From Mycobacteroides abscessus ATCC 19977 (GTDB lineage Bacteria; Actinomycetota; Actinomycetes; Mycobacteriales; Mycobacteriaceae): a stretch of DNA of 64,000 bases. Each line of letters opens with the position of its first letter. Within the stretch, counting starts at the first letter, position 1. A model generated the notes under the pieces. The model saw nothing but the letters and a program-made list of their open reading frames with translations, was not told where the DNA came from and searched no databases. Below, in pieces: positions 1 through 64,000 of this stretch. Both the position numbers and the translations under genes were made by a program. The stretch spans positions 2,728,001 through 2,792,000 of the forward strand of contig NC_010397.1 of the NCBI RefSeq assembly GCF_000069185.1, in the 5' to 3' direction.

Positions 1-575
1 CGCACGGGCGTCCCGAACTGGTTCGCCAGGTTTTCACGGTTGAGCCGTTGCGCCAGATCGGGCTCTGCCGGAAAGCTACCCACCACCAGTCCTGCACAGG
101 GAACCGACTGTACGGCAAGAGCTTCCAGGGTAAGGGCGGTGTGATTCAGGGTGCCTAGATCGGCGGTGGTCACCACCAGCACTGGGGCATCGAGGACCAT
201 CGCGAGGTCGCGAAGAGTCTTGCCGTCGGCCGCCAACTCCACCAGCAGACCGCCAGCGCCCTCGACCAAGGTCAAGGCGCCGGGCCGATCGAGGGCAACG
301 ATCGCAGTGGCCATCTGCGTGTGGTCCAGCAGTTCCAATCCAGCCCGTGACGCCGAGGCCACCGGGGCCAGCGGCTCGGGATAGCGCACCAGGGTCTGGA
401 CCCGCGTCACGCCGGAGAGCCGCGCCACCTCGCCAGCGTCATGGTCATCGCCGGTCTGCACGGGTTTACACACCGTCACGTCGATGCCCTGACGGACAGC
501 CGCGGCGGCCAGCGCAGCCGTCGCCACCGTCTTGCCCACCCCGGTCGATGTGCCGGTGACCAGCAAAATCGTCAT
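1..575 (-). CDS. bioD: ATP-dependent dethiobiotin synthetase BioD (3' end outside window)
   Basis: The reading frame starts at the ATG at 575 and runs off the left edge, so about 191 residues are visible. Residues 8-16 read GTSTGVGKT, the P-loop of dethiobiotin synthetase, and an EGAGGLLVE segment typical of the family follows around residue 105. BioD closes the ureido ring of biotin from 7,8-diaminopelargonate, CO2 and ATP in the cytoplasm. Its ATG overlaps the bioF stop codon (ATGA, 572-575), so translation is coupled and it is the last gene of bioA-bioF-bioD. Compared with the roughly 226 residues of mycobacterial BioD, about 35 C-terminal residues lie outside the window. The identification is firm. 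Confidence 0.95.
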
Positions 576-1717
576 CGCCGCGCCAGCGTCAGCACCCCGG
601 CAAGCACCTCGTGCACGCGTTCCATATCGGCCTCGGTGAGCGAGGCGCGGGCCGTCAGTCGCAACAGCGACTGACCTTCCGGGACGGAGGGCGGACGAAA
701 ACAACCCACCCGAACGCCCTGCTCCAAACATGACCGCGCGGCATTGAACGCGACCGTGGGATCACCGAGAACCACCGGCACCACCGCCGATTCCGGCTTA
801 TCGGGCACGCCGCACCACTGCCCCAGCGCCGCCGCATGCGCCAGGACAGCACGTATCCGCGCGGGTTCGTCGATCATCAGGCGCAGGGCCGCCAACGCCG
901 ACCCGACCGCCGCGGGCGCGAGCCCAGTGTCGAAGATGAACGGACGGGCGGCGTCAATGAGGTGCGCACGCACCGCCGCCGATCCGAGCACGGCCCCGCC
1001 CTGACTACCCAGCGCCTTGGAAAGCGTCACGGTCACGACGAGGTCATCCCGGCCCGCCAGGTTCATTTCGGCGACCAGACCGCGGCCACCCGACCCACGC
1101 ACACCAAGCCCGTGCGCCTCGTCGACCAGCAGCACTGCGCCGTGGCGGCGGCACACGCCATACAGTTCGGCCAACGGGGCCAGCGCACCGTCGGCGCTGA
1201 AGACCGCGTCGGTGAGCACCAGCGCACGTTCTTCGGGGCGCTGCGCCAGGGCCGCCGCCACCGCTTGCGTGTCGCGGTAGGGGGTCACCACCACCCGCGC
1301 GCGCGACAAACGGCAGGCATCGATCAGCGAGGCATGCGTGCGCGCATCGGAGACGATGAGGGTCCCCGGGCCGGACAGGGCGACCACCGCCCCGAGGTTG
1401 GCGGTGTATCCCGAGGAGAAGACCAGCGCCGACTCCGTACCCATGAAGGTCGCGAGCTCTTGCTCGAGTTCTTCATGCAGCTCGGTGTTACCGGTGACCA
1501 GACGTGAGCCGGTGGATCCGGCACCCCATATCCGCAACGCCTCGACACCTGCCTCGATGACCTGCGGATGCCGGGAAAGGCCCAGGTAGTCATTGGAAGC
1601 CAGGTCGATTTCGGGTTCTGCCGCGCTGCGCGTACGCAGCCGTCGACGCAGCCCGGCAGCTTCCCGTTGCCGCTCGACCTCACCCAACCAGGCAAGCGGT
1701 GATGATGCCTCGACCAC
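572..1717 (-). CDS. bioF: 8-amino-7-oxononanoate synthase BioF
   Basis: BioF is a PLP enzyme that condenses pimeloyl-thioester with L-alanine to give 8-amino-7-oxononanoate, the first dedicated ring-forming step of biotin synthesis. The protein is about 381 residues. It shows [10 protein letters not shown] near the N-terminus, [10 protein letters not shown] (the cofactor Asp/His region, about residues 199-208) and TLSKALGS with the Schiff-base lysine near residue 234. Two GTG starts are possible, at 1723 and 1717. I chose 1717 because the AGAGGAG ribosome site then has six bases of spacing; at 1723 it would abut the codon. The gene lies 30 bp after bioA, with a palindromic operator in the gap, and overlaps bioD by four bases. 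Confidence 0.95.
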
Positions 1718-1730
1718 CGGCACCTCCTCT

Positions 1731-1747
1731 CCTGAACGGTGTTCAGG
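1731..1747. promoter_or_regulatory. BioQ-like operator palindrome between bioA and bioF
   Basis: The sequence cctgaac-ggt-gttcagg is a perfect 7-bp inverted repeat with a 3-bp centre. On the minus strand its core is TGAAC-ACC-GTTCA, which matches, from memory, the site of BioQ, the TetR-type biotin repressor of mycobacteria and corynebacteria. It fills the gap between the bioA stop codon and the bioF start. That position suggests bioF-bioD have their own biotin-controlled promoter or that the site acts as a roadblock. I found no second copy upstream of bioA. Confidence 0.65.
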
Positions 1748-3091
1748 TTAGCGCACCTGTCGGCCGGCTACTACCGCCGTCGCCGCCCGGACCATCGCAC
1801 GGGTGATTCGGCGGATTTCGCCCTCGTCGCAGATGTACGGCGGCATCGTATAAATCAGCGTTCGGAAGGGACGCAGCCAAACGCCCTCGTCCAGTGCCGC
1901 ACCCGTAGCAATTCGCATGCCCTGCTCACCCAACGGATGCTCCATATCGATGACGCCGATGGCCCCGCAGACCCGCACGTCGGCGACGCCCTCGAGATCC
2001 GCTGCGGGCGCCAGGCCCTCGCGCAGGCCCGCTGCTATCCGGGCGACCCGAGTCTTCCAGTCTCCAGACAGCAACAGCTCGATGGAAGCGACAGCCACAG
2101 CGCACGCCAACGGATTGGCCATGAAAGTCGGTCCGTGCATCAACGCACCGGCGGGGCTGTCGCTGATTGTCTGCGCGATCTTGGCCGTACACAGCGTGGC
2201 AGCCAGGGTGAGGTAGCCGCCGGTGATCGCCTTGCCGACGCACATGATGTCCGGACTCACCCCGGCATGGTCGGCGGCGAACAGCTCGCCGGTACGCCCG
2301 AACCCGGTGGCGATCTCGTCGAAGATCAGCAGCACACCATGCCTGTCGCAGATGGCGCGCAGCTCTGCGAGATACCGCGGATCGTGAAATCGCATCCCAC
2401 CGGCGCCCTGCACCATGGGCTCGACGATGACCGCCGCAAGTTCGGCAGCGTGTTCGGTCAGCTCCGCTTCGAAACGCCTCATGTACTCGCCGTCGTAGGC
2501 GCCGGGGACACGGTCGGCAAAGATCTGCTCGACCAGCACGTCGGTCCACAGTGAGTGCATGCCGCCCTCGGGATCACAGACACTCATCGGCGCGAAGGTG
2601 TCCCCGTGATAGCCGCCACGCCACGTCATCAACCGATGCTTGGCCGGCAGTCCGAGGCTGCGCCAATATTGCAGCGCCATCTTGATCGCCACTTCCACCG
2701 ACACCGATCCGGAGTCGCAGAAGAAGACCGTCTCCAGCCCCGCCGGTGTGAGCTCGACCAGCAGCTGAGCCAGCCGGGCTGCCGGCTCATGGGTCAAGCC
2801 CCCGAACATCACATGGCTCATCGAGGCCAGCTGGTCGGTCACCGCGCGGTCCAGCACCGGGTGACCGTGACCATGGATGCAGGACCACCACGAGCTCATC
2901 CCGTCAAGCACCTCGACGGATCGGCCATCGCGCACGACCGTGATGTTGGGGCCACTGGCACCTGTCACCACCAGCGGTCGCTGGGCCGCCGCGGGGATGC
3001 CGATCCCGCTATACGGATGCCACAAATGCGCGGCGTCGACGGCTTCGACCTCTTCTGGTGTCAACTTCGGCACAGTCAGCGAGCCTGTCAC
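1748..3091 (-). CDS. bioA: adenosylmethionine-8-amino-7-oxononanoate aminotransferase BioA
   Basis: BioA is a PLP class-III aminotransferase that uses S-adenosylmethionine as amino donor to make 7,8-diaminopelargonate. From the chosen GTG the protein is 447 residues. [10 protein letters not shown] near residue 22, [25 protein letters not shown] (cofactor Asp near 258) and [10 protein letters not shown] (Schiff-base Lys near 287) are the family signatures. The frame is open further upstream (ATG at 3112 and beyond). The GTG at 3091 lies nine residues before LTPEE, close to the start of the M. tuberculosis protein, so I prefer it, but 3112 cannot be excluded. It is first in bioA-bioF-bioD and divergent from the acyltransferase at 3188. 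Confidence 0.93.
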
Positions 3092-3187
3092 AGGCCCCCG
3101 GCATTGGGCCATTCGCCTCTCGCGCACACGCCGTTGGCGCGCAACTGCCAAGACTCTCGGCAACCATGGGTACATTGGGGGCCGAAA

Positions 3188-5368
3188 ATGTTCTTCGTCT
3201 CAGCAACTAAGCCCACAAAAGATCCCGAGGTGTCACCCGCCGCGGCGATGGACGCCACCCCAAAACCCAAGGGCGACAAGGCGTTCTACCGCTACGACCT
3301 GGACGGATTGCGCGGAATCGCGATTTTTCTGGTCGCCGTGTTTCATGTCTGGTTCGGCCGGGTGTCGGGTGGAGTTGACGTTTTCTTAACTCTTTCGGGC
3401 TTCTTCTACGGCAGCAAGCTACTACGCACAGCGACCACACAGGGAGCTTCCCTCAATCCGGTGCCTGTCGTGAAACGACTGGTGCGGCGCCTGCTGCCCG
3501 CCCTGATTCTGGTGCTGGCCGCCTGCGCGGTGCTGACCGTGCTGGTGCAACCGGAAACACGCTGGGAGACGTTTGCCGAACAGAGCCTGGCAAGCCTGGG
3601 TTACTACCAGAACTGGGAGCTCGCCAACACCGCCGCGGACTATCTGGCAGCCAGCGAGTCGGTGAGCCCGCTACAACATCTGTGGTCGATGTCGGTACAG
3701 GGGCAGTTCTATGTCGGCTTTCTCGCATTGGTGTATCTGCTGGCAGTTCTGCTGCGCAAGCCGCTCGGCCGACACATCCGTACCGTGCTGATCGTGGTGA
3801 TCGCGGTCCTGTCCGCGGCTTCCTTCGGGTACGCGATCTATGCCCACCTCGATTTTCAATCGATTGCCTACTACAACACCTTCGCCCGCGCCTGGGAATT
3901 GCTGCTCGGCGTACTGGTCGGTGCGTTGGTGGCGGGCACCCGGTGGCCCAGGTGGCTGCGCCAGCTGCTGAGCTTCGTGGCCGTCGTGGCGATCCTGTCG
4001 TGCGGTGCACTCATCAACGGCGTGCGCGAGTTCCCGGGCCCGTTGGCATTGGTGCCCGTCGTTGCCACCCTGCTCCTCATCCTGTCGGCAGCGAACCTGC
4101 CGGCGGATGCCCGGCAGCCGGTGGCCAACCGGTTCCTCGCCACCCGCCCGCTCGTCGAACTGGGTGCGCTGGCCTACTCGTTGTACCTGTGGCACTGGCC
4201 GCTGCTTGTCTACTGGCTGGTCTACACCGGCGAGGCCAGGGTCACCGTCGCGGAGGGCGCCGCCATCCTCGGCATTTCCCTGGCGCTGGCCTACCTCACC
4301 AACAAATACATCGAGACTCCCCTGCGTTACCCGCGGGTCTCACCCACGTCGGCATCGCTGTGGACCCGGTTGCGGCGCCCCACGCTGGCGCTGGGCACCT
4401 CCATCGTGCTGATGGCGGTTGCATTGACCGCGACCTCATTCACCTGGCTGGAGCACGTCACGGTGCAGCGTTCCAATGGCAAGGAGCTCTCCGGACTGCG
4501 CCCGCGTGACTATCCCGGTGCCGGAGCACTGCTGTACGGCGATCGGGTACCCGACCTGCCGATGCGGCCCACCACGCTCGAGGCCTCCGACGACCTGCCG
4601 ATCACCACCGAGCAGGATTGCATCAGCGATTTCCGCAATCGCGCGGTGATCACCTGCACGTATGGCAATCCGCATGCCACCCGAACCATCGCCCTCGCCG
4701 GTGGCTCACACGCCGAGCACTGGATCACCGCACTCGACATCCTGGGGCGTCAGCACAATTTCAAGATCACCACGTATTTGAAGATGGGCTGCCCGCTGAG
4801 CACCGAGGAGGTCCCGCGCATCGCCGGGTCCAACGACCCGTACCCCGACTGCAAGAAATGGGTCGACGAGGTCATGTCGCGGATCATCCAGGAGCACCCT
4901 GACTACGTGTTCACCACGACCACCCGTCCACGTTCCGCCTTGGGCGACGGCGACGTGATGCCCGAAAGCTACCTGGGAATCTGGTCGGCGTTCGATGAAG
5001 CCGGCATCCCGGTGCTCGGTATGCGCGACACACCGTGGCTCATCGATAAGGACGGCACCACCTACACCGCCGCCGACTGCATCTCCGCGGGTGGAACCGC
5101 CGACTCGTGCGCCATGGATCGCAACCGCGCACTCGATGATGTGAACCCCACCCTGGCCATCGCGAACCGTTTCCCGCTGTTGAAGATCCTGGATATGACC
5201 CGCGCCATCTGCCGTCCCGACAAATGTCGAGTGGTGGAAGGAAACGTGTTGGTGTATCACGATTCTCACCACATCTCCGCCACCTACATGCGCACCATGG
5301 CCAAGGAACTGGGCCGCCAGATCGCGCTCGCCACCGGATGGTGGCGCCCGGCCCAACCGGGCCAGTGA
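3188..5368 (+). CDS. OafA-type membrane acyltransferase with SGNH domain
   Basis: This 726-residue protein has an N-terminal acyltransferase-3 domain ([19 protein letters not shown] near residue 37, then about ten membrane segments to residue 410) and a C-terminal extracytoplasmic SGNH hydrolase-like domain. The SGNH parts visible are GGSHAEHW with the likely catalytic Ser near 507, and HDSHH with Asp 692 and His 695. Such proteins O-acylate cell-envelope glycans or lipids. The ATG at 3188 is used because the upstream part of the open frame is antisense to bioA. M. tuberculosis has a similar gene (Rv1565c) beside treX, as here. The acceptor molecule cannot be told from sequence. In the usual acyltransferase pattern the first motif carries His; FH is present. 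Confidence 0.88.
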
Positions 5369-5408
5369 CGCGCGCGATCCGGGCCCTCGACCGATAGGGT
5401 CTATCAGC

Positions 5409-7550
5409 ATGACCCTGCCACCCCTTCAGGTATGGCCGGGTAACCCATATCCGCTGGGCGCCACCTATGACGGCGCGGGCACCAATTTCTCGTTGTTCTC
5501 CGAGGTGGCCACGTCCGTCGAACTGTGCCTGATCGCCAAGGACGGGACCGAAACCCGGATCCCCCTGGATGAGGTCGATGGATATGTGTGGCACTGCTAT
5601 CTGCCGACAATCTCCCCGGGCCAGCGTTACGGCTTCCGTGTGCACGGACCGTGGGATCCGGAAAGCGGGCATCGGTGCGACCCCAGCAAGCTGCTGCTCG
5701 ACCCGTATGGAAAAGCCTTTCACGGCGAGTTCGGTTACGTCCCCGATACCGCGCCGCCGTTGCTCTCCTATCAGATAGATCCCGTGGACACCGAGACGCT
5801 CGTGCCACGGGACTCGCTGGGGCGCACCATGACCACTGTCGTCATCAACCCCTACTTCGACTGGGGTTCGGACCGCCGACCACGCACCCCGTACCACGAG
5901 ACAGTCATCTACGAGGCACACGTCAAGGGCATGACGCAGACTCACCCCGGGATACCCGAGGAACTTCGGGGCACCTATGCGGGGCTGGCGCATCCCGCGG
6001 TGATAGACCACCTGCATTCCCTCGGTGTCACCGCCATCGAACTCATGCCGGTACACCAGTTCTTCCACGACAGCCGGCTGATCGCGCTGGGGCTGCGAAA
6101 TTACTGGGGATACAACACCTTCGGGTACCTCGCACCGCATGCCGGATACGCGTCTTCACCACATGCCGGCGGAGCAGTGGCCGAGTTCAAGGCAATGGTG
6201 CGCGCACTCCACGAGGCAGGCATCGAGGTGATTCTCGACGTCGTCTACAACCACACCGCCGAGGGCGACCATATCGGACCGACACTGAGCTTCCGAGGTA
6301 TCGATAACCGCGCCTACTACAAACTCAACGACGACAACCTCGCCCGGTATACCGACTACACCGGAACCGGGAACAGCCTCAACGCCCGTAACCCGCACAC
6401 GTTGCAGCTCATTATGGACTCGCTGCGCTACTGGGTCACCGAGATGCACGTCGACGGTTTCCGTTTCGATTTGGCCTCCACCCTGGCGCGGGAACTGCAC
6501 GATGTCGACAGGCTCTCGGCCTTCTTCGATCTGGTGCAGCAGGATCCGATCGTCAGCCAGGTCAAGCTGATCGCCGAGCCGTGGGATATCGGCGAAGGCG
6601 GATATCAGGTGGGCAACTTCCCCGGGCTGTGGACCGAATGGAACGGAAAGTTCCGCGACACCGTCCGCGATTATTGGCGTGGACAGCCAGCCACCCTCGG
6701 AGAATTCGCGTCGCGCCTCACCGGTTCATCTGACCTGTACGAAGCCACCGGGCGCCGCCCCAGCGCGAGTATCAACTTCGTCACCGCTCACGACGGATTC
6801 ACCCTGCGAGACCTGGTCTCCTACAACGAGAAACACAACGAGGCCAACGGCGAGAACAATCAAGACGGCGAAACCTACAACCGGTCCTGGAACTGCGGTG
6901 TGGAAGGGCCCACCGATGATCCGCAGATTCTCGCGCTGCGCGCCCGGCAGATGCGCAACATCTTCGCAACCCTGGTACTGAGCCAGGGCACGCCGATGCT
7001 GTCACACGGAGACGAGATCGGCCGTACGCAGCAAGGCAACAACAATGTCTACTGCCAGGATTCGGCGCTGTCCTGGATGGATTGGGAACTCGCCACCGCG
7101 AACGCCGACCTGCTGCAGTTCGCACGTAGCGTGATCGCGCTACGTAAACAACACCCGGTGTTTCGGCGCCGGCGGTTCTTCGCCGGGCGTCCGATCCGGG
7201 AAGGCGAGGAAGTGCGCGATATCGCGTGGCTCACCCCCGCGGGCGAGGAAATGACCACTGCCGACTGGGACAGCGGATTCGGCAAGAGCCTGGCCGTATT
7301 CCTCAACGGTGACGCAATCCCCGAGCCGAACGCGCGCGGCGAGCGAGTATCCGGCGACTCGTTCCTGTTGTGCTTCAACGCATACGACGAACCACTGGAT
7401 TTCGTGACGCCCGACGGCGATTACGCGACCCAATGGACCGCCGTACTGGACACCGCCACACCCAATGGCCAATGCTCGACCGTGGTCAAGGCTGGCGAAG
7501 CAGTGCGCGTACAAGACCGCGCCCTAGTGGTGCTGCGTAAAAGCGGGTAG
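5409..7550 (+). CDS. treX: glycogen debranching enzyme TreX/GlgX
   Basis: This is a GH13 debranching enzyme of 713 residues with an N-terminal CBM48-like domain (VWPGNPYPLGATYDGAGTNF) and an (alpha/beta)8 barrel. The catalytic residues are visible as FRFD (Asp 354, nucleophile), LIAEPWD (Glu 390, acid/base) and TAHDGF (Asp 462). It hydrolyses alpha-1,6 branches of glycogen-like glucan. In M. tuberculosis treX lies in a treX-treY-treZ operon that makes trehalose from glucan. Here the next gene is ilvA on the other strand, six bases beyond the stop, so treY and treZ are not adjacent. It lies 40 bp after the acyltransferase and is probably co-transcribed with it. Confidence 0.95.
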   Translation: MTLPPLQVWPGNPYPLGATYDGAGTNFSLFSEVATSVELCLIAKDGTETRIPLDEVDGYVWHCYLPTISPGQRYGFRVHGPWDPESGHRCDPSKLLLDPYGKAFHGEFGYVPDTAPPLLSYQIDPVDTETLVPRDSLGRTMTTVVINPYFDWGSDRRPRTPYHETVIYEAHVKGMTQTHPGIPEELRGTYAGLAHPAVIDHLHSLGVTAIELMPVHQFFHDSRLIALGLRNYWGYNTFGYLAPHAGYASSPHAGGAVAEFKAMVRALHEAGIEVILDVVYNHTAEGDHIGPTLSFRGIDNRAYYKLNDDNLARYTDYTGTGNSLNARNPHTLQLIMDSLRYWVTEMHVDGFRFDLASTLARELHDVDRLSAFFDLVQQDPIVSQVKLIAEPWDIGEGGYQVGNFPGLWTEWNGKFRDTVRDYWRGQPATLGEFASRLTGSSDLYEATGRRPSASINFVTAHDGFTLRDLVSYNEKHNEANGENNQDGETYNRSWNCGVEGPTDDPQILALRARQMRNIFATLVLSQGTPMLSHGDEIGRTQQGNNNVYCQDSALSWMDWELATANADLLQFARSVIALRKQHPVFRRRRFFAGRPIREGEEVRDIAWLTPAGEEMTTADWDSGFGKSLAVFLNGDAIPEPNARGERVSGDSFLLCFNAYDEPLDFVTPDGDYATQWTAVLDTATPNGQCSTVVKAGEAVRVQDRALVVLRKSG

Positions 7551-7555
7551 CCGCC

Positions 7556-8815
7556 CTATGTCAGATAGCGGAAGGCCGGCGAGTCCGGCTCCAGCCGTTC
7601 GATATCCAGCCCGGAAAACCGCATCCGATCCAGCAGACCCGACAGGTCATCCGCGTAGCTGAGCTCGATGCCCACCAAAGCGGCACCCATCTCGCGGTTG
7701 TTCCGCTTGACGTACTCGAACAGCGTGATGTCGTCGTTGGGCCCCAGCACCTCGCCGAGAAAGCGCCGCAGCGCACCCGGTTCCTGCGGGAAGTCCACCA
7801 GGAAGTAGTGCTTGAGCCCCAGGTGCACCAACGAGCGTTCCAGGATCTCGCCGTACCGCGAAACATCATTGTTGCCACCGGAAATCAGGCAGACGACGGT
7901 GGCGCCCGGCTCGATCGCCATCTCCGCCAGCGCGGCCACCGACAGCGCACCGGCGGGCTCAGCGATGATCCCCTCGTTCTGGTAAAGCTCCAGCATCGCG
8001 GTGCAGGCGGCACCCTCATCGACTGTCGTGAGCGTGAGCATCTCCCCCGCCGCGGCAAGCACCCGATATGGAGCAGCCCCGGCTACCTGTACGGCACAGC
8101 CGTCGACAAAGGGATCCACATGGTCGAGCGGAACCGGACCGCCGGCCCGCAAGGCCGCGGCCATACAGGCAGCACCGGCGGGTTCCACCCCCACCACGCG
8201 AACCTCAGGGGCACGCTCGCGCAGGTAGGTGACGATCCCCGAGATGCAGCCGCCACCGCCGACCGGTACCACCACCACGTCGGGCGGACTATCCAATTGA
8301 TCGAGTATCTCCGCGGCGATGGTGCCCTGGCCCGCGATCGTTCGCACATCGTCAAAGGCCGGCACCAGGGTGGCACCGGTACGCGCGGCATCGGCCTTGG
8401 CCGCGGCCGCAGCCTCGTCATAGCCGTGCCCGACCGCGATCAGCTCCACAAACCCATTGCCGTGGTAGATGATTCGCTGCCGCTTCTGCTTAGGGGTTTT
8501 ACTGGGGATGTACACCCGGCCGTGCACGCCCATCGACTTGCACGCCAGCGCGAATCCCTGAGCGTGGTTACCGGCACTGGAACACACCACGCCGGCGGCC
8601 TTCTCCTCATCGCTGAGCTGCATCAGCAGGTTGAACGCACCGCGCACCTTGTAGGAGCGGACCGACTGCAGATCTTCACGCTTCAGATACACCTCGGCGC
8701 GGGTGAGGGCCGAGAGCCGATCGGCGTGCTGCAGCGGTGTGGGATGGACGACCTCGTCGATGCGCTTGGCCGCGGCATCGATATCGGCGGCCGTCACCAC
8801 CTCGGACGTGCTCAA
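7556..8815 (-). CDS. ilvA: L-threonine dehydratase, biosynthetic (IlvA)
   Basis: IlvA deaminates threonine to 2-oxobutanoate, the entry step of isoleucine synthesis. From the TTG at 8815 the protein is 419 residues. [11 protein letters not shown] carries the PLP lysine (Lys 56), SSAGNHAQG is the phosphate-binding loop region, and [11 protein letters not shown] follows. A C-terminal ACT-like regulatory part ([18 protein letters not shown], about 325-415) is of the short type. The TTG start overlaps the stop of the upstream gene as TTGA (8812-8815), which fixes the start and implies translational coupling. The open frame extends further upstream, but only antisense to or inside the previous gene. 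Confidence 0.95.
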
Positions 8816-9249
8816 GAGACAGGTGTCAGCACGAAAACCGGGATCTGACGGTCGGTCTTGGTCTGGTATTCCGCATAGGGCGGGTAGGCCTCGACGGCAC
8901 GATCCCACCACGTGGCCTTCTCGTCGCCGATGACTTCCCGTGCCTGGTAGTCCTTGGTGACACTGCCGTCTTGCAGCTCGACAAGCGGGTTCTCTTTGAC
9001 GTTGTAGTACCAGACGGGGTTCTTGGGGGCGCCGCCGAGCGAGGCCACAAGGGCGTACTCGCCGTTGTGCTCCACGCGCATCAAGGCGATCTTGCGCAGC
9101 TTGCCCGACTTGGCGCCCAGCGTGGTCAGCAGGATCACCGGCATGTCCGCGATGGTGATGCCATCGGTGGTCCCACTCTCAATGATCTTGGCCACCTGCT
9201 TCTGCGACCAATCGAGTCCACTGGGTTCGTATTCACCGGTTAATGGCAT
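8812..9249 (-). CDS. deazaflavin (F420)-dependent nitroreductase-family protein
   Basis: The 145-residue protein has the compact split-barrel fold signature of the DDN family: [47 protein letters not shown] in sequence order, read here as [10 protein letters not shown] near residue 42 and [12 protein letters not shown] near residue 72. Members bind F420 (or fatty acids or menaquinone) and reduce quinones or nitro compounds. The gene corresponds in position to Rv1558, which also precedes ilvA. Coupling to ilvA through a TTGA overlap is seen. Substrate unknown. Confidence 0.88.
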
Positions 9250-9358
9250 GACGACAACTGTATCGCCGCGCCGGAACGTAGTTCCATCGCATATCGTCGC
9301 GCACTGAATGAGCCGCCGCCCGCTTGTTCATTTTTTGTGCCCGTAGGCATGTGTTCGG

Positions 9359-9388
9359 TTGACCGAACTTCTGCTTTAGGCCTATCCT
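9359..9388 (+). promoter_or_regulatory. sigma-A-type promoter giving a leaderless transcript
   Basis: TTGACC at 9359-9364 and TATCCT at 9383-9388 are 18 bp apart and match mycobacterial housekeeping -35 and -10 elements. The ATG of the following small gene begins at 9395, six bases after the -10, so transcription would begin at or next to the A of the ATG. No ribosome-binding site precedes the ATG, which fits a leaderless message. The transcription start is inferred. Confidence 0.7.
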
Positions 9389-9394
9389 GTACCC

Positions 9395-9595
9395 ATGACG
9401 ACATTCGAGCGCGCGGCACATGAGCTGCGGTCCCTGGATGTCGCCGCCTGGCCGGCCTACAAACTGCTCGCTCTTGGTGCGGGTGCCGTGGTCTTCATCG
9501 TCACGTTCCTGCTGATCGCATCGCTGTCGACCGCGGTGCTTTCTGCCGCCGCCGTGGCCAGCTTCGGATGGCTCACCGGCTCACTCATTCACTGA
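9395..9595 (+). CDS. small two-helix membrane protein, unknown function
   Basis: The 66-residue protein has an amphipathic start (MTTFERAAHELRSLDV), one strong hydrophobic stretch from about residue 24 to 50 and a second short one near 53-63, so one or two membrane passes. I do not recognise a family. The start is well fixed by the promoter six bases upstream. It precedes two larger membrane proteins on the same strand, and all three could form one locus for an unknown envelope function. Confidence 0.7.
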   Translation: MTTFERAAHELRSLDVAAWPAYKLLALGAGAVVFIVTFLLIASLSTAVLSAAAVASFGWLTGSLIH

Positions 9596-9628
9596 GCAAG
9601 ACCTCATCGCGGGGTGTAATACATCCCC

Positions 9629-10387
9629 ATGTCTTCGCCACGCGAATCCGCCGCCGGGCACCCGGGCGGCCACCGTATCGAGCGACTTGCCCTTGAAGTG
9701 TCCGACGATGTGCTGGCCGCCGAAAAGCACCTGCCGTCGTGGCTGCGTCCGGGTGCTCCAGAAAGCCGCATACCGGTCCTCATCGCCCTGGTGACGGCAA
9801 TCTGCCTTCAACTGGCGATCCCTGCCCAGTTCAACCTCACACCGCGCTGGCCCCTGCCGGTGTTGGAGTCCGCACTGCTACTCGTCCTGGTAATCCTCAA
9901 TCCGATAAAGTTCACGCGCTCAACGACTCTCGGGCGCTGGGCGACGTATCTGCTGATCGCCGCGATCACCGCCGACAACACCATTTCCGCAGCCCTACTG
10001 GATTACAAAATCGTGAGCGGACAGATGGGTGACAATCCGCGCGTGCTACTCGGCAGCGGCCTGGCGATCTTCATCACCAACGTGATCGTCTTCGGCATGT
10101 GGTACTGGGAGTTTGATCGCGGCGGCCCCTTTGCGCGCCGCACACCCGACCGTCCGCACCCGGATTTCATGTTTCCACAGATGGCCAATCCAGAACTGGC
10201 GCCCCCGGATTGGCGACCGAAATTTCCTGATTATCTGTACGTGAGCTTCACCAATGTGGTGGCCTTCTCCCCCACCGACACCATGCCGCTGTCGCGGTGG
10301 GCGAAGATGCTGATGACCCTGCAGTCGATGGTGGCGCTCTCCACCGTCGCGCTGGTGCTTGCCCGCGCCGTGAACATCCTGAGTTAG
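9629..10387 (+). CDS. conserved membrane protein, possibly DUF1345-like
   Basis: The 252-residue protein has a charged N-terminus of about 45 residues, then about four to five hydrophobic segments (near 47-66, 70-90, 105-125, 140-165 and 230-250). The segment DYLYVSFTNVVAFSPTDTMP near residues 200-220 resembles, from memory, the conserved stretch of DUF1345 membrane proteins; this is tentative. A TAATAC hexamer at 9617-9622, six bases before the ATG, could give a second leaderless start. It ends two bases before the next gene, which suggests co-translation. Function unknown. Confidence 0.75.
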   Translation: MSSPRESAAGHPGGHRIERLALEVSDDVLAAEKHLPSWLRPGAPESRIPVLIALVTAICLQLAIPAQFNLTPRWPLPVLESALLLVLVILNPIKFTRSTTLGRWATYLLIAAITADNTISAALLDYKIVSGQMGDNPRVLLGSGLAIFITNVIVFGMWYWEFDRGGPFARRTPDRPHPDFMFPQMANPELAPPDWRPKFPDYLYVSFTNVVAFSPTDTMPLSRWAKMLMTLQSMVALSTVALVLARAVNILS

Positions 10388-10389
10388 CG

Positions 10390-11208
10390 ATGATCGCCCA
10401 GGAGTCCGTTCCGGCCCCGGACGCCCCAGGGCCCGCCCATCGCATCGTGCACCTGGCCACGATGATGGCGGTGAATGCCATTCCGCTCACCGGATGGTTC
10501 ATCGGCGGATGGTCTGCGGGCACCACTTTGGCGGTTTATTGGTTCGAAACCGTCGTGGCGTCGCTCTTGGTTGCGCTCCGTGCGCTGCTTCACAAACATT
10601 GGAGCCCCCGCCATGGGCACTTCCGGTATGAGGCACCTGGCCCGGATCGCCGTTACTCGCGCACGTCCTTCGTCAAGGGCTTCCTGTTCACCACTCTCGT
10701 CTTCTCGGGGGCGCACGGGTTCTTCCTCGCGGTCATCGTGCTCCTGCTCACGCACAACGGCAAGGCTGCGCTGATCGGTATCGATTGGCGCAGTGTGGGT
10801 TTGGGCTGCCTGCAGGTGCTGATCGCGCTTGCCGCCGACTTCGTGGTAGACCTGCCCTCGCTGCGCCGGTGGACCTTTTGGCAACTCGAAGTGATGGCGA
10901 GCCGCGGATTTCTGCGGGTGGCCGTGGTGCACCTGACCTTGATCTTCGGGATGTTCGCGGTCGCGGTCACCGATGCGCCGTCCGCCTTGTTCGGCGTGTT
11001 CGTCGCCCTGAAGACCATGTATTCGTTGAGCACCATCTTCCCGCAATGGGAGCCTGCCGCCCCTCCGCGCTGGCTGAGCCGAGCCATGAACCGCATCCCC
11101 AGTGCTCGCCCAGGGCAGACATTTGAGCAGCAGTGGGCCAAAGACCGCCGCGACGAGGCGGTCCGGCGCAAAAAGAACGAACAACCGTGGACCGGGATCA
11201 ACCGCTGA
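10390..11208 (+). CDS. multi-pass membrane protein, possibly DUF6498
   Basis: From the ATG at 10390 the protein has 272 residues and about six membrane segments. NAIPLTGWFIGGWSAGTTL followed by YWFETVVASLL near residues 25-60 resembles the family I remember as DUF6498; this is a tentative match. The C-terminal tail is basic and cytoplasmic (AKDRRDEAVRRKKNEQ). The start is chosen because it follows the preceding stop codon by two bases; the open frame continues upstream only as an overlap with that gene. It converges on dnaE1. Function unknown. Confidence 0.75.
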   Translation: MIAQESVPAPDAPGPAHRIVHLATMMAVNAIPLTGWFIGGWSAGTTLAVYWFETVVASLLVALRALLHKHWSPRHGHFRYEAPGPDRRYSRTSFVKGFLFTTLVFSGAHGFFLAVIVLLLTHNGKAALIGIDWRSVGLGCLQVLIALAADFVVDLPSLRRWTFWQLEVMASRGFLRVAVVHLTLIFGMFAVAVTDAPSALFGVFVALKTMYSLSTIFPQWEPAAPPRWLSRAMNRIPSARPGQTFEQQWAKDRRDEAVRRKKNEQPWTGINR

Positions 11209-11213
11209 TCGGG

Positions 11214-14200
11214 CTAGCCCCCCAGACAGCCCGGACCGAGCAGTGCCTTGAGATCTCCCATCAGGGCGGACGAAGGAGTCACCCGAAGCGACTGATCGAG
11301 CTCCAGCGTGGTGACGCGCTCCCCGCTGATCAACCGCAGATGCACCTGGTTGGTGCCCGGGTGCCGGGTAAGCACCTGTTTGAGCGCCGTCACCTTGTCG
11401 ATGGTGCACTGCCGCGTCGGCATCGTCACCGCGACCGGCCGATCGTCGGCCGCCTGAGAGAAGTCCGGCACCACGAGGTCATTGGCGATCAGCGAGACCC
11501 GGTCATCCCGGATCGCGACCTTCGCGTTGACGAGCACCACGGCATCATCGGCGATGTCTGCGCCGTACACCGAGTAGGCCTGGGGGAAGAACAGCACCTC
11601 AATGCCACCCGTGAGATCCTCCAGCTGCGCCGAGGCCCACGGCATCCCATTCTTGTTGACACGGCGGTTCACCGAGGCCAAGATGCCGCCGACCTTGACT
11701 ACGGCATCGTTGGCGACTTCGCCATCGAGGATCGCGGGGATCTGGGTATCGGTTTGTCTGCTGAGTAGGTGCGCCACACCGTTGAGCGGATGTCCGGACA
11801 CATACAGCCCCAGCATCTCTCGTTCCAGGGCCAGCTTGTGCTTTTCTTCCCACTCGTCGTCGGGAACCTTGATCGCAAAAATATCGGAGGCCGGGACGCT
11901 GTCTTCCCCGCCGCCACCGAAGAGATCGAACTGCCCCATGGCTTCGGCCTTCTTGGTGCCGAGCACCGAGTCGACCGCGTCGGACTGCACAAGGAAAAGC
12001 CCCTTGCGCGGATGCCCTAGCGAGTCGAATGCCCCCGCCTTCACCAGAGATTCCGTGACCTTCTTATTGCAGGCCGCGATATCGATCTTGTGCAGGTAAT
12101 CGGAGAAGTCGGTGAACGCTCCCTTTTCCTCGCGAGTCGCGATGAGGGACTGCACCACGTTGGCGCCGACGTTGCGCACACCGCCGAGTCCGTACCGAAT
12201 GTCCTCACCCACCGACGCGAAGTTATGTACGGACTCATTGACATCCGGCGGCAACACGGTGATACCGAGACGACGGCAGTCAGCGAGGTAAACGGCCGCC
12301 TTGTCCTTGTCGTCGCCGACAGAAGTGAGCAAACCGGCCATGTATTCGGCCGGATAGTTCGCCTTGAGATACGCCGTCCAGAAGGACACCAGCCCGTACC
12401 CGGCGGCATGCGATTTGTTGAACGCGTACCCGGCGAACGGGAGAATGGTGTCCCACAAAGCCTTCACGGCCTTCTCCGAGAAACCGTTATTGGTCATGCC
12501 CTCGTAGAAGCCCTTGTACTCGGCCTCGAGGACTTCGAGCTTCTTCTTACCCATGGCCTTACGCAGCGCATCGGCCTTACCCATCGAGTAGGAGGCAACC
12601 TTCTGGGCGATGAACATGATCTGCTCTTGGTAGACGATCAGGCCGAACGTCTCGGCCAGGATGTCCTTGAGCGGTTCCTCCAGCTCCGGATGAATCGGTT
12701 TGATCGGCTGGCGCCCGTTCTTACGGTCGGCGTAGTCGTTGTGCGCGTTCATGCCCATCGGTCCGGGGCGGTATAGCGCCAGCACGGCGACGATGTCGTT
12801 GAACCCGGTGGGCTGCATACGGCGCAGCAGATCACGCATCGGCCCGCCATCGAGCTGGAAGACGCCCAGAGTGTCGCCGCGAGAAAGTAATTCGTAGGTC
12901 GCCGGGTCATCGAGCGGCAGATGGTCCAGGTCCAGATCGATACCGCGGTTGGCCTTGATGTTGTCCAGGGCGTCGCCGATGACCGTGAGGTTGCGCAGGC
13001 CCAGGAAGTCCATTTTCAGCAGGCCGATGGCCTCACACGACGGATAGTCCCAGCCGGTGATGATGGCGCCGTCTTGGGCGCGCTTCCACAGCGGGATGGC
13101 GTCGGTCAGAGGCTCCGAGCTCATGATGACCGCGCAGGCGTGCACACCGGCGTTGCGGATCAGGCCCTCCAGACCAAGCGCTGTCTGGTAGATGTTGCGC
13201 ACATCCGGATCGGTATCGATCAGGGTGCGCACCTCGGCGGCCTCCTTGTACCGCTCGTGCTCGGGGTTGGTGATGCCCCATACCGGGATGTCCTTGGCCA
13301 TGATCGGCGGCGGAAGTGCCTTGGTGATGCGGTCGGCGATCGCGAAACCCGGCTGGCCGTAGTGGATCCGTGCCGAGTCCTTCAATGCGGCCTTGGTCTT
13401 GATGGTGCCGAAGGTGATGACCTGTGCGACCCGGTCGCTGCCCCATTTCTCGGTGGCGTAGCGGACCATCTCACCGCGGCGGCGGTCGTCGAAGTCGATA
13501 TCGATATCCGGCGCCGACGGACGTTCCGGGTTGAGGAATCGCTCGAACAGCAGGCCGTGCGGTATCGGGTCGATATTGGTGATGCCGAGCGCGTAGGCGA
13601 CAAGTGAACCTGCCGCCGAACCACGCCCAGGGCCGACCCTGATGCCGACCTCTTTCGCGTGGGAGACGAGGTCACCGACGACGAGAAAGTATGCGGGGAA
13701 ACCCTTTTGCTTGATGACGTCCAGCTCGTAGTGAGCACGGGTGAAGTACTCGTCGGGCACTCCCCCCGGGACTCCCTCGAAGCGGCGCTCCAGTCCGCGG
13801 TCCACTTCCTTACGCAGCCAGGAGTCTTGATCTTCCCCCTCCGGCACCGGGAAGATCGGCATCCGGTCCTTGAAGTTCCAGACGTCTTCATAGGACTGCA
13901 CCCGTTCGGCGATCAACAGCGTGTTGTCGCAAGCACCGGGAACGGCGTCATCCCAGAGGTCCCGCATCTCGGACGCGGGTTTGAGGTAATAGCCGTCGCC
14001 GTCGAATTTGAAGCGGGTGGGGTCCGAGAGCGTCTTCCCGGTCTGCACACACAGCAGTGCCTCGTGGTTGTGCGCGTGATCCTTGGTGACGTAGTGGCAG
14101 TCGTTGGTCGCCAGCGGCGGGATGCCCAGCTTCTTGCCGACCTCCAGTAGGCCCTCACGCACCCGCCGTTCGATGGACAGCCCGTGGTCCATCAGCTCCA

Positions 14201-14771
14201 GGAAGAAATTGTCCTTGCCGAAGATGTCCTGCCATTTGGCCGCGGCGGCAAGCGCCTCGCTCTCCTGCCCCAGCCGCAGGCGGGTCTGCACCTCACCCGA
14301 TGGACATCCGGTGGTGGCGATGATGCCGCTGGCGTGCTCGGCGATGAGGTCGGCGTCCATGCGCGCCCACTTGCCCAGCTGCCCCTCGAACGAGGCCAAT
14401 GACGACAGCTTGAACAGGTTGCGCAGCCCGGTGGCATTCTCGGCAACCATGGTCATGTGGGTATACGAGCCCGAGCCCGAGACGTCATCGGACTTCTGTC
14501 CGGGATCGCCCCAGAAAACACGTTTGGTGTCGAACCGCGACGCAGGGGCGATGTAGGCCTCGATACCGATGATCGGTTTGACTCCGGTGGCCGCGGCGAC
14601 GTTGTAAAACTCGCTCGCGCCGTACATGTTTCCGTGGTCGGTCATGCCGACAGCAGACATGCCCAGCCGTTCGACCTCGGCGAGCATCGGCTTGATCTTC
14701 GCTGCACCGTCGAGCATCGAGTACTCGGTGTGGTTGTGCAGGTGCACGAACGAAGAATTCGAGGAGCTCAC
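11214..14771 (-). CDS. dnaE1: replicative DNA polymerase III alpha subunit DnaE1
   Basis: This 1185-residue protein is the essential replicative polymerase. It starts with a PHP domain (HLHNHTEYS at residues 10-18), which in mycobacteria is the proofreading exonuclease. The palm domain carries PDIDIDFDD (Asp 422, 424 and 426 region), then [17 protein letters not shown], a tandem HhH/OB C-terminal region and QFDLFG near residue 940, the likely beta-clamp binding motif. The start is GTG at 14771. The gene stands alone, 155 bp after a lipoprotein gene on the same strand. A TAAACT hexamer at 14823-14828 could be its -10 element; I see no convincing -35. Confidence 0.97.
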
Positions 14772-14926
14772 ACGTGCCTTTCGTACCGACCCGGGATTGG
14801 GGCGTCAATCGCTAGAGGGGTCAGTTTATTGCGAGGGTCCGACAGACCCGGGCGTGTCGGGGGTGTGTCGTCAAGCTCACCGGGCTACCCGATTCACAGC
14901 GGTCACAAATGCCCCGCCAGCAACGC

Positions 14927-15472
14927 TTAGGGCGAGGCCCAACCCGGCGCGCAATTGACGTCGACCACGTATGTCATGGTCTTCTCGGCGCCGCTGTCGT
15001 GGCCGGAGCCTTCCCCCTCGATGTGAAAGCTGTCGTCGTTCCTGGTCGCTGTGATCTGCTCACCGACGTTGTCTTCCTCGGTGAGCAAAATGATGAGCTC
15101 ACGCGTCTGGATATCGAAAGTCTGGACGGCCAGCGAATCCGGGTCCAGTTTCACCATCGCATGCCCGCCGGATGCTTTCTTCGGTCCGACGTTAATGAGC
15201 AAGTGGGTCACTCCCCTGTTCACAAAGCAATAGACCGGGCCAGGCATGTTCAACACGGCGCCGTCCACCGTGACCGTCGCATCACCCGAGGGCATGAAGC
15301 CGGGGTGCCTGCCCCCGGTCCTGAGTGCTTGCACCATGCTTTGGCCTTGCGCCGGTATGTCATCGGTAGCAGCGACCGCAATGCTGGCTTCTGCGTCCTG
15401 CTGCCCGCCGGACGAAGCACAGCCGGACAACGTGGCCACCACGACCGCCGCCCCGAGGATCATGTGCCGCAA
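14927..15472 (-). CDS. LpqH-family (19 kDa antigen-like) lipoprotein
   Basis: The 181-residue product has a lipoprotein signal peptide ending LSGC-ASS (Cys near residue 18) and a mature domain with VTVDGAVLNMPGPVYC, GEQITATRNDDSFHIEGEG and TMTYVVDVNC. This arrangement, with two conserved cysteines, is that of the mycobacterial 19 kDa lipoprotein antigen family (PF05481). It is exported and lipid-anchored; such proteins are TLR2 ligands. The TTG at 15472 has a strong GGGGAGGG site eight bases upstream and gives a positively charged signal start, so I prefer it to the ATG at 15463. It lies three bases after rarD, at the end of lspA-rluD-rarD. Confidence 0.85.
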   Translation of the reverse strand: MRHMILGAAVVVATLSGCASSGGQQDAEASIAVAATDDIPAQGQSMVQALRTGGRHPGFMPSGDATVTVDGAVLNMPGPVYCFVNRGVTHLLINVGPKKASGGHAMVKLDPDSLAVQTFDIQTRELIILLTEEDNVGEQITATRNDDSFHIEGEGSGHDSGAEKTMTYVVDVNCAPGWASP

Positions 15473-15475
15473 CGC

Positions 15476-16444
15476 TCAATCCCTCCCCTTGACCGACACC
15501 ATGTCGATGGGCGAAACCGTAGCCGGTCGGCCCGACTGACGCGGCAAGATCAGCGCACTGCGCACGGTATCGGCCGTGAATATCACCAGCGCAGCCCAGA
15601 TCAAGACAAAGCCCACCCAGCGCTCCGGCGGCATTGCCTCGTGTTTGACCAGTACACCCCAGAGCATCTGCAACGTCGGCGTCACATACTGCAGCAGCCC
15701 CAGGGTGACCAACGGAATACGTTGTGCCGCAGCACCGAATAACAACAGAGGCAGAGCCGTCACCACACCGCTGAGCACCATCAGCGCGGTATGTCCGTGG
15801 GTGTAGCCCAGAAAGTGTTGCTGACCGGACACGCCCACGAATACCAGGTAGGCGCCCGCGAACGGCGCGGCGACGATCCCTTCGGCGGTCAGGCTTACCC
15901 GCGGGTCAACGGTGATCGTCTTCTTGATGGCGCCGTAACCGGCGAACGAGGCGGCCAGAATCAACGTGATGACCGGCAACCGGCCCACGCTGATCGTCAG
16001 TACCGCGACCGCGGTGAACGCCAACACCAGTGCCAATAGCTGCCACCGGCTGAGGGGTTCCCGAAAGAGCACCACTCCCAACAACACCGTCACCAACGGA
16101 TTGATGTAATACCCCAGGGCGGCGTCGAGTACATGCCCGGAGTTGACGGCATAGATGTACACGCCCCAGTTCAGCGCGATGAGCAGCGAAGCGCCGATGA
16201 GCAGCCCCCAGTTGCGCAGCCCCATGGCGACCAGGTCGCGCAGACGTCGAGAGACCGCGACGACGACCGCCATCAGCAGCAGTGTCCAGATCATGCGATG
16301 CGCCAGAATCTCCAGCGCACCCGCAGGTTCCAGCAGCGGGAAGAACGCCGGGAACAATCCCCACATCAGGTATGCGGCCGCGCCGAACAGATACCCGGAT
16401 TTCGGGCTGCGGTTCTGTTCGGGAATGGCGGGGAGCCCGCTCAT
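15476..16444 (-). CDS. rarD: EamA/RarD-family transporter
   Basis: The 322-residue protein has about ten membrane segments in two EamA repeats, with [18 protein letters not shown] near the N-terminus and [24 protein letters not shown], the signature region of the RarD type of drug/metabolite transporters. Substrate is unknown; the name comes from a chloramphenicol-related phenotype in other bacteria. Its ATG overlaps the rluD stop as ATGA (16441-16444), so it is translationally coupled to the lspA-rluD operon. Confidence 0.88.
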
Positions 16445-17358
16445 CGCAGGACGTCGAGCGCGTGGGCCAAATCCTCGGGGTACTCACTGGTGATCTCAAT
16501 CCAGCGACCGTCCCCCGGATGGGCAAAGGCCAACGATTTGGCATGCAGCCACTGACGTTCCAGTCCGAGCTTGGCGGCCAGTGTCGGATCGGCGCCATAG
16601 GTCAGGTCGCCACAGCACGGATGTTTTATCGCCGAGAAGTGCACTCGAATCTGGTGCGTGCGACCGGTTTCCAGGTGTATGTCGAGCAGGCTGGCCGCCA
16701 CGAACGCCTCAAGGGTGTCGTAGTGGGTGATGGAATGACGACCATCCTCGACCACGGCAAATTTCCAGTCGTGACCGCGATGCCGGCCGATGGGCGCATC
16801 GATTGTGCCGCTGGATGGATCCGGATGCCCCTGCACGAGAGCGTGATAGCGCTTCTCAACCCGCCGGTATTTGAAGGCTCGCTTGAGCTCGGTGTAGGCC
16901 TTCTCGGACAGCGCTACGACCATCACCCCGGAGGTTCCAACGTCCAGGCGGTGCACGATCCCCTTGCGTTCGGGAACACCGGACGTCGTCATCCGGAAGC
17001 CGGCCGCTGCGAGTCCACCGAGCACGGTCGGCCCGGTCCAGCCGACGGAGGCGTGGGCGGCGACGCCTGCCGGCTTGTCGACGGCAACCAGATCGTCGTC
17101 GGCATAGAGGATCTTCATGCCCTCGATCACCTCGACGCGGTTCTCCGGCGGCGCCTTGGGCTCGGGCAGCGTGACCTCCAGCCAGGTACCCGCGGTCAGC
17201 TTCTCGGATTTGGTGACGGCAACCCCGTCCAACAGCACCGCGCCCTCTTCGGCGAGGGCGGCCGCGGCGGTGCGCGAAAGTCCCAGCAGACGAGCCAAAC
17301 CTGCGTCCACACGCATACCGGACAGGCCGTCCGGAACCGGCAGAGAGCGCGACGTCAT
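16441..17358 (-). CDS. rluD: RluA/RluD-family 23S rRNA pseudouridine synthase
   Basis: The 305-residue protein has an N-terminal S4 RNA-binding domain ([25 protein letters not shown] region, about 14-75) and a pseudouridine synthase domain with the catalytic motif [12 protein letters not shown] near residue 135 and [13 protein letters not shown] near 230. It isomerises uridines in large-subunit rRNA. The ATG at 17358 overlaps the lspA stop (ATGA), as in the M. tuberculosis pair Rv1539-Rv1540; the frame open further upstream is antisense noise within lspA. The exact target uridine is not readable from sequence. Confidence 0.92.
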
Positions 17359-17954
17359 GACGGCTTGGTCTGGGAAGCCTGCGGGTCCGCGTTCACGCTG
17401 TCCTCCGGGCCACTGCTCGCTGGTTTCGAGGTAGAACGGCCCTCGCGGTCGTAGTCGTAACCGAACAGCGACAGTGCCACCAGCAGAATCGCGCCACCCA
17501 CCACGGAGGGGTCCGCGACATTGAAGACCGGCCACCACCCCACGGACAGGAAGTCCACCACGTGGCCGCGCAGCGGTCCCGGGCCGCGGAAGAACCTGTC
17601 CACGAGATTGCCCAGTGCACCGCCGAGAATCATGCCCAAGCCGATTGCCCACCACGTCGAGACCAACCGACGACCGATGAACAGGATTCCCACCACCACC
17701 GAGATGGCGATGAGGGTGAGCACCCAGGTATAGCCCGTGGCGAACGAGAACGCGGCGCCCGAATTGCGCACCAGCGTCCAGGTGACGGTGTCGCCGATGA
17801 TGGGCACCGGCTTGCCGGGTTGTAGCAGCCTGACGGCGAGAACCTTGGTCACGACGTCCAGTACGAGCACCACCGACGCCACGATGAGCAGCAGTTTTAT
17901 CCGCCGCTTTGGCTTCCGGGCGGTCTCGGACTCGTCACTCACGTCCCCCATCAT
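17355..17954 (-). CDS. lspA: lipoprotein signal peptidase II LspA
   Basis: LspA removes the signal peptide of lipidated prolipoproteins in the membrane. The 199-residue protein has four membrane segments, [14 protein letters not shown] (the Asn/Gly region), [13 protein letters not shown] (first catalytic Asp) and [20 protein letters not shown] (second Asp). The C-terminal tail of about 30 residues is hydrophilic and cytoplasmic. Start candidates are the tandem ATGs at 17954 and 17951, both close to an AAGGG site. It heads the operon lspA-rluD-rarD-lipoprotein and diverges from ansA by 38 bp. Confidence 0.94.
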
Positions 17955-17992
17955 CCCTTACGCGGCGCAGCGCTTTGCGCAACCTGTCTGCG

Positions 17993-18970
17993 ATGATCGC
18001 CGCTGTGCCTGCCGCTCTTCGCCCAAATGACTCCTCGCCAGCGCTCGTTCTCTTGACCACGGGGGGCACGATCGCGACCGAGGTGGGCGCAGACGGCATC
18101 GCCCGGCATGCCAGTTCCGGCGGCGATCTGCTGGCGGCAAGTGGCCAGGGCAATGTGCTGGTCGAGGACCTGATGACGATCGACAGCGCGGAGATGACGC
18201 CGCAGCGCTGGCAGCAGATCGCGGCCTCGGTACGCGGGCATGTCGCCGCGGGCGCGACCGGAATCGTCATCGCACACGGCACGGACACTCTGGAAGAAAC
18301 CGCTTTGTGGCTCGCGCTGACATGCGCGGTGCCGGTCCCCGTCGTACTGACCGGCGCACAACGCAGCGGCGACCACCCCGAGTCCGATGGTCCAGGCAAC
18401 CTGCGCGACGCGTTGACGGTGGCGGCCTCCGGCGAGGCGCTGGGCGTGGTGGTGTGCTTCGCCGGGCAGGTCTTTCCGGCGGCGGGCATCCGCAAGGTGG
18501 ATCTGACCGCGACCGCGGGATTCGCCGGGGCACCGCCGGTCGGGCAGATACGCGACGGCGCCTTCGTCCGCACCGCCCAGGCGTCCTCGTCGTTTCTGGG
18601 CACCGTGACCCGTCCGGCGCTGCCGCGGGTCGATGTGGTGAGCCTGTACCCGGGTGCCGACGCCGTGGCACTGGACGCCTTCGCGCGGGCCGGCGCGCAG
18701 GGCCTAGTGCTCGAATCGATGGGTGCCGGAAACGCCAACGACGCTGTCACCGAAGCGGTTTCCCGCCACATCGAGAACGGGATACATGTTGTGGTGACCA
18801 CCAGGGTGCCGGGTGGCCTGCTGTCCCCGGGCTACGCACCGGGACAGAAGCTCATCGACGCCGGCGCGGTGGTCGCGCCTCGGCTTCGCGCCGGCCAAGC
18901 GCGAGTGCTGTTGATGGCGGCCCTAGCCACCGGTTCCGATCTCGTCGCCGTCATCGACCGGCTCGGCTGA
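17993..18970 (+). CDS. ansA: L-asparaginase AnsA
   Basis: The 325-residue enzyme hydrolyses asparagine to aspartate and ammonia. [10 protein letters not shown] (residues about 22-31) carries the nucleophilic Thr, and [13 protein letters not shown] (about 90-102) carries the second catalytic Thr-Asp pair, the two bacterial asparaginase signatures. The start at 17993 leaves a short N-terminus; further open frame upstream is antisense to lspA. A GTG at 18005 is an alternative. The 3' end overlaps the converging dinX gene by 48 bp. Confidence 0.93.
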
Positions 18971-20302
18971 CTCCCCCGGCCAGTCCAGGCTCGCCACCGG
19001 GTCGGCGCGCGCGATACCCGGATCATCGACCGCGAAGGTGCGCGCGATACCCGGACCGCTGCTTCGCGTCTCAAATCTCACCGTCATGACACCGTGCCCG
19101 GTGCCCTGTATCCACCCGTGCCCGAACTCGGCGTGGTCGACGTCATCCCCGACACCCCAACCAGCCGTGCTGTGGGTGGGCTCCGCGGTAGATGGCACCT
19201 CGTCGGACTCGGCAACGGGCTCGGCCTGATCCAGATCCGGGAACAACGAGGTCTGCTGAACATCGGAGAATCCCGAAAAACCTACGCCGACAAGACGGAT
19301 CGGCCCGATCTCGACGGGATCCAGCAGCAGCCGGCGCGCCGCCGACATCAGTACCGCGCGTTCCGTGGTGGCGTAGGGCAGCGTCGCGGACCTGGTCAGG
19401 ATGCTCATATCCGAGCGCCGCAACTTCACGGTGACGGTCCGGACGCCACGCCCGTGTTTGATGAGTCGCCGGTGGGCGTGGACACCGATGGGCTCGATGG
19501 CCTGGCGTAGTTGATCAAGGGTTGTCAGGTCGTCGGGAAACGTCGATTCCGCGCTGATCTGTTTGGTTTCGGCCCGCTCGGCCACCGGGCGGTCATCGAC
19601 GCCACGGGCCAGCTGGTGCAGCGCGGGGCCGATCGTGCCACCCAAGACCGAGGCCGCCTCACTGGTCTGCAGGGCCGCGAACTGGCCAATTGTGTTGATA
19701 CCCAACCTATTCAGGCGCTCTTCGGCGACCGGGCCGATACCCCACAATTTGCGCACCGGGAGCTCGTCGAGCAGTGTCCGTTCTTCCTCCGGCGCTATGA
19801 TCCGCACGCCGTCGGGCTTGGCCAACCCCGAGGCGATCTTGGCAATCTGTTTACCCGAGCCCGCCCCTACCGACGCGGTGAGACCGGTCTCGCCGAGCAC
19901 GCGTGAACGCAACTCATGAATGTAATCCGCGACTGCACTTGTTGTGGCACCGAATAATTCGGACGGTTCTCCAAACGCCTCATCGAACGACAGCTGCTCC
20001 AGAATGGGGATCATCGATCGCACTGTCTCGAATACGCGCCTGCTGGCCACGCCGTACACCGAACCGCGAGGCGGCAAGACGACAGCGTTGATGCCCACCA
20101 GGCGCCGAGCCTGATGCATCGGCATGGCCGAACGGGCCCCGAAGACCCTGGCCTCGTAGCTCGCGCCGGCCACCACGCCGCGGCCGCCGGTGCCGCCGAC
20201 GAGTACCGGACGACCACGCAGGGTGGGCCGGGTCAGCTGCTCGACCGAAGCGAAGAAGGCGTCCATGTCGAGGTGCAAAACCCATCGACCGGCAGCACAC
20301 AC
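18923..20302 (-). CDS. dinX: Y-family DNA polymerase IV (DinX)
   Basis: This 459-residue translesion polymerase shows [14 protein letters not shown] near residue 9 (first metal-binding Asp), [21 protein letters not shown], and [12 protein letters not shown] near residue 101 (SxDE catalytic pair). A little-finger domain follows, ending about residue 345, then an acidic tail and a [19 protein letters not shown] segment found in mycobacterial Din[10 protein letters not shown] near residue 350 may be the beta-clamp motif. The start is GTG at 20302. I see no SOS box upstream. Its last 48 bp overlap the end of ansA. Confidence 0.93.
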
Positions 20303-20415
20303 GCGCCCATCGTATTGCGGCCCACCGACTGCCCACGGGTATCGCTGTCGGAAGCTCGATATGGATTGGCCGAATCCCGGTAGCCGCTGGCCCGCAGCCC
20401 TCCTAGCCTGGCGTT

Positions 20416-20985
20416 ATGGCAATGAATTTGGTGCATCGGTGGTGCTGTAGCTCGGAAATGTGGGCACGCAAGACCGAGTCGCAGCTCCTCCCCTGGGCGC
20501 TGCAGGGGGTTGAACTCGGTGCGGACACTCTGGAGATCGGGCCCGGCTACGGCGCGAACCTTCGGGTGCTGACCAATCGCACCCCGCAGCTCACCGCGGT
20601 CGAGATCGACGAAACCATGGCCACCCGGCTCCAGCGACTCTATGGCGACCGGGCGACCGTGATGCAGGGCGATGGCACCAAGCTGGGTTTCGACAACGAC
20701 AGGTTCAGCTCCGTGGTGTGCTTCACCATGCTGCATCATGTCCCCACCGCAGATCTGCAAGACCAACTGTTTGCGCAGGCACACCGAGTGCTGGCACCCG
20801 GCGGAGTCTTCGCGGGGAGTGACGGCGTGCATTCCACGTTCTTCCGGCTGCTGCACATCGGCGACACCTACAACCCGGTGCCGACCACGTCGCTGCCGGA
20901 TCGTCTGCGCGCGGCGGGCTTCACCGATATCGAGCACCACCTCGACGGCGGCAATCAGCGCTGGCGCGCAGTCAAGGCCGCCTAG
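20416..20985 (+). CDS. class I SAM-dependent methyltransferase
   Basis: The 189-residue protein has LEIGPGYGANLRVL near residue 40 (motif I, SAM-binding), VEIDETMATRLQ (motif II) and VVCFTMLHHVPT (motif IV region), the UbiE/methyltransferase-11 fold. The N-terminal MNLVHRWCCSSEMWA contains two adjacent cysteines. A second ATG six bases downstream is also possible. Substrate unknown. It converges on ileS across a 21-bp inverted repeat. Confidence 0.85.
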   Translation: MAMNLVHRWCCSSEMWARKTESQLLPWALQGVELGADTLEIGPGYGANLRVLTNRTPQLTAVEIDETMATRLQRLYGDRATVMQGDGTKLGFDNDRFSSVVCFTMLHHVPTADLQDQLFAQAHRVLAPGGVFAGSDGVHSTFFRLLHIGDTYNPVPTTSLPDRLRAAGFTDIEHHLDGGNQRWRAVKAA

Positions 20986-21014
20986 AGCTGGGGCCCGGTG
21001 CAGTAGGCGCCGGG

Positions 21015-21075
21015 GTGCCCGGCTAGGAGCGACAAGCACGCCGACGTGCCATCATTGTCGCTCCTAGCCGGGCAC
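21015..21075. repeat. 21-bp perfect inverted repeat with nested hairpin between convergent genes
   Basis: The arm at 21015-21035 (core ggctaggagcgacaa) is repeated exactly in inverted form at 21055-21075. The 19-bp loop contains a second small hairpin, gcacg-ccga-cgtgc (21036-21049). Between converging methyltransferase and ileS genes it is well placed as a bidirectional terminator, but neither side has a T-run. It could equally be a copy of a dispersed palindromic repeat. Confidence 0.7.
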
Positions 21076-21098
21076 AGGGAGACTTCGCCGAAGCGGGC

Positions 21099-24000
21099 TT
21101 AACCCGCCGCCTTCTTCAAGGACACCCGGACCCCGTCGCTGAGAGCGGTGGCGGGCGTCCGCGTATCCGCGCCGGCTTCCGCGATGTCCAGTGTCGTGGC
21201 CAGGATCTCCCCAGAGATCAGTTCGCGGTGCCGTTCCGCCCACGCGCGATGCACGGCCGGAACCTCCAAGACCACCTCGATCCGATCGGAGACCTCCAGA
21301 CCCGTCGATTTGCGCAGGTCCTGGAGCTCACGGATGAGATCACGTGCCCAGCCCTCCGCTTCCAGCTCCTCGGTAACGGTGTCATCCAGGATGACCAGCC
21401 CTCCACCTTCGGGAAGCGCCGCAGTCGAATCCGGTTCAGCGGCGACCAGTTTCGAATCGAACTCACCCTCGCGCAGGGTGATACCCGCGGCGACGACGGT
21501 ACCGTCGGCCTGCTGAGCCCAGTCGCCGGACTTGACCGCCCTGATGACCGTCTGTACGTCCTTACCCAGCCGCGGGCCCGCGACCCGCGCATTGACGGTC
21601 AGCTCAAACTTGCCATACGCAGCGATATCGTCAGTCAGCTCAACCGATTTCACGTTGAGCTCGTCGGCGATGAGCGCGGTGTACGGCTCCAACCGCTTCG
21701 GATCGGGCACCGCCACGGTCAGCTTGAGTAGCGGCAACCGCACCCGCAGCTTCTTGGCCTTGCGCAAGGAAGACCCGGTAGAAGCCACCTTTCTCACCTC
21801 GTCCATGGCGGCGACCAGTGCGGCATCCGCGGGCAACACAGACTCGGACACCCAGTCGGTCAGGTGCACTGACCGCTCCCCGGTGAGCCCCCGCCAGATG
21901 ACCTCGGTGGTCATCGGTAGCAGCGGCGCCGCCAGACGGCACGTCGTCTCCAGCACGGTGTGCAAGGTGTCGATGGCGTCCGCATCCTCTTCCCAGAAAC
22001 GCGAACGAGACCGCCGCACATACCAATTGGTCAGCGCATCGGTGAACTGCCGTAGCTGCTCGCACGCCACGGAGACATCGCAGTCATCCATGGATGTGGT
22101 GAGATCGTCACGTAGTTGCGCCAGTTTTGCCAGGATGTATCTGTCCAGCACCTGCTTCGAGTCGGTGCGCCAGGTACCGGGCTTGGGCGCGTACAGCTGC
22201 AGGAAGCTCCAGGCATTCCATAGCGGCAGGATGACCTGCCGCACGCCCTCGCGGATCCCCTGCTCGGTGACGATCAGATTGCCGCCGCGCAGGATCGGCG
22301 ATGCCATGAGGAACCAGCGCATGGCATCGGATCCGTCGCGGTCGAACACCTCGTTGACGTCCGGGTAGTTGCGCAGCGACTTGCTCATCTTCTGGCCGTC
22401 GTTGCCCAGCACGATGCCGTGCGACACACAGGTGCGGAACGCCGGGCGATCGAAGAGTGCGGTCGCCAACACGTGCATGACGTAGAACCAGCCACGCGTC
22501 TGGCCGATGTACTCCACGATGAAGTCGGCCGGAAAGTGCTTCTCGAACCACTCGGCGTTTTCGAATGGGTAATGCACCTGCGCGTAAGGCATTGAGCCGG
22601 AATCGAACCAGACGTCGAAGATATCCGGGATGCGACGCATGGTGGACTTGCCCGTCGGATCGTCCGGGTTCGGCCGGGTCAGCTCGTCGATGTAGGGCCG
22701 GTGCAGGTTCGTCGGCCGGACTCCGAAGTCGCGTTCCAGCTCATCGAGGCTGCCGTACACATCGATACGGGGATACGCCGGATCGTCGGACTTCCATACC
22801 GGAATGGGGCTGCCCCAGTAGCGGTTACGCGAGACCGACCAGTCACGCGCACCTTCCAGCCACTTGCCGAACTGACCGTGCTTCACATGCTCGGGATACC
22901 AGGTGATCTGTTCGTTAAGCTGCACCATGCGATCCCGGAATTCGGTGACCTTGATGAACCAGGAGGACACCGCGCGATAGATCAACGGGTTTCGGCAACG
23001 CCAGCAGTGCGGGTAGGAGTGGTCGTAGGTCTCGTGACGCAGCAGAACCGCCCCGTTGAGACCCGCTGCGCCCGTGCCGTTCTTGAGGTCCTTGATGATC
23101 TGCGCGTTGGCATCGAATACCTGCTGCCCCTCGTAATCGGGCACGGTCGCGTCGAATCGGCCCTTCGAATCGACAGGGGTGACCGGAGTGATCTGCGCCC
23201 TATCGGTGACGTTCTTGTCTTCTTCACCGTAGGCGGGTGCCATGTGCACGATGCCGGTACCGTCGTCGGTGGTCACATAGTCTCCCGACAGCACGGTGAA
23301 GGCGTTCGGCGAGGCGTCCTGCTGGAAGTATGGGAATGGCGGCAGGTAGCGCAGACCCAGCAACTCCGCACCGGTGTAAGTGTCCAATACGGTGGGCTCC
23401 TCGCCCAGTTCCCGCGCGTACGCACCGACCCGGGCCTGCGCCAACAGGTAACGGTCTTCGGAGTCTTCCGGTTTCACCACCGCGTAGGTCACCTCGGGGT
23501 TCACCGCGACGGCGAGGTTCGACGGCAGCGTCCACGGCGTTGTGGTCCAGATCAGCAACCGCGCGCCGTCGAGCGTCGCCCACCGGCTGTCCTCGTTACC
23601 CGCGATCCGGTAGCCGACGGTGACAGCAGGATCCTGACGACTTTGGTAGACGTCGTCGTCCATGCGCAGCTCGTGGTTGGACAGCGGCGTCTCGTCACGC
23701 CAGCAGTACGGCAGCACGCGGTAACCCTCGTAAGCCAAACCCTTGTCCCACAACTGTTTGAACGCCCAGATGACCGATTCCATGAAGGTCAGGTCCAGCG
23801 TCTTGTAGTCGTTGTCGAAGTCGACCCAGCGCGCCTGCCGGGTTACGTACTCACGCCATTCCTTGGTGTAGCGCAGCACCGACTCGCGGCAGGCATCGTT
23901 GAACTCGGCAATGCCCATCGAATCGATCTGGGATTTATCGGTGATGCCCAGTTGCCGTTCGACTTCCAGCTCGGCGGGCAATCCGTGGGTGTCCCACCCG

Positions 24001-24275
24001 AATCGCCGATCCACCTGATAGCCGCGCATGGTCTGGTATCTCGGGACGATGTCCTTGACATAGCCGGTCAGCAGATGCCCGTAGTGCGGTAACCCATTGG
24101 CGAACGGCGGACCGTCATAGAAGACGTATTCCGGTGCGCCGTCACGGTTCGCGATGCTCGCACGGAAGGTGTCGTCCTGATCCCAGTAGCGCAGTACCTG
24201 CTTTTCCAGTGCAGGAAGATTCGGGGATCCGCTGCGCTGATCGGCGCCGAGATCGGTCCGCGGGTACGCGTCCAT
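21099..24275 (-). CDS. ileS: isoleucyl-tRNA synthetase IleS
   Basis: The 1058-residue class I synthetase charges tRNA-Ile. The HIGH motif is HYGH (64-67) within [20 protein letters not shown], and KMSKS is at 629-633. An editing (CP1) domain lies between ([11 protein letters not shown] near 230). The long C-terminal region with the eukaryote-like arrangement ([10 protein letters not shown]) is typical of actinobacterial IleS. The ATG at 24275 is chosen over an upstream start at 24305 because GGGAGAAG at 24283-24290 gives seven bases of spacing and is the Shine-Dalgarno sequence controlled by the T-box leader immediately upstream. Confidence 0.97.
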
Positions 24276-24470
24276 ATGGGTACTTCTCCCTGTGCTCGCC
24301 GGCACGGGGACGATGGGACGCCGTCGGCGTACCTCCGCGGTACCACCCCGCTTGCCCCGACCTGGCCGGGGCCTCTCGCAACGGCTGTGACGGGCCTACC
24401 CGTCCGGTTCTACTCTGCTCACGCATTTCTTCCGGAGACTCCCCGGTGATAGCCGGATCAGTATCGGTAA
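24276..24470 (-). promoter_or_regulatory. T-box riboswitch, isoleucine-specific, translational type
   Basis: On the minus strand the leader contains GGTGGTACCGCGG (24335-24347), which holds the T-box core that pairs with the uncharged tRNA acceptor end. Upstream, a short stem-loop GATCCGGCTATCACCGGGG has ATC at 24448-24450, the isoleucine specifier codon. This is the ultrashort stem I form known for actinobacterial ileS. There is no terminator run, and the 3' end contains the ileS Shine-Dalgarno (24283-24290), so control is by exposing the ribosome site when tRNA-Ile is uncharged. The exact 5' end is inferred from the promoter. Confidence 0.93.
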
Positions 24471-24475
24471 CAGCG

Positions 24476-24504
24476 ATTCTATTCGGGTGCGTTGATATGG
24501 CCAA
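24476..24504 (-). promoter_or_regulatory. predicted ileS promoter overlapping the MFS stop codon
   Basis: On the minus strand TTGGCC (24499-24504) and TAGAAT (24476-24481) are 17 bp apart. The first three bases of the -10 hexamer are the TAG stop codon of the MFS gene (24479-24481). Initiation about seven bases downstream would start the transcript just before the conserved T-box sequence. This allows ileS to be transcribed independently of the MFS gene that abuts it. Prediction from sequence only. Confidence 0.6.
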
Positions 24505-25738
24505 ACCGGTTTCGAAGCACCATCAGCGCGGCCAGGACCAGCGCGATCGCCAAGAGCGCGCCCACAAAGAGCACCGTGAGCCCCCAGCCGCCGGCCTGGT
24601 ACGCCAGTCCGCCCACAGCACCCGCCACCGAACTGCCCAGGTAGTAACTGAACAGATACAGCGCCGAGGCCTCGGCACGATCACGCTGCGCGACGGCGCC
24701 GACCCAACCGCTCGCGACGGTATGGGCCGCGAAGAAGCCGGCGGTGAACACACCGACACCGACGATCACCGTGAGCAGCGAGTTCGGGATTGTCAGCGCA
24801 AGCCCGGCGGCCGTGATGACGATCGCGGCGATCAAAACCGAACCCCGGCCCCGGCGATCCGCCAGCCGTCCGGCCACCGCCGACGACATGGTTCCGGCCA
24901 GGTACAGCAAGAACAGCAGACCGGCAATGGCTGTCGGCAGCCCGAACGGGGGTGCGACAAGGCGATAGCCCAAATAGTTGTATACGGTGACGAATCCACC
25001 CATGAGCAGAAATGCCAAGCCGAACATGATGAGCAGGACCGGGTTTCGTAGGTGCACACCCAGGATCCGCAGGGTGGTGCCGACCCGGACCTTCTTCGGC
25101 ACAAAGAACTGAGACTTCGGAAGCAGCGCGGCGAACAGCACCGTGCACACCAAAGTCATGGCACCGCTGCCCAGCAGGGCGATACGCCAGTTGCTCACAT
25201 CAAGCACTGAGGAGGCCACCAGCCGCCCGGCCAGCCCGCCCACCGTGGTGCCCGCGATGTATCTGCCCATCGCCGAGCCCAGCGATCCCGGATGCACTTC
25301 TTCGGCCAAGAAGGCCATTGCCACCGCCGGAATCCCAGCCAGGGCAGCTCCCTCGGCGGCACGGCCGATCAACAACACAGCGAACGTGGGGCTGGCAGGA
25401 AGGAGCAGCCCGATGATCGTGGTGGCGATCGCCGAAACCAGCATGACGCGAGTACGGCCGAACCGTTCCGAGAGTGCACTGGCCGGAATGATCGACAGGG
25501 CGAGCATCCCCGTGGTTACCGAGACCGTCAGGGCCGCCGAAGCGGGGCTGACCCCTAGATCCGCGGAGAGTGCCGGCAGCACCGCCTGGGTTCCGTAGAG
25601 CGCCGCGAAGGTCGCCAGTCCCGCGGCGAACAGCGCACCGGTCAGGCGCCGGTAACCGGCGGTACCTGTCTGATGGGGTGACGGATCCACGCCATTGCGG
25701 ACGGTGGTGGTGCCCTCGGTGCTCGCAGCCGTCGCCAT
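24479..25738 (-). CDS. MFS efflux transporter (YnfM/arabinose-efflux type)
   Basis: The 419-residue protein has twelve predicted membrane segments. Major-facilitator signatures include LSERFGRTRVMLVSA (loop 2-3, near residue 90), GRAAEGAALAGIPAVAMAFLAEE (antiporter-like motif) and GRLADRRGRGS in the second half. The ATG at 25738 is preferred to a TTG at 25747. It diverges from a LysR regulator across 91 bp holding a 7-bp inverted repeat, the usual arrangement for a regulated exporter. Substrate unknown. Its end overlaps the ileS promoter. Confidence 0.85.
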   Translation of the reverse strand: MATAASTEGTTTVRNGVDPSPHQTGTAGYRRLTGALFAAGLATFAALYGTQAVLPALSADLGVSPASAALTVSVTTGMLALSIIPASALSERFGRTRVMLVSAIATTIIGLLLPASPTFAVLLIGRAAEGAALAGIPAVAMAFLAEEVHPGSLGSAMGRYIAGTTVGGLAGRLVASSVLDVSNWRIALLGSGAMTLVCTVLFAALLPKSQFFVPKKVRVGTTLRILGVHLRNPVLLIMFGLAFLLMGGFVTVYNYLGYRLVAPPFGLPTAIAGLLFLLYLAGTMSSAVAGRLADRRGRGSVLIAAIVITAAGLALTIPNSLLTVIVGVGVFTAGFFAAHTVASGWVGAVAQRDRAEASALYLFSYYLGSSVAGAVGGLAYQAGGWGLTVLFVGALLAIALVLAALMVLRNRFGHINAPE

Positions 25739-25765
25739 GAGTCCCAATGTTGCTCGCGATCAGGC

Positions 25766-25787
25766 ATATTGCGGAAATGAGCAATAT
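25766..25787. promoter_or_regulatory. inverted repeat, candidate LysR-regulator operator
   Basis: ATATTGC-ggaaatga-GCAATAT is a perfect 7-bp inverted repeat with an 8-bp spacer in the gap between the divergent MFS and LysR genes. The A+T-rich surroundings (to about 25815) are unusual for this genome and fit a shared control region. LysR proteins bind dyads of this type; the assignment to this regulator is inferred from position. Confidence 0.55.
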
Positions 25788-25829
25788 TCGGATCTATAAT
25801 TCATTTTACGTATAAACGGAGGTAGAGCC

Positions 25830-26702
25830 ATGGCCGAGGGTGACTACGAGTGGTACATCACACTCGCCGAGCTACAGAACGTCACCGCGGCCGCCGACCA
25901 GCTCCGGCTTGCGCAGCCGACACTCACCCGCATGCTGGCCCGTTTGGAACGCCGCCTGGGCGTGCAGCTCTTCGACCGGCACGGTAAGCGGCTCGCCCTG
26001 AATCCATTTGGCCGGATCTTCTACCAACACGCCCGCCGCGCTCAGCTGGAACTGGATTCCGCGCGCCGCGCAATCGACGATCTCGCGAACCCTGCTGAGG
26101 GCGAGATCCGTCTGGGGTTCCTGCACACCTTCGGGCCTACCTTGATCGCCGGATTGATCGCCGGCTTCGCGACGACATCGCCGCATGTGCGATTCGTCCT
26201 GGAACAGGGCGCCGCAGGCAGTCTCGATGATCTGGTGGCCACCGGCGACCTGGACGTCGCCATCGTCTCTCCGCGCCCTCGGCGTGCGAATCTCGGCTGG
26301 CGCAACCTTTTCCGGCAACGTCTCGGCGTCGCGGTGCCCACCGACCATCGCCTTGCGCAAGCCCAGGATGTGTCGATGGTTGACCTTGCCGACGAACCTT
26401 TCGTGGCGATGCATCCAGGTTTCGGTATGCGTCGGCTGCTCGAAGAGCTCTGCGCCGCAGCACAATTCCAACCACGGATCGTGCTGGAATCAAGCAATCT
26501 GATGACGGTGGCGGGTCTGGTGGCCGCCGGTCTCGGCGTTACCGTGCTTCCCGTCGACGCCACCACCTATCCGCCCGACCTGCGGATGTTGCGCCTCATC
26601 GACGCCGATGCGCACCGCGACGTCGGGATCGTCTGGAGCTCCGGGCAACCGCTGTCGCGGCCCGTCCGCAACTTCATATCCCACGCCGTCGCATCGACGT
26701 AG
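25830..26702 (+). CDS. LysR-type transcriptional regulator
   Basis: The 290-residue protein has an N-terminal winged helix-turn-helix (LAELQNVTAAADQLRLAQPTLTRMLARLERRLGVQLFDR in order, about residues 12-50) and a periplasmic-binding-fold effector domain from about 90 (GEIRLGFLHTFGPTLIAGLI). It is divergent from the MFS gene and most likely controls it and itself. GGAGGTAGAG gives a good ribosome site before the ATG. Inducer unknown. Confidence 0.92.
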   Translation: MAEGDYEWYITLAELQNVTAAADQLRLAQPTLTRMLARLERRLGVQLFDRHGKRLALNPFGRIFYQHARRAQLELDSARRAIDDLANPAEGEIRLGFLHTFGPTLIAGLIAGFATTSPHVRFVLEQGAAGSLDDLVATGDLDVAIVSPRPRRANLGWRNLFRQRLGVAVPTDHRLAQAQDVSMVDLADEPFVAMHPGFGMRRLLEELCAAAQFQPRIVLESSNLMTVAGLVAAGLGVTVLPVDATTYPPDLRMLRLIDADAHRDVGIVWSSGQPLSRPVRNFISHAVAST

Positions 26703-26717
26703 GTAACAATCATTGCC

Positions 26718-27770
26718 ATGTCTGCCGAGGTGCCGGCCGAAAACGGGATGGCCCGGGCCATCGCGCAGATCGATGCTGCCGCCGACGAAGCGGCGTTCCA
26801 TGCGGGGGTGAGCGCGACACGGATCGCGATCACATTGCAGGCGCGGGCGCGCGCACCGGAGGCAACTCTCGCCGCTGCGTGGTCCGAGGCATTGCGCAGC
26901 AGTGTCATCACCGCGGCGAGGCTCGTCACCGATGGCGTGAACCCCGGCTGGAGCTGGTTCGTTTCCGGGAGTGCGGCACGCGGCGAGGCGGCGCCGGGAT
27001 CGGACATCGAGACGCTGATCGCGGTCGACGACACGATCGACGCCGAGGGCAAAACTCGCCTCATGGAGCTGGCGGCACGGGTCCACACGACACTCGAGCG
27101 CGGCGGCATTGGCGGCGATTCCAACGGGGTGCTGGCCAGTCGCGGCCGATTCTGCCGCCGCACCACCGACTGGCTCGAGGGCATCGAGCGCTGGTGTGCC
27201 AATCCTCCGGCGGACCGGGGGGTCGTGATGGCGGGCTTGATGGCCGATTCACGAGGTGTCGGCGCCGACGCGTCGCTGCCGGACGGCGCCCTGCGCAGCA
27301 AAAACGCGCGCTGCGCCCAGCGCCACTACCCCATCCGTCATGCGATGCTGCAGGATGCGGTGGCAGTGCGCGCGGGATTCCCTTCGCGGTTGAAGATATT
27401 CGCGACGCAATCGGACTCGGTAGACCTCAAGATCACCGCGATGGACCCGGTGGTGAAGATCGCCCGGTGGGCGGCGTTATCGGCCGGATCGGATGTTCTC
27501 GCCACGCCCGCGCGGCTGGATGCCGCATCCACTGCCGAAACCCTCGACCGCGATGACGCCTCGACACTGCACGACTGTTTCGACTGGCTGCTGCGCTTCC
27601 GGTGGCGGGCACGAGCGGCGGCCTGGGAGGAAGGGCAGCCGATGTCCGATACCGTCTCGCTGTCCGCCCTTGCCCCTCAGGAACGTGCGATGCTGCGCGG
27701 TATCGCACGGGAGATCGCCGGCATCAGACGCAAGCTGGTTTACCTGTCGTCGACGTCGTCATTCAGATAA
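26718..27770 (+). CDS. DUF294-type putative nucleotidyltransferase
   Basis: The 350-residue protein has a nucleotidyltransferase core, [25 protein letters not shown] near residues 75-100 in order, with the GSxARxE and SDxE metal-ligand pattern of GlnD/DUF294 proteins. A substrate-binding helical domain follows ([20 protein letters not shown], then [12 protein letters not shown]). Typical CBS or cAMP-binding domains of larger relatives are missing, so this is a short form. It is 16 bp after the LysR gene and overlaps the end of the converging exonuclease gene by 12 bp. Family identification is good, function unknown. Confidence 0.78.
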
Positions 27771-28307
27771 TCGGTCGTACCAGCGCATGGCCCAACGAGC
27801 ATCGCCAAGGGCCGTGTGCCGCTGCGCCGCGCTCGGGGTCTTCACGCCGAATTGCTGTGAGAGGTTGGAATAGTCGGCATCCGGTGTCAACCCGCGGTCC
27901 CGCAGTCGTGCCGCCGTGGTCGCGACCACGTCGACAAGTTCCGGATTCCAGGTGGGACCGACCCCGTGAGCCAGAAACATCCGCGCCAGACATTCGGTGT
28001 CGAATTGCGGTATCACCCCGACGATCGTGGCTCCCGCCGTCCATTCCGCGACAAGCGAAACAGCCTCGGCGGCACGGAAAACACGCGGAAATTGCAACGG
28101 CCGCAGACGAACCTGTGGATGGCGCTTGTGGAAACCGCTTATTTGCAGGCCCGCCGGATCGGCGGCCGCCAAGTCGAGATCCTGCACATCGACGCACAAA
28201 TGCAACTGTCGCTGGCCCGCCGCGGTTCGCCGGATGATCGCAATCTCCCACGGTTCGCGCTCGCGGTGCAGCCCGGTGGTCTCCGTATCGAGAAAAACCA
28301 ACGCCAT
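27759..28307 (-). CDS. DnaQ-like 3'-5' exonuclease
   Basis: From the ATG at 28307 the protein has 182 residues. LVFLDTETTGL (Exo I, Asp/Glu pair) is at residues 3-13, an Exo II-like GVIPQFDTECLARMF is near 98 and HTALGDARWAM (Exo III, His/Asp) is near 165. It therefore keeps all DEDDh residues. An AGAAG site lies eight bases before the ATG. It may act in nucleic-acid trimming or proofreading; its substrate is unknown. Nucleotidyltransferases of the DUF294 group are often found beside such exonucleases in other bacteria, and here the two converge. Confidence 0.85.
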   Translation of the reverse strand: MALVFLDTETTGLHREREPWEIAIIRRTAAGQRQLHLCVDVQDLDLAAADPAGLQISGFHKRHPQVRLRPLQFPRVFRAAEAVSLVAEWTAGATIVGVIPQFDTECLARMFLAHGVGPTWNPELVDVVATTAARLRDRGLTPDADYSNLSQQFGVKTPSAAQRHTALGDARWAMRWYDRLSE

Positions 28308-28384
28308 CCAGACATCTTCTCGCGGGCGACACCTTGGGCACACACATACCGGCGTGTTTGTGTGCGCAACGCCGCGCTCGAGGT

Positions 28385-29356
28385 CTACGAGCTGAGGTTG
28401 AGTAGTTGCTCGGCGGCCAGCGCGGGCGTCAGGGTGCCTTCCCGCACCTGCTGCTCGATATCAGCACGCGACGCCTTCACGTCGGGGGCGTTCAAAACCC
28501 GGTCGAGCACCGCGTCGCGCACCATCGCCCACATCCAATCGACTTGCTGGCGGCGGCGTTTGGCCTCGAACTCGCCCGCTTCGGTGAGCACCGCGCGATG
28601 CTGCAGCACCGTGTCCCACATCTCGGAGACACCGTTGTTCTCCAGCGCACTCATGGTGAGAACCGGTGGGCGCCAGAGCGTGTCATGCGGATAGATCAGG
28701 CGCAAGGCTCCCGACAATTCACGGGCGGCCTTCTTGGCTTCGATGGCGTGCTCACCATCGGCCTTGTTCACCACCACGATATCGGCGAGTTCGAGTACGC
28801 CCTTCTTGATTCCCTGCAACTGGTCGCCGGTGCGCGCCAACGTCAGGAAGACAAATGTGTCGACCATATTGGCGACCGCGACCTCGGACTGCCCCACGCC
28901 CACAGTCTCGATCAGGATGACATCGAAGCCGGCGGCCTCCAGCAGGACCACCGTCTCACGGGTGGCCTTGGCCACCCCACCCAGGGTTCCCGAGGTCGGC
29001 GACGGCCGGATGTAGGCATCCGGATGCACCGAGAGCCGACCCATCCGGGTCTTGTCCCCCAGGATCGATCCGCCGGTGCGCGTCGACGATGGGTCGACCG
29101 CCAGCACGGCGACGCGATGTCCCTGTTCGATGAGATACATCCCGAGCGCCTCGATGGTGGTCGACTTCCCCACCCCGGGCACTCCGGTAATCCCCACGCG
29201 CAGTGCGTTTCCCCCCTCGGGCGAGAGCTCGAGCAGCAACTGCTGCGCCTGCGACCGGTGATCTTGTCGGGTCGACTCCACCAAGGTGATGGCCCGGGCC
29301 AGGCCGGAACGGTCTCCCGACCGGATCAGTGCTGCCAGATTGTCAGGTGCCGACAT
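28385..29356 (-). CDS. meaB: methylmalonyl-CoA mutase-associated GTPase MeaB
   Basis: The 323-residue G3E GTPase protects and reloads adenosylcobalamin on methylmalonyl-CoA mutase. The P-loop GVPGVGKST is at 58-66, followed by LAVDPSSTRTGGSILGDKTRM, ETVGVGQSE (switch region) and VVNKADG (base-specificity loop). Its ATG shares one base with the mutB stop (TGATG), so it is coupled to mutA-mutB, as in the M. tuberculosis Rv1492-Rv1493 and Rv1496 neighbourhood, but without the toxin-antitoxin pair in between. Confidence 0.95.
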   Translation of the reverse strand: MSAPDNLAALIRSGDRSGLARAITLVESTRQDHRSQAQQLLLELSPEGGNALRVGITGVPGVGKSTTIEALGMYLIEQGHRVAVLAVDPSSTRTGGSILGDKTRMGRLSVHPDAYIRPSPTSGTLGGVAKATRETVVLLEAAGFDVILIETVGVGQSEVAVANMVDTFVFLTLARTGDQLQGIKKGVLELADIVVVNKADGEHAIEAKKAARELSGALRLIYPHDTLWRPPVLTMSALENNGVSEMWDTVLQHRAVLTEAGEFEAKRRRQQVDWMWAMVRDAVLDRVLNAPDVKASRADIEQQVREGTLTPALAAEQLLNLSS

Positions 29357-31635
29357 CAGGTCAGGTCGTACCCGAGCCGCTCAGCCAGCTTGTGCAACAG
29401 GCCAATTGCGGCCTCCGAGATCACCGTTCCGGGAGGGAAGATGGCCGCGGCGCCCGCCTGGTACAGCTCGTCGAAATCGCCCGGCGGGATCACGCCGCCC
29501 ACCACGATCATGATGTCCGGGCGCCCCACCTCGGCCAGCGCCTGACGCAGTGCAGGGACCAGGGTGAGGTGGCCCGCGGCCAACGACGACACACCAACCA
29601 CATGCACGTCGTTGTCGGCGGCCTGTCGCGCGACTTCCTCCGGAGTCTGGAACAGCGGACCCACATCGACATCGAATCCGATGTCGGCGAACGCCGTTGC
29701 GATCACCTTCTGTCCGCGATCATGCCCGTCCTGCCCCATCTTGGCGACCAGCACGCGCGGCCGGCGGCCGTCGGCGTCGGCGAATTTCTGTACCAGCTCG
29801 GTTGCTTGCGTCACGCTGCTGACGGCGCCATCCCTTCCCACTTCGTCGCGGTATACCCCGCTGATGGTACGGATTTCGGCCTGATGCCGGCCATAGACCT
29901 TCTCCAGCGCATCGGAGATCTCCCCGACGGTCGCCTTGTGCCGAGCGGCGTTGATGGCCAGCGCCATCAGGTTGTTACCCAGCCCGTCTTCGCCGGCCCG
30001 GCCCGAATCGGCTGCCGCACGAGTCAACTCGGCCAAGGCTGCCTGTACCGCGTCGTCATCGCGCTCGGCACGCAGCTGCTGCAACTTGGCCAGCTGCTCG
30101 GCCCGTACGCGGGAATTCTCTACCTTGAGAACCTCGATCTGCTGGTCCTCGGCAACCTGGTATTTGTTCACGCCGATCACCGGCTGACGGCCCGAGTCGA
30201 TGCGCGCCTGGGTGCGTGCGGCGGCCTCTTCGATACGAAGCTTCGGGATGCCCTGATCGATGGCCTGCGCCATACCGCCGGCCTCGGTGACCTCCCGAAT
30301 ATGTTCGCGCGCGCGGGAGGCGAGCTGGTGAGTCAGCCACTCGACGTAGTACGAGCCGCCCCACGGGTCGATCGGGCGACAGGTGCCCGACTCCTGCTGG
30401 ATGAGCAGCTGCGTGTTGCGGGCAATGCGGGCCGAGAAGTCGGTGGGCAGCGCCAGCGCCTCGTCCAGGGCATTGGTATGCAGCGACTGGGTGTGTCCCT
30501 GGGTGGCGGCCATGGCCTCGATGCAGGTGCGGGCCACATTGTTGAACACGTCCTGCGCGGTCAATGACCACCCGGAGGTCTGCGAATGCGTGCGCAGCGA
30601 CTGCGACTTGGAACTCTTCGGATCGAACTGCGCGACAAGCTCACTCCACAGCAGACGCCCGGCGCGCAGCTTGGCGACCTCCATGAAGAAGTTCATGCCG
30701 ATGGCCCAGAAGAACGACAGACGCGGGGCGAAGACGTCGATGTCCAGCCCTCCGGCCAGGCCTGCCTTGATGTACTCGACGCCATCGGCCAGCGTGTATG
30801 CCAGCTCCAGATCGGCTGTGGCACCGGCCTCTTGGATGTGATAGCCGGAAATCGAGATGGAGTTGAACTTCGGCATCTTGGCGCTGGTGTACGCGAAAAT
30901 ATCGGAGATGATCCGCATCGACGGCTTCGGCGGATAGATGTAGGTGTTGCGGACCATGAATTCTTTGAGAATGTCGTTCTGGATGGTCCCGGCAAGCTTC
31001 TCCGTACCGACACCCTGCTCCTCGGCTGCCACCACATACAACGCGAGGATCGGCAACACCGCGCCGTTCATGGTCATCGACACCGACACCGAACCCAGGT
31101 CGATACCGTCGAACAGCTGACGCATATCCAGGATGGAGTCGATGGCCACGCCAGCCATGCCCACATCGCCCTGCACGCGCGGATGGTCCGAGTCATACCC
31201 GCGATGGGTCGCCAGGTCGAATGCCACGGACAGGCCCTTTTGGCCCGCCGCCAGGTTGCGGCGGTAGAACGCGTTGGACTCGGCGGCCGTGGAGAAACCC
31301 GCGTACTGGCGAATGGTCCACGGCTGATTGACGTACATCGTCGGATACGGCCCGCGCAGGAAGGGCACCTGACCGGGGAAGGTATCCAACGGATAACCCT
31401 GCGCCCGCACCGCCTCGCGGTCGGCGGCCGTGTAGATCGGCTTGACGGTGATCGCCTCCGGCGTCTCCCAATCAAGCTGCTCGGGACTGTATCCGTGCGC
31501 GGCGGCGGCCTCGCTTACCGCGGTCTGAACGGCGGCGGTGTCCGGGGCGACGGATACGCGGTCACCGTGCAGCGGTACATCGGCAAAGCTGCCCAGGATG
31601 GTGCCGGATTCCGAAAGATCCGTGAGGTCAGTCAT
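29356..31635 (-). CDS. mutB: methylmalonyl-CoA mutase large subunit MutB
   Basis: MutB is the catalytic subunit converting methylmalonyl-CoA and succinyl-CoA, used for propionate and odd-chain or cholesterol-derived carbon. The 759 residues comprise a TIM barrel ([32 protein letters not shown]) and a C-terminal cobalamin-binding domain with [10 protein letters not shown], His 638 being the lower cobalt ligand, and GGVIPPGD. It begins one base after the mutA stop. No B12 riboswitch is visible upstream of the operon. Confidence 0.97.
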
Positions 31636-31636
31636 G

Positions 31637-33460
31637 TCACGCTCCCAATGTGGTCAGCATGGCCGAAAGCGCTTCGACAGCATTGATTTTCATGGTGAGG
31701 TACCCATCCGGCCGGGAGGCCTCCGCGACCTCGGCAACAGCCTTCTCCGGTCCCGCGAGATACACGTCGGTGATACCGGCTGCCTTCGCCGCGTCGACGA
31801 CAGCGCCGGCCTCGGCCGCATACCGGCCATCGGTGCCACAGATGACGGCGATACGGGCTCCGGCATCGGCCACCGCGCCGGCGACAGCACTCGCGTCCAG
31901 CACACCGGGGTTGATGGCTTCGATACCACCGGAGGCCAACAGGTTCGAGGCGAATGTGGTGCGCACATTGTGTTCGGCCAACGGTCCCAACGGCAGTAGC
32001 AGCGCCGACGGCCGGGCGCCGGAGGATGCCAGGAAGGCATCCGAGCGGTCCCGCAGTTCCTCGAAGTCGGCGGCGTACCGGTAACCCGTGCCAGGATGCG
32101 GCGGTAGCGGCTCCTCCGCGAGATTGGGGAACTCGTTCACTCCCGTGACCGAGGTACGCCGATGAGCGATGTCGTCGGCACGCTGGGCGCGGGTGGCCGC
32201 GATCCGTTCCCGGATCAGCTCGGTGGCGGCTTCAAAGCCGCCCGCGGCCTCGATCTCGGTGAACAGCGACCATGCCTGCTGCGCAAGGCTTTCCGTTAAA
32301 TCTTCGATGAACCACGAGCCGCCGCCGGGATCGAGCACCCGCGCGACATGCGACTCCTCGATAAGCAGCAGCTGAGTGTTCCGTGCAATGCGGGCAGCGA
32401 AGGCGGGAGATACCGCGCTCAAACCACCCGGGATGGCGTCGTCGAATCGCCGGACCCGGACGCTGTCCGCACCGCCGACTCCCGCGCCGAAGGCGGCGAG
32501 GGTGGTACGCAGCATATTCACCCACGGATCACGTTGTGCCATCATCGGTTCGGAGGTCACCGCGTGGATAACCGCGCCACCGGCGTCGGGTGCACCGGCA
32601 ACTTCGGCGACCCGGGCCCACAGCACCCGCGCCGCCCGGAACTTGGCGATGGACAGAAACTGATCGTCTGTTGCGGCGATACGGAAGCTGATCTGCTCCA
32701 GCGCTTCCGCGACGGTCAGGCCCGCCCGCTGCAGTAGCCGCAGATATGCGACGCCGGCGGCCACCGCCACCGCGAGTTCCTGGCTGTCGCTGGCACCCGA
32801 CTCATGTGCGACGGTGCCGTCGACCGTGATGGCGCGCACCTGTTCGGCCCGCGCGGTCGCCCGACGGGCCAGGGCAACGGTCTCATCGATCGAAATCCCG
32901 GCCCGGTCCGCGAAGGCGTTGCCCAATGGGTCGGCGCCCAAATCGGCCACCACGGCAGCGGCGTCTCCCTCATAGGCATCGAGGGTGGTCAACAGGGCTT
33001 CGGCCACCGCCGCCAGCTCGGCACCGGCCTCAAGCTGCACGGGCGCCAGGTCCAGGTAGACACCCTGCAAGGCCCGAGCAACCGCCTCGGGTGGCAGGCC
33101 TGCCAACACGATGGCACTGGCACCCTGTCCCAGCGCATCGAGGATGGTCTCGTTCACCAGCGCCGGATCGGCGGCACCGCCGAACGCCTCGGCCACCTTC
33201 CACCCGCTGTTCACATCGCGGCGCGGGTCACCGCCACGCACGAAGGGCCACTGCCCGGGTAGTGACGGCTCGGGTAGCTCGTCAAGCGCGGTGTACAACG
33301 GCCGGATGGCAATTCCGTCGTAGGTGGGCGAGTCGAGCAGGCGCTCGGGGTCCGCCGGCAGGTCCTCGACCGCTTTGCGGGTCGATTTCGCCAGCACGCC
33401 GGCGACGCCCTTCTGCCATCGCGCGAAGTCACGCTGAATTTCGGGCACCTCAACAGTCAC
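31637..33460 (-). CDS. mutA: methylmalonyl-CoA mutase small subunit MutA
   Basis: The small subunit (607 residues) resembles MutB but lacks the DxHxxG cobalt-binding motif in its C-terminal domain, as expected for a structural partner. [17 protein letters not shown] and [17 protein letters not shown] mark the barrel. The GTG at 33460 is chosen because GGGAG lies about eight bases upstream; the longer open frame would add 22 residues without family support. It is the first gene of mutA-mutB-meaB. Confidence 0.94.
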
Positions 33461-33642
33461 AAAACTGCTCCCTGCTGCTCGTCGTCGAGCGACACATATG
33501 GCACTCCATGCCGAAATGCCTATCACACTTACTCATCAGGCTAAATGACGCCGCCCATTACTTCCCAGTACGGGGGCCGGCGCACCACAACGACCGTGTC
33601 CTGGTACCCGCCATTCATGCAGGCTCCGTAGGCTTGTTCACC

Positions 33643-34374
33643 ATGGGGTTCCGGCAGATCGGGAGAACGGCCGTCGCAACGCTGCGACGGCTGCCGCGAC
33701 GCCAGCTGCTGTGGACCGGCGCCGCTCTTCTTATTGTGATCGCCGCGGTCCGGTTTGTCCCGCTGCCGACGGCCCTACAGATGCGCGACTGGGCGCGCGA
33801 CCTCGGCCCGTGGTTCCCGCTCGCTTTCCTGGGCGCACACACGATCGTGACGGTGCTGCCCTTCCCCCGCACCGCGTTCACCCTGGCTGCCGGGCTGCTG
33901 TTCGGGACACAACTCGGCGTGCTGCTGGCCGTCGTCGCCAGCACCGCAAGTGCGGTCCTGGCCCTGTGGGCGGTCCGGGCGCTGGGATGGAAGCTCAGTG
34001 CATTGCATCACCGTCCCGCGGTGAAAAGCGTGGACGATCAGTTGCGCCGGCGCGGCTGGATCGCGGTGATGTCGATGCGACTCATCCCGGCGGTGCCGTT
34101 TTCGGTACTCAATTACGCGGCAGGGGCCTCCGCCGTGCGGGCGCTGCCCTACACGCTGGCCACCTTCGTCGGTCTGCTCCCGGGCACGTTGGCCGTCGTC
34201 GTGCTTGGTGACGCATTGACCGGGCACATCAGTCCCACACTCTTCGCCGTCTCGTTGGCTACCTCGGCGATCGGCGTGCTGGGCATCCTCTATGAAATTC
34301 GGCGCTATAAACGCACGCACACCGAGATCCCTGATCCGGAAAGCTCCGGCGCGCCCGAACGCGTCGGCCGCTAG
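33643..34374 (+). CDS. TVP38/TMEM64 (SNARE-associated, DedA-like) membrane protein
   Basis: The 243-residue protein has five to six membrane segments and the VTT-domain core: LGAHTIVTVLPFPRTAFTLAAGLLFG (residues about 65-90) and AVMSMRLIPAVPFSVLNYAAGAS (about 143-165). Such proteins move or scramble lipids in the cytoplasmic membrane. It corresponds to Rv1491c, also divergent from mutA. The gene starts at the ATG at 33643, since the upstream open frame is antisense to mutA. The 182-bp gap to mutA must hold both promoters; I see no clear hexamers. Confidence 0.82.
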   Translation: MGFRQIGRTAVATLRRLPRRQLLWTGAALLIVIAAVRFVPLPTALQMRDWARDLGPWFPLAFLGAHTIVTVLPFPRTAFTLAAGLLFGTQLGVLLAVVASTASAVLALWAVRALGWKLSALHHRPAVKSVDDQLRRRGWIAVMSMRLIPAVPFSVLNYAAGASAVRALPYTLATFVGLLPGTLAVVVLGDALTGHISPTLFAVSLATSAIGVLGILYEIRRYKRTHTEIPDPESSGAPERVGR

Positions 34375-34748
34375 GGTTGTACGACTTCTCGTTCGTCAAA
34401 TCCCTTGGCGGTAAGCACAGCGAACAATGCGAGCAGGCTTGTCGCGGGTAACGCGTTGAGCATCTTGTCGTGTGCGCGTAGGTGTGCGCCGACTGCCAAA
34501 GTGAAGTAAACGGTCAGCATGAATGTGGTCAGTCTGCCCAGCGCCGACCACCGTATCCCGCCGATGAGCCCCGCTGCCGACGCGGTCTTCACGACGGGTA
34601 ATAGCCACCAGATATCTTGCGGCAGACCGACTTTCTCCAGAGAATCTTTGACCGGTTTGATCGGCCCGACACAAGCCGCGGCATCGGCAGCCTGGACGGC
34701 GGCCAGCACGGCCAAGACCCTGGGTTTGGCTAAAAGCCGTTCCGTCAT
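34371..34748 (-). CDS. DoxX-like membrane protein, copy A
   Basis: The 125-residue protein has four predicted membrane helices: near 10-27, 45-65 (LPVVKTASAAGLIGGI), 72-90 (LTTFMLTVYFTLAVGAHLRA) and 98-115. KxASAxGLxGG and YFTLAVGAHxRA are the DoxX-like (PF13564) hallmarks. The ATG overlaps the stop of copy B (ATGA, 34745-34748), so the two are translated together. It is the last gene of the proposed Mg2+ operon and converges on the TVP38 gene with a 4-bp overlap. Biochemical role unknown. Confidence 0.8.
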   Translation of the reverse strand: MTERLLAKPRVLAVLAAVQAADAAACVGPIKPVKDSLEKVGLPQDIWWLLPVVKTASAAGLIGGIRWSALGRLTTFMLTVYFTLAVGAHLRAHDKMLNALPATSLLALFAVLTAKGFDEREVVQP

Positions 34749-35113
34749 GATGATTTCGCCCCCAACCCCTTCACCATCAGGGCGCCGTAGGTGGCGAGCA
34801 AAGCCGACGCCGAGACGGCGTTCAGCCCGATATCGCGCGCGCGAACATGCGCTCCGACCGCCAGGGTGAAGTAGACGGTCAGCATGAGCAGGGTTAGCTT
34901 CGCAAGCCACGGGAACCGGATGCCCCCTAACAGGCCCACCGCCGACGCCGCCTTGATGGGCGCGAAGATCCACCGATATTGCTGCGGATAGCGCACATCA
35001 TCGAGGCACTTGGCCACGTAGGGAATCGGCTGGACGCAGATGGCGGCGTCAACAGCCTGGAATGAGGCCAGAAGAGCCAGAACTCGCGGAGATACGAAAG
35101 CGCCATTGCTCAT
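34745..35113 (-). CDS. DoxX-like membrane protein, copy B
   Basis: The 122-residue protein is a paralogue of copy A (PRVLALLASFQAVDAAICVQPI against PRVLAVLAAVQAADAACVGPI, compared position by position) with the same four helices and LTVYFTLAVGAHVRARD. TGGAGTAATG gives a ribosome site at the ATG. It starts 53 bp after the small gene at 35167-35298. Tandem duplication with coupled translation suggests a heteromeric membrane complex; that is inference. Confidence 0.8.
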   Translation of the reverse strand: MSNGAFVSPRVLALLASFQAVDAAICVQPIPYVAKCLDDVRYPQQYRWIFAPIKAASAVGLLGGIRFPWLAKLTLLMLTVYFTLAVGAHVRARDIGLNAVSASALLATYGALMVKGLGAKSS

Positions 35114-35166
35114 TACTCCAGTGAACCACTACTACGCCGCGCAGACGATGGCGCGACCGATTCCCG

Positions 35167-35298
35167 CTAGTGAGGAGCGTGTGCACCCAACGATGCGGAG
35201 ATAACGGCCAATGGCGACAGGGCCAGCTGCATGTTGGCCCGCTCCTGGGGGGTCAGCCGACGGCGCTCCCAGAAAAGTCGCAACGCGCGAATACTCAT
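35167..35298 (-). CDS. 43-residue small protein, paralogue of the M-box small protein
   Basis: Reading the minus strand from the ATG at 35298 to the TAG at 35167 gives a 43-residue basic protein. Its segment LTPQERANMQLALSPLAV is nearly identical to LTPQERANLQLAYSPLAV of the product at 38550-38687, and both end SASLGAH-P. The N-terminal part (LRLFWERRR) is basic and aromatic in both. It lies between the NRAMP-like and DoxX-like genes, with AGAGAG before the ATG. No known family comes to mind. Conservation between two independent copies is the evidence that it is a real gene. Confidence 0.8.
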   Translation of the reverse strand: MSIRALRLFWERRRLTPQERANMQLALSPLAVISASLGAHAPH

Positions 35299-35310
35299 CT
35301 CTCTATTGGA

Positions 35311-35344
35311 CGCGGCCGCGCCGACATAATCCAGCGCGGCCGCG
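35311..35344 (-). repeat. intercistronic hairpin before the second small gene
   Basis: cgcggccgcgc (35311-35321) and gcgcggccgcg (35334-35344) are perfect 11-bp arms around a 12-base loop. In the minus-strand transcript the very stable hairpin would lie between the NRAMP-like stop codon and the small gene's ribosome site, 12 bases before its ATG. No U-run follows, so a role in mRNA processing, stability or partial polarity is more likely than intrinsic termination. Confidence 0.6.
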
Positions 35345-35381
35345 ATATCCCAACGAATTCATGACGCGTCCCTTGCGGGGC

Positions 35382-37112
35382 TCAGTTGCCGTGGGCGAGT
35401 TGAATCGCCTTCACCACCAACAGAATGGCACCGACAACCAGATAGCCCCGGAGCGCGAGCATGCCCAGCTTTGTCCCCGGGCTCCACCTGACGGGTTCGA
35501 GCAGTGCCAGCGGCGGCATGCGCCACGTCCGCGCATCTACGCCGTCGAGCACTTTGGTCATCGCCAGCACCGCGGGATCGGCGCGTTGTCGGCTCGATAC
35601 CCACCACAGGCCTGTACCGATCAACACCGCGAGAATCGTGACACCCACCGCCAGATCACGCGCGACCTCCACCACATCCAGATCCGGGAAGAGCGTGGTG
35701 GCCATCAGAATGCCGGAAAGGAACAGCAGCACGCCGACGATGAGCCCGGCGACAATGTTGAGCCACGGCTTATTGACCCACGGACCCAATACCGCCTTGT
35801 CATTGCACAGCAACAGCAGGAACACACTCGCGCTGGGCAGTAGCAAGCCGGCCAGGGCCTGCACCGCGGTGGTCATGAGCCCGAGTGGGGCGTTCGGTAT
35901 CAGCACTATGGCCGCCCCCACCCCGACCATCACCGTGTAGGACAGGTAGAACGGCTTGGCGTCCTTGAAGCTACGGTGCAGTGAGTGCTTGAGTCCGAAG
36001 GTGTCCCCGAACGCGTAACTCGTAGCCAGGGTGACCGCAGCCGCACCGATTATCGACGCGTCCAACAGCACGATCGCGAAGATCTTGCCCAGCAACGGTT
36101 GCACCTGCCCCAGCCATTCGGCGATGAGGCCCGCATCACCGCTGTCGCCCCACTTGTCCGGGCCCGAATTACCGGTCGCGCGGGCGGCGTAGTCGGCGGT
36201 CATGAGCAGGGCGGCGGCCCCGATCACCACCACGAGTGAGCCGATCACGGTGTCGGCGCGCTCGTATCCGATGAAACGTGGGGTGATGCGCTTGTCGACG
36301 ATGTTGGACTGCTGGAAGAAGAGCTGCCACGGAGCTACCGTGGTGCCCACCATGGCGATGATCAGCAGCACCGCCCCCGAGCTGACGCCGCCGTCGATAC
36401 CAGGGACCACGAAATCGTGTGCGGCCCTTCCCCACTGCGGCTCGGCCAGCAAGAACATCGGAATCTGCAGCAGCGTGATCGCGATGAAGACGAACATGGC
36501 CCGCTCCCAGCGTCGGAAACTCCCGGTGGCCATGATCAGAATCAGGGCGATGGCCGCGAGGGGAACGGTGTAGTACTTCGAGACGCCCAGATACTCGGAA
36601 GCCAGTGCGACACCGATAAATTCGGTGACAAGGGTAAGAAAGTTCAGGATGAACAAGTCGCCCACCGAGAACCAGCCCCAGCCACGACCGAACCGCTCAT
36701 TGATCAACCGGGCGTGCCCGACTCCGGTCACCGCTCCGAGGCGAACCACCATCTCCTGGTTCACGATGAGGACGGGGATCAGCAGCAAGAGCACCCAGAG
36801 CAGGCTGTACCCGTAGCTCTGACCGGCCTGCGCGTAGGTTGCGACGCCGCCCGCGTCGTTGTCGCCGACCATGACGATGATGCCCGGCCCCAGGATGGCG
36901 GCCATGGTGGCCATCCGCGACCTGAAGGTACGGGCCTGCCCGGGATCACTGACGCTGATCTTGCCGAACGCACCTTCGATATCTCCCAGGTGAGCCGAAT
37001 CGAGCACAGCGCTCTTCGGTTGCGATACTTGCACTTTGAGCTGTCCGTTCGCAGTTTCCGCGCCGTTGACAGACCCGTTGACAGACCCGTTGACGATGCC
37101 GTTTTCACTCAT
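35382..37112 (-). CDS. NRAMP-family transporter with Mg2+-type (NRMT-like) metal site
   Basis: The 576-residue protein has a hydrophilic N-terminus of about 65 residues and about eleven membrane helices. Helix 1 reads GDNDAGGVATYAQAG: the NRAMP DPGN motif is DAGG (86-89), so Asp is kept and Asn is replaced by Gly. Helix 6 reads GTTVAPWQLFFQ: MPH is APW (260-262), so the Met that selects transition metals is Ala. From memory, these are the exchanges seen in NRAMP-related Mg2+ transporters. With the M-box leader and an MgtE-like partner, Mg2+ uptake is the best reading, not Mn2+ or Fe2+. Its ATG overlaps the partner's stop (ATGA, 37109-37112). Confidence 0.85.
   Translation of the reverse strand: MSENGIVNGSVNGSVNGAETANGQLKVQVSQPKSAVLDSAHLGDIEGAFGKISVSDPGQARTFRSRMATMAAILGPGIIVMVGDNDAGGVATYAQAGQSYGYSLLWVLLLLIPVLIVNQEMVVRLGAVTGVGHARLINERFGRGWGWFSVGDLFILNFLTLVTEFIGVALASEYLGVSKYYTVPLAAIALILIMATGSFRRWERAMFVFIAITLLQIPMFLLAEPQWGRAAHDFVVPGIDGGVSSGAVLLIIAMVGTTVAPWQLFFQQSNIVDKRITPRFIGYERADTVIGSLVVVIGAAALLMTADYAARATGNSGPDKWGDSGDAGLIAEWLGQVQPLLGKIFAIVLLDASIIGAAAVTLATSYAFGDTFGLKHSLHRSFKDAKPFYLSYTVMVGVGAAIVLIPNAPLGLMTTAVQALAGLLLPSASVFLLLLCNDKAVLGPWVNKPWLNIVAGLIVGVLLFLSGILMATTLFPDLDVVEVARDLAVGVTILAVLIGTGLWWVSSRQRADPAVLAMTKVLDGVDARTWRMPPLALLEPVRWSPGTKLGMLALRGYLVVGAILLVVKAIQLAHGN
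37063..37094. repeat. 12-bp tandem repeat in the transporter N-terminus
   Basis: The unit ccgttgacagac occurs twice in full and once in part (ccgttgac). In frame it encodes Val-Asn-Gly-Ser repeats near residues 8-17 of the NRAMP-like protein (VNGSVNGSVNG). Slippage would change the length of the cytoplasmic tail in steps of four residues without breaking the frame. Confidence 0.8.
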
Positions 37113-38413
37113 GGCGCGACTCCGTCGGGGTTCGACGCGGCCTGACGGACCGGCCGCGGGGCCGGTTCACGCCGCCGCCAATCCTGGGGGATGAGCGCGG
37201 CCAACACGTCGTCATAGGTCACGACCCCGAGCACCCTGTCGCCCTCGTCGACAACGGGGATCAGGGCCAGGTTGTAGTCGGCCATCAGCAGGGCGACATC
37301 GGTGAGATCGGCCTGCGGTGCCACCCGCACCGGATCGTCGTCCATGACCGATTCCACCGCGGCGTCACCATCGGCCTGAAGCAGCCGGATCACCGACACC
37401 ACACCCACCAATTCGCCGTTATCGGCCAGCACATGCACCTTCAGCAATGCCTCGGGCTGCAGGGATTTGGCGGCGGAGATGGCCCCCAGTGCGGCGCCGA
37501 CAGTGCTCCCGAGCACACAGGACACGATGTCGACGTTCATCAAACCGCCCGCCGACTCGGGGCTGAACCCCATCAAGGTGACCACCTTGGTGCGCTGCGG
37601 CGCGGGCATCAGCTCCAGAACCGCGCGACGGCGGGACTGACGCAGGTCGAAAATGGCATCTGCCGCATCGTCCGCGCGCATGCGGCCGAGGAGAGCCGCG
37701 ACATCGCCGTCGGACATGTCTTCGAACAGCTTGCCGGCCTTCTCCGAATCGAGTTCCTCGAATACGTCGGCCTCGAGCTCAGGGTTGTCGCGGACGCGAT
37801 CCAGGATCTCGCCGCCCTCCTCCTTGGTGGCCTCCTCGAGCAGATCGGCGATCTCGGCGGGCTTGAGGGTGTTCACCCGTCCGCCGACACGGCGCGCCAA
37901 CAGGGAACCACCATGCCCGATCATGGGTTCGAAGGCTTTCCAATCCCGCCCAGCCTGGCCCGCGCCAGCCTTGATAAGACCGAAAAACCTTGCGGGACGA
38001 CGAGTATCGAGACGGGCAAGAATCCACCCCTCAGCCGTTTCCTGCAGCTCGATGTCATAGGCGTGTACCAATTCGGCGTTGTCGACATCGATGAACCGGT
38101 GGTCGAGTACGTCCTCGTCGAGCAGGTACTCACCGTCGCGGCGCTCGAAGCCCCTGAGGTCAACCTTGTTCTTGCTCAACTCGATTCGATCCGGCGCCAC
38201 GACAGAAACCACGTCCGCGGAAATGAAGACGGTGCGCCCGCCCATGTCCACGACGTATCCGGTGACGAGCGGATACCGGTCGGACCCGCGGAGCCGGACA
38301 ATCACATCCTCCAGCCGGCCAATGGTCTCACCGGACCGCGCGACAACCGGAGCCTTCAATAGATCTGAGAATTGAATTACCCGCGGCGTAGCCGCCGTGT
38401 TCGAAGTAGCCAT
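37109..38413 (-). CDS. soluble MgtE-like sensor: PRC-barrel, MgtE_N and CBS pair, no membrane domain
   Basis: The 434-residue protein has two PRC-barrel-like segments (about 10-130), an MgtE intracellular N-domain of helical repeats (about 175-290: LKPAEIADLLEE, LEADVFEELDSEKAGKLFEDM, GDVAALLGRM) and a CBS pair (about 295-415, ending DRVLGVVTYDDVLAALIP). In MgtE channels the same N-CBS module binds Mg2+ and closes the pore. Here the transmembrane domain is entirely missing and no hydrophobic helix is present. The downstream NRAMP-like gene overlaps its stop by four bases, so it is probably the Mg2+-sensing subunit of that transporter. GAGGAG lies five bases before the ATG. Confidence 0.88.
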   Translation of the reverse strand: MATSNTAATPRVIQFSDLLKAPVVARSGETIGRLEDVIVRLRGSDRYPLVTGYVVDMGGRTVFISADVVSVVAPDRIELSKNKVDLRGFERRDGEYLLDEDVLDHRFIDVDNAELVHAYDIELQETAEGWILARLDTRRPARFFGLIKAGAGQAGRDWKAFEPMIGHGGSLLARRVGGRVNTLKPAEIADLLEEATKEEGGEILDRVRDNPELEADVFEELDSEKAGKLFEDMSDGDVAALLGRMRADDAADAIFDLRQSRRRAVLELMPAPQRTKVVTLMGFSPESAGGLMNVDIVSCVLGSTVGAALGAISAAKSLQPEALLKVHVLADNGELVGVVSVIRLLQADGDAAVESVMDDDPVRVAPQADLTDVALLMADYNLALIPVVDEGDRVLGVVTYDDVLAALIPQDWRRREPAPRPVRQAASNPDGVAP

Positions 38414-38434
38414 GCCGACTCCTCAGCGTTTGCA

Positions 38435-38478
38435 CCAATACGCTTCGCCCGCCCGGGTGGGTGGACGAAGCGTATTGG
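38435..38478 (-). repeat. 13-bp perfect intercistronic hairpin before the MgtE-like gene
   Basis: ccaatacgcttcg (38435-38447) and cgaagcgtattgg (38466-38478) form a perfect 13-bp stem, and the loop contains a further cccg-type dyad (cccgcccgggtggg). A second, shorter dyad (ccacgcac, 38500-38507, with gtgcgtgg, 38520-38527) lies next to it. Together they fill most of the 136 bases between the small gene and the MgtE-like gene. No U-run follows, so I expect mRNA processing or stabilisation. Confidence 0.65.
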
Positions 38479-38549
38479 CCTCGAATGAATTCCGAATGTC
38501 CACGCACTGTGAATCGACTGTGCGTGGTAGTGATTGCCGTACCGCCGAA

Positions 38550-38687
38550 CTACCGCGGTGGATGTGCCCCGAGCGATGCCGATACGACGGCAAGCGGCGA
38601 GTACGCCAACTGCAGGTTGGCCCGCTCTTGCGGGGTCAGGCGGTGCCGGATCCAGATACGGCGGACGGCGTTGAATGTTGTGGTCAT
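38550..38687 (-). CDS. 45-residue small protein under M-box control
   Basis: The protein starts at the ATG at 38687 with an ideal AAGGAG site seven bases upstream and has 45 residues. The N-terminus FNAVRRIWIRHR is basic and aromatic, the core is LTPQERANLQLAYSPLAV and the end is SASLGAHPP. It is the first gene behind the M-box riboswitch. In M. tuberculosis the M-box precedes a short gene of unknown function, Rv1535; I cannot compare the sequences here. A 43-residue paralogue lies at 35167-35298. No membrane segment is evident. It might be a regulator of the transporter complex, which is inference. Confidence 0.85.
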   Translation of the reverse strand: MTTTFNAVRRIWIRHRLTPQERANLQLAYSPLAVVSASLGAHPPR

Positions 38688-38694
38688 GATCGGA

Positions 38695-38788
38695 CTCCTT
38701 CTAGGGAGAGCCGCATACCCGAACCCGAGCGTCAAAAATGTTGACTCAAGCGAGGGTTCACCCTCGAACGCGCAGCAAGGTATGCGGC
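38695..38788 (-). ncRNA. structured leader RNA: three-way junction and ribosome-site hairpin
   Basis: In the minus-strand transcript, gccgcatacc (complement of 38779-38788) pairs with ggtatgcggc (complement of 38710-38719), closing a junction with two inner hairpins: cgaggg-tgaa-ccctcg (38751-38766) and gtcaa-n5-ttgac (38731-38745). Immediately after it, CTCC (38705-38708) can pair with GGAG (38695-38698) of the small gene's ribosome site. This looks like an expression platform of the Mg2+ leader. It is drawn by hand from complementarity only. Confidence 0.55.
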
Positions 38789-38823
38789 AGCTGTTGTCTA
38801 TGCGGACCATCGCCGGATATCAC
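38758..38823 (-). CDS. possible 21-residue leader peptide in the M-box leader
   Basis: GTG at 38823 opens a 21-residue frame ending with TGA at 38758-38760. A strong site, AAGGAGGTGAGG (38831-38842), has seven bases of spacing to the GTG. The stop codon lies in the loop of the cgaggg hairpin and the frame covers the 5' strand of the three-way junction, so its translation would disrupt that fold. This is a speculative uORF; the peptide (starting MISGDGPHRQQLPHT) resembles nothing I know. Confidence 0.3.
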   Translation of the reverse strand: MISGDGPHRQQLPHTLLRVRG

Positions 38824-38898
38824 GGTCGTGCCTCACCTCCTTGCCGTCGGGGCGCGCGCGGGCGCCTGCTGCAGGAACAGCGACCAAGAGAGGGAGAG

Positions 38899-38928
38899 AA
38901 AATTGCCGAACAACGAACGCCGCCCGGC
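38899..38928 (-). terminator. possible intrinsic terminator behind the M-box
   Basis: On the minus strand GCCGGGC (38922-38928) can pair with GTTCGGC (38905-38911) through two G-U pairs and a 10-base loop, followed by AATTTTC with a short U-run. It lies directly after the aptamer, where an M-box normally has a Mg2+-dependent terminator. The stem is modest and the U-run only four bases, so confidence is limited. Confidence 0.4.
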
Positions 38929-38929
38929 A

Positions 38930-39096
38930 CGCACCCCTCTCGTCAGGGCTTCGGCACTACGTGACGTGTCCGCCAGCGGAAGCCACTTCGGGTCATCCCT
39001 TAGTCCGGGAAGACCTGTCCTAACCTTGGGCGTCTCTCGACGTCGTCAGATCAGTGGCCTGTATTCACGTAGGAGCCTCACCTAGCAAGGTGCTGA
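38930..39096 (-). promoter_or_regulatory. M-box (ykoK) magnesium riboswitch
   Basis: On the minus strand the leader contains CTAGGTGAGGCTCCTACGTG (about 39066-39085) followed by ATACAGGCCACTG, GACGTCGAGAGACGCCCAAGG-type sequence, AGGACAGG, GGGATGACC and AAGTGGCTTC, in the order and spacing of the Rfam M-box. The 3' part (GTAGTGCCGAAGC) is also like the consensus. The aptamer binds several Mg2+ ions and lowers expression of downstream genes when Mg2+ is plentiful. Downstream genes are the 45-residue protein, the MgtE-like sensor and the NRAMP-like transporter. Ends are approximate. Confidence 0.93.
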
Positions 39097-39106
39097 ACCG
39101 GTACCC

Positions 39107-39135
39107 ATGATGGGCCGCTGAAATAGGCTTGTCAA
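39107..39135 (-). promoter_or_regulatory. promoter of the M-box operon
   Basis: On the minus strand TTGACA (39130-39135) is followed after exactly 17 bp by CATCAT (39107-39112), a consensus -35 with an acceptable mycobacterial -10. A start near 39100 would place the M-box aptamer at the very 5' end of the transcript. The promoter is within the 41 bases that follow the stop codon of the SPFH gene. Confidence 0.75.
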
Positions 39136-39151
39136 GCCAGCGACATCCGCG

Positions 39152-40294
39152 TCACACCTCGGGCAACTGATGCCGGCTCACCGGATCGATCTGACCAATC
39201 TCCTTTGCGGCCGACTGCGCCTCGGCGACCGCCGCGGCCGCCTCGGGAGTCGCCTTGGTGTCGAACCATCCCGCCACCTCATCGGAGTCATCCTCGGGAC
39301 GCTCCGTGGACGTATCGACCGGGGACGGCTCGTAGCGGAACACTCCGTCGTCGCCAGGGGCACCCAACAACTTTGTAAACCCTTGTAGCGCCGAACCGAA
39401 GTCGCTTGGAATCAGCCATACCTTATTCGCCTCGCCCTCGGCCATCTTGGGTAACGTCTGTAAATACTGGTAGGCCAACAACTCTGGCGTGGGTTTACCG
39501 GATTTCACTGCGGCAAAAACCTTTTCGATCGCCTTCGCCTGGCCCTGAGCCTGCAGATACTGTGCGGCACGTTCACCCTCGGCGCGCAGAATGCGCGACT
39601 GCCGGTCGGCCTCGGCCGAGAGAATCGCCGCCTGCTTGGCACCCTCTGCCGCGAGGATCTGCGACTGCTTGGCGCCCTCCGCCTGCTTGATGGAGGCCTC
39701 ACGCACACCCTCGGCGTTCAGGATCATCGCACGCTTCTCGCGGTCGGCCTTCATCTGCTTTTCCATCGACTCCTGCACCGACGGCGGTGGGTCGATAGAA
39801 CGCAGTTCCACCCGGGCCACGCGCAGTCCCCAGCGCCCGGTGGCCTCGTCGAGCACGCCACGCAGCTGGCCGTTGATCTGGTCGCGCGAGGTGAGCGTCT
39901 GTTCCAGGGTCATACCGCCCACCACGTTGCGCAGAGTGGTCGTGGTGAGCTGCTCGACGCCCACGATGTAGTTGCTGATTTCGTATACCGCCGCCTGCGG
40001 GTTGGTGACCTGGAAGTAGACGACAGTATCGATGTTCACCGTCAGGTTGTCCTCGGTAATCACCGGCTGCGGCGGGAAGGACACGACGCGTTCACGCAGG
40101 TCTACCTTGGCCCGGATCCGGTCCACGAACGGCACCAGGATGGTGAGCTGCCCACTCACCGTCTTCGAATAGCGCCCGAGCCGCTCGATCACCGCGGCCT
40201 CGGCTTGCGGAACGAGCGCCACGGACTTCAGCACGATGGTGACGCCCAGGATGATCAAGACGATCAACACAAACACTCCGGCCGCTACTCCCAT
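39152..40294 (-). CDS. SPFH/band-7 (stomatin-like) membrane protein
   Basis: The 380-residue protein has one N-terminal membrane helix (about 4-25), an SPFH domain (VPQAEAAVIERLGRYSKTVSG to about residue 190) and an alanine/glutamate-rich coiled coil (ILNAEGVREASIKQAEGAKQ, about 190-265). Stomatin-like proteins assemble on membranes and control microdomains or proteolysis. It follows an NfeD gene by 18 bp, the usual partner, matching Rv1487-Rv1488. Confidence 0.92.
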   Translation of the reverse strand: MGVAAGVFVLIVLIILGVTIVLKSVALVPQAEAAVIERLGRYSKTVSGQLTILVPFVDRIRAKVDLRERVVSFPPQPVITEDNLTVNIDTVVYFQVTNPQAAVYEISNYIVGVEQLTTTTLRNVVGGMTLEQTLTSRDQINGQLRGVLDEATGRWGLRVARVELRSIDPPPSVQESMEKQMKADREKRAMILNAEGVREASIKQAEGAKQSQILAAEGAKQAAILSAEADRQSRILRAEGERAAQYLQAQGQAKAIEKVFAAVKSGKPTPELLAYQYLQTLPKMAEGEANKVWLIPSDFGSALQGFTKLLGAPGDDGVFRYEPSPVDTSTERPEDDSDEVAGWFDTKATPEAAAAVAEAQSAAKEIGQIDPVSRHQLPEV

Positions 40295-40312
40295 ACCCGT
40301 ACTCCCCTATTC

Positions 40313-40738
40313 TCAGATCTTTTCGACAACCGCCGTGGCGCCGTCGATTTGAACCACTGTGACCGTCTCGCCCTGCTCGAATCGCCCAGACTTTTCCAGA
40401 CTGCGGGCGGTCCACATCTCCCCACCCAGACGGACAAGCCCATGCAGATCGTCGACGGGTTCAATCACAATGGCGCTCTTGCCCTCCAATGCCTTGGCAT
40501 TGGTATGCAGGACCGGTCCGGCCGTCAGGCGCCGCCGCAGCGCCGGGCGCACACCGACCAACAGCACGACCGCACTGATTACGAAGACCAGCCCTTCGGC
40601 CCATAACGGCATGTCGAATGCCCATCCGGCACCGGCCGTGACCAGGGCCGATCCGCCCAGCATCAACAGGAACATGTCCCCTGTCATCAGCTCGGCGGCC
40701 GCGAGCAGGATGCCTGCGACAAGCCACACAATCGGCAT
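40313..40738 (-). CDS. NfeD-like membrane protein
   Basis: The 141-residue protein has two to three N-terminal membrane helices (MPIVWLVAGILLAAAELMTG, then FVISAVVLLVGVRPAL) and a C-terminal OB-fold domain from about residue 80 (GKSAIVIEPVDDLHGLVRLGGEMWTARS). This is the short NfeD form without the protease domain. It is co-transcribed with the SPFH gene and is thought to act with it in membrane quality control. It diverges from the gene at 40804. Confidence 0.9.
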   Translation of the reverse strand: MPIVWLVAGILLAAAELMTGDMFLLMLGGSALVTAGAGWAFDMPLWAEGLVFVISAVVLLVGVRPALRRRLTAGPVLHTNAKALEGKSAIVIEPVDDLHGLVRLGGEMWTARSLEKSGRFEQGETVTVVQIDGATAVVEKI

Positions 40739-40803
40739 GTGTCCACATTAGCCCGCGTGGGCAACTGGTGGGGGCGGATGCGGCGCCTTACACTGCGAGC
40801 ATC

Positions 40804-41631
40804 ATGGCGAATCCGAGTGTGTCCCTGGCAGTGTGGGCAAGCGCGTGGCTGGCGGGCCGCGCGGCACCCGATGATGTCATTGATGCCCTCATCGCGTGGG
40901 CACCAAGGCATTTGGTCACCGCATACGATGCGGTCGCGGCGGGTCATACCGGGCTGTCCTGGCCCGATATGGACGACAACGGCCCCATCGGCCTGCTCCA
41001 GACGATCCGCACCGCGACCGGTCAACCACACGGTTTACCCGATATCCACGTCATTCTGCCCGCGCCGGGCGACCCTCGTGGGCTGCCCGCAGGCACACAG
41101 TTCCAGCGCGACGCCATGGAGGCCAGTGAGGCGATCATCCTCAGCGACCGCCAGAATGATTCCACCGCAATAGGATTGGTTCCGGCCGTGGAATACGACG
41201 AGGATCGCGACGAGACCACCGGGTTGTTTTGGACCGTCTATTCACTACCGGCGAAGATCCCGCCGCAACCCGCACAAGATCTCGGGGAAGCCGAGTTCCA
41301 ACTGCGCCAGGCGGTTCGTGCCGCAACCGCGACGCTGGGGCGCCTGGACCGCGCGGTGGGGGCAACCGAAGCCGACCCCCGCGCCCTGGTCGAGGAGGTG
41401 CTATCCACGCTACGCGGGCATCGCCTGCCGGACTACGCGCCACACCGCGCGATTCGAGTCCTCGACTCGGCCAACCAAGTGGAGGCCATCGCCACGGCCG
41501 CGGCCGAGATCTTGGAGCTGCCCGGCGCACTCGATGATGGTGCGGTGTCCGACGCTTTGCGGCCGCTGATCTTAGTGGTGCGCGAAGCACGGATGGCTGC
41601 GGCCAGCGCCATTATCGGGGCCGCGCGCTAG
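40804..41631 (+). CDS. conserved actinobacterial hypothetical protein (Rv1486c-like)
   Basis: The 275-residue soluble protein matches by position a mycobacterial hypothetical gene between the NfeD gene and ferrochelatase. I recognise no catalytic motif. It has a mixed alpha/beta N-terminal half ([39 protein letters not shown]) and an all-helical C-terminal half ([17 protein letters not shown] onward). No signal peptide or membrane helix is visible. The ATG at 40804 is chosen as nearest to the likely promoter. It overlaps the end of hemH by four bases. Confidence 0.8.
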
Positions 41632-42650
41632 TCCTCCTGCACACCGCAGCACAGGGGCGAGCACAATGCGCCGTTCACACTGAATCCGTACCCCGGGACC
41701 GGGTTCACCCCACTGGCCCGTAACGCCGGCCGTCCCTCAACGACCTCAGTGATCAAGTCGACCGCAAGGCGCGCGAATCGTTCATCCGCACCGGGCGTGG
41801 CCGCCCGGACGAGCTCGATATCGTGCTCTTGCGCGTATTCACGAGCCTCGTTGTCCAGGTCCCAGACCACCTCCAGGTGGTCGGACACAAACCCGATCGG
41901 CGCCACTGCCACCGATCGAATCCCTCGATCTTTCAGCGCCGCAAGGTGATCGACAATATCGGGCTCAAGCCACGGAACCTGAGGCGGGCCCGAACGCGAT
42001 TGCCACACCACGTCGTAGTCCTGGTGACCAGTCGCGGCGGCAACCAATTGCGCCAGGTAATGCACTTGCCGGCTGTAGAGCTCGGGGCCGTGGCGCCGGT
42101 CCGCCGCAAGGGGAATCGAATGAGCCGTGAACACCAATCGCGCCTCACCGCGCAGGCTCGACATCGCGGCGGACACCGCCTCGGCGTACAGCTGCACCAA
42201 GGACGGGTGGTCGAAGTACTGACGAAGTTTGACCAGCTCCGGCGCGCCGTCACCGACGGCTGCACGGGCCCGGGCAATGTCCTCCACGTACTGCTTGCAG
42301 CCCGAATACCCGCCCCACGCCGAGGTGGTGAAAACAGCTGCTCGCCGAATTCCCTTGTCCCGCATCTCAGCAACCGTGTCCTCCACCATGGGATGCCAAT
42401 TGCGGTTGCCGAAGAACACCGGCAAGGGGTGCCCGGCCGACTCCAGCTGCCGTGAGATCTGATCGACAAGCGCCCGGTTGATGCCGTTGATCGGAGACAC
42501 GCCACCGAAATGGAAGTAGTGCTCGGCTACCTCGTCGAGACGCTCGGGTGGAATGCCGCGGCCACGCGTCACATTCTCCAGGAACGGCCGAACCTCCTGC
42601 GGCCCCTCGGGACCCCCGAAGGACAGCAGCAGCACCGCGTCAAATAACAC
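41628..42650 (-). CDS. hemH: ferrochelatase HemH/CpfC with [2Fe-2S] cysteines
   Basis: The 340-residue enzyme inserts Fe2+ into coproporphyrin III in the actinobacterial haem route. [18 protein letters not shown] at the N-terminus, FTAHSIPL (catalytic His, near residue 174) and [18 protein letters not shown] (catalytic Glu) are the signatures. The C-terminus CSPLCC gives Cys 330, 334 and 335, and Cys 118 in SGCKQY is the likely fourth ligand of the [2Fe-2S] cluster known for mycobacterial ferrochelatase. It lies nine bases after inhA, as in M. tuberculosis. Confidence 0.95.
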
Positions 42651-42659
42651 AGCAGTCCG

Positions 42660-43469
42660 TCAGAGCAGCTGAGTGTGAGCGCCGCCGTCGGCGAAAATGA
42701 TGTCGCCGGTGGTGGCGGGCAACCAGTCGGACAGCAGCGCGCACACCGTCTTGGCCACGGGTGTCGGGTCCTTCATGTCCCAGCCGATCGGGGCACGCTG
42801 ATCCCAGCCCTCTTCCAGCAGCTGCATTTGCTGACCGGCCTCATCGCCGAGGGCACCGCCCACAATGGCGCTCATGGCCAACGTGCGGATCGGTCCGGCC
42901 GCCACCAGATTGGAACGGACACCGACCTTGCCTGCCTCACGGGCGACGAATCGGTTCACCGACTCCAGCGCGCTCTTGGCCACGGTCATCCAGTTGTAGG
43001 CAGGCATCGCCCGAGTCGGGTCGAAGTCCATACCCACAATGCTGCCGCCCCGGTTCATGACCGGTAGCACGGCCTTGGCCAGCGACGAGTACGAGAACGC
43101 CGAAATGTGGAAGCCCTTGGAGACGTCCGCGAACGGCGCGTCGAAGAAGGGGTTGACGCCCATTCCGCTCTGCGGCATGAAACCGATCGAGTGCACAACA
43201 CCATCGAGCTTGTTGCCCTCGCCGATCACCTCGGAAATGCGCCCAGCCAGGCTGCCCAGGTGCTCCTCGTTCTGCACGTCGAGCTCCAGCAGCGGGGCCG
43301 GCTTGGGTAGGCGCTGGGTGATGCGCTCGATCAGGCGCAGCCGGTCGAATCCGGTGAGCACCAGCTCTGCGCCCTGTTCCTGCGCGACCTTCGCGATGTG
43401 GAATGCGATGGACGAATCGGTGATGATGCCCGTCACCAGGATGCGCTTGCCCTCAAGTAGTCCTGCCAC
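42660..43469 (-). CDS. inhA: NADH-dependent enoyl-ACP reductase InhA
   Basis: InhA reduces trans-2-enoyl-ACP in the FAS-II cycle that makes mycolic acid chains and is the isoniazid target. From the GTG at 43469 (AAGGAG four bases upstream) it has 269 residues, the same as the M. tuberculosis enzyme. Cofactor-site residues Ile 16, Ile 21 and Ser 94 and the catalytic pair Tyr 158 and Lys 165 (AYNWMTVAK) are all present, so the wild-type residues at the common isoniazid-resistance positions are kept. It is 58 bp after fabG1. Confidence 0.97.
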
Positions 43470-43527
43470 GATTCTCCTTAGGTAATTGCCTGCGCTCCTG
43501 CGCACGCGGGGACGTCCGAGAAAGTTC

Positions 43528-44271
<744 letters not shown>

Positions 44272-44296
44272 TTAGACTTCTTCCTAAACGACTGGC

Positions 44297-44359
44297 CAAG
44301 GAACCGCACAAGGAACCGCACAAGGAACCGCACAAGGAACCGGCACAAAGGAACCGGCA
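44297..44359. repeat. 12-bp tandem repeat (VNTR candidate) upstream of fabG1-inhA
   Basis: The unit caaggaaccgca occurs three times exactly (44297-44332) and then as 13- and 14-bp variants (44333-44345 and 44346-44359). The array fills most of the 123 bp between the VWA gene's stop and the fabG1 start. It is outside both genes, although a minus-strand frame can be read through it as Arg-Phe-Leu-Val repeats. Copy number may vary between strains and would move upstream elements relative to the fabG1 promoter. Confidence 0.88.
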
Positions 44360-44373
44360 CAGCGGGTATCGCA

Positions 44374-45384
44374 TCAGTTGGGCAGGCGCCGGTTGATGAC
44401 GAGCCCGACGAAGGCCGCCGCCAGCACGAGAAGCGCACCCAGCCGCAGCCAGCCGACGCTCGCGTCACCGCGGATCGTCTCGTACCCGATCTGCTGCTGC
44501 AGATTGGCGTACACCTCTTTGAGCTGACCCAGCGTGGACGCCGTGTACGTCTCGCCACCGGAGAGCTTGGCCACCTTTTCCATCATGTCCGGGGCGTACG
44601 GAACGTTCTGGCGTTGCCCGTTGATCTCGACGTACCCGTCTTTGGTACCGAACGCGATGGTCGAAATCGGCACCTGCTGATCCTTGGCCGTGCGCGCCGC
44701 GGTGTAGGCACCCTTCGGGTTGTCCGGGTTCGACGGCACCGTCTCCTTACCGTCGGACATCAAGACGATGCGCGCCGGAGGTGGCTTGTCGCCGCCGCCG
44801 ATGACAGCACCCACGGTCGCGATGGCCTGTAGCGCCGTGAAGATGCCCTCGCCGGTCGCGGTGCGATCGGCGAGCTGCAGGTTGTCCAGGGCATTGACGG
44901 TGGCGTCGCGGTTGGTGGTCGGCGAGACCAGCACCGTGGCGGTACCGGCGTAGGCGATAAGACCCAAGTTGATACCCGGGGTCAGATTGCGTGCGAATTC
45001 CTTGCCGGCTTCCTTCGCGGCACCCAAACGGTTGGGTGCCACATCGGTCGACTCCATGGAGCGCGAGACATCGATGACGAGCATCACGACCGCACGGTTA
45101 CGCGGAATCCGCACATCGTGCGTCGGACCGGCCAGCGCGATGGTCAGCACCATCAACCCCACCACCAATAATGCCGTCGCCGCATGGCGCCACGTTCGGG
45201 GACGCGTGGGCGCCACCGAGTCCAACAGCTCGGTATTCGCGAACCGCAGTACCCGCTTCTGCCGCAGGTATTGGGCCACCACATACAGGGCGATCAGGGC
45301 TGCCACCAACAGCAGCACCAGGAAGAACCACGGATGGGCGAAGCCCGTCAGGGTCATCGGCCCGAAGAACGGAACGTCGTTCAT
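44374..45384 (-). CDS. VWA-domain membrane protein (Rv1481-like)
   Basis: The 336-residue protein has an N-terminal membrane helix (about 17-38), a second (about 70-88), a von Willebrand A domain and a C-terminal helix (about 310-330). The MIDAS motif DVSRS is complete (Asp 105, Ser 107, Ser 109), with ATGEG and MSDGKE supplying the other ligands. It overlaps the DUF58 gene by ATGA. MoxR-DUF58-VWA operons are thought to act as chaperone systems for enzyme or envelope complexes; this one precedes fabG1 on the same strand. Confidence 0.92.
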
Positions 45385-46352
45385 CGAGTCCCCGCCCCCG
45401 TTCCGGCCACCGCGCCGCGGCGTTGTTGCGAGACGAATCTCACGATGTCGCTGATCCAGTCACGGTCGGTCCGCAGGCTCAAAAGCGGTGCACCGCAACG
45501 ACGTAATGTGCGTGCCACCTCTTCATGATGCCTTGCCGCCGCCTGCTGGAAATCCCGGCGCAAGTTCTCGTCGATCCGGTACTCCTTGGTGATGCCGGTC
45601 TCGGCGTCCTGAAGCAGCACCTCGCCTACGTCCGGTAGCTCCACATCACGCGGGTCCAGCACCTCGATGCCCAGCACCTCGTGCCGGCCTCCGATCGCAC
45701 GTAGCGGCCGCATCCAGTTGATCGGGCCCAGGAAATCGCTGATGATCACGGCCATCCCGCGCCGGCGCTCCGGGCGGCGCAACGCGTCAATGGCAACCGA
45801 CAGATCACCACGCACCCCTTGAGGGGCCTTGGGCATGGTCGCGATGCTACGCAGGATGTCCTGTTCGTGGGCGCGACCGGAGCGTGCGGGCAACCGCACG
45901 ATCTTGTCTCCGTTCGCGATGATCGCGCCCAGCCGATTACCTCCGCCGCTGTTGAGGAAGATGATCGCCGCGGCGGCAGCCACCGCGAGATCGCGCTTCT
46001 CACAGTTGGTGGTGCCGAAGTCCAGACTCGCCGACATGTCGACCACCAGCCACGTCTCCAGCTCGCGGTCGGCGATCATCTGGCGGACATGCGGGCTGGT
46101 GGTCCGGGCCGTCACCGACCAGTCCATCCGCCGCACGTCGTCACCGGGTTGATACAGCCGCGACTCCCCCGGCTCTGATCCCGGACCGGGGATCAGACCG
46201 AGGTGGTTGCCGTGCAACACCCCGTCAAGCTTGCGACGGATCTTCAGTTCCAGAGTCCGCAGTGCCGCCGACAGCTGCGGATCACGGATCTCGCCACGAC
46301 GCAGCGACGGGATGTCTACCGGCCGGCCGGAGGCCGGACTTGGCGTGCTCAC
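45381..46352 (-). CDS. DUF58 domain protein (Rv1480-like)
   Basis: The 323-residue soluble protein has the DUF58 signature [21 protein letters not shown] near residues 57-77 and a degenerate VWA-like domain ([17 protein letters not shown]). Its GTG start overlaps the moxR1 stop (GTGA, 46349-46352), and its stop overlaps the VWA start. It is presumably the partner through which the MoxR ATPase acts on the VWA protein. Confidence 0.93.
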
Positions 46353-47494
46353 CTGGGTGCGGCGTTATGGGCGGCCGGGACCGGGTTGTTGGTCCCAACC
46401 ATCGCCGGCGGCACCGAATTTCCTTGCTGCGGAACAGCATTCACCTGCGGCAGGCCCACCGTCTGCAGAATTCGGTTGATCGCCGTGTCGGCGGAAACCT
46501 CGTCGGCAAGCGCGTCGTAGCTCATCACCAGACGGTGACGGAGTACGTCCGGGATCACCTCGATGACGTCCTGCGGAATGACGTAGTCACGCCCACGCAC
46601 CAGTGCCAGTGCGCGTGCCGAGGCGATGATGCCCAGCGAAGCACGGGGGCTGGCACCGTAGGAGATCCAGTTGGCGACATCGCCGAGACCGAACTGAGCC
46701 GGATTGCGGGTGGCCGCGATGACCCTGACCACGTAGTCGACCAGGGCGTGGTGCACGAAATTATTGGCCGCCAGGTCCTGCAGGCGCAGCAGCGCCTCGG
46801 ACGACAGGATCTGCTTGGGCTCCGGGGGCGTGACACCCATCCGGTAGATGATCTCGCGTTCCTCTTCGACCGTCGGGTAATCGACGTTGATCTTGAACAG
46901 GAAGCGGTCGCGCTGAGCTTCCGGCAGCGGATACACGCCCTCGTTCTCGATCGGGTTCTGCGTCGCCATCACCAGGAACGGCTTGGGCAGGTGATAGTCC
47001 TTGCCGCCGATGGAGATCTTGCGCTCGGCCATGACCTCCAGCAGTGCCGACTGCACCTTGGCGGGCGCACGGTTGATCTCGTCGGCCAGTAGGAAGTTCG
47101 CAACCACCGGGCCCAGCTCGGTATCGAACTCCTCGCGGCCCTGGCGGTAGATGCGGGTACCGATGATGTCGGTGGGCACCAGGTCGGGGGTGAACTGGAT
47201 ACGCGAGAACGTGCCGCCCACCACCTTCGCGAAGGTTTCCACCGCGAGCGTCTTGGCAACGCCGGGCACACCCTCGAGCAACACGTGCCCCTTGGCAAGC
47301 AAGCCGACCAGAATTCGCTCGACCAGACGGTCCTGGCCCACGATGATGCGCTTTACCTCGAAAATGGCACGCTCGAGGTTCTGCACCTCAGCGGCCAGGG
47401 CCGGTGACGTCGCACCCTGCGGGGCGTGCGGCGCGGAGCCGGCGCTTCCGCCGGTGTACCCGGCACCTCCCCCTGGTTGCCCTGGTGATGACAT
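46349..47494 (-). CDS. moxR1: MoxR-type AAA+ ATPase MoxR1
   Basis: The 381-residue ATPase has a glycine-rich N-terminus, Walker A GVPGVAKT (75-82), Walker B LLADEINRA near 138 and sensor/arginine motifs (ATQNPIENEGVYPLPEAQRDRF). The ATG at 47494 has GGAGGG about six bases upstream; a longer open frame adds 26 residues without family support. It is the first gene of moxR1-DUF58-VWA, 184 bp downstream of ripB on the same strand. Confidence 0.94.
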   Translation of the reverse strand: MSSPGQPGGGAGYTGGSAGSAPHAPQGATSPALAAEVQNLERAIFEVKRIIVGQDRLVERILVGLLAKGHVLLEGVPGVAKTLAVETFAKVVGGTFSRIQFTPDLVPTDIIGTRIYRQGREEFDTELGPVVANFLLADEINRAPAKVQSALLEVMAERKISIGGKDYHLPKPFLVMATQNPIENEGVYPLPEAQRDRFLFKINVDYPTVEEEREIIYRMGVTPPEPKQILSSEALLRLQDLAANNFVHHALVDYVVRVIAATRNPAQFGLGDVANWISYGASPRASLGIIASARALALVRGRDYVIPQDVIEVIPDVLRHRLVMSYDALADEVSADTAINRILQTVGLPQVNAVPQQGNSVPPAMVGTNNPVPAAHNAAPR

Positions 47495-47678
47495 CAACTT
47501 CCCTCCGGCTCTGCCTGACGATTCCATGCTTTTTCGGTGGCTTCTTGGTGGCCCTGTCCATACGGGCGACACCCAACCCTGGGCGGCGCCTTCGGTCCAC
47601 TATTCCAGCATCCCGGGGTTTGGTCCACGTACCCGTTCGCTGGCGCGCCCTTCTAGCTCACCCGAAGGATCAGAAGAG

Positions 47679-48437
47679 CTACCACGCGATGATACGAACG
47701 GCGTAAGGAGTCATGCCGCCCGTGCGCACCGGGGACACGGTCACCTTGCCCGCACTGCCGCTGGCCTCCAGCATCTGGCCATTGCCGAGGTAGATCACCA
47801 CGTGCTGAGAACCGCCGGGACCGTAGAACAGAAGGTCACCACGTTTTGCCTGCGCGACCGGGACCTTTTGGCCGGCGTTGTACTGGTCTCCCGAGTACTT
47901 CGGCAGCTTCACTCCCGCGGCCGCGTACGAAAACATGGTGAACCCGGAGCAGTCGTAGCCGACCTTGCCCGAGTCATAGTCGACACCACCGCTGGGCCCG
48001 CGCACTGTGCCACCGCCCCAGGAGTACGGCACCCCGAGTTGGGTCCCGCCACGCTGAATCACGCGCTCCACGGCGGCACGGCCGTAGACCAGCGGGCGCC
48101 CCGCGCCCGCGGACGCGCTGTTTCCACCGATCCCCAGCGCTCCCAACGCGGTCTGACCGACCCCCATCACGCCGTTCATGATCTTTGCGGGATCCGCGCC
48201 CTGGCTCGGGCCGGCGAAGGGCAGCGTGGGGTCGTATTGGCCGCCGGTCGGGTTCAGTCCGAGAGCGTTGAGGAAGGCGGTACCGACATTGGGACCGAGC
48301 GGGTTATCGTCGGCCGCGGCCCGCGGGACACCCATGAACAACACCAGTGCGATGGCGATAGTCACTGCGATGGCCGACCGTAATAGGAAGAGCCCCTGCA
48401 CTTTTAGCACCTTTGCCGCCTTCACCACTTCTACCAC
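47679..48437 (-). CDS. ripB: NlpC/P60 peptidoglycan endopeptidase RipB
   Basis: The 252-residue exported enzyme has a signal peptide (helix FLLRSAIAVTIAIALVLFMG, cleavage near RAAA-DD) and a C-terminal NlpC/P60 domain from about residue 125. YDCSGF gives catalytic Cys 163 and SQHVVIYLG gives His 212. It cleaves D-Glu-meso-DAP links in septal peptidoglycan. It lacks the coiled-coil autoinhibitory region of RipA. The GTG at 48437 overlaps the end of ripA by seven bases, so the two are coupled as in Rv1477-Rv1478. Confidence 0.94.
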   Translation of the reverse strand: MVEVVKAAKVLKVQGLFLLRSAIAVTIAIALVLFMGVPRAAADDNPLGPNVGTAFLNALGLNPTGGQYDPTLPFAGPSQGADPAKIMNGVMGVGQTALGALGIGGNSASAGAGRPLVYGRAAVERVIQRGGTQLGVPYSWGGGTVRGPSGGVDYDSGKVGYDCSGFTMFSYAAAGVKLPKYSGDQYNAGQKVPVAQAKRGDLLFYGPGGSQHVVIYLGNGQMLEASGSAGKVTVSPVRTGGMTPYAVRIIAW

Positions 48438-49921
48438 TCAATCATCCGGGTTACATAGGGCGTCATGCCACTGGTGCGGACCGGCGACACCTTGACCACA
48501 TCGCCGGTGTTCGGCGCTTCAAGCATCTGACCGTTGCCCAGGTACAGCGCAACGTGCTGACTTGCGTTGGGGCCGTAGAAGATCATGTCGCCGCGCTTCA
48601 TCTGTGCGCTGGGAACCTTGCGCCCGGAGTTGTACTGGTATCCGGTGTAGTGCCGCAGCCTGATGCCGACCGCGGCGAAGCCGTACATCATCAGCCCGGA
48701 GCAGTCATAGCCGACAGTTCCTGCACCGGAATCGATTCCACGAGTAGGGCCGTTATAGGAGCCACCGCCCCAGGAATACGGCGTGCCCATGGCACTACCG
48801 GCGCGGGCGATGACGCGCTCCACGTTCTCGCGGCCATAGACCTTGGGGAGGTACTCGCCGCCCTCGCCCGAAGCCGCCGCCGCCGGGGCGGCCTTCGGGC
48901 AGAAGATGCCGATCACACCGCACACCGCTGATTGCCCGACATTGGCCGCGGTATTGCCGATCCCCAAGACCATGTTGATGGTCTGCGTCGGGTCGGTGGG
49001 CACGTTGGCACTGGCGATCATCGGGAGGGTGGTGTCCCACTGGCCGCCGGAGGAGACCGGCGCGGGGCCCTCGGTCCATTCATTGCCATTGCCGGCGATC
49101 GCGGCACTCGGGTTGATCACCCGGGCGGTCGCGGTCGAGGCGGCATAGGCCGGGCCGCGCGCCGCCGCGAGCTGCGCCTCCGCACTCTTCTTCTTGGCCG
49201 TCAGGTCCGCGGCGACGCCACGCTGGGCCTCCAGCTTCTTCTGCACGTCCTTCATCGCGGACACCAGATCGTCTTGTTGCTGTTGGGCATCCGCGGCCGC
49301 CTGGTCGGCCTTCTCCTGGATGGCCCGGGCCTGCGATTGCTTGTTGACCTGCTCGGTACGCGCCCGGCGCAGATTGTCCATGACCGTCTGCGAGCTCGCT
49401 TCGACACTCTTGGTCACGGAGGCCAGACGCACCACGTCATCAGGATTGGTCGCGGTCAGATATGAGGTGGACGGGCCCGCCATATAGGTGGCCGCGGCCA
49501 TCCGATCGAACTTGCCCTGAGCCTCCTCGATGGCACCGTTGGCGGCGTCGACGGCGCGCTGCCCCTCGGCGACCTGCGCGGCGGCACTGGCGGCGTTATC
49601 ACGCGCGGCCTGCAGATCGACCAGCCCCTTGTTGATGGACTCTTGCTGGGTCTGCACATCGGCGGTCAGTTGTTCGATCTGCTGGTTCGTATCGGCCAGC
49701 TGCGTGATCAACGAGGCCATGTCGTTCGGCTCGGCGGACGTTACTGCGACAGTCGTGGGAAACATCATCAGCCCGGCGACCAGTAGCGGCGGCACCATCA
49801 GCGCAGTTGCCACGGTTCGTTTGCCCCGCACCGCGAAACGGTCATTCACTGTCCGCTTCATCGCGTCTGCCGTCTCCCTATTCCTGCCAAGTCTCTGCAC
49901 TGGTCGAGCCTTCTCGGTCAT
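48431..49921 (-). CDS. ripA: NlpC/P60 peptidoglycan endopeptidase RipA
   Basis: The 496-residue protein has a long signal region (hydrophobic TVATALMVPPLLVAGLMMF, cleavage near TSA-EP), a long coiled coil (about 65-270) as in the autoinhibitory domain, and a C-terminal NlpC/P60 domain with Cys 407 (YDCSGL) and His 456 (SQHVALYLG). RipA separates daughter cells and is essential in several mycobacteria. The ATG at 49921 has GGGAAGGG six bases upstream; an in-frame ATG at 49861 would give a shorter signal peptide and is also possible. Confidence 0.95.
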   Translation of the reverse strand: MTEKARPVQRLGRNRETADAMKRTVNDRFAVRGKRTVATALMVPPLLVAGLMMFPTTVAVTSAEPNDMASLITQLADTNQQIEQLTADVQTQQESINKGLVDLQAARDNAASAAAQVAEGQRAVDAANGAIEEAQGKFDRMAAATYMAGPSTSYLTATNPDDVVRLASVTKSVEASSQTVMDNLRRARTEQVNKQSQARAIQEKADQAAADAQQQQDDLVSAMKDVQKKLEAQRGVAADLTAKKKSAEAQLAAARGPAYAASTATARVINPSAAIAGNGNEWTEGPAPVSSGGQWDTTLPMIASANVPTDPTQTINMVLGIGNTAANVGQSAVCGVIGIFCPKAAPAAAASGEGGEYLPKVYGRENVERVIARAGSAMGTPYSWGGGSYNGPTRGIDSGAGTVGYDCSGLMMYGFAAVGIRLRHYTGYQYNSGRKVPSAQMKRGDMIFYGPNASQHVALYLGNGQMLEAPNTGDVVKVSPVRTSGMTPYVTRMIEW

Positions 49922-50187
49922 TAGCGGCCCTTCCCCGACACGCTCCCAGTTGTCACATAAGACGCACTAACAACATTGGCGCCACTTGCACCGTACGTCA
50001 CTTTTGCAACTAATGAAACTTTAGTCACAAATTACAGATGTGTAATTAATTGCCCACTGGCGGACAATTACAGAGATGTCATCCGACGGTTAATTGACGC
50101 GAATTGAAAAGCGGCAGTTCATCCGGGTTCTATAGTGCGCGCGGCTATTTCGCGACGAAACCTGGTGTGCGAATGGTTTGCAAACCG
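49922..50187. promoter_or_regulatory. A+T-rich intergenic control region upstream of ripA
   Basis: This 266-bp stretch has no gene. From about 49975 to 50105 it is markedly richer in A+T than its surroundings. The sequence aattacaga is present twice, at 50030-50038 and 50066-50074, 36 bp apart on centre. ripA is a known target of the MtrA response regulator, so these direct repeats could be its sites, but I cannot match them securely to the MtrA consensus. Confidence 0.4.
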
Positions 50188-50745
50188 TTACTTAACCGAG
50201 TCATTCGCGAAGCGGCCGCGAACGAGTGCAATTCCGGCGCAGGCCGCCGCGACCAGCACGACGAGCACAATGGTCAACGCGGTCCATGAGAAGTGCTCAC
50301 GTCCCAGCTCGTCCACGAAGTTGTTGGCCGACAGGACCGGGTTCCCGGTCTTTGCGACATCCTGCCCCGCCTCCAGCGTCACCCTGTCGTACTTGGCGCT
50401 GTAGGTGCCGGCGTAGGAGGGGCTGATGACCAGGATCGTCGAGTCCGGATGGTCCTTGCCGATCTCGGTCGCGATATCGCGCAACGGGGTGTCAATCCAG
50501 GGATTGCCAGGAAGAGCGACGACCTTCAGGTCGATGTCCTTGGCATGCGCCTTGGCGACGACTTCCTTCAGCCCGGGAACGTCAGCCGGCGCGGCCGCGA
50601 CGCCGTCCTCGTTGACGTCCGCGCGCGCCATCTGCAGACACTTGGCCGACCAGCCCACGGGGTCGGTTCCCGCGGTCTGTATCGACACGCCCACCGCCTG
50701 GCACAGTTCGGCGGGAATGAAGGTCGGCAGGTGCTGCGGCGTCAC
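50188..50745 (-). CDS. Rv1476-family membrane protein
   Basis: The 185-residue protein has a soluble N-terminal domain of about 145 residues (LKEVVAKAHAKDIDLKVVALPGN, STILVISPSYAGTYSAKYDR) and a single C-terminal membrane helix (WTALTIVLVVLVAAACAGIALV, about 153-174) with a short basic tail, so the bulk may face outward or inward depending on topology. It matches the mycobacterial Rv1476 group in size and place, between ripA and acn. Function unknown. Confidence 0.85.
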   Translation of the reverse strand: MTPQHLPTFIPAELCQAVGVSIQTAGTDPVGWSAKCLQMARADVNEDGVAAAPADVPGLKEVVAKAHAKDIDLKVVALPGNPWIDTPLRDIATEIGKDHPDSTILVISPSYAGTYSAKYDRVTLEAGQDVAKTGNPVLSANNFVDELGREHFSWTALTIVLVVLVAAACAGIALVRGRFANDSVK

Positions 50746-50996
50746 GCGACCAATCTAACCCCCGGCGAGCGCCGCGTTGCGCACCCGGACACGCCGTATT
50801 TGACGTGCATAACGACGCCTTCCCCCGGGGTGGCGGATGCCACGACGGGAATGGCGAGTGAAATTTGTGCATCCCCCTTATTACGGGACAAGCGTACTGT
50901 TAGACTAGCGATGGAAGGCAGCCATCTGTGGTGGCGCCTCCGGAACCCCGCCTGGCACAGCCCGCCGGCGGGTGGCCTTCGAGCTTTGGAGCTGAT

Positions 50997-53816
50997 GTGA
51001 CTAGCAGTCCTAACAAGACGGAATCGGTGAATTCCTTCGGCGCGCGCGGCACTCTGCAGGTTGGCGACGAGTCGTACGAGATCTTCCGACTCAACGCCGT
51101 ACCGGGCACCGAGAAACTGCCCTACAGCCTGAAGGTGTTGGCAGAGAACCTATTACGCACCGAAGACGGCGCGAACATCACCAAGGACCATGTCCTGGCG
51201 CTGGCCAACTGGGATCCCTCGGCCGAGCCGAGCGTGGAAATCCAGTTCACCCCGGCCCGCGTGGTCATGCAGGACTTCACCGGTGTGCCCTGCGTGGTCG
51301 ACCTGGCCACCATGCGTGAAGCGGTCGCCGCCCTCGGTGGCGATCCGGACAAGGTGAACCCGCTGTCCCCCGCCGAGATGGTCATCGACCACTCGGTGAT
51401 CCTGGACGTCTTCGGCACGGCCGACGCCTTCGAGCGCAACGTCGAACTCGAATACGAGCGCAACGCCGAGCGCTATCAGTTCTTGCGTTGGGGCCAGGGC
51501 GCTTTCGACGACTTCAAGGTCGTCCCGCCGGGCACCGGCATCGTGCACCAGGTCAACATCGAGTACCTGGCCCGCACCGTGATGGTGCGCAACGGCCAGG
51601 CCTACCCCGACACCTGTGTGGGCACGGACTCGCACACCACCATGGTCAACGGCCTGGGCGTGCTCGGCTGGGGAGTCGGGGGTATCGAGGCCGAGGCAGC
51701 CATGCTGGGCCAGCCGGTCTCCATGCTCATCCCGCGCGTCGTCGGCTTCAAGCTCACCGGCGAGATCCAACCGGGTGTGACCGCCACCGACGTGGTGCTG
51801 ACCGTCACCGACATGCTGCGCAAGCACGGCGTGGTGGGCAAGTTCGTCGAGTTCTACGGCAAGGGTGTGGCCGAGGTACCGCTGGCCAACCGCGCCACGC
51901 TGGGCAACATGAGCCCGGAATTCGGTTCTACCGCAGCGATCTTCCCGATCGACGACGAGACCATCAACTACCTGCGTCTGACCGGTCGCGACGAGGCACA
52001 GCTGGCGCTCGTCGAGGCCTACGCACGTGAGCAGGGCATGTGGCACGACGCCGATCACGAGCCTGCTTTCTCGGAGTACCTCGAGCTGGACCTGTCCACC
52101 GTCGTCCCGTCGATCTCCGGACCCAAGCGTCCGCAGGACCGCATCGAGCTGTCCGATGCCAAGAACGCGTTCCGCAAGGACATCCACAACTACGTCGAGG
52201 AAAACCACCCGGCGCCGCACACGAACCTCGATGAGGCCGTTGAGGAGTCATTCCCGGCAAGCGACTCCGCGGTGCTGTCCTTCGCCGAGGATGACGCCGT
52301 CATCCCGTCGGCGGCCAATGGCGGCGAGGGTCGCCCGTCCAAGCCGGTCAAGGTGACGTCCGCCGAGCGCGGCAACTTCGTGTTGGACCACGGCGCGGTG
52401 GTGGTCGCGGGCATCACGTCCTGCACCAACACCTCCAACCCGTCGGTCATGCTGGGCGCCGCCCTGCTGGCCAAGAAGGCCGTCGAGAAGGGCCTGACCA
52501 CCAAGCCATGGGTCAAGACCAACATGGCCCCCGGGTCGCAGGTCGTCACCGACTACTACAACAAGGCCGGTCTGTGGCCGTACCTGGAGAAGCTGGGCTA
52601 CTACCTGGGCGGCTACGGCTGCACCACATGCATCGGTAACACCGGCCCGCTGCCCGACGAGATCTCCAAGGCCATCAACGACAACGACCTCTCCGTGACC
52701 GCGGTCCTGTCCGGTAACCGCAACTTCGAGGGCCGCATCTCCCCCGACGTCAAGATGAACTACCTGGCCTCCCCGCCGCTGGTCATCGCCTACGGCATCG
52801 CCGGAACCATGGACTTCGACTTCGAGACCGATCCCCTGGGCAAGGATCACGACGGCAATGACGTCTTCTTGAAGGACATCTGGCCCAGCGCCTCGGAGAT
52901 CGAAGAGACCATCGCCTCGTCGATCAACCGTGAGATGTTCACCAGCTCCTACGCCGATGTCTTCAAGGGCGACGAGCGCTGGCGCGGGCTGCCCACCCCG
53001 GAGGGCAACACCTTTGCGTGGAGCGACGATTCGACGTACGTGCGCAAGGCGCCCTACTTCGATGGCATGCCGCTGGAGCCCACGCCGGTCACCGACATCA
53101 AGGGTGCGCGTGTGCTGGCCCTGCTCGGCGACTCGGTGACCACCGACCACATCTCGCCGGCCGGTTCCATCAAGTCGGGCACCCCCGCCGCGCAGTACCT
53201 CGACGAGCACGGTGTGGAGCGCAAGGATTACAACTCGCTGGGCTCACGCCGCGGCAACCACGAAGTGATGGTGCGCGGCACCTTCGCGAACATCCGCCTG
53301 CGCAACCAGCTGCTCGACGACGTCTCGGGTGGATACACTCGCGACTTCACCCAGGATGGCGGACCACAGTCGTTCATCTACGACGCGTCGGTGAATTACC
53401 AGAAGGCCGGTATCCCCCTGGTGGTGCTGGGCGGTAAAGAGTACGGATCAGGCTCGTCCAGGGACTGGGCGGCAAAGGGCACGCGTCTGCTGGGCGTCAA
53501 GGCCGTCATCACCGAGTCGTTCGAGCGCATTCACCGGTCGAATCTCATTGGTATGGGTGTCGTCCCGCTGCAGTTCCCGGCCGGAGAGTCCGCGGCCTCG
53601 CTGAAGCTGGACGGCACCGAGACCTACGACATCAGCGGAATCGAGAAGCTCAACGAGGGCTCGACGCCGAAGACCGTGCAGGTGACCGCTACCCGCGAAA
53701 ACGGCGAGACGGTTCAGTTCGACGCCGTGGTCCGGATCGACACCCCCGGTGAGGCCGACTACTACCGCAACGGCGGCATCCTGCAGTACGTGCTGCGGAA
53801 CATGCTGGCCGGTTAA
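50997..53816 (+). CDS. acn: aconitate hydratase Acn
   Basis: The 939-residue AcnA-type enzyme interconverts citrate and isocitrate. The [4Fe-4S] ligands are Cys 476 (SCTNTSNP), Cys 542 and Cys 545 (GCTTCIGN). The swivel domain with [10 protein letters not shown] and [15 protein letters not shown] follows. The GTG at 50997 is chosen since GGAG lies five bases upstream and the protein then aligns with M. tuberculosis Acn near VNSFGA. About 250 bp separate it from the divergent gene; TAGACT at 50901-50906 may be part of the promoter. The TetR gene follows 27 bp downstream. Confidence 0.97.
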
Positions 53817-53843
53817 CCCCGGCCAGGACTAGGGGCCAACACA

Positions 53844-54416
53844 GTGCCGCGCGTTAGCGAGGATCACCTCGCGGCTCGTCGCCGCCAGATCCTCGATGGC
53901 GCGCGGCGCTGTTTTGCCGAGTACGGCTATGACGGCGCCACGGTGCGCCGTCTTGAGCACACCATCGGCATGTCGCGGGGCGCGATCTTCCATCACTTCC
54001 GCGACAAGGACACCCTGTTCTTCGCGCTCGCGCGCGAGGACGCCGAACGGATGGCGAATGTGGCTAGCCGTGAGGGTCTGGTGCAGGTGATGCGGGACAT
54101 GCTCGCCGATCCGAGTCAATTCGATTGGCTGGCAACCCGTTTGGAGATCGCCCGGAAGCTGCGCAACGATCCGGAGTTTCGGCGGGGCTGGAACCAGCGT
54201 TCCGAAGAGCTCAACACCGCTACCTTGGCGCGGCTACAGCGCCAGAAAAAGGCGGGCAGACTGCGTGAAGACGTGCCCAGCGAAGTCATCCTGGGTTATC
54301 TCGACCTGGTGCTCGACGGTCTGGTGGCCCGCCTGGCCGCCGGCGAATCGACAGAGAGCCTCAGCCGGGTGCTGGATCTCGTGGAGGACTCGGTGCGACG
54401 TGCCGATCACGCCTGA
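53844..54416 (+). CDS. TetR-family regulator, AcnR-like
   Basis: The 190-residue protein has an N-terminal HTH (RRRQILDGARRCFAEYGYDGATVRRLEHTIGMSRGAIFHHF in order, about 12-52) and a helical ligand domain. It sits directly behind acn on the same strand, as does AcnR, the aconitase repressor of Corynebacterium, and Rv1474c in M. tuberculosis. It therefore most likely represses acn, possibly in response to citrate. The start is GTG at 53844. Confidence 0.88.
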   Translation: MPRVSEDHLAARRRQILDGARRCFAEYGYDGATVRRLEHTIGMSRGAIFHHFRDKDTLFFALAREDAERMANVASREGLVQVMRDMLADPSQFDWLATRLEIARKLRNDPEFRRGWNQRSEELNTATLARLQRQKKAGRLREDVPSEVILGYLDLVLDGLVARLAAGESTESLSRVLDLVEDSVRRADHA

Positions 54417-54930
54417 CACCAAGGACTGGACCTGGGTCCTGGAGAGCCGTTGCGGTGAGTGCGGATTCGATCCGGCCGCAACATCATTCGATCAGATACC
54501 ACACATCGTCCGGGAGAATCTGGCGGCCTGGCAATCAGTGCTGGCCGGCCCCGACGTGCACCTGCGCCCCGACGAGCAGACCTGGTCGGCACTGGAGTAC
54601 GGCGCGCATGTCCGCGATGTGTTCCGCATCTTCCTGACACGGCTGCGGCTCATGTTGGCCGAGGACGACCCGCTGTTCGAGAATTGGGACCAGGACAAGA
54701 CTGCGCTCGAGGACCGCTACGCCCAACAAGACCCCGCGACAGTTGCCGACGAGCTTGCCGCGGCCGGTGAAGCCGTCGCCGCCGCATTTGCCGCGGTGCC
54801 GCTCAGCGCGTTACAGCGGCGCGGAACGCGAAGCAATGGCTCGGTTTTCACCGTCACCACGCTCGGGCTGTACTTCGTGCACGACCCGGTGCACCATCTC
54901 AACGATGTTTCCCGCCCGGCCGCGGATTAG
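54400..54930 (+). CDS. DinB-like putative metalloenzyme
   Basis: The 176-residue protein starts at the GTG at 54400, overlapping the end of the TetR gene by 17 bp. LRPDEQTWSALEYGAHVRDVFRIF (about 51-74) and FVHDPVHHLNDV near 160 supply histidines in the DinB four-helix-bundle pattern, a fold shared with mycothiol-dependent isomerases and S-transferases. The early CGECGFD motif is common in actinobacterial members. Substrate unknown. Confidence 0.78.
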   Translation: MPITPDTKDWTWVLESRCGECGFDPAATSFDQIPHIVRENLAAWQSVLAGPDVHLRPDEQTWSALEYGAHVRDVFRIFLTRLRLMLAEDDPLFENWDQDKTALEDRYAQQDPATVADELAAAGEAVAAAFAAVPLSALQRRGTRSNGSVFTVTTLGLYFVHDPVHHLNDVSRPAAD

Positions 54931-55469
54931 TGCGGGAAGTCGATCACCGCGCGTGCGGGCGTATCGGCGACATAGACCACCGGGCATTTCGATGCGTGCG
55001 CAGCGACCTTCCATGCCAGCACGCCATTGCGGTCTTTGAAGATGTCGGGGTCTTGCATGAGGCGGGCCGATCGCACCACCGGTGAGCCGGGCGGCGCCCC
55101 GAGGTCATCGGGCTGCGGAAAGGACTTGACCCGTTGGTTCTCCGGGCGGTCGAAGCTGCCCATCACCGTGTCGTGCGCCGCGGCGCCACGGAACGCCACC
55201 GCGTATCCCCCATCCACGGGCGTGACGGAAAACGGCGGTGCCTGCCAGTAGGTCACCGGCCCCACCGGCGGTGCCAGCCTGTTCGGCCCGAAGACAAAGG
55301 TGACCCGATCTACGTCATCGAGGGTTTCGATGCGCACATCGTGCAGGATGTTGGCGTAGTTCTCGGCACCGCCGTCGGTCAGGGTGGGGCAGGCGGGCGC
55401 GGCCCCTGCCTGCGGGACAGGCACCAACGAGCCGACTACTAGTACAAGCGGTACCAGGTATCGATACAT
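54927..55469 (-). CDS. exported AMIN-like domain protein
   Basis: The 180-residue protein has a signal peptide (YRYLVPLVLVVGSLVPVPQ, cleavage near AGA-AP) without a lipobox. The mature part contains LHDVRIETLDDVDRVTFVFG, YWQAPPF and an ending PARAVIDFPH, shared with the lipoprotein encoded just upstream (LLRDVRVGKQDDYDRVTFEFG, PRLVVDLPH). I read this as the AMIN-like domain of actinobacterial exported proteins. The start is the ATG at 55469. It converges on the DinB-like gene with a 4-bp overlap. Confidence 0.75.
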   Translation of the reverse strand: MYRYLVPLVLVVGSLVPVPQAGAAPACPTLTDGGAENYANILHDVRIETLDDVDRVTFVFGPNRLAPPVGPVTYWQAPPFSVTPVDGGYAVAFRGAAAHDTVMGSFDRPENQRVKSFPQPDDLGAPPGSPVVRSARLMQDPDIFKDRNGVLAWKVAAHASKCPVVYVADTPARAVIDFPH

Positions 55470-55575
55470 GAGTAGCGAATGTACGGCGTCCGCCACGAAA
55501 TTGTCGGCATTCGGCTGCGTCTTGTCCGTGGTGGTCAAGCCCGAGCCAGCACGTGGTGACCCGTCACAAATACCG

Positions 55576-56223
55576 TTAGTGCGGCAGATCCACCACAAGC
55601 CGTGGCGGGTTGGTCAGGGTGCTCACTTGGGGACAGCGCTGCTTGTTCAGCCCCAGCGCCCACCTGACCTTGCCTTCGAAATCCTCACCTTGCTTGGCCT
55701 CCGCAAGAACCGGGAAGTCCTTGGGCTTGATCTCGTTGGGCCCCGGGTAGGAGCGGATCGGTTTGTCGGCTTCGTGGGCGGCGGCGCCGTCGAAGAGCAC
55801 ACCGAGCAACGCATTTCCCGCGACTACGACATGGTCGCCCTTAGGCCCCGCAGACACACTCGCCGGGCTGTCCACCGAGTACTTGGGAACCACCAGCTCA
55901 TCCAGCGGCACCTTGTTCTTGGGATCGGCCTTGGGGTCCGGCCCGAATTCGAAGGTGACCCTGTCGTAGTCGTCTTGCTTTCCGACTCGGACATCGCGGA
56001 GCAGCGGGGCCACGTTCTTGCCGCCGCCGCCGCCGCTGACCGTCTCGCACGCGGTAACCCGGAAGGTCTCCGGCGCCGGCGTCGTCGTTTGCGGCAGCGC
56101 AGTCGTCGTGGCCACCGGCGACACCAGCTCGCCCAGCTGGCGTGTCTGGCCGGCACAACCGGATGCCGTCAGCGCCGTCAGCGCCAGTACTCCGATGTTC
56201 CGGATACCGCCTTGTCCTCGCAT
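55576..56223 (-). CDS. AMIN-like domain lipoprotein
   Basis: The 215-residue protein has a lipoprotein signal with LTASGC (Cys near residue 23), a low-complexity Thr/Pro linker (about 38-52) and a domain paralogous to the exported protein downstream, containing DDYDRVTFEFGPDPKAD and two cysteines. The ATG at 56223 gives a normal signal peptide. Being anchored in the envelope, it may bind cell-wall material, but no function is established. Confidence 0.78.
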   Translation of the reverse strand: MRGQGGIRNIGVLALTALTASGCAGQTRQLGELVSPVATTTALPQTTTPAPETFRVTACETVSGGGGGKNVAPLLRDVRVGKQDDYDRVTFEFGPDPKADPKNKVPLDELVVPKYSVDSPASVSAGPKGDHVVVAGNALLGVLFDGAAAHEADKPIRSYPGPNEIKPKDFPVLAEAKQGEDFEGKVRWALGLNKQRCPQVSTLTNPPRLVVDLPH

Positions 56224-56287
56224 CGCACCACGGTAGCAACAATTGTCGCCCGAAAGCTCAACGGGCACACTGCGTGTCGAAAGCCAA

Positions 56288-56470
56288 CTAGACCTTGCGG
56301 CCGCGCCGATTCGGGCCTCCGCGGCCGCGCAGGACCACGCCCGATTCCACGAGCGCGCGGTGCACGTAGCCGTACGATCGGCCCGTTTCCGCGGCGAGCG
56401 TACGAATGCTCGCCCCCTTCTCGTATCCGGCCTTCAGCTCGGCACGCTCCTCGTCGCGCGTTTTGGCCAT
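56288..56470 (-). CDS. 60-residue helix-turn-helix protein (Rv1473A-like)
   Basis: The small basic protein begins at the ATG at 56470, with GGAGAGAGG about five bases upstream. Its body ASIRTLAAETGRSYGYVHRA is a clear helix-turn-helix, followed by a Gly/Arg-rich tail (GRGGPNRRGRKV). Position and length match the M. tuberculosis gene Rv1473A, downstream of the ABC-F gene. It probably binds DNA; targets unknown. Confidence 0.85.
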   Translation of the reverse strand: MAKTRDEERAELKAGYEKGASIRTLAAETGRSYGYVHRALVESGVVLRGRGGPNRRGRKV

Positions 56471-56588
56471 CGCGACCTCTCTCCCGACTCCATTCCACAG
56501 CCCTGCTGGGCAGCTCGACCCGGTTGCACCATAGCGCAAATGTGATCACGCATGTGCACGAGACGCGGTAGGAGGGGAAAGAAATAGG

Positions 56589-58217
56589 TTAGGCCAGCTC
56601 GATGAGGTCCCGATACTCGTCCGACCAGTAGTCCTCGGTGCCATCCGGCAACAACACTACGCGTTGCGGGTTCAGTGCCTCGGCGGCTCCGGGGTCATGC
56701 GTCACCAGCACAACCGCACCGAGGTAACTGCGCAGCGCGTCCAGAACCTGCTCACGCGAGGCCGGGTCCAAGTTGTTGGTCGGCTCGTCGAGCAGCAACA
56801 CATTCGCCGTCGAGGCCACCAGTCCGGCCAGAGCCAGCCGGGTCTTCTCACCGCCGGACAGCGTGCCCGCCAGCTGCTCCAGCTGGGGACCACTGAACAT
56901 GAACGCGCCCAGGATTCCGCGCAGCTCCTGCTCTCCCGTATCCGGAGCGGCGTGACGGATGTTCTCCCAGACTGTCGCGTGATCGTCCAGGGTGTCGTGT
57001 TCCTGCGCGAAATATCCGAGTTTGAGACCGTGCCCCGGTTCCAACTCGCCGGCGTCGGCGGTCTCCACGCCCGCCAGCAGCCTCAGCAGCGTCGTCTTGC
57101 CGGCGCCGTTGAGTCCCAAGACCACGACCCGGGAACCACGATCGATGGCCAGATCCACCCCGGTGAAGATCTCCAGCGACCCGTAGTTCTTGGTCAGCCC
57201 CTTGGCCACCAACGGCACCCGCCCACACGCGGCCGGAGTGGGGAACTTGATGCGGGCCACCTTGTCGGCCACCCGTTCCTCGTCGAGCCCCGACAACATC
57301 TTCTCGGCGCGGCGCAACATATTCTGCGCGGCAACGGCTTTGGTGGCCTTAGCGCCCATCTTGGCCGCCTGGGTGCGCAGGGCTGACGCCTTCTTCTCCG
57401 CGTTGGCGCGCTCCCGGCGGCGGCGCTGTTCATCCAGCGACCGCGCGTCCAGATACTTCTGCCAACCCATGTTGTAAACGTCGACCTCGCCGCGTACCGC
57501 GTCCAGGAACCACACCTTGTTGACGACGTCCGCGAGCAGCTCGACGTTGTGACTGATCACCACCAGCCCGCCATCGTGATTTTGCAGAAAGCTACGCAAC
57601 CAGCCGATCGAGTCCGCGTCCAGGTGGTTGGTCGGCTCATCGAGCAGCAGTGTCATGCTCGAGCCCGCGCCGCCTTCGGACGCACCGAAGAGGATCCGCG
57701 CGAGCTCGACACGGCGGCGTTGCCCGCCGGAAAGCGTCCGCAGCGGTTGAACCAGAATCCGCTCGGGCAACCCGAGACTCGAGCAGATCCGGGCGGCTTC
57801 ACTCTCGGCGACATATCCGCCCAGCGAGGAGAAACGCTCCTCCAACTGCCCGTAGCGGCGCACCGCTTTATCGCGCTGGTCGTCGTCGGCCAGCTCGGCC
57901 ATCAGTGTCTGCTGCTTTTCCATCTCGCTGATGATGGTGTCCAGGCCGCGCGCCGACAGCACCCGGTCACGAGCCAGCAGATCCAAATTTCCCTCTTTGG
58001 GATCCTGTGGCAGATAACCAATTTCGCCAATCCGGGACACCGAGCCGGCGTATGGTTCACCCTCGCCGGCCAGAATTCTCATCGAGGTGGTCTTGCCGGC
58101 CCCGTTACGGCCCACCAGACCGATGCGGTCACCGGGCTGAATACGTAACGCGGGGCCCGGCGCGTAGACGAGCGTGCGGGCGCCGGCGCGGACCTCGAGG
58201 TCCGTCGCGGTAATCAC
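56589..58217 (-). CDS. ABC-F family ATPase (Rv1473-like)
   Basis: The 542-residue protein has two ABC cassettes without membrane domains: Walker A GRNGAGKTT and GLNGAGKTT, signatures LSGGQRRR and LSGGEKTR, and two LLLDEPTN Walker B motifs. A long charged linker (LDEQRRRRERANAEKKASAL, about 255-310) joins them, as in ABC-F proteins that bind the ribosomal E site. Some mycobacterial members give macrolide resistance, but that cannot be claimed here from sequence. The GTG start is 39 bp after echA12 on the same strand. Confidence 0.93.
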   Translation of the reverse strand: MITATDLEVRAGARTLVYAPGPALRIQPGDRIGLVGRNGAGKTTSMRILAGEGEPYAGSVSRIGEIGYLPQDPKEGNLDLLARDRVLSARGLDTIISEMEKQQTLMAELADDDQRDKAVRRYGQLEERFSSLGGYVAESEAARICSSLGLPERILVQPLRTLSGGQRRRVELARILFGASEGGAGSSMTLLLDEPTNHLDADSIGWLRSFLQNHDGGLVVISHNVELLADVVNKVWFLDAVRGEVDVYNMGWQKYLDARSLDEQRRRRERANAEKKASALRTQAAKMGAKATKAVAAQNMLRRAEKMLSGLDEERVADKVARIKFPTPAACGRVPLVAKGLTKNYGSLEIFTGVDLAIDRGSRVVVLGLNGAGKTTLLRLLAGVETADAGELEPGHGLKLGYFAQEHDTLDDHATVWENIRHAAPDTGEQELRGILGAFMFSGPQLEQLAGTLSGGEKTRLALAGLVASTANVLLLDEPTNNLDPASREQVLDALRSYLGAVVLVTHDPGAAEALNPQRVVLLPDGTEDYWSDEYRDLIELA

Positions 58218-58256
58218 TACTTACTCCTTGGATGCTGGGTGCGTGCCGGGCACGTC

Positions 58257-59066
58257 TCAGCGCTTGTCTCTGAATTCCGCCGGCCGCTTCTCCTTGCGCG
58301 CGGCGGTGGCTTCTTCGAAGTTGTCGGTGAGTAGCCGGACATATAGCTGGCCCAGGCCCTCTTGGTGCATATGACTTTCCAGGCTAGCGGCGTCCAGCCC
58401 ACTCCAAATCGTGCGCTTGGTCAACTCGATTCCCGGACGGGAGAACCCGGCGATGCGTTCCCCGATCGCGTAACACTCTTCCAGCAGCGACTCGGACGCC
58501 ACCTTCCGGGATACCAATCCGATGCGTTCGGCCTCGTCGGCGTCGACGTCGCGGCCGGTCAACATGATGTCAGAGGCGCGCGAGGTGCCGATGGCGCGGG
58601 GCAGCAGATAGCTCAGACCCAGTTCGCTGGCGGTCAACCCGTTGTTGATTCCGGCCGCCCGGAAGTACGCGTCCTGCGAGGCCACCCGGACGTCGCACGC
58701 CAGCGCCAGGCATAGTCCGCCGCCGATGGCCGCACCGTTGATGGCCGCGATCACCGGCTGATGCATGCGGCGCAGCGTGAGGATCACCTCGTCGAGCAGT
58801 TCCATGGAACGCAACGCGATGGTGGGCTGGGTCAGTCCGCCGATATGCGGAATGGGGCCGGCCGACTTCTGGTCGGCGCCCGAACAAAAGCCCTTACCGG
58901 CGCCCGTGATCACGACGGCGCGCACGTCATTGTCGTGGCTGATATCGACGAGCATCTGCTTGAAAGGCAGCATCACGTCGAACGCCATGGCATTCATCCG
59001 CTCGGGCCGGTTCAGGGTGACCAGGGCAATTTCCGGACGCGGACGGTCCACCAGGACGAAACTCAT
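58257..59066 (-). CDS. echA12: enoyl-CoA hydratase EchA12
   Basis: The 269-residue crotonase-fold protein has GKGFCSGADQKSAG near residue 58 (first oxyanion loop) and AAINGAAIGGGLCLALACDVRVA near 108 (second). It closely follows the M. tuberculosis EchA12 sequence as I recall it (LSYLLPRAIG, TKRTIWSGLDAASLE). It acts on acyl-CoA, perhaps in lipid degradation. The ATG at 59066 is used; the longer open frame runs antisense through the neighbouring gene. Confidence 0.93.
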   Translation of the reverse strand: MSFVLVDRPRPEIALVTLNRPERMNAMAFDVMLPFKQMLVDISHDNDVRAVVITGAGKGFCSGADQKSAGPIPHIGGLTQPTIALRSMELLDEVILTLRRMHQPVIAAINGAAIGGGLCLALACDVRVASQDAYFRAAGINNGLTASELGLSYLLPRAIGTSRASDIMLTGRDVDADEAERIGLVSRKVASESLLEECYAIGERIAGFSRPGIELTKRTIWSGLDAASLESHMHQEGLGQLYVRLLTDNFEEATAARKEKRPAEFRDKR

Positions 59067-59143
59067 GAATCCATATAACCGACCGCGCCGGGCTGCACCA
59101 AATCGCTGTGCCGCCGCACGTGCGGCCATGCCATACGGAGCGG

Positions 59144-59878
59144 TCAGCCGGCCCGGACCGGATTCTCGGCGCCGCTGCCGAGAACGGCAGACCGCTCGGC
59201 GGCCGATTGGTCGGACCGGCGGACAAACCGTTGCAGCAGGGTTACCGCGCTGGCAATGGAGACGATCAGAAGGGTGGGGCCGATCGCGACGATCAGAAGC
59301 TGCGACACGTCGACCGACAACGTGAAGATCAGGAAGACGGCCAACACCGGAAACATGCCGCAGAGCAGGCCCAGCCACAGGCAGATGCGTGTGTGCAGTG
59401 CGTGCCAGTCCGCGACATCCCGCTCCGTCCAGCCACGGCCCGCCAGTGCTCCATCGGCAAGCTTCGGCGAGATGGCGCTCGCGAACTTTTTGGATGCAGG
59501 CTTGCGCAGCAGCGCACTGACGACCAGGGACCATACGATCATGGAAACCGGGATGAGCTCGGTGACCTGCACAATGCGGGGGTTCTTGGTGGTGAATGCG
59601 ACCGTCAGCGAGCACGCGGCCGCGACGATCACCAACCCGTTCACCGGCTCGAACTTGCGTTTGATCACCATGTTCAAGATTCCCTGCAGGACGGCGGTGA
59701 TGATCGCGCCCGCGAGCGCGAGGTAAGGCGTTACCCCGAACGCGCGAAGGGCGTAGTACGCGATAAGCGGCGGAAGGGTGTTTATCGCGGTGGTCTTGAC
59801 GTACTCCCGCAGGCTGGTCGGCGCGTCCACACCTTCCGAGAGAGGTGTTTCGCCGTCGACTGGAACATGACTACCCAC
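59144..59878 (-). CDS. VC0807-like membrane protein
   Basis: The 244-residue protein has six to seven membrane segments, with INTLPPLIAYYALRAFGVTPYLALAGAI and a C-terminal pair around residues 165-215. The pattern (short first helix pair, KRKFEPVNGLVIVAA, then NPRIVQVTELIPV) resembles the VC0807 family. Its GTG start (59876-59878) lies inside a 43-bp palindrome, so it is probably repressed by a factor binding there. Function unknown. Confidence 0.72.
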   Translation of the reverse strand: MGSHVPVDGETPLSEGVDAPTSLREYVKTTAINTLPPLIAYYALRAFGVTPYLALAGAIITAVLQGILNMVIKRKFEPVNGLVIVAAACSLTVAFTTKNPRIVQVTELIPVSMIVWSLVVSALLRKPASKKFASAISPKLADGALAGRGWTERDVADWHALHTRICLWLGLLCGMFPVLAVFLIFTLSVDVSQLLIVAIGPTLLIVSIASAVTLLQRFVRRSDQSAAERSAVLGSGAENPVRAG

Positions 59879-59915
59879 GGTAAGTAAGCGTAGCCTACAC
59901 TTACTTACCGTGGGT
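59873..59915. promoter_or_regulatory. 43-bp near-perfect palindrome over the start of the VC0807-like gene
   Basis: acccacggtaagtaag (59873-59888) and cttacttaccgtgggt (59900-59915) are exact 16-bp inverted arms. The 11-base centre is itself palindromic (cgtag-c-ctaca) except for one mismatched pair. The element fills most of the 51 bp between thioredoxin and the next start codon and includes that codon. Size and symmetry are those of a TetR-type operator. On the minus strand TACGCT, eight bases before the GTG, could be a -10 for a leaderless message. Confidence 0.8.
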
Positions 59916-59929
59916 GGCTCCGCGCTTGG

Positions 59930-60283
59930 TTAAGCCTCTTGCTCGCGTAGCGCCGCCTCGACGTCCAGGTCCCTCACCTGCTGTACCAAATCGGCCAACG
60001 ACGCCGGAGGCAACGCGCCCGCCTGGTTGAAGACCAACTGCCCCTGCTTGAACGCCATCAGCGTGGGAATCGAGCGGATATTCGCCGCCGACGCCAGAGC
60101 CTGTTCGGCCTCGGTGTCCACCTTGGCGTGCACCACATCGGGGTTGGCTTCCGACGACGCTTCGAAGACCGGGCCGAACTGACGGCACGGTCCACACCAG
60201 GACGCCCAGAAGTCGACCAGCACGATGTCGTTGTCGTGGATCAGGTCATTGAACGCGTCAGCGGTGATGTCACGTGTTGCCAT
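59930..60283 (-). CDS. trxA: thioredoxin
   Basis: The 117-residue protein has the thioredoxin active site FWASWCGPC (Cys 30 and 33), KVDTEAEQALA and the cis-Pro loop IRSIPTLMAF. It corresponds to the thioredoxin beside echA12 in M. tuberculosis (Rv1471, confusingly called trxB1). It reduces cytoplasmic protein disulfides. The stop codon is 14 bases before the palindrome. Confidence 0.95.
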   Translation of the reverse strand: MATRDITADAFNDLIHDNDIVLVDFWASWCGPCRQFGPVFEASSEANPDVVHAKVDTEAEQALASAANIRSIPTLMAFKQGQLVFNQAGALPPASLADLVQQVRDLDVEAALREQEA

Positions 60284-60326
60284 GTAGTCCTCAACGTTGC
60301 CGGAGTGCGCGATGTTCCGCCGGCGG

Positions 60327-61454
60327 TCAGTAGAGCGCCGACAGTGCCTTGCCGATATTGAATCCGACGAATTCGCCCTGCCTGCCGGACCGCAGCTTGT
60401 TCACCCACTCCGGGTCCGACAACAGCGCCCGTCCGACCGCGATGACGTCGAACTCGTTATCGGCGAATTGACGCAGCACCGCCTCGACAGGTGCAGGTTC
60501 GATATCGCGCACCTCCGAAGGTTTGAACTCCGTCTGCAACCCGACCGAGCCAACGGCGACGGCCGGCAGGCCGGTGAGTCGTTTGGTCCAGCCCGCCAGG
60601 CTCAACTCTCCGTCGGCGCCCGCCAGCTCCGGGAACGCGGGCACATAGTGCCGACGGGTGGACGGATGAAAGACGTCCACACCCGCATCCACGAGGGGCG
60701 CCAGCAGGCCTTCCAGTTCCGCGGGGCTGTCGGCCAGCGTCGCGGTGTAATCGGCCTGCTTCCACTGCGAAAACCGGTACAGGATAGGGAAATCCGGCCC
60801 CACAGCGGCACGTACCGCACGCACCACCTCCACCGGGAACCGCAACCGCTGCGCTGCCGAGCCACCGTAGCCGTCGGCGCGAACGTTGGTCCGCTCCCAC
60901 AGGAACTGGTCGAGCAGGTAGCCGTGGGCACCGTGCAGTTCGACCGCGTCGAACCCGGCGGCCTTGGCGTTGCGGGCGGCCTCCGCGTACTGCCCCGCAA
61001 GCGGGGCGAGCTCACCGGTCTGCAACGCGCGCCCGCGGGGCGACGCGTCACCGGCCAAACCCGACGGGCTCACCGACTCCACCCCGGGGTTGAACTCCGG
61101 ATCGACACCGCGCTCCACACCCTGATGCCAGAGCTGTGCGGCGATCACCGATCCCTCCCCATGCACCGCATCGGTGACGGCCGACCACCCCGCCAGCGAA
61201 TCAGCACCGGCCAGCCGCGGCACATTCGACTGCCCACCGGCGGCATCATGCGGGATGAAGACGCCCTCGGTGATGATGAGGCCGACACCACCAGCCGCGC
61301 GACGCCGATAGTAGGCGGCCACATTCTCTCCCGGCACACCACCGGGCGAGGCCGACCGCGTCATCGGCGCCATCGCGAATCGGTTGGGCGATGTCATCGA
61401 TTTGACAGCGAAGGGCTCGAAAAGGGGCGCTACGTCTGGTCTCACGTCGGTCAC
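60327..61454 (-). CDS. Old Yellow Enzyme-family NADH:flavin oxidoreductase
   Basis: The 375-residue TIM-barrel flavoprotein shows NRFAMAPMTRSASPGGVP near the N-terminus (FMN site), QLWHQGVERG, FDAVELHGAHGYLLDQFLWERTNVR and the C-terminal VGRALLSDPEWVNKLRSG phosphate-binding region. It likely reduces activated alkenes or fatty acyl derivatives; the natural substrate is unknown. The start is GTG at 61454. It precedes thioredoxin by 43 bp on the same strand. Confidence 0.92.
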   Translation of the reverse strand: MTDVRPDVAPLFEPFAVKSMTSPNRFAMAPMTRSASPGGVPGENVAAYYRRRAAGGVGLIITEGVFIPHDAAGGQSNVPRLAGADSLAGWSAVTDAVHGEGSVIAAQLWHQGVERGVDPEFNPGVESVSPSGLAGDASPRGRALQTGELAPLAGQYAEAARNAKAAGFDAVELHGAHGYLLDQFLWERTNVRADGYGGSAAQRLRFPVEVVRAVRAAVGPDFPILYRFSQWKQADYTATLADSPAELEGLLAPLVDAGVDVFHPSTRRHYVPAFPELAGADGELSLAGWTKRLTGLPAVAVGSVGLQTEFKPSEVRDIEPAPVEAVLRQFADNEFDVIAVGRALLSDPEWVNKLRSGRQGEFVGFNIGKALSALY

Positions 61455-61506
61455 GAGGTGTCAAACTACGCCGTCACCGCATCCATTCCAGATAACGTGG
61501 TCAACC

Positions 61507-62277
61507 ATGTCACCAAACCTCAGGCCCCGGCCCGCGTTCCTGGTGATCGCCAGCGCGGTCCTGTTGTCGAGCACGGCATGCGGCGGGTCCCAGGACAAAC
61601 CCACGGTGTCATCCCCCGGCCCCGCTTCGACCACTGTGACACGTCACGCCGGCGGGCATGACCGGGCCGGCGGGCTCATCTCGGCGGTAAGCGGGCACAC
61701 CGTGCAAGTGGCTACGCCCGACGGCGGCACCGCAGATATCGACTTCAACACCATGACCAAACTCACCGAGGTGCGGCCGGGAGAGCTTTCCGATGTGGTG
61801 GTCGGCAGCTGCGTGAGCGTACTGTCGGCGCCCAGCGCGGATACCGACGACGTCACCGCGCAGCGGGTACTGATCAGTGCCGCCGAGGACAACAAGTGCG
61901 CCGCCGACACACCACCCGGCGGTGCGCCACCTCCCGGCATACCCCAGACACCGCCTCTCCCGGGGCCGGAGGGGCCGCCACCGGGCGCGCCGGCCCCATT
62001 CGGCGGGCCGAATGTGCAGGGCGGGGTCGCCTCCGTCAACGGCAACACCATTGTGGTGACCAACACCAACCCGAGCGCGGGGTCGGCGATACAGACCAAT
62101 GTCACGGTGAACGACGACACCAAGTACGACAAACGCCAGCCCGCAGAGGCCATCGCCATCACCGCCGGCAAATGCGCTGACGCCCGGGGCACCAAGGACG
62201 GCCAGGGCGTACTGCAGGCCACCAAGATCGACCTCGGTCCCGCCGTCGATGAGAGGTGCGGACCGCCACTACGGTGA
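61507..62277 (+). CDS. DUF5666-like lipoprotein, copy 1
   Basis: The 256-residue product has a lipoprotein signal ending SSTAC-GG, then two repeats of a small beta domain: GGLISAVSGHTVQVATPDGG and GGVASVNGNTIVVTNTN, each followed by a segment ending in a Cys (VVVGSCVSVL and ITAGKCADA). A Pro/Gly-rich linker lies between (PPGGAPPPGIPQTPPLPG). This repeat pattern fits DUF5666. The starting ATG is at 61507, close to the divergent oxidoreductase gene. A same-length paralogue is at 62886-63656. Confidence 0.78.
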   Translation: MSPNLRPRPAFLVIASAVLLSSTACGGSQDKPTVSSPGPASTTVTRHAGGHDRAGGLISAVSGHTVQVATPDGGTADIDFNTMTKLTEVRPGELSDVVVGSCVSVLSAPSADTDDVTAQRVLISAAEDNKCAADTPPGGAPPPGIPQTPPLPGPEGPPPGAPAPFGGPNVQGGVASVNGNTIVVTNTNPSAGSAIQTNVTVNDDTKYDKRQPAEAIAITAGKCADARGTKDGQGVLQATKIDLGPAVDERCGPPLR

Positions 62278-62283
62278 ATACGT

Positions 62284-62778
62284 ATGGATATCCGCCATGC
62301 GAAGCCGTCCGATCATTCGGCCATCAAAGACGCCATCCCGCAGTGGTGGTCGGGTTCACGCACCCCTGCACAGGCACGCGAGCTCAGCCTGTTGGTGCCC
62401 CCGCTGTTTCTTCAGCATTTCGGCTCCACCAGTTGGGTGGCCGAAGACGGGGGCACATTGGCAGGGTTCCTGATCGGGTTTCATTCGGCAGATCACGGCG
62501 ATCAGGCGTACATACATTTCGTCGGCGTCGACCCCGCACACCGCGGCCAAGGGGTGGGACGCCACCTCTACGACCTGTTTTTCACGCAGGCTCGAGATGC
62601 CGGGCGCAGCGTCGTCAAAGCGATCACCTCACCACGCAACACCGCATCAATCCGGTATCACGCCGCGCTCGGATTCGTACTGCAACCGGGAGACAAGGAA
62701 GTCGGAGGCGTACCGGTCCACACCGATTACGACGGACCCGGAGAGGATCGCGTCTGTTTCATCCGGCGGATCGCGTGA
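62284..62778 (+). CDS. GNAT-family N-acetyltransferase
   Basis: The 164-residue protein has the acetyl-CoA-binding motif A VDPAHRGQGVGRHLYDLFF near residue 81 and motif B NTASIRYHAALGFV near 119. It starts six bases after the first lipoprotein gene and is probably co-transcribed with it. The substrate is unknown. It is embedded between two paralogous lipoprotein genes. Confidence 0.9.
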   Translation: MDIRHAKPSDHSAIKDAIPQWWSGSRTPAQARELSLLVPPLFLQHFGSTSWVAEDGGTLAGFLIGFHSADHGDQAYIHFVGVDPAHRGQGVGRHLYDLFFTQARDAGRSVVKAITSPRNTASIRYHAALGFVLQPGDKEVGGVPVHTDYDGPGEDRVCFIRRIA

Positions 62779-62885
62779 GGCGGCACGCCATGACATCCAC
62801 AGCAACTTCGCACACGGGCCGGAGCCCGACCCCAGCCGCGGTAAGCACGCTGAGTTGTCCCATTCGCCGATCACGGAGAGCATCA

Positions 62886-63656
62886 ATGACCCCCACCCAG
62901 ACACTTGCCCAACCACGATTCGCCCGCGGGGCGCTGCTGGCATTCGCCGGCCTGACAGCATTCTCGGTGGCGGCGTGCGGCACGCACGGCGACACCAATG
63001 CCGCCTCGACACGTTCATCGGCGCCCACCACATCGTCGTCGGCCCCCCACGGCGAGCACAACGAGAAGGGCCACGTCAGCGGCCTCATCGTGTCGGTGTC
63101 GGGTAACAGCGTCGAAGTGACCAAGCAGAACGGCAACGCGACCGTCAGCTTCGGTCAATCGACGAAAGTCTCCGAGATCTTCGCGGCGCAGCTATCGGAT
63201 GTCACGGCGGGCAGCTGCATCGCCGCTATGACACCACCGGACTCCAACCCGCCAACCGCCCGTCGCGTCATGATGTGGCCGTCCGCGGACGGTAGTTGTG
63301 TGCGCGAACATCCGAAGGAACAGCAGTCCACCTCTCCCGCCCCGACGTCCGGCAAGCGCCCCGAGCATGAGGGCATTCGCGGCACCGTGGCCTCGGTCAG
63401 TGGAAACGCCATCACGGTGACCGGTACGGATCCGAACGGCACAGCCACCGGCCCCACCACCGTGACCGTCAACAACGACACAACGTATGCCAAACGGGCC
63501 CCGGTGGATCAAAATGCGATCGCCACGGGCAAGTGCATGGCCGCGCACGGCACCGACGACGCGTCCGGAAACCTGCAAGCCACGTCGATCACGCTGCGTG
63601 CGGCGCGGGACGGCTCATGCGATGGCGGCGGCCACGAAGGCCATCACCAGCGCTAG
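62886..63656 (+). CDS. DUF5666-like lipoprotein, copy 2
   Basis: This 256-residue product has the signal AFSVAAC-GT and the same two-repeat plan as copy 1: SGLIVSVSGNSVEVTKQNGN and GTVASVSGNAITVTGTDPNG with cysteines at the ends of the repeats (VTAGSCIAAM, ATGKCMAAHG). TYAKRAPVDQNAIATGKC matches KYDKRQPAEAIAITAGKC of copy 1. The C-terminus is His-rich (GHEGHHQR), which copy 1 lacks and which might bind metal. It ends overlapping the converging DUF59 gene by four bases. Confidence 0.8.
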   Translation: MTPTQTLAQPRFARGALLAFAGLTAFSVAACGTHGDTNAASTRSSAPTTSSSAPHGEHNEKGHVSGLIVSVSGNSVEVTKQNGNATVSFGQSTKVSEIFAAQLSDVTAGSCIAAMTPPDSNPPTARRVMMWPSADGSCVREHPKEQQSTSPAPTSGKRPEHEGIRGTVASVSGNAITVTGTDPNGTATGPTTVTVNNDTTYAKRAPVDQNAIATGKCMAAHGTDDASGNLQATSITLRAARDGSCDGGGHEGHHQR

Positions 63657-63997
63657 ACGGTGAAGCCGAGGGCCCGGAGCTGCTCCCGACCATCGTCGGT
63701 GATCTTGTCCGGGCCCCACGGCGGCACCCAGACCCAGTTGATCTTGATCTCTTTGACAAGTCCCGCGCCGACGAGGGCGTTACGCGACTGGTCCTCGATC
63801 ACATCGGTGAGCGGACATGCCGCCGACGTGAGGGTCATGTCGATGACCGCGACCTTGCCGCTCTCGCTCTCCTCGACATTCAGCCCGTACACCAGGCCCA
63901 GATCGACCACGTTGATACCGAGCTCTGGGTCGACGACATCGCGCATCGCCTCCTCGACATCTTCGAGAAGCTTTACTTCCTCTGATACCTCGGTCAT
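63653..63997 (-). CDS. DUF59/SufT-like iron-sulfur assembly factor (Rv1466-like)
   Basis: The 114-residue protein has DPELGINVVDLGLVYGL near residue 22 and MTLTSAACPLTDVIEDQ with the conserved cysteine near residue 61, the DUF59 hallmarks. Such proteins (SufT, PaaD-like) help deliver iron-sulfur clusters. In M. tuberculosis Rv1466 ends the suf operon, so suf genes are expected to the right of the window. The ATG is at 63997, three bases from the window edge; upstream context is not visible. Confidence 0.92.
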   Translation of the reverse strand: MTEVSEEVKLLEDVEEAMRDVVDPELGINVVDLGLVYGLNVEESESGKVAVIDMTLTSAACPLTDVIEDQSRNALVGAGLVKEIKINWVWVPPWGPDKITDDGREQLRALGFTV

Positions 63998-64000
63998 CGC

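Follow-up and report, generated by a model that had tools for sequence, protein, structure and literature searches.

The window, a 64,000-nucleotide stretch of the Mycobacteroides abscessus ATCC 19977 genome, carries on its minus strand what is probably (we estimate roughly 60%) a Mg2+ import operon under M-box control, in which a detached feedback sensor is predicted to bind an NRMT transporter. The gene order is M-box, 45-aa ORF, PRC/MgtE_N/CBS protein, NRMT-type Nramp transporter, 43-aa ORF, and two DoxX_2 genes (Table 1). A preliminary description made from the DNA alone had reported this set and order of ORFs, an M-box, an MgtE_N-CBS protein without a membrane domain, an ATGA overlap between the sensor and NRAMP genes, and two DoxX-like proteins. 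The ORF list and Pfam searches bear this out: MgtE_N and CBS but no MgtE membrane domain are reported for the sensor, both DoxX-like proteins are DoxX_2, the M-box matches RF00380, and the ATGA is read directly at positions 37112-37109. Overlooked were the N-terminal PRC barrel of the sensor and a 21-codon upstream ORF (uORF1) with its own Shine-Dalgarno (SD) sequence.

Table 1. Features of the M-box operon (window positions)
Feature	Position	Strand	Remark
Promoter-like site, TTGACA-N17-CATCAT	39107..39135	-	10/12 matches
M-box (ykoK leader) Mg2+ riboswitch aptamer, RF00380	38928..39096	-	145.5 bits
Leader uORF1, 21 codons, GTG start	38758..38823	-	SD AAGGAGGTGA at 38842-38833
Hairpin GCCGCAUACC (38788-38779) / GGUAUGCGGC (38719-38710)	38710..38788	-	between uORF1 and SD of small ORF 1
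Small protein 1, 45 aa	38550..38687	-	position of published uORF2/Rv1805A-like and VcgB-like ORFs
Pore-less MgtE-like sensor, PRC barrel + MgtE_N + CBS, 434 aa	37109..38413	-	Pfam domains
NRMT-type Nramp transporter, 576 aa	35382..37112	-	D86xxG89, T257xxA260
Small protein 2, 43 aa	35167..35298	-	paralogue of small protein 1
DoxX_2 protein, 122 aa	34745..35113	-	Pfam
DoxX_2 protein, 125 aa	34371..34748	-	tandem paralogue of 122-aa DoxX_2; ATGA overlap

An NRMT-type transporter and a pore-less MgtE-like sensor

Pfam assigns the transporter to Nramp (272 bits), and the NRMT signature of the ion site given in the accessible text of PMC8806188 (DxxG and TxxA/T) is present as D86-A-G-G89 and T257-T-V-A260, with D86, G89, T257, and A260 invariant in a 32-row alignment. 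The best sequence match among solved structures is EleNRMT at 214 bits (next, 79 bits), and about 100 residues of the window NRMT lie outside the stretch aligned to it. Fold comparison of a weak structure model (pLDDT 65) also places EleNRMT (7qia) first. By sequence, the transporter is an NRMT, of Mg2+ type, with MntH a far more distant match than EleNRMT, and Mg2+ is its predicted substrate. EleNRMT is not coupled to protons according to the accessible text of PMC8806188.

The sensor contains MgtE_N (67 bits) and CBS (58 bits) domains, along with a PRC barrel just below the Pfam cut-off (20.1 versus 21.2); its score against the full-length MgtE channel, TIGR00400, is 99.8 bits, under the cut-off of 232.75. 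We compared it with the Mg2+ sites of Thermus thermophilus MgtE as named in PMC5882242. In that numbering, D91, D95, and D247 are retained in the window and in 45/45 sensor relatives, and E59 is Asp in the window and in all 44 relatives that have a residue there. The window sensor therefore has the residues of Mg4 (D248 and D402), Mg6 (D252), and Mg7 (D216, Asp for Glu), and across the 45 relatives Mg4 and Mg6 are invariant while Mg7 remains acidic. Mg5 is not retained. All 45 relatives have Asn for D226; for D250, 39 have Glu, 5 have Ala, and 1 has Asp. The window has N381 and A405 at these positions. The T. thermophilus mutant D226N/D250A did not close (PMC5882242). MgtE cytosolic domains rank first against a sensor model of fair quality (pLDDT 83.5), but with a TM score of 0.31 by model length and an rmsd near 10-11 the model does not reproduce the domain placement.

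Sensor and NRMT genes recur together

An NRMT gene follows the sensor in 46/46 named loci, which were found with the sensor alone at 38 to 93% identity (at L111 and L128 the NRMT is cut by the DNA end, and L150 is decayed). Across 151 family genomes, the sensor lies upstream on the same contig at 11 of 13 class-A NRMT loci and apparently across two contig ends at a twelfth, and no genome was found with a sensor of at least 59% identity and without a class-A NRMT. Outside the family, the pairing is based on the named loci and the accessible text of PMC4072509. By a nearest-start estimate, the 4-nt sensor/NRMT overlap recurs in 14 of 44 measured pairs; no MgtE_N-Nramp fusion appeared among the 120 matches listed in one joint protein search. 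An M-box NRMT need not have a sensor, since at all seven class-B loci the M-box sits at most 700 nt upstream of the NRMT, too close for an intervening sensor gene, and no M-box was seen at 5 of the 13 class-A loci. The preliminary description had proposed seeking the same gene set in other actinobacteria: the sensor-NRMT pair does recur, but the DoxX genes, whose role in the operon is presumptive, were seen only in Mycobacteroides among the loci compared. At one locus (L039), a single M-box is followed by PE, PPE, PPE, and sensor genes, an order that suggests a link of the PE/PPE magnesium system (PMC12810186) to an inner-membrane importer.

The M-box leader

The M-box lies far above the RF00380 gathering score of 44 (E = 5.5e-33); the second M-box of the M. 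abscessus genome is at C2:4831017-4831187. The promoter proposed in the preliminary description corresponds to the one site of this kind in the scanned stretch, where chance alone would give 1.1; taken by itself it is therefore weak. Between the M-box and the 45-aa ORF, the reading frame of uORF1 is open in the window and in 5/5 Mycobacteroides, and an SD-led short ORF stands at the same place behind 53 of the 63 M-boxes of the family. All ten pairs of the leader hairpin in Table 1 are retained in 6/6 sequences, which vary by one A-U to G-C double change and two changes to G-U. We rejected an intrinsic terminator as the expression platform because its candidate hairpin is not conserved: 5/5 relatives lack six bases from the U-rich tail of this weak hairpin, at 38929-38904. 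Sites of its kind number 4 found versus 3.5 expected. Pairing of uORF1 with the aptamer was also discarded (helix score, 18.7 versus 19.0 for shuffled segments; 53 leaders).

MgtL is an acidic, ribosome-destabilizing leader with an EPDP motif (accessible text of PMC11282234). Within residues 2-9, an acidic residue followed by Pro within three occurs in 37 of 53 uORFs (26 of 39 distinct starts), compared with 13.5% of 460 other SD-led short ORFs; no shuffle produced it in more than 2 of 63 leaders. Where uORF starts read (D/E/H)-Ser-Pro, the Ser codon is AGU in 23/23 leaders checked, whereas in four window genes AGU accounts for 10 of the 106 Ser codons. However, the 53 uORFs are mutually related, the window leader has Gly (GGU) in place of the Ser codon, 5/5 uORFs of families f17/f18 begin without any acidic residue, and three f20 leaders have the acidic-Pro stretch only about ten residues in. 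Together with the fixed AGU, this makes a nucleotide or codon constraint an equally good reading, and an MgtL-like acidic leader is not upheld and is kept only as a lead.

Two small proteins under purifying selection

A Pfam search with the 45-aa and 43-aa ORFs gave no match. In 15 pairwise comparisons among the window and five Mycobacteroides relatives, dN is at most 0.077 and dS 0.18 to 1.16 for small ORF 1, and dN is at most 0.111 and dS 0.10 to 1.06 for small ORF 2; both behave as coding sequences under purifying selection. The two copies flank the sensor-NRMT pair in the window and in 5/5 Mycobacteroides. This constrained, flanking arrangement would suit transporter subunits better than leader peptides or independent stress peptides, as would the copy behind the NRMT, which cannot serve as its leader, and the family members found upstream of class-A, -B, and -C NRMTs. 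We nevertheless find a subunit role doubtful: in the 151-genome set, own genome excluded, just 2 of the 11 class-A sensor loci have a small protein nearby; an M-box immediately upstream is missing for 13 of 28 family members; some adjoin unrelated genes away from transporters; relatives described in Mtb and R. equi belong to other loci; and Rv1805A expression had no effect in a biofilm test (PMC12810186).

Proposed mechanism and alternatives

In the mechanism that we propose, the leader would permit expression of small protein 1, sensor, and NRMT at low Mg2+, and the NRMT would import Mg2+. Restored cytosolic Mg2+ would then act twice, with the leader shutting off expression and Mg2+ locking together the N and CBS halves of the soluble PRC-MgtE_N-CBS protein, which in this state may bind the cytosolic face of the NRMT and stop uptake. 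The preliminary idea of a transplanted gating module gains from the NRMT type, the consistent pairing, and the retention of most Mg2+ sites, but not from published co-expression, in which the fragment was without effect (accessible text of PMC4072509). We counted for the import operon the M-box, the NRMT signature with the EleNRMT match, the 46/46 pairing, and the kept Mg4/Mg6/Mg7 sites. Counted against it were NrmT function without the fragment, the fragment without added effect, and the apparently mainly Mn2+ transport of A. capsulatum NrmT (all from that text), the Mg5 loss, the absence of a fusion among the 120 matches listed, class-B NRMTs without a sensor, the 5/13 class-A loci without an M-box, and the weak NRMT model. 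If true, the mechanism would show how an NRMT is prevented from overfilling the cell.

Manganese offers a different account, in which the transporter imports mainly Mn2+ (or Mn2+ and Fe2+), the MgtE-like protein answers to Mn2+, and the Mn2+ labels are right. A. capsulatum NrmT fully rescued Mn2+ transport but needed low millimolar Mg2+ to rescue Mg2+ transport (accessible text of PMC4072509); EleNRMT carries Mn2+ too (accessible text of PMC8806188), the database name is "manganese transport transmembrane protein," and one M-box class is called Mn2+-type (PMC12810186). With an M-box upstream, a signature in which the Met of Mn2+ transporters is replaced, labels that are names assigned by similarity, and another Nramp elsewhere in the genome that belongs to the distant MntH-like group (C2:1040456, 24% identity), we judge this quite unlikely. 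If Mg2+ import is right, the "manganese transport" label on these mycobacterial proteins is misleading, as is the "Mn2+-type" M-box name, provided that it refers to this locus.

The sensor might also be a soluble Mg2+/nucleotide sensor, scaffold, or chaperone that merely shares an operon with the NRMT and does not gate it. A sensor paralogue (29-34% identity in fetched loci) is common across the family in the absence of an NRMT; it is followed in 20/20 loci examined by DUF1003, an uncharacterized membrane protein, and the two genes are ATGA-coupled in M. abscessus. This paralogue and the ineffective co-expressed fragment fit such a role, yet the 46/46 sensor-NRMT pairing makes it unlikely, and adjacency of the paralogue to one membrane protein points to a membrane partner for both. 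A broader version of the gating reading, which we put forward tentatively, is that the MgtE gating module is a stand-alone, portable Mg2+-sensing subunit for two or more unrelated membrane proteins of one cell, NRMT and DUF1003, with a uORF1 ribosome read-out stacked on the M-box. DUF1003 would then be a Mg2+-handling membrane protein, gaining a testable function, and one importer would be subject to RNA-, ribosome-, and protein-level Mg2+ sensing. The uORF1 of this read-out has an acidic/proline start and, in the relatives checked, a rare AGU codon that is fixed.

Comparison with known systems

The preliminary description knew of no earlier account of this unit, but one exists. According to the accessible text of PMC4072509 (2014), most NrmT-group genes have a neighbor that encodes an MgtE N-terminal-domain protein, in many cases with M-box control, and cytoplasmic feedback by the MgtE-N fragment was speculated; NrmT functions without the fragment, and the added A. 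capsulatum fragment gave no better rescue. The M-box, MgtE N-terminal-domain gene, NRMT, and feedback proposal are common to both, whereas the M. abscessus locus is actinobacterial, has an N-terminal PRC barrel, and is surrounded by small ORFs and a DoxX pair. The core unit and underlying idea are thus already published; added here are the consistent sensor-NRMT pairing, the paralogue-DUF1003 association, the Mg2+-site conservation, purifying selection on the small ORFs, DoxX distribution, and further leader uORF. EleNRMT (PMC8806188, 2022) shares the DxxG-TxxA site and is the best sequence and fold match; the accessible text of that paper mentions MgtE only as another Mg2+ transporter. Like the T. 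thermophilus MgtE cytosolic domain (PDB 2yvy, 2zy9), the window sensor combines N and CBS domains with Mg4/Mg6 kept and Mg7 as Asp, but it is a separate polypeptide without the pore domain, with Mg5 changed and a PRC barrel added.

For the small proteins, a family of mycobacterial M-box uORF2, Rv1805A, and Rv0115A was described in 2026 (PMC12810186), and the accessible text of PMC4974804 (2016) gives M. abscessus "mgtE" (MAB_2717c) an M-box and a ribosome-protected VcgB-like uORF. All are small conserved ORFs after an M-box, a likeness taken from the descriptions in the accessible text of both papers. MAB_2717c is probably the window sensor gene, judging by gene name and the genome's two M-boxes, and small protein 1 is probably that very VcgB-like ORF. 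The family is stated to be specific for mycobacteria (PMC12810186); if the families are one, it also occurs outside Mycobacterium, for example in Skermania sp. ID1734 (L120). Compared with the mycobacterial M-box uORF2 system, the window has a second small-protein copy behind the transporter.

Layout of the locus

The minus-strand gene array reported in the preliminary description does exist, in a genome of 5.09 Mb, with M-box, ORFs, sensor, Nramp and DoxX_2 genes all found. We infer that the promoter-like site through the DoxX_2 genes belong to a single transcript.

Features of the locus and of the related loci discussed in the text (unprefixed positions refer to the window; G000:C2, the window's own genome and contig)
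Feature	Position	Strand	Content
Whole array	39135 to 34371	minus	promoter-like site, M-box, 21-codon uORF, 45-aa ORF, 434-aa PRC-MgtE_N-CBS, 576-aa Nramp, 43-aa ORF, two DoxX_2
uORF1	38758-38823	minus	leader ORF
Band-7 gene and NfeD gene	upstream of array	minus (array's strand)	
Neighbouring ORF	downstream, end at 34374	plus	
Paralogous PRC-MgtE_N-CBS gene and DUF1003 gene	L045:5489-7263 (G000:C2 about 1543608-1545382)		paralogue 32% identity; ATGA overlap
Second M-box of the genome (L033)	G000:C2:4829-4831 kb		leads class-B NRMT
M-box behind a relative's pair (L122)	L122:8469-8638	minus	opposite strand to the pair

Gene pairing of sensor and transporter

The 434-aa sensor comprises PRC barrel, MgtE_N and CBS domains and misses the MgtE equivalog cut-off (99.8 versus 232.75); its PRC barrel scores slightly below the Pfam cut-off, and many relatives carry a precomputed PRC annotation. 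The window's Nramp counts as an NRMT on alignment and modeling, with Mg2+ as its putative substrate. It matches EleNRMT at 214 bits and the remaining solved Nramps at 79 bits or fewer, and it has the NRMT ion-site signature described in passages of PMC8806188 (DxxG, TxxA/T), which is invariant across a 32-row alignment. EleNRMT is also the top match of its structure model, a model of low confidence. Database proteins reach 97 to 98% identity to the transporter, and their names point to the Mycobacteroides abscessus complex.

Judged from gene order, the coupling of sensor and importer appears unusually tight. A pattern scan of 84,980 species (one genome each) with the sensor alone as query gave 74 candidate stretches. 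Of these, 46 encode a relative; their sources range from Mycobacteroides to a single Chloroflexi bin. An NRMT lies downstream in all 46; the end of the sequence truncates it in two, and both genes are a decayed copy in Nocardia jiangxiensis. The 151 family genomes hold 13 class-A NRMT loci (71 to 78% identity), spread over 12 genomes. In 11 of these loci the sensor gene precedes the NRMT on one contig, and in a twelfth (genome G124) it apparently does so across two contig ends. The lone exception (G107, locus L158) carries an MgtC gene in the sensor's place, between M-box and NRMT; in a further locus (L042), MgtC lies between M-box and sensor. An M-box precedes 8 of the 13 loci, at up to 3.3 kb.

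All seven class-B loci (53 to 58% identity; one in the window's genome) have an M-box less than 700 nt upstream and therefore no space for an intervening sensor gene, and the copy behind the genome's second M-box is a natural comparison for the sensor-paired NRMT. Two of seven class-C loci (33 to 39% identity) are preceded by a short PRC-MgtE_N protein without CBS, its MgtE_N score slightly below the Pfam cut-off; no such protein was found in the other five stretches.

An opposite-strand M-box right behind one sensor-NRMT pair is directed into the NRMT gene and may be a relict of an adjacent operon (L122). Three loci (L125, L126, L130) place a class-A pair beside a class-B NRMT with small protein, convergently in L125 and L130. 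In L039, from the same genus, M-box, PE, PPE, PPE and sensor follow one another and the NRMT ends a different contig; a pe20-type operon has apparently joined the NRMT module.

Mg2+ sites and a parallel pair

Using the T. thermophilus MgtE site names of PMC5882242, Mg4 and Mg6 are unvarying in the window sensor and 45 relatives, and Mg7 is Asp in all 44 relatives with a residue there. Mg5 is altered throughout this comparison, to Asn and Ala in the window. Passages of PMC5882242 report that an MgtE double mutant with exactly these Mg5 residues failed to close at 20 mM Mg2+, as did Mg4 and Mg6 mutants, which is evidence against a straightforward carry-over of MgtE's mechanism.

Some sensor match occurs in 149 of 151 family genomes; most of those listed cover about 400 residues at 26 to 34% identity, though weak matches among them may be full MgtE channels. 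One paralogue in the window's genome is followed immediately by DUF1003, as in 19 of 19 further loci (L014 to L032, the best-scoring fetched), hence 20 of 20. All 20 retain D250 and the Mg4, Mg6 and Mg7 sites, the last as Asp; position 226 is Asn. DUF1003 is named in two papers of the open-licence literature, and the passages of one do not mention magnesium. This parallel pair is the freshest lead.

Leader and small proteins

Of 63 M-boxes in the family, 53 are followed by an SD-led ORF 18 to 44 codons long (dinucleotide-shuffled controls: mean, 2.5; maximum, 8). PMC12810186 found uORF1 poorly conserved among the leaders compared there, reported both translational control and Rho-dependent termination, and raised reporter expression 2.5-fold by trimming uORF1 to two codons. 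Across the 63 leaders its start recurs, for example as x-S/P-G-D-S-P-Y/H or D-D-P-P-S-R. A rare AGU codon is fixed in 23 of 23 leaders checked, where the window has GGU, and a hairpin of ten pairs, located between uORF1 and the next SD, is maintained in all six sequences compared, with both bases of one pair changed. The start is possibly a ribosome read-out or an RNA element; some evidence speaks against a simple acidic-peptide model, and peptide, codons and RNA are three candidate modes of action.

Both small ORFs (45 and 43 aa) are under purifying selection. Members of this small-protein family turned up in 26 of the 151 family genomes, from 11 of 31 genera, and in 7 of 197 genomes sampled across the class, all 7 from the same taxonomic family; 15 of 28 matches sit within 400 nt downstream of an M-box. 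In the window and all five Mycobacteroides relatives compared, two copies flank the sensor-NRMT pair; DoxX comes next in all six, in one or two copies. When the gene set was sought elsewhere, as had been suggested, the pairing of sensor and NRMT held up and DoxX did not turn up beyond Mycobacteroides: tblastn found none in the remaining fetched sensor loci.

Comparison with known systems

We met no description of the complete gene set as one unit in the open-licence literature. The preliminary description knew of none for the working unit, a view contradicted in print: passages of PMC4072509 (Shin et al. 2014) already contain the core unit and core idea, and those of PMC4974804 (2016) describe, for mgtE of M. 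abscessus, an M-box with a translated VcgB-like uORF. D'Halluin et al. (2026; PMC12810186), comparing nine genomes including M. abscessus, describe the small proteins as a family and name one M-box class for manganese transporters, a class that we infer to include this locus. The locus is real and largely known in kind.
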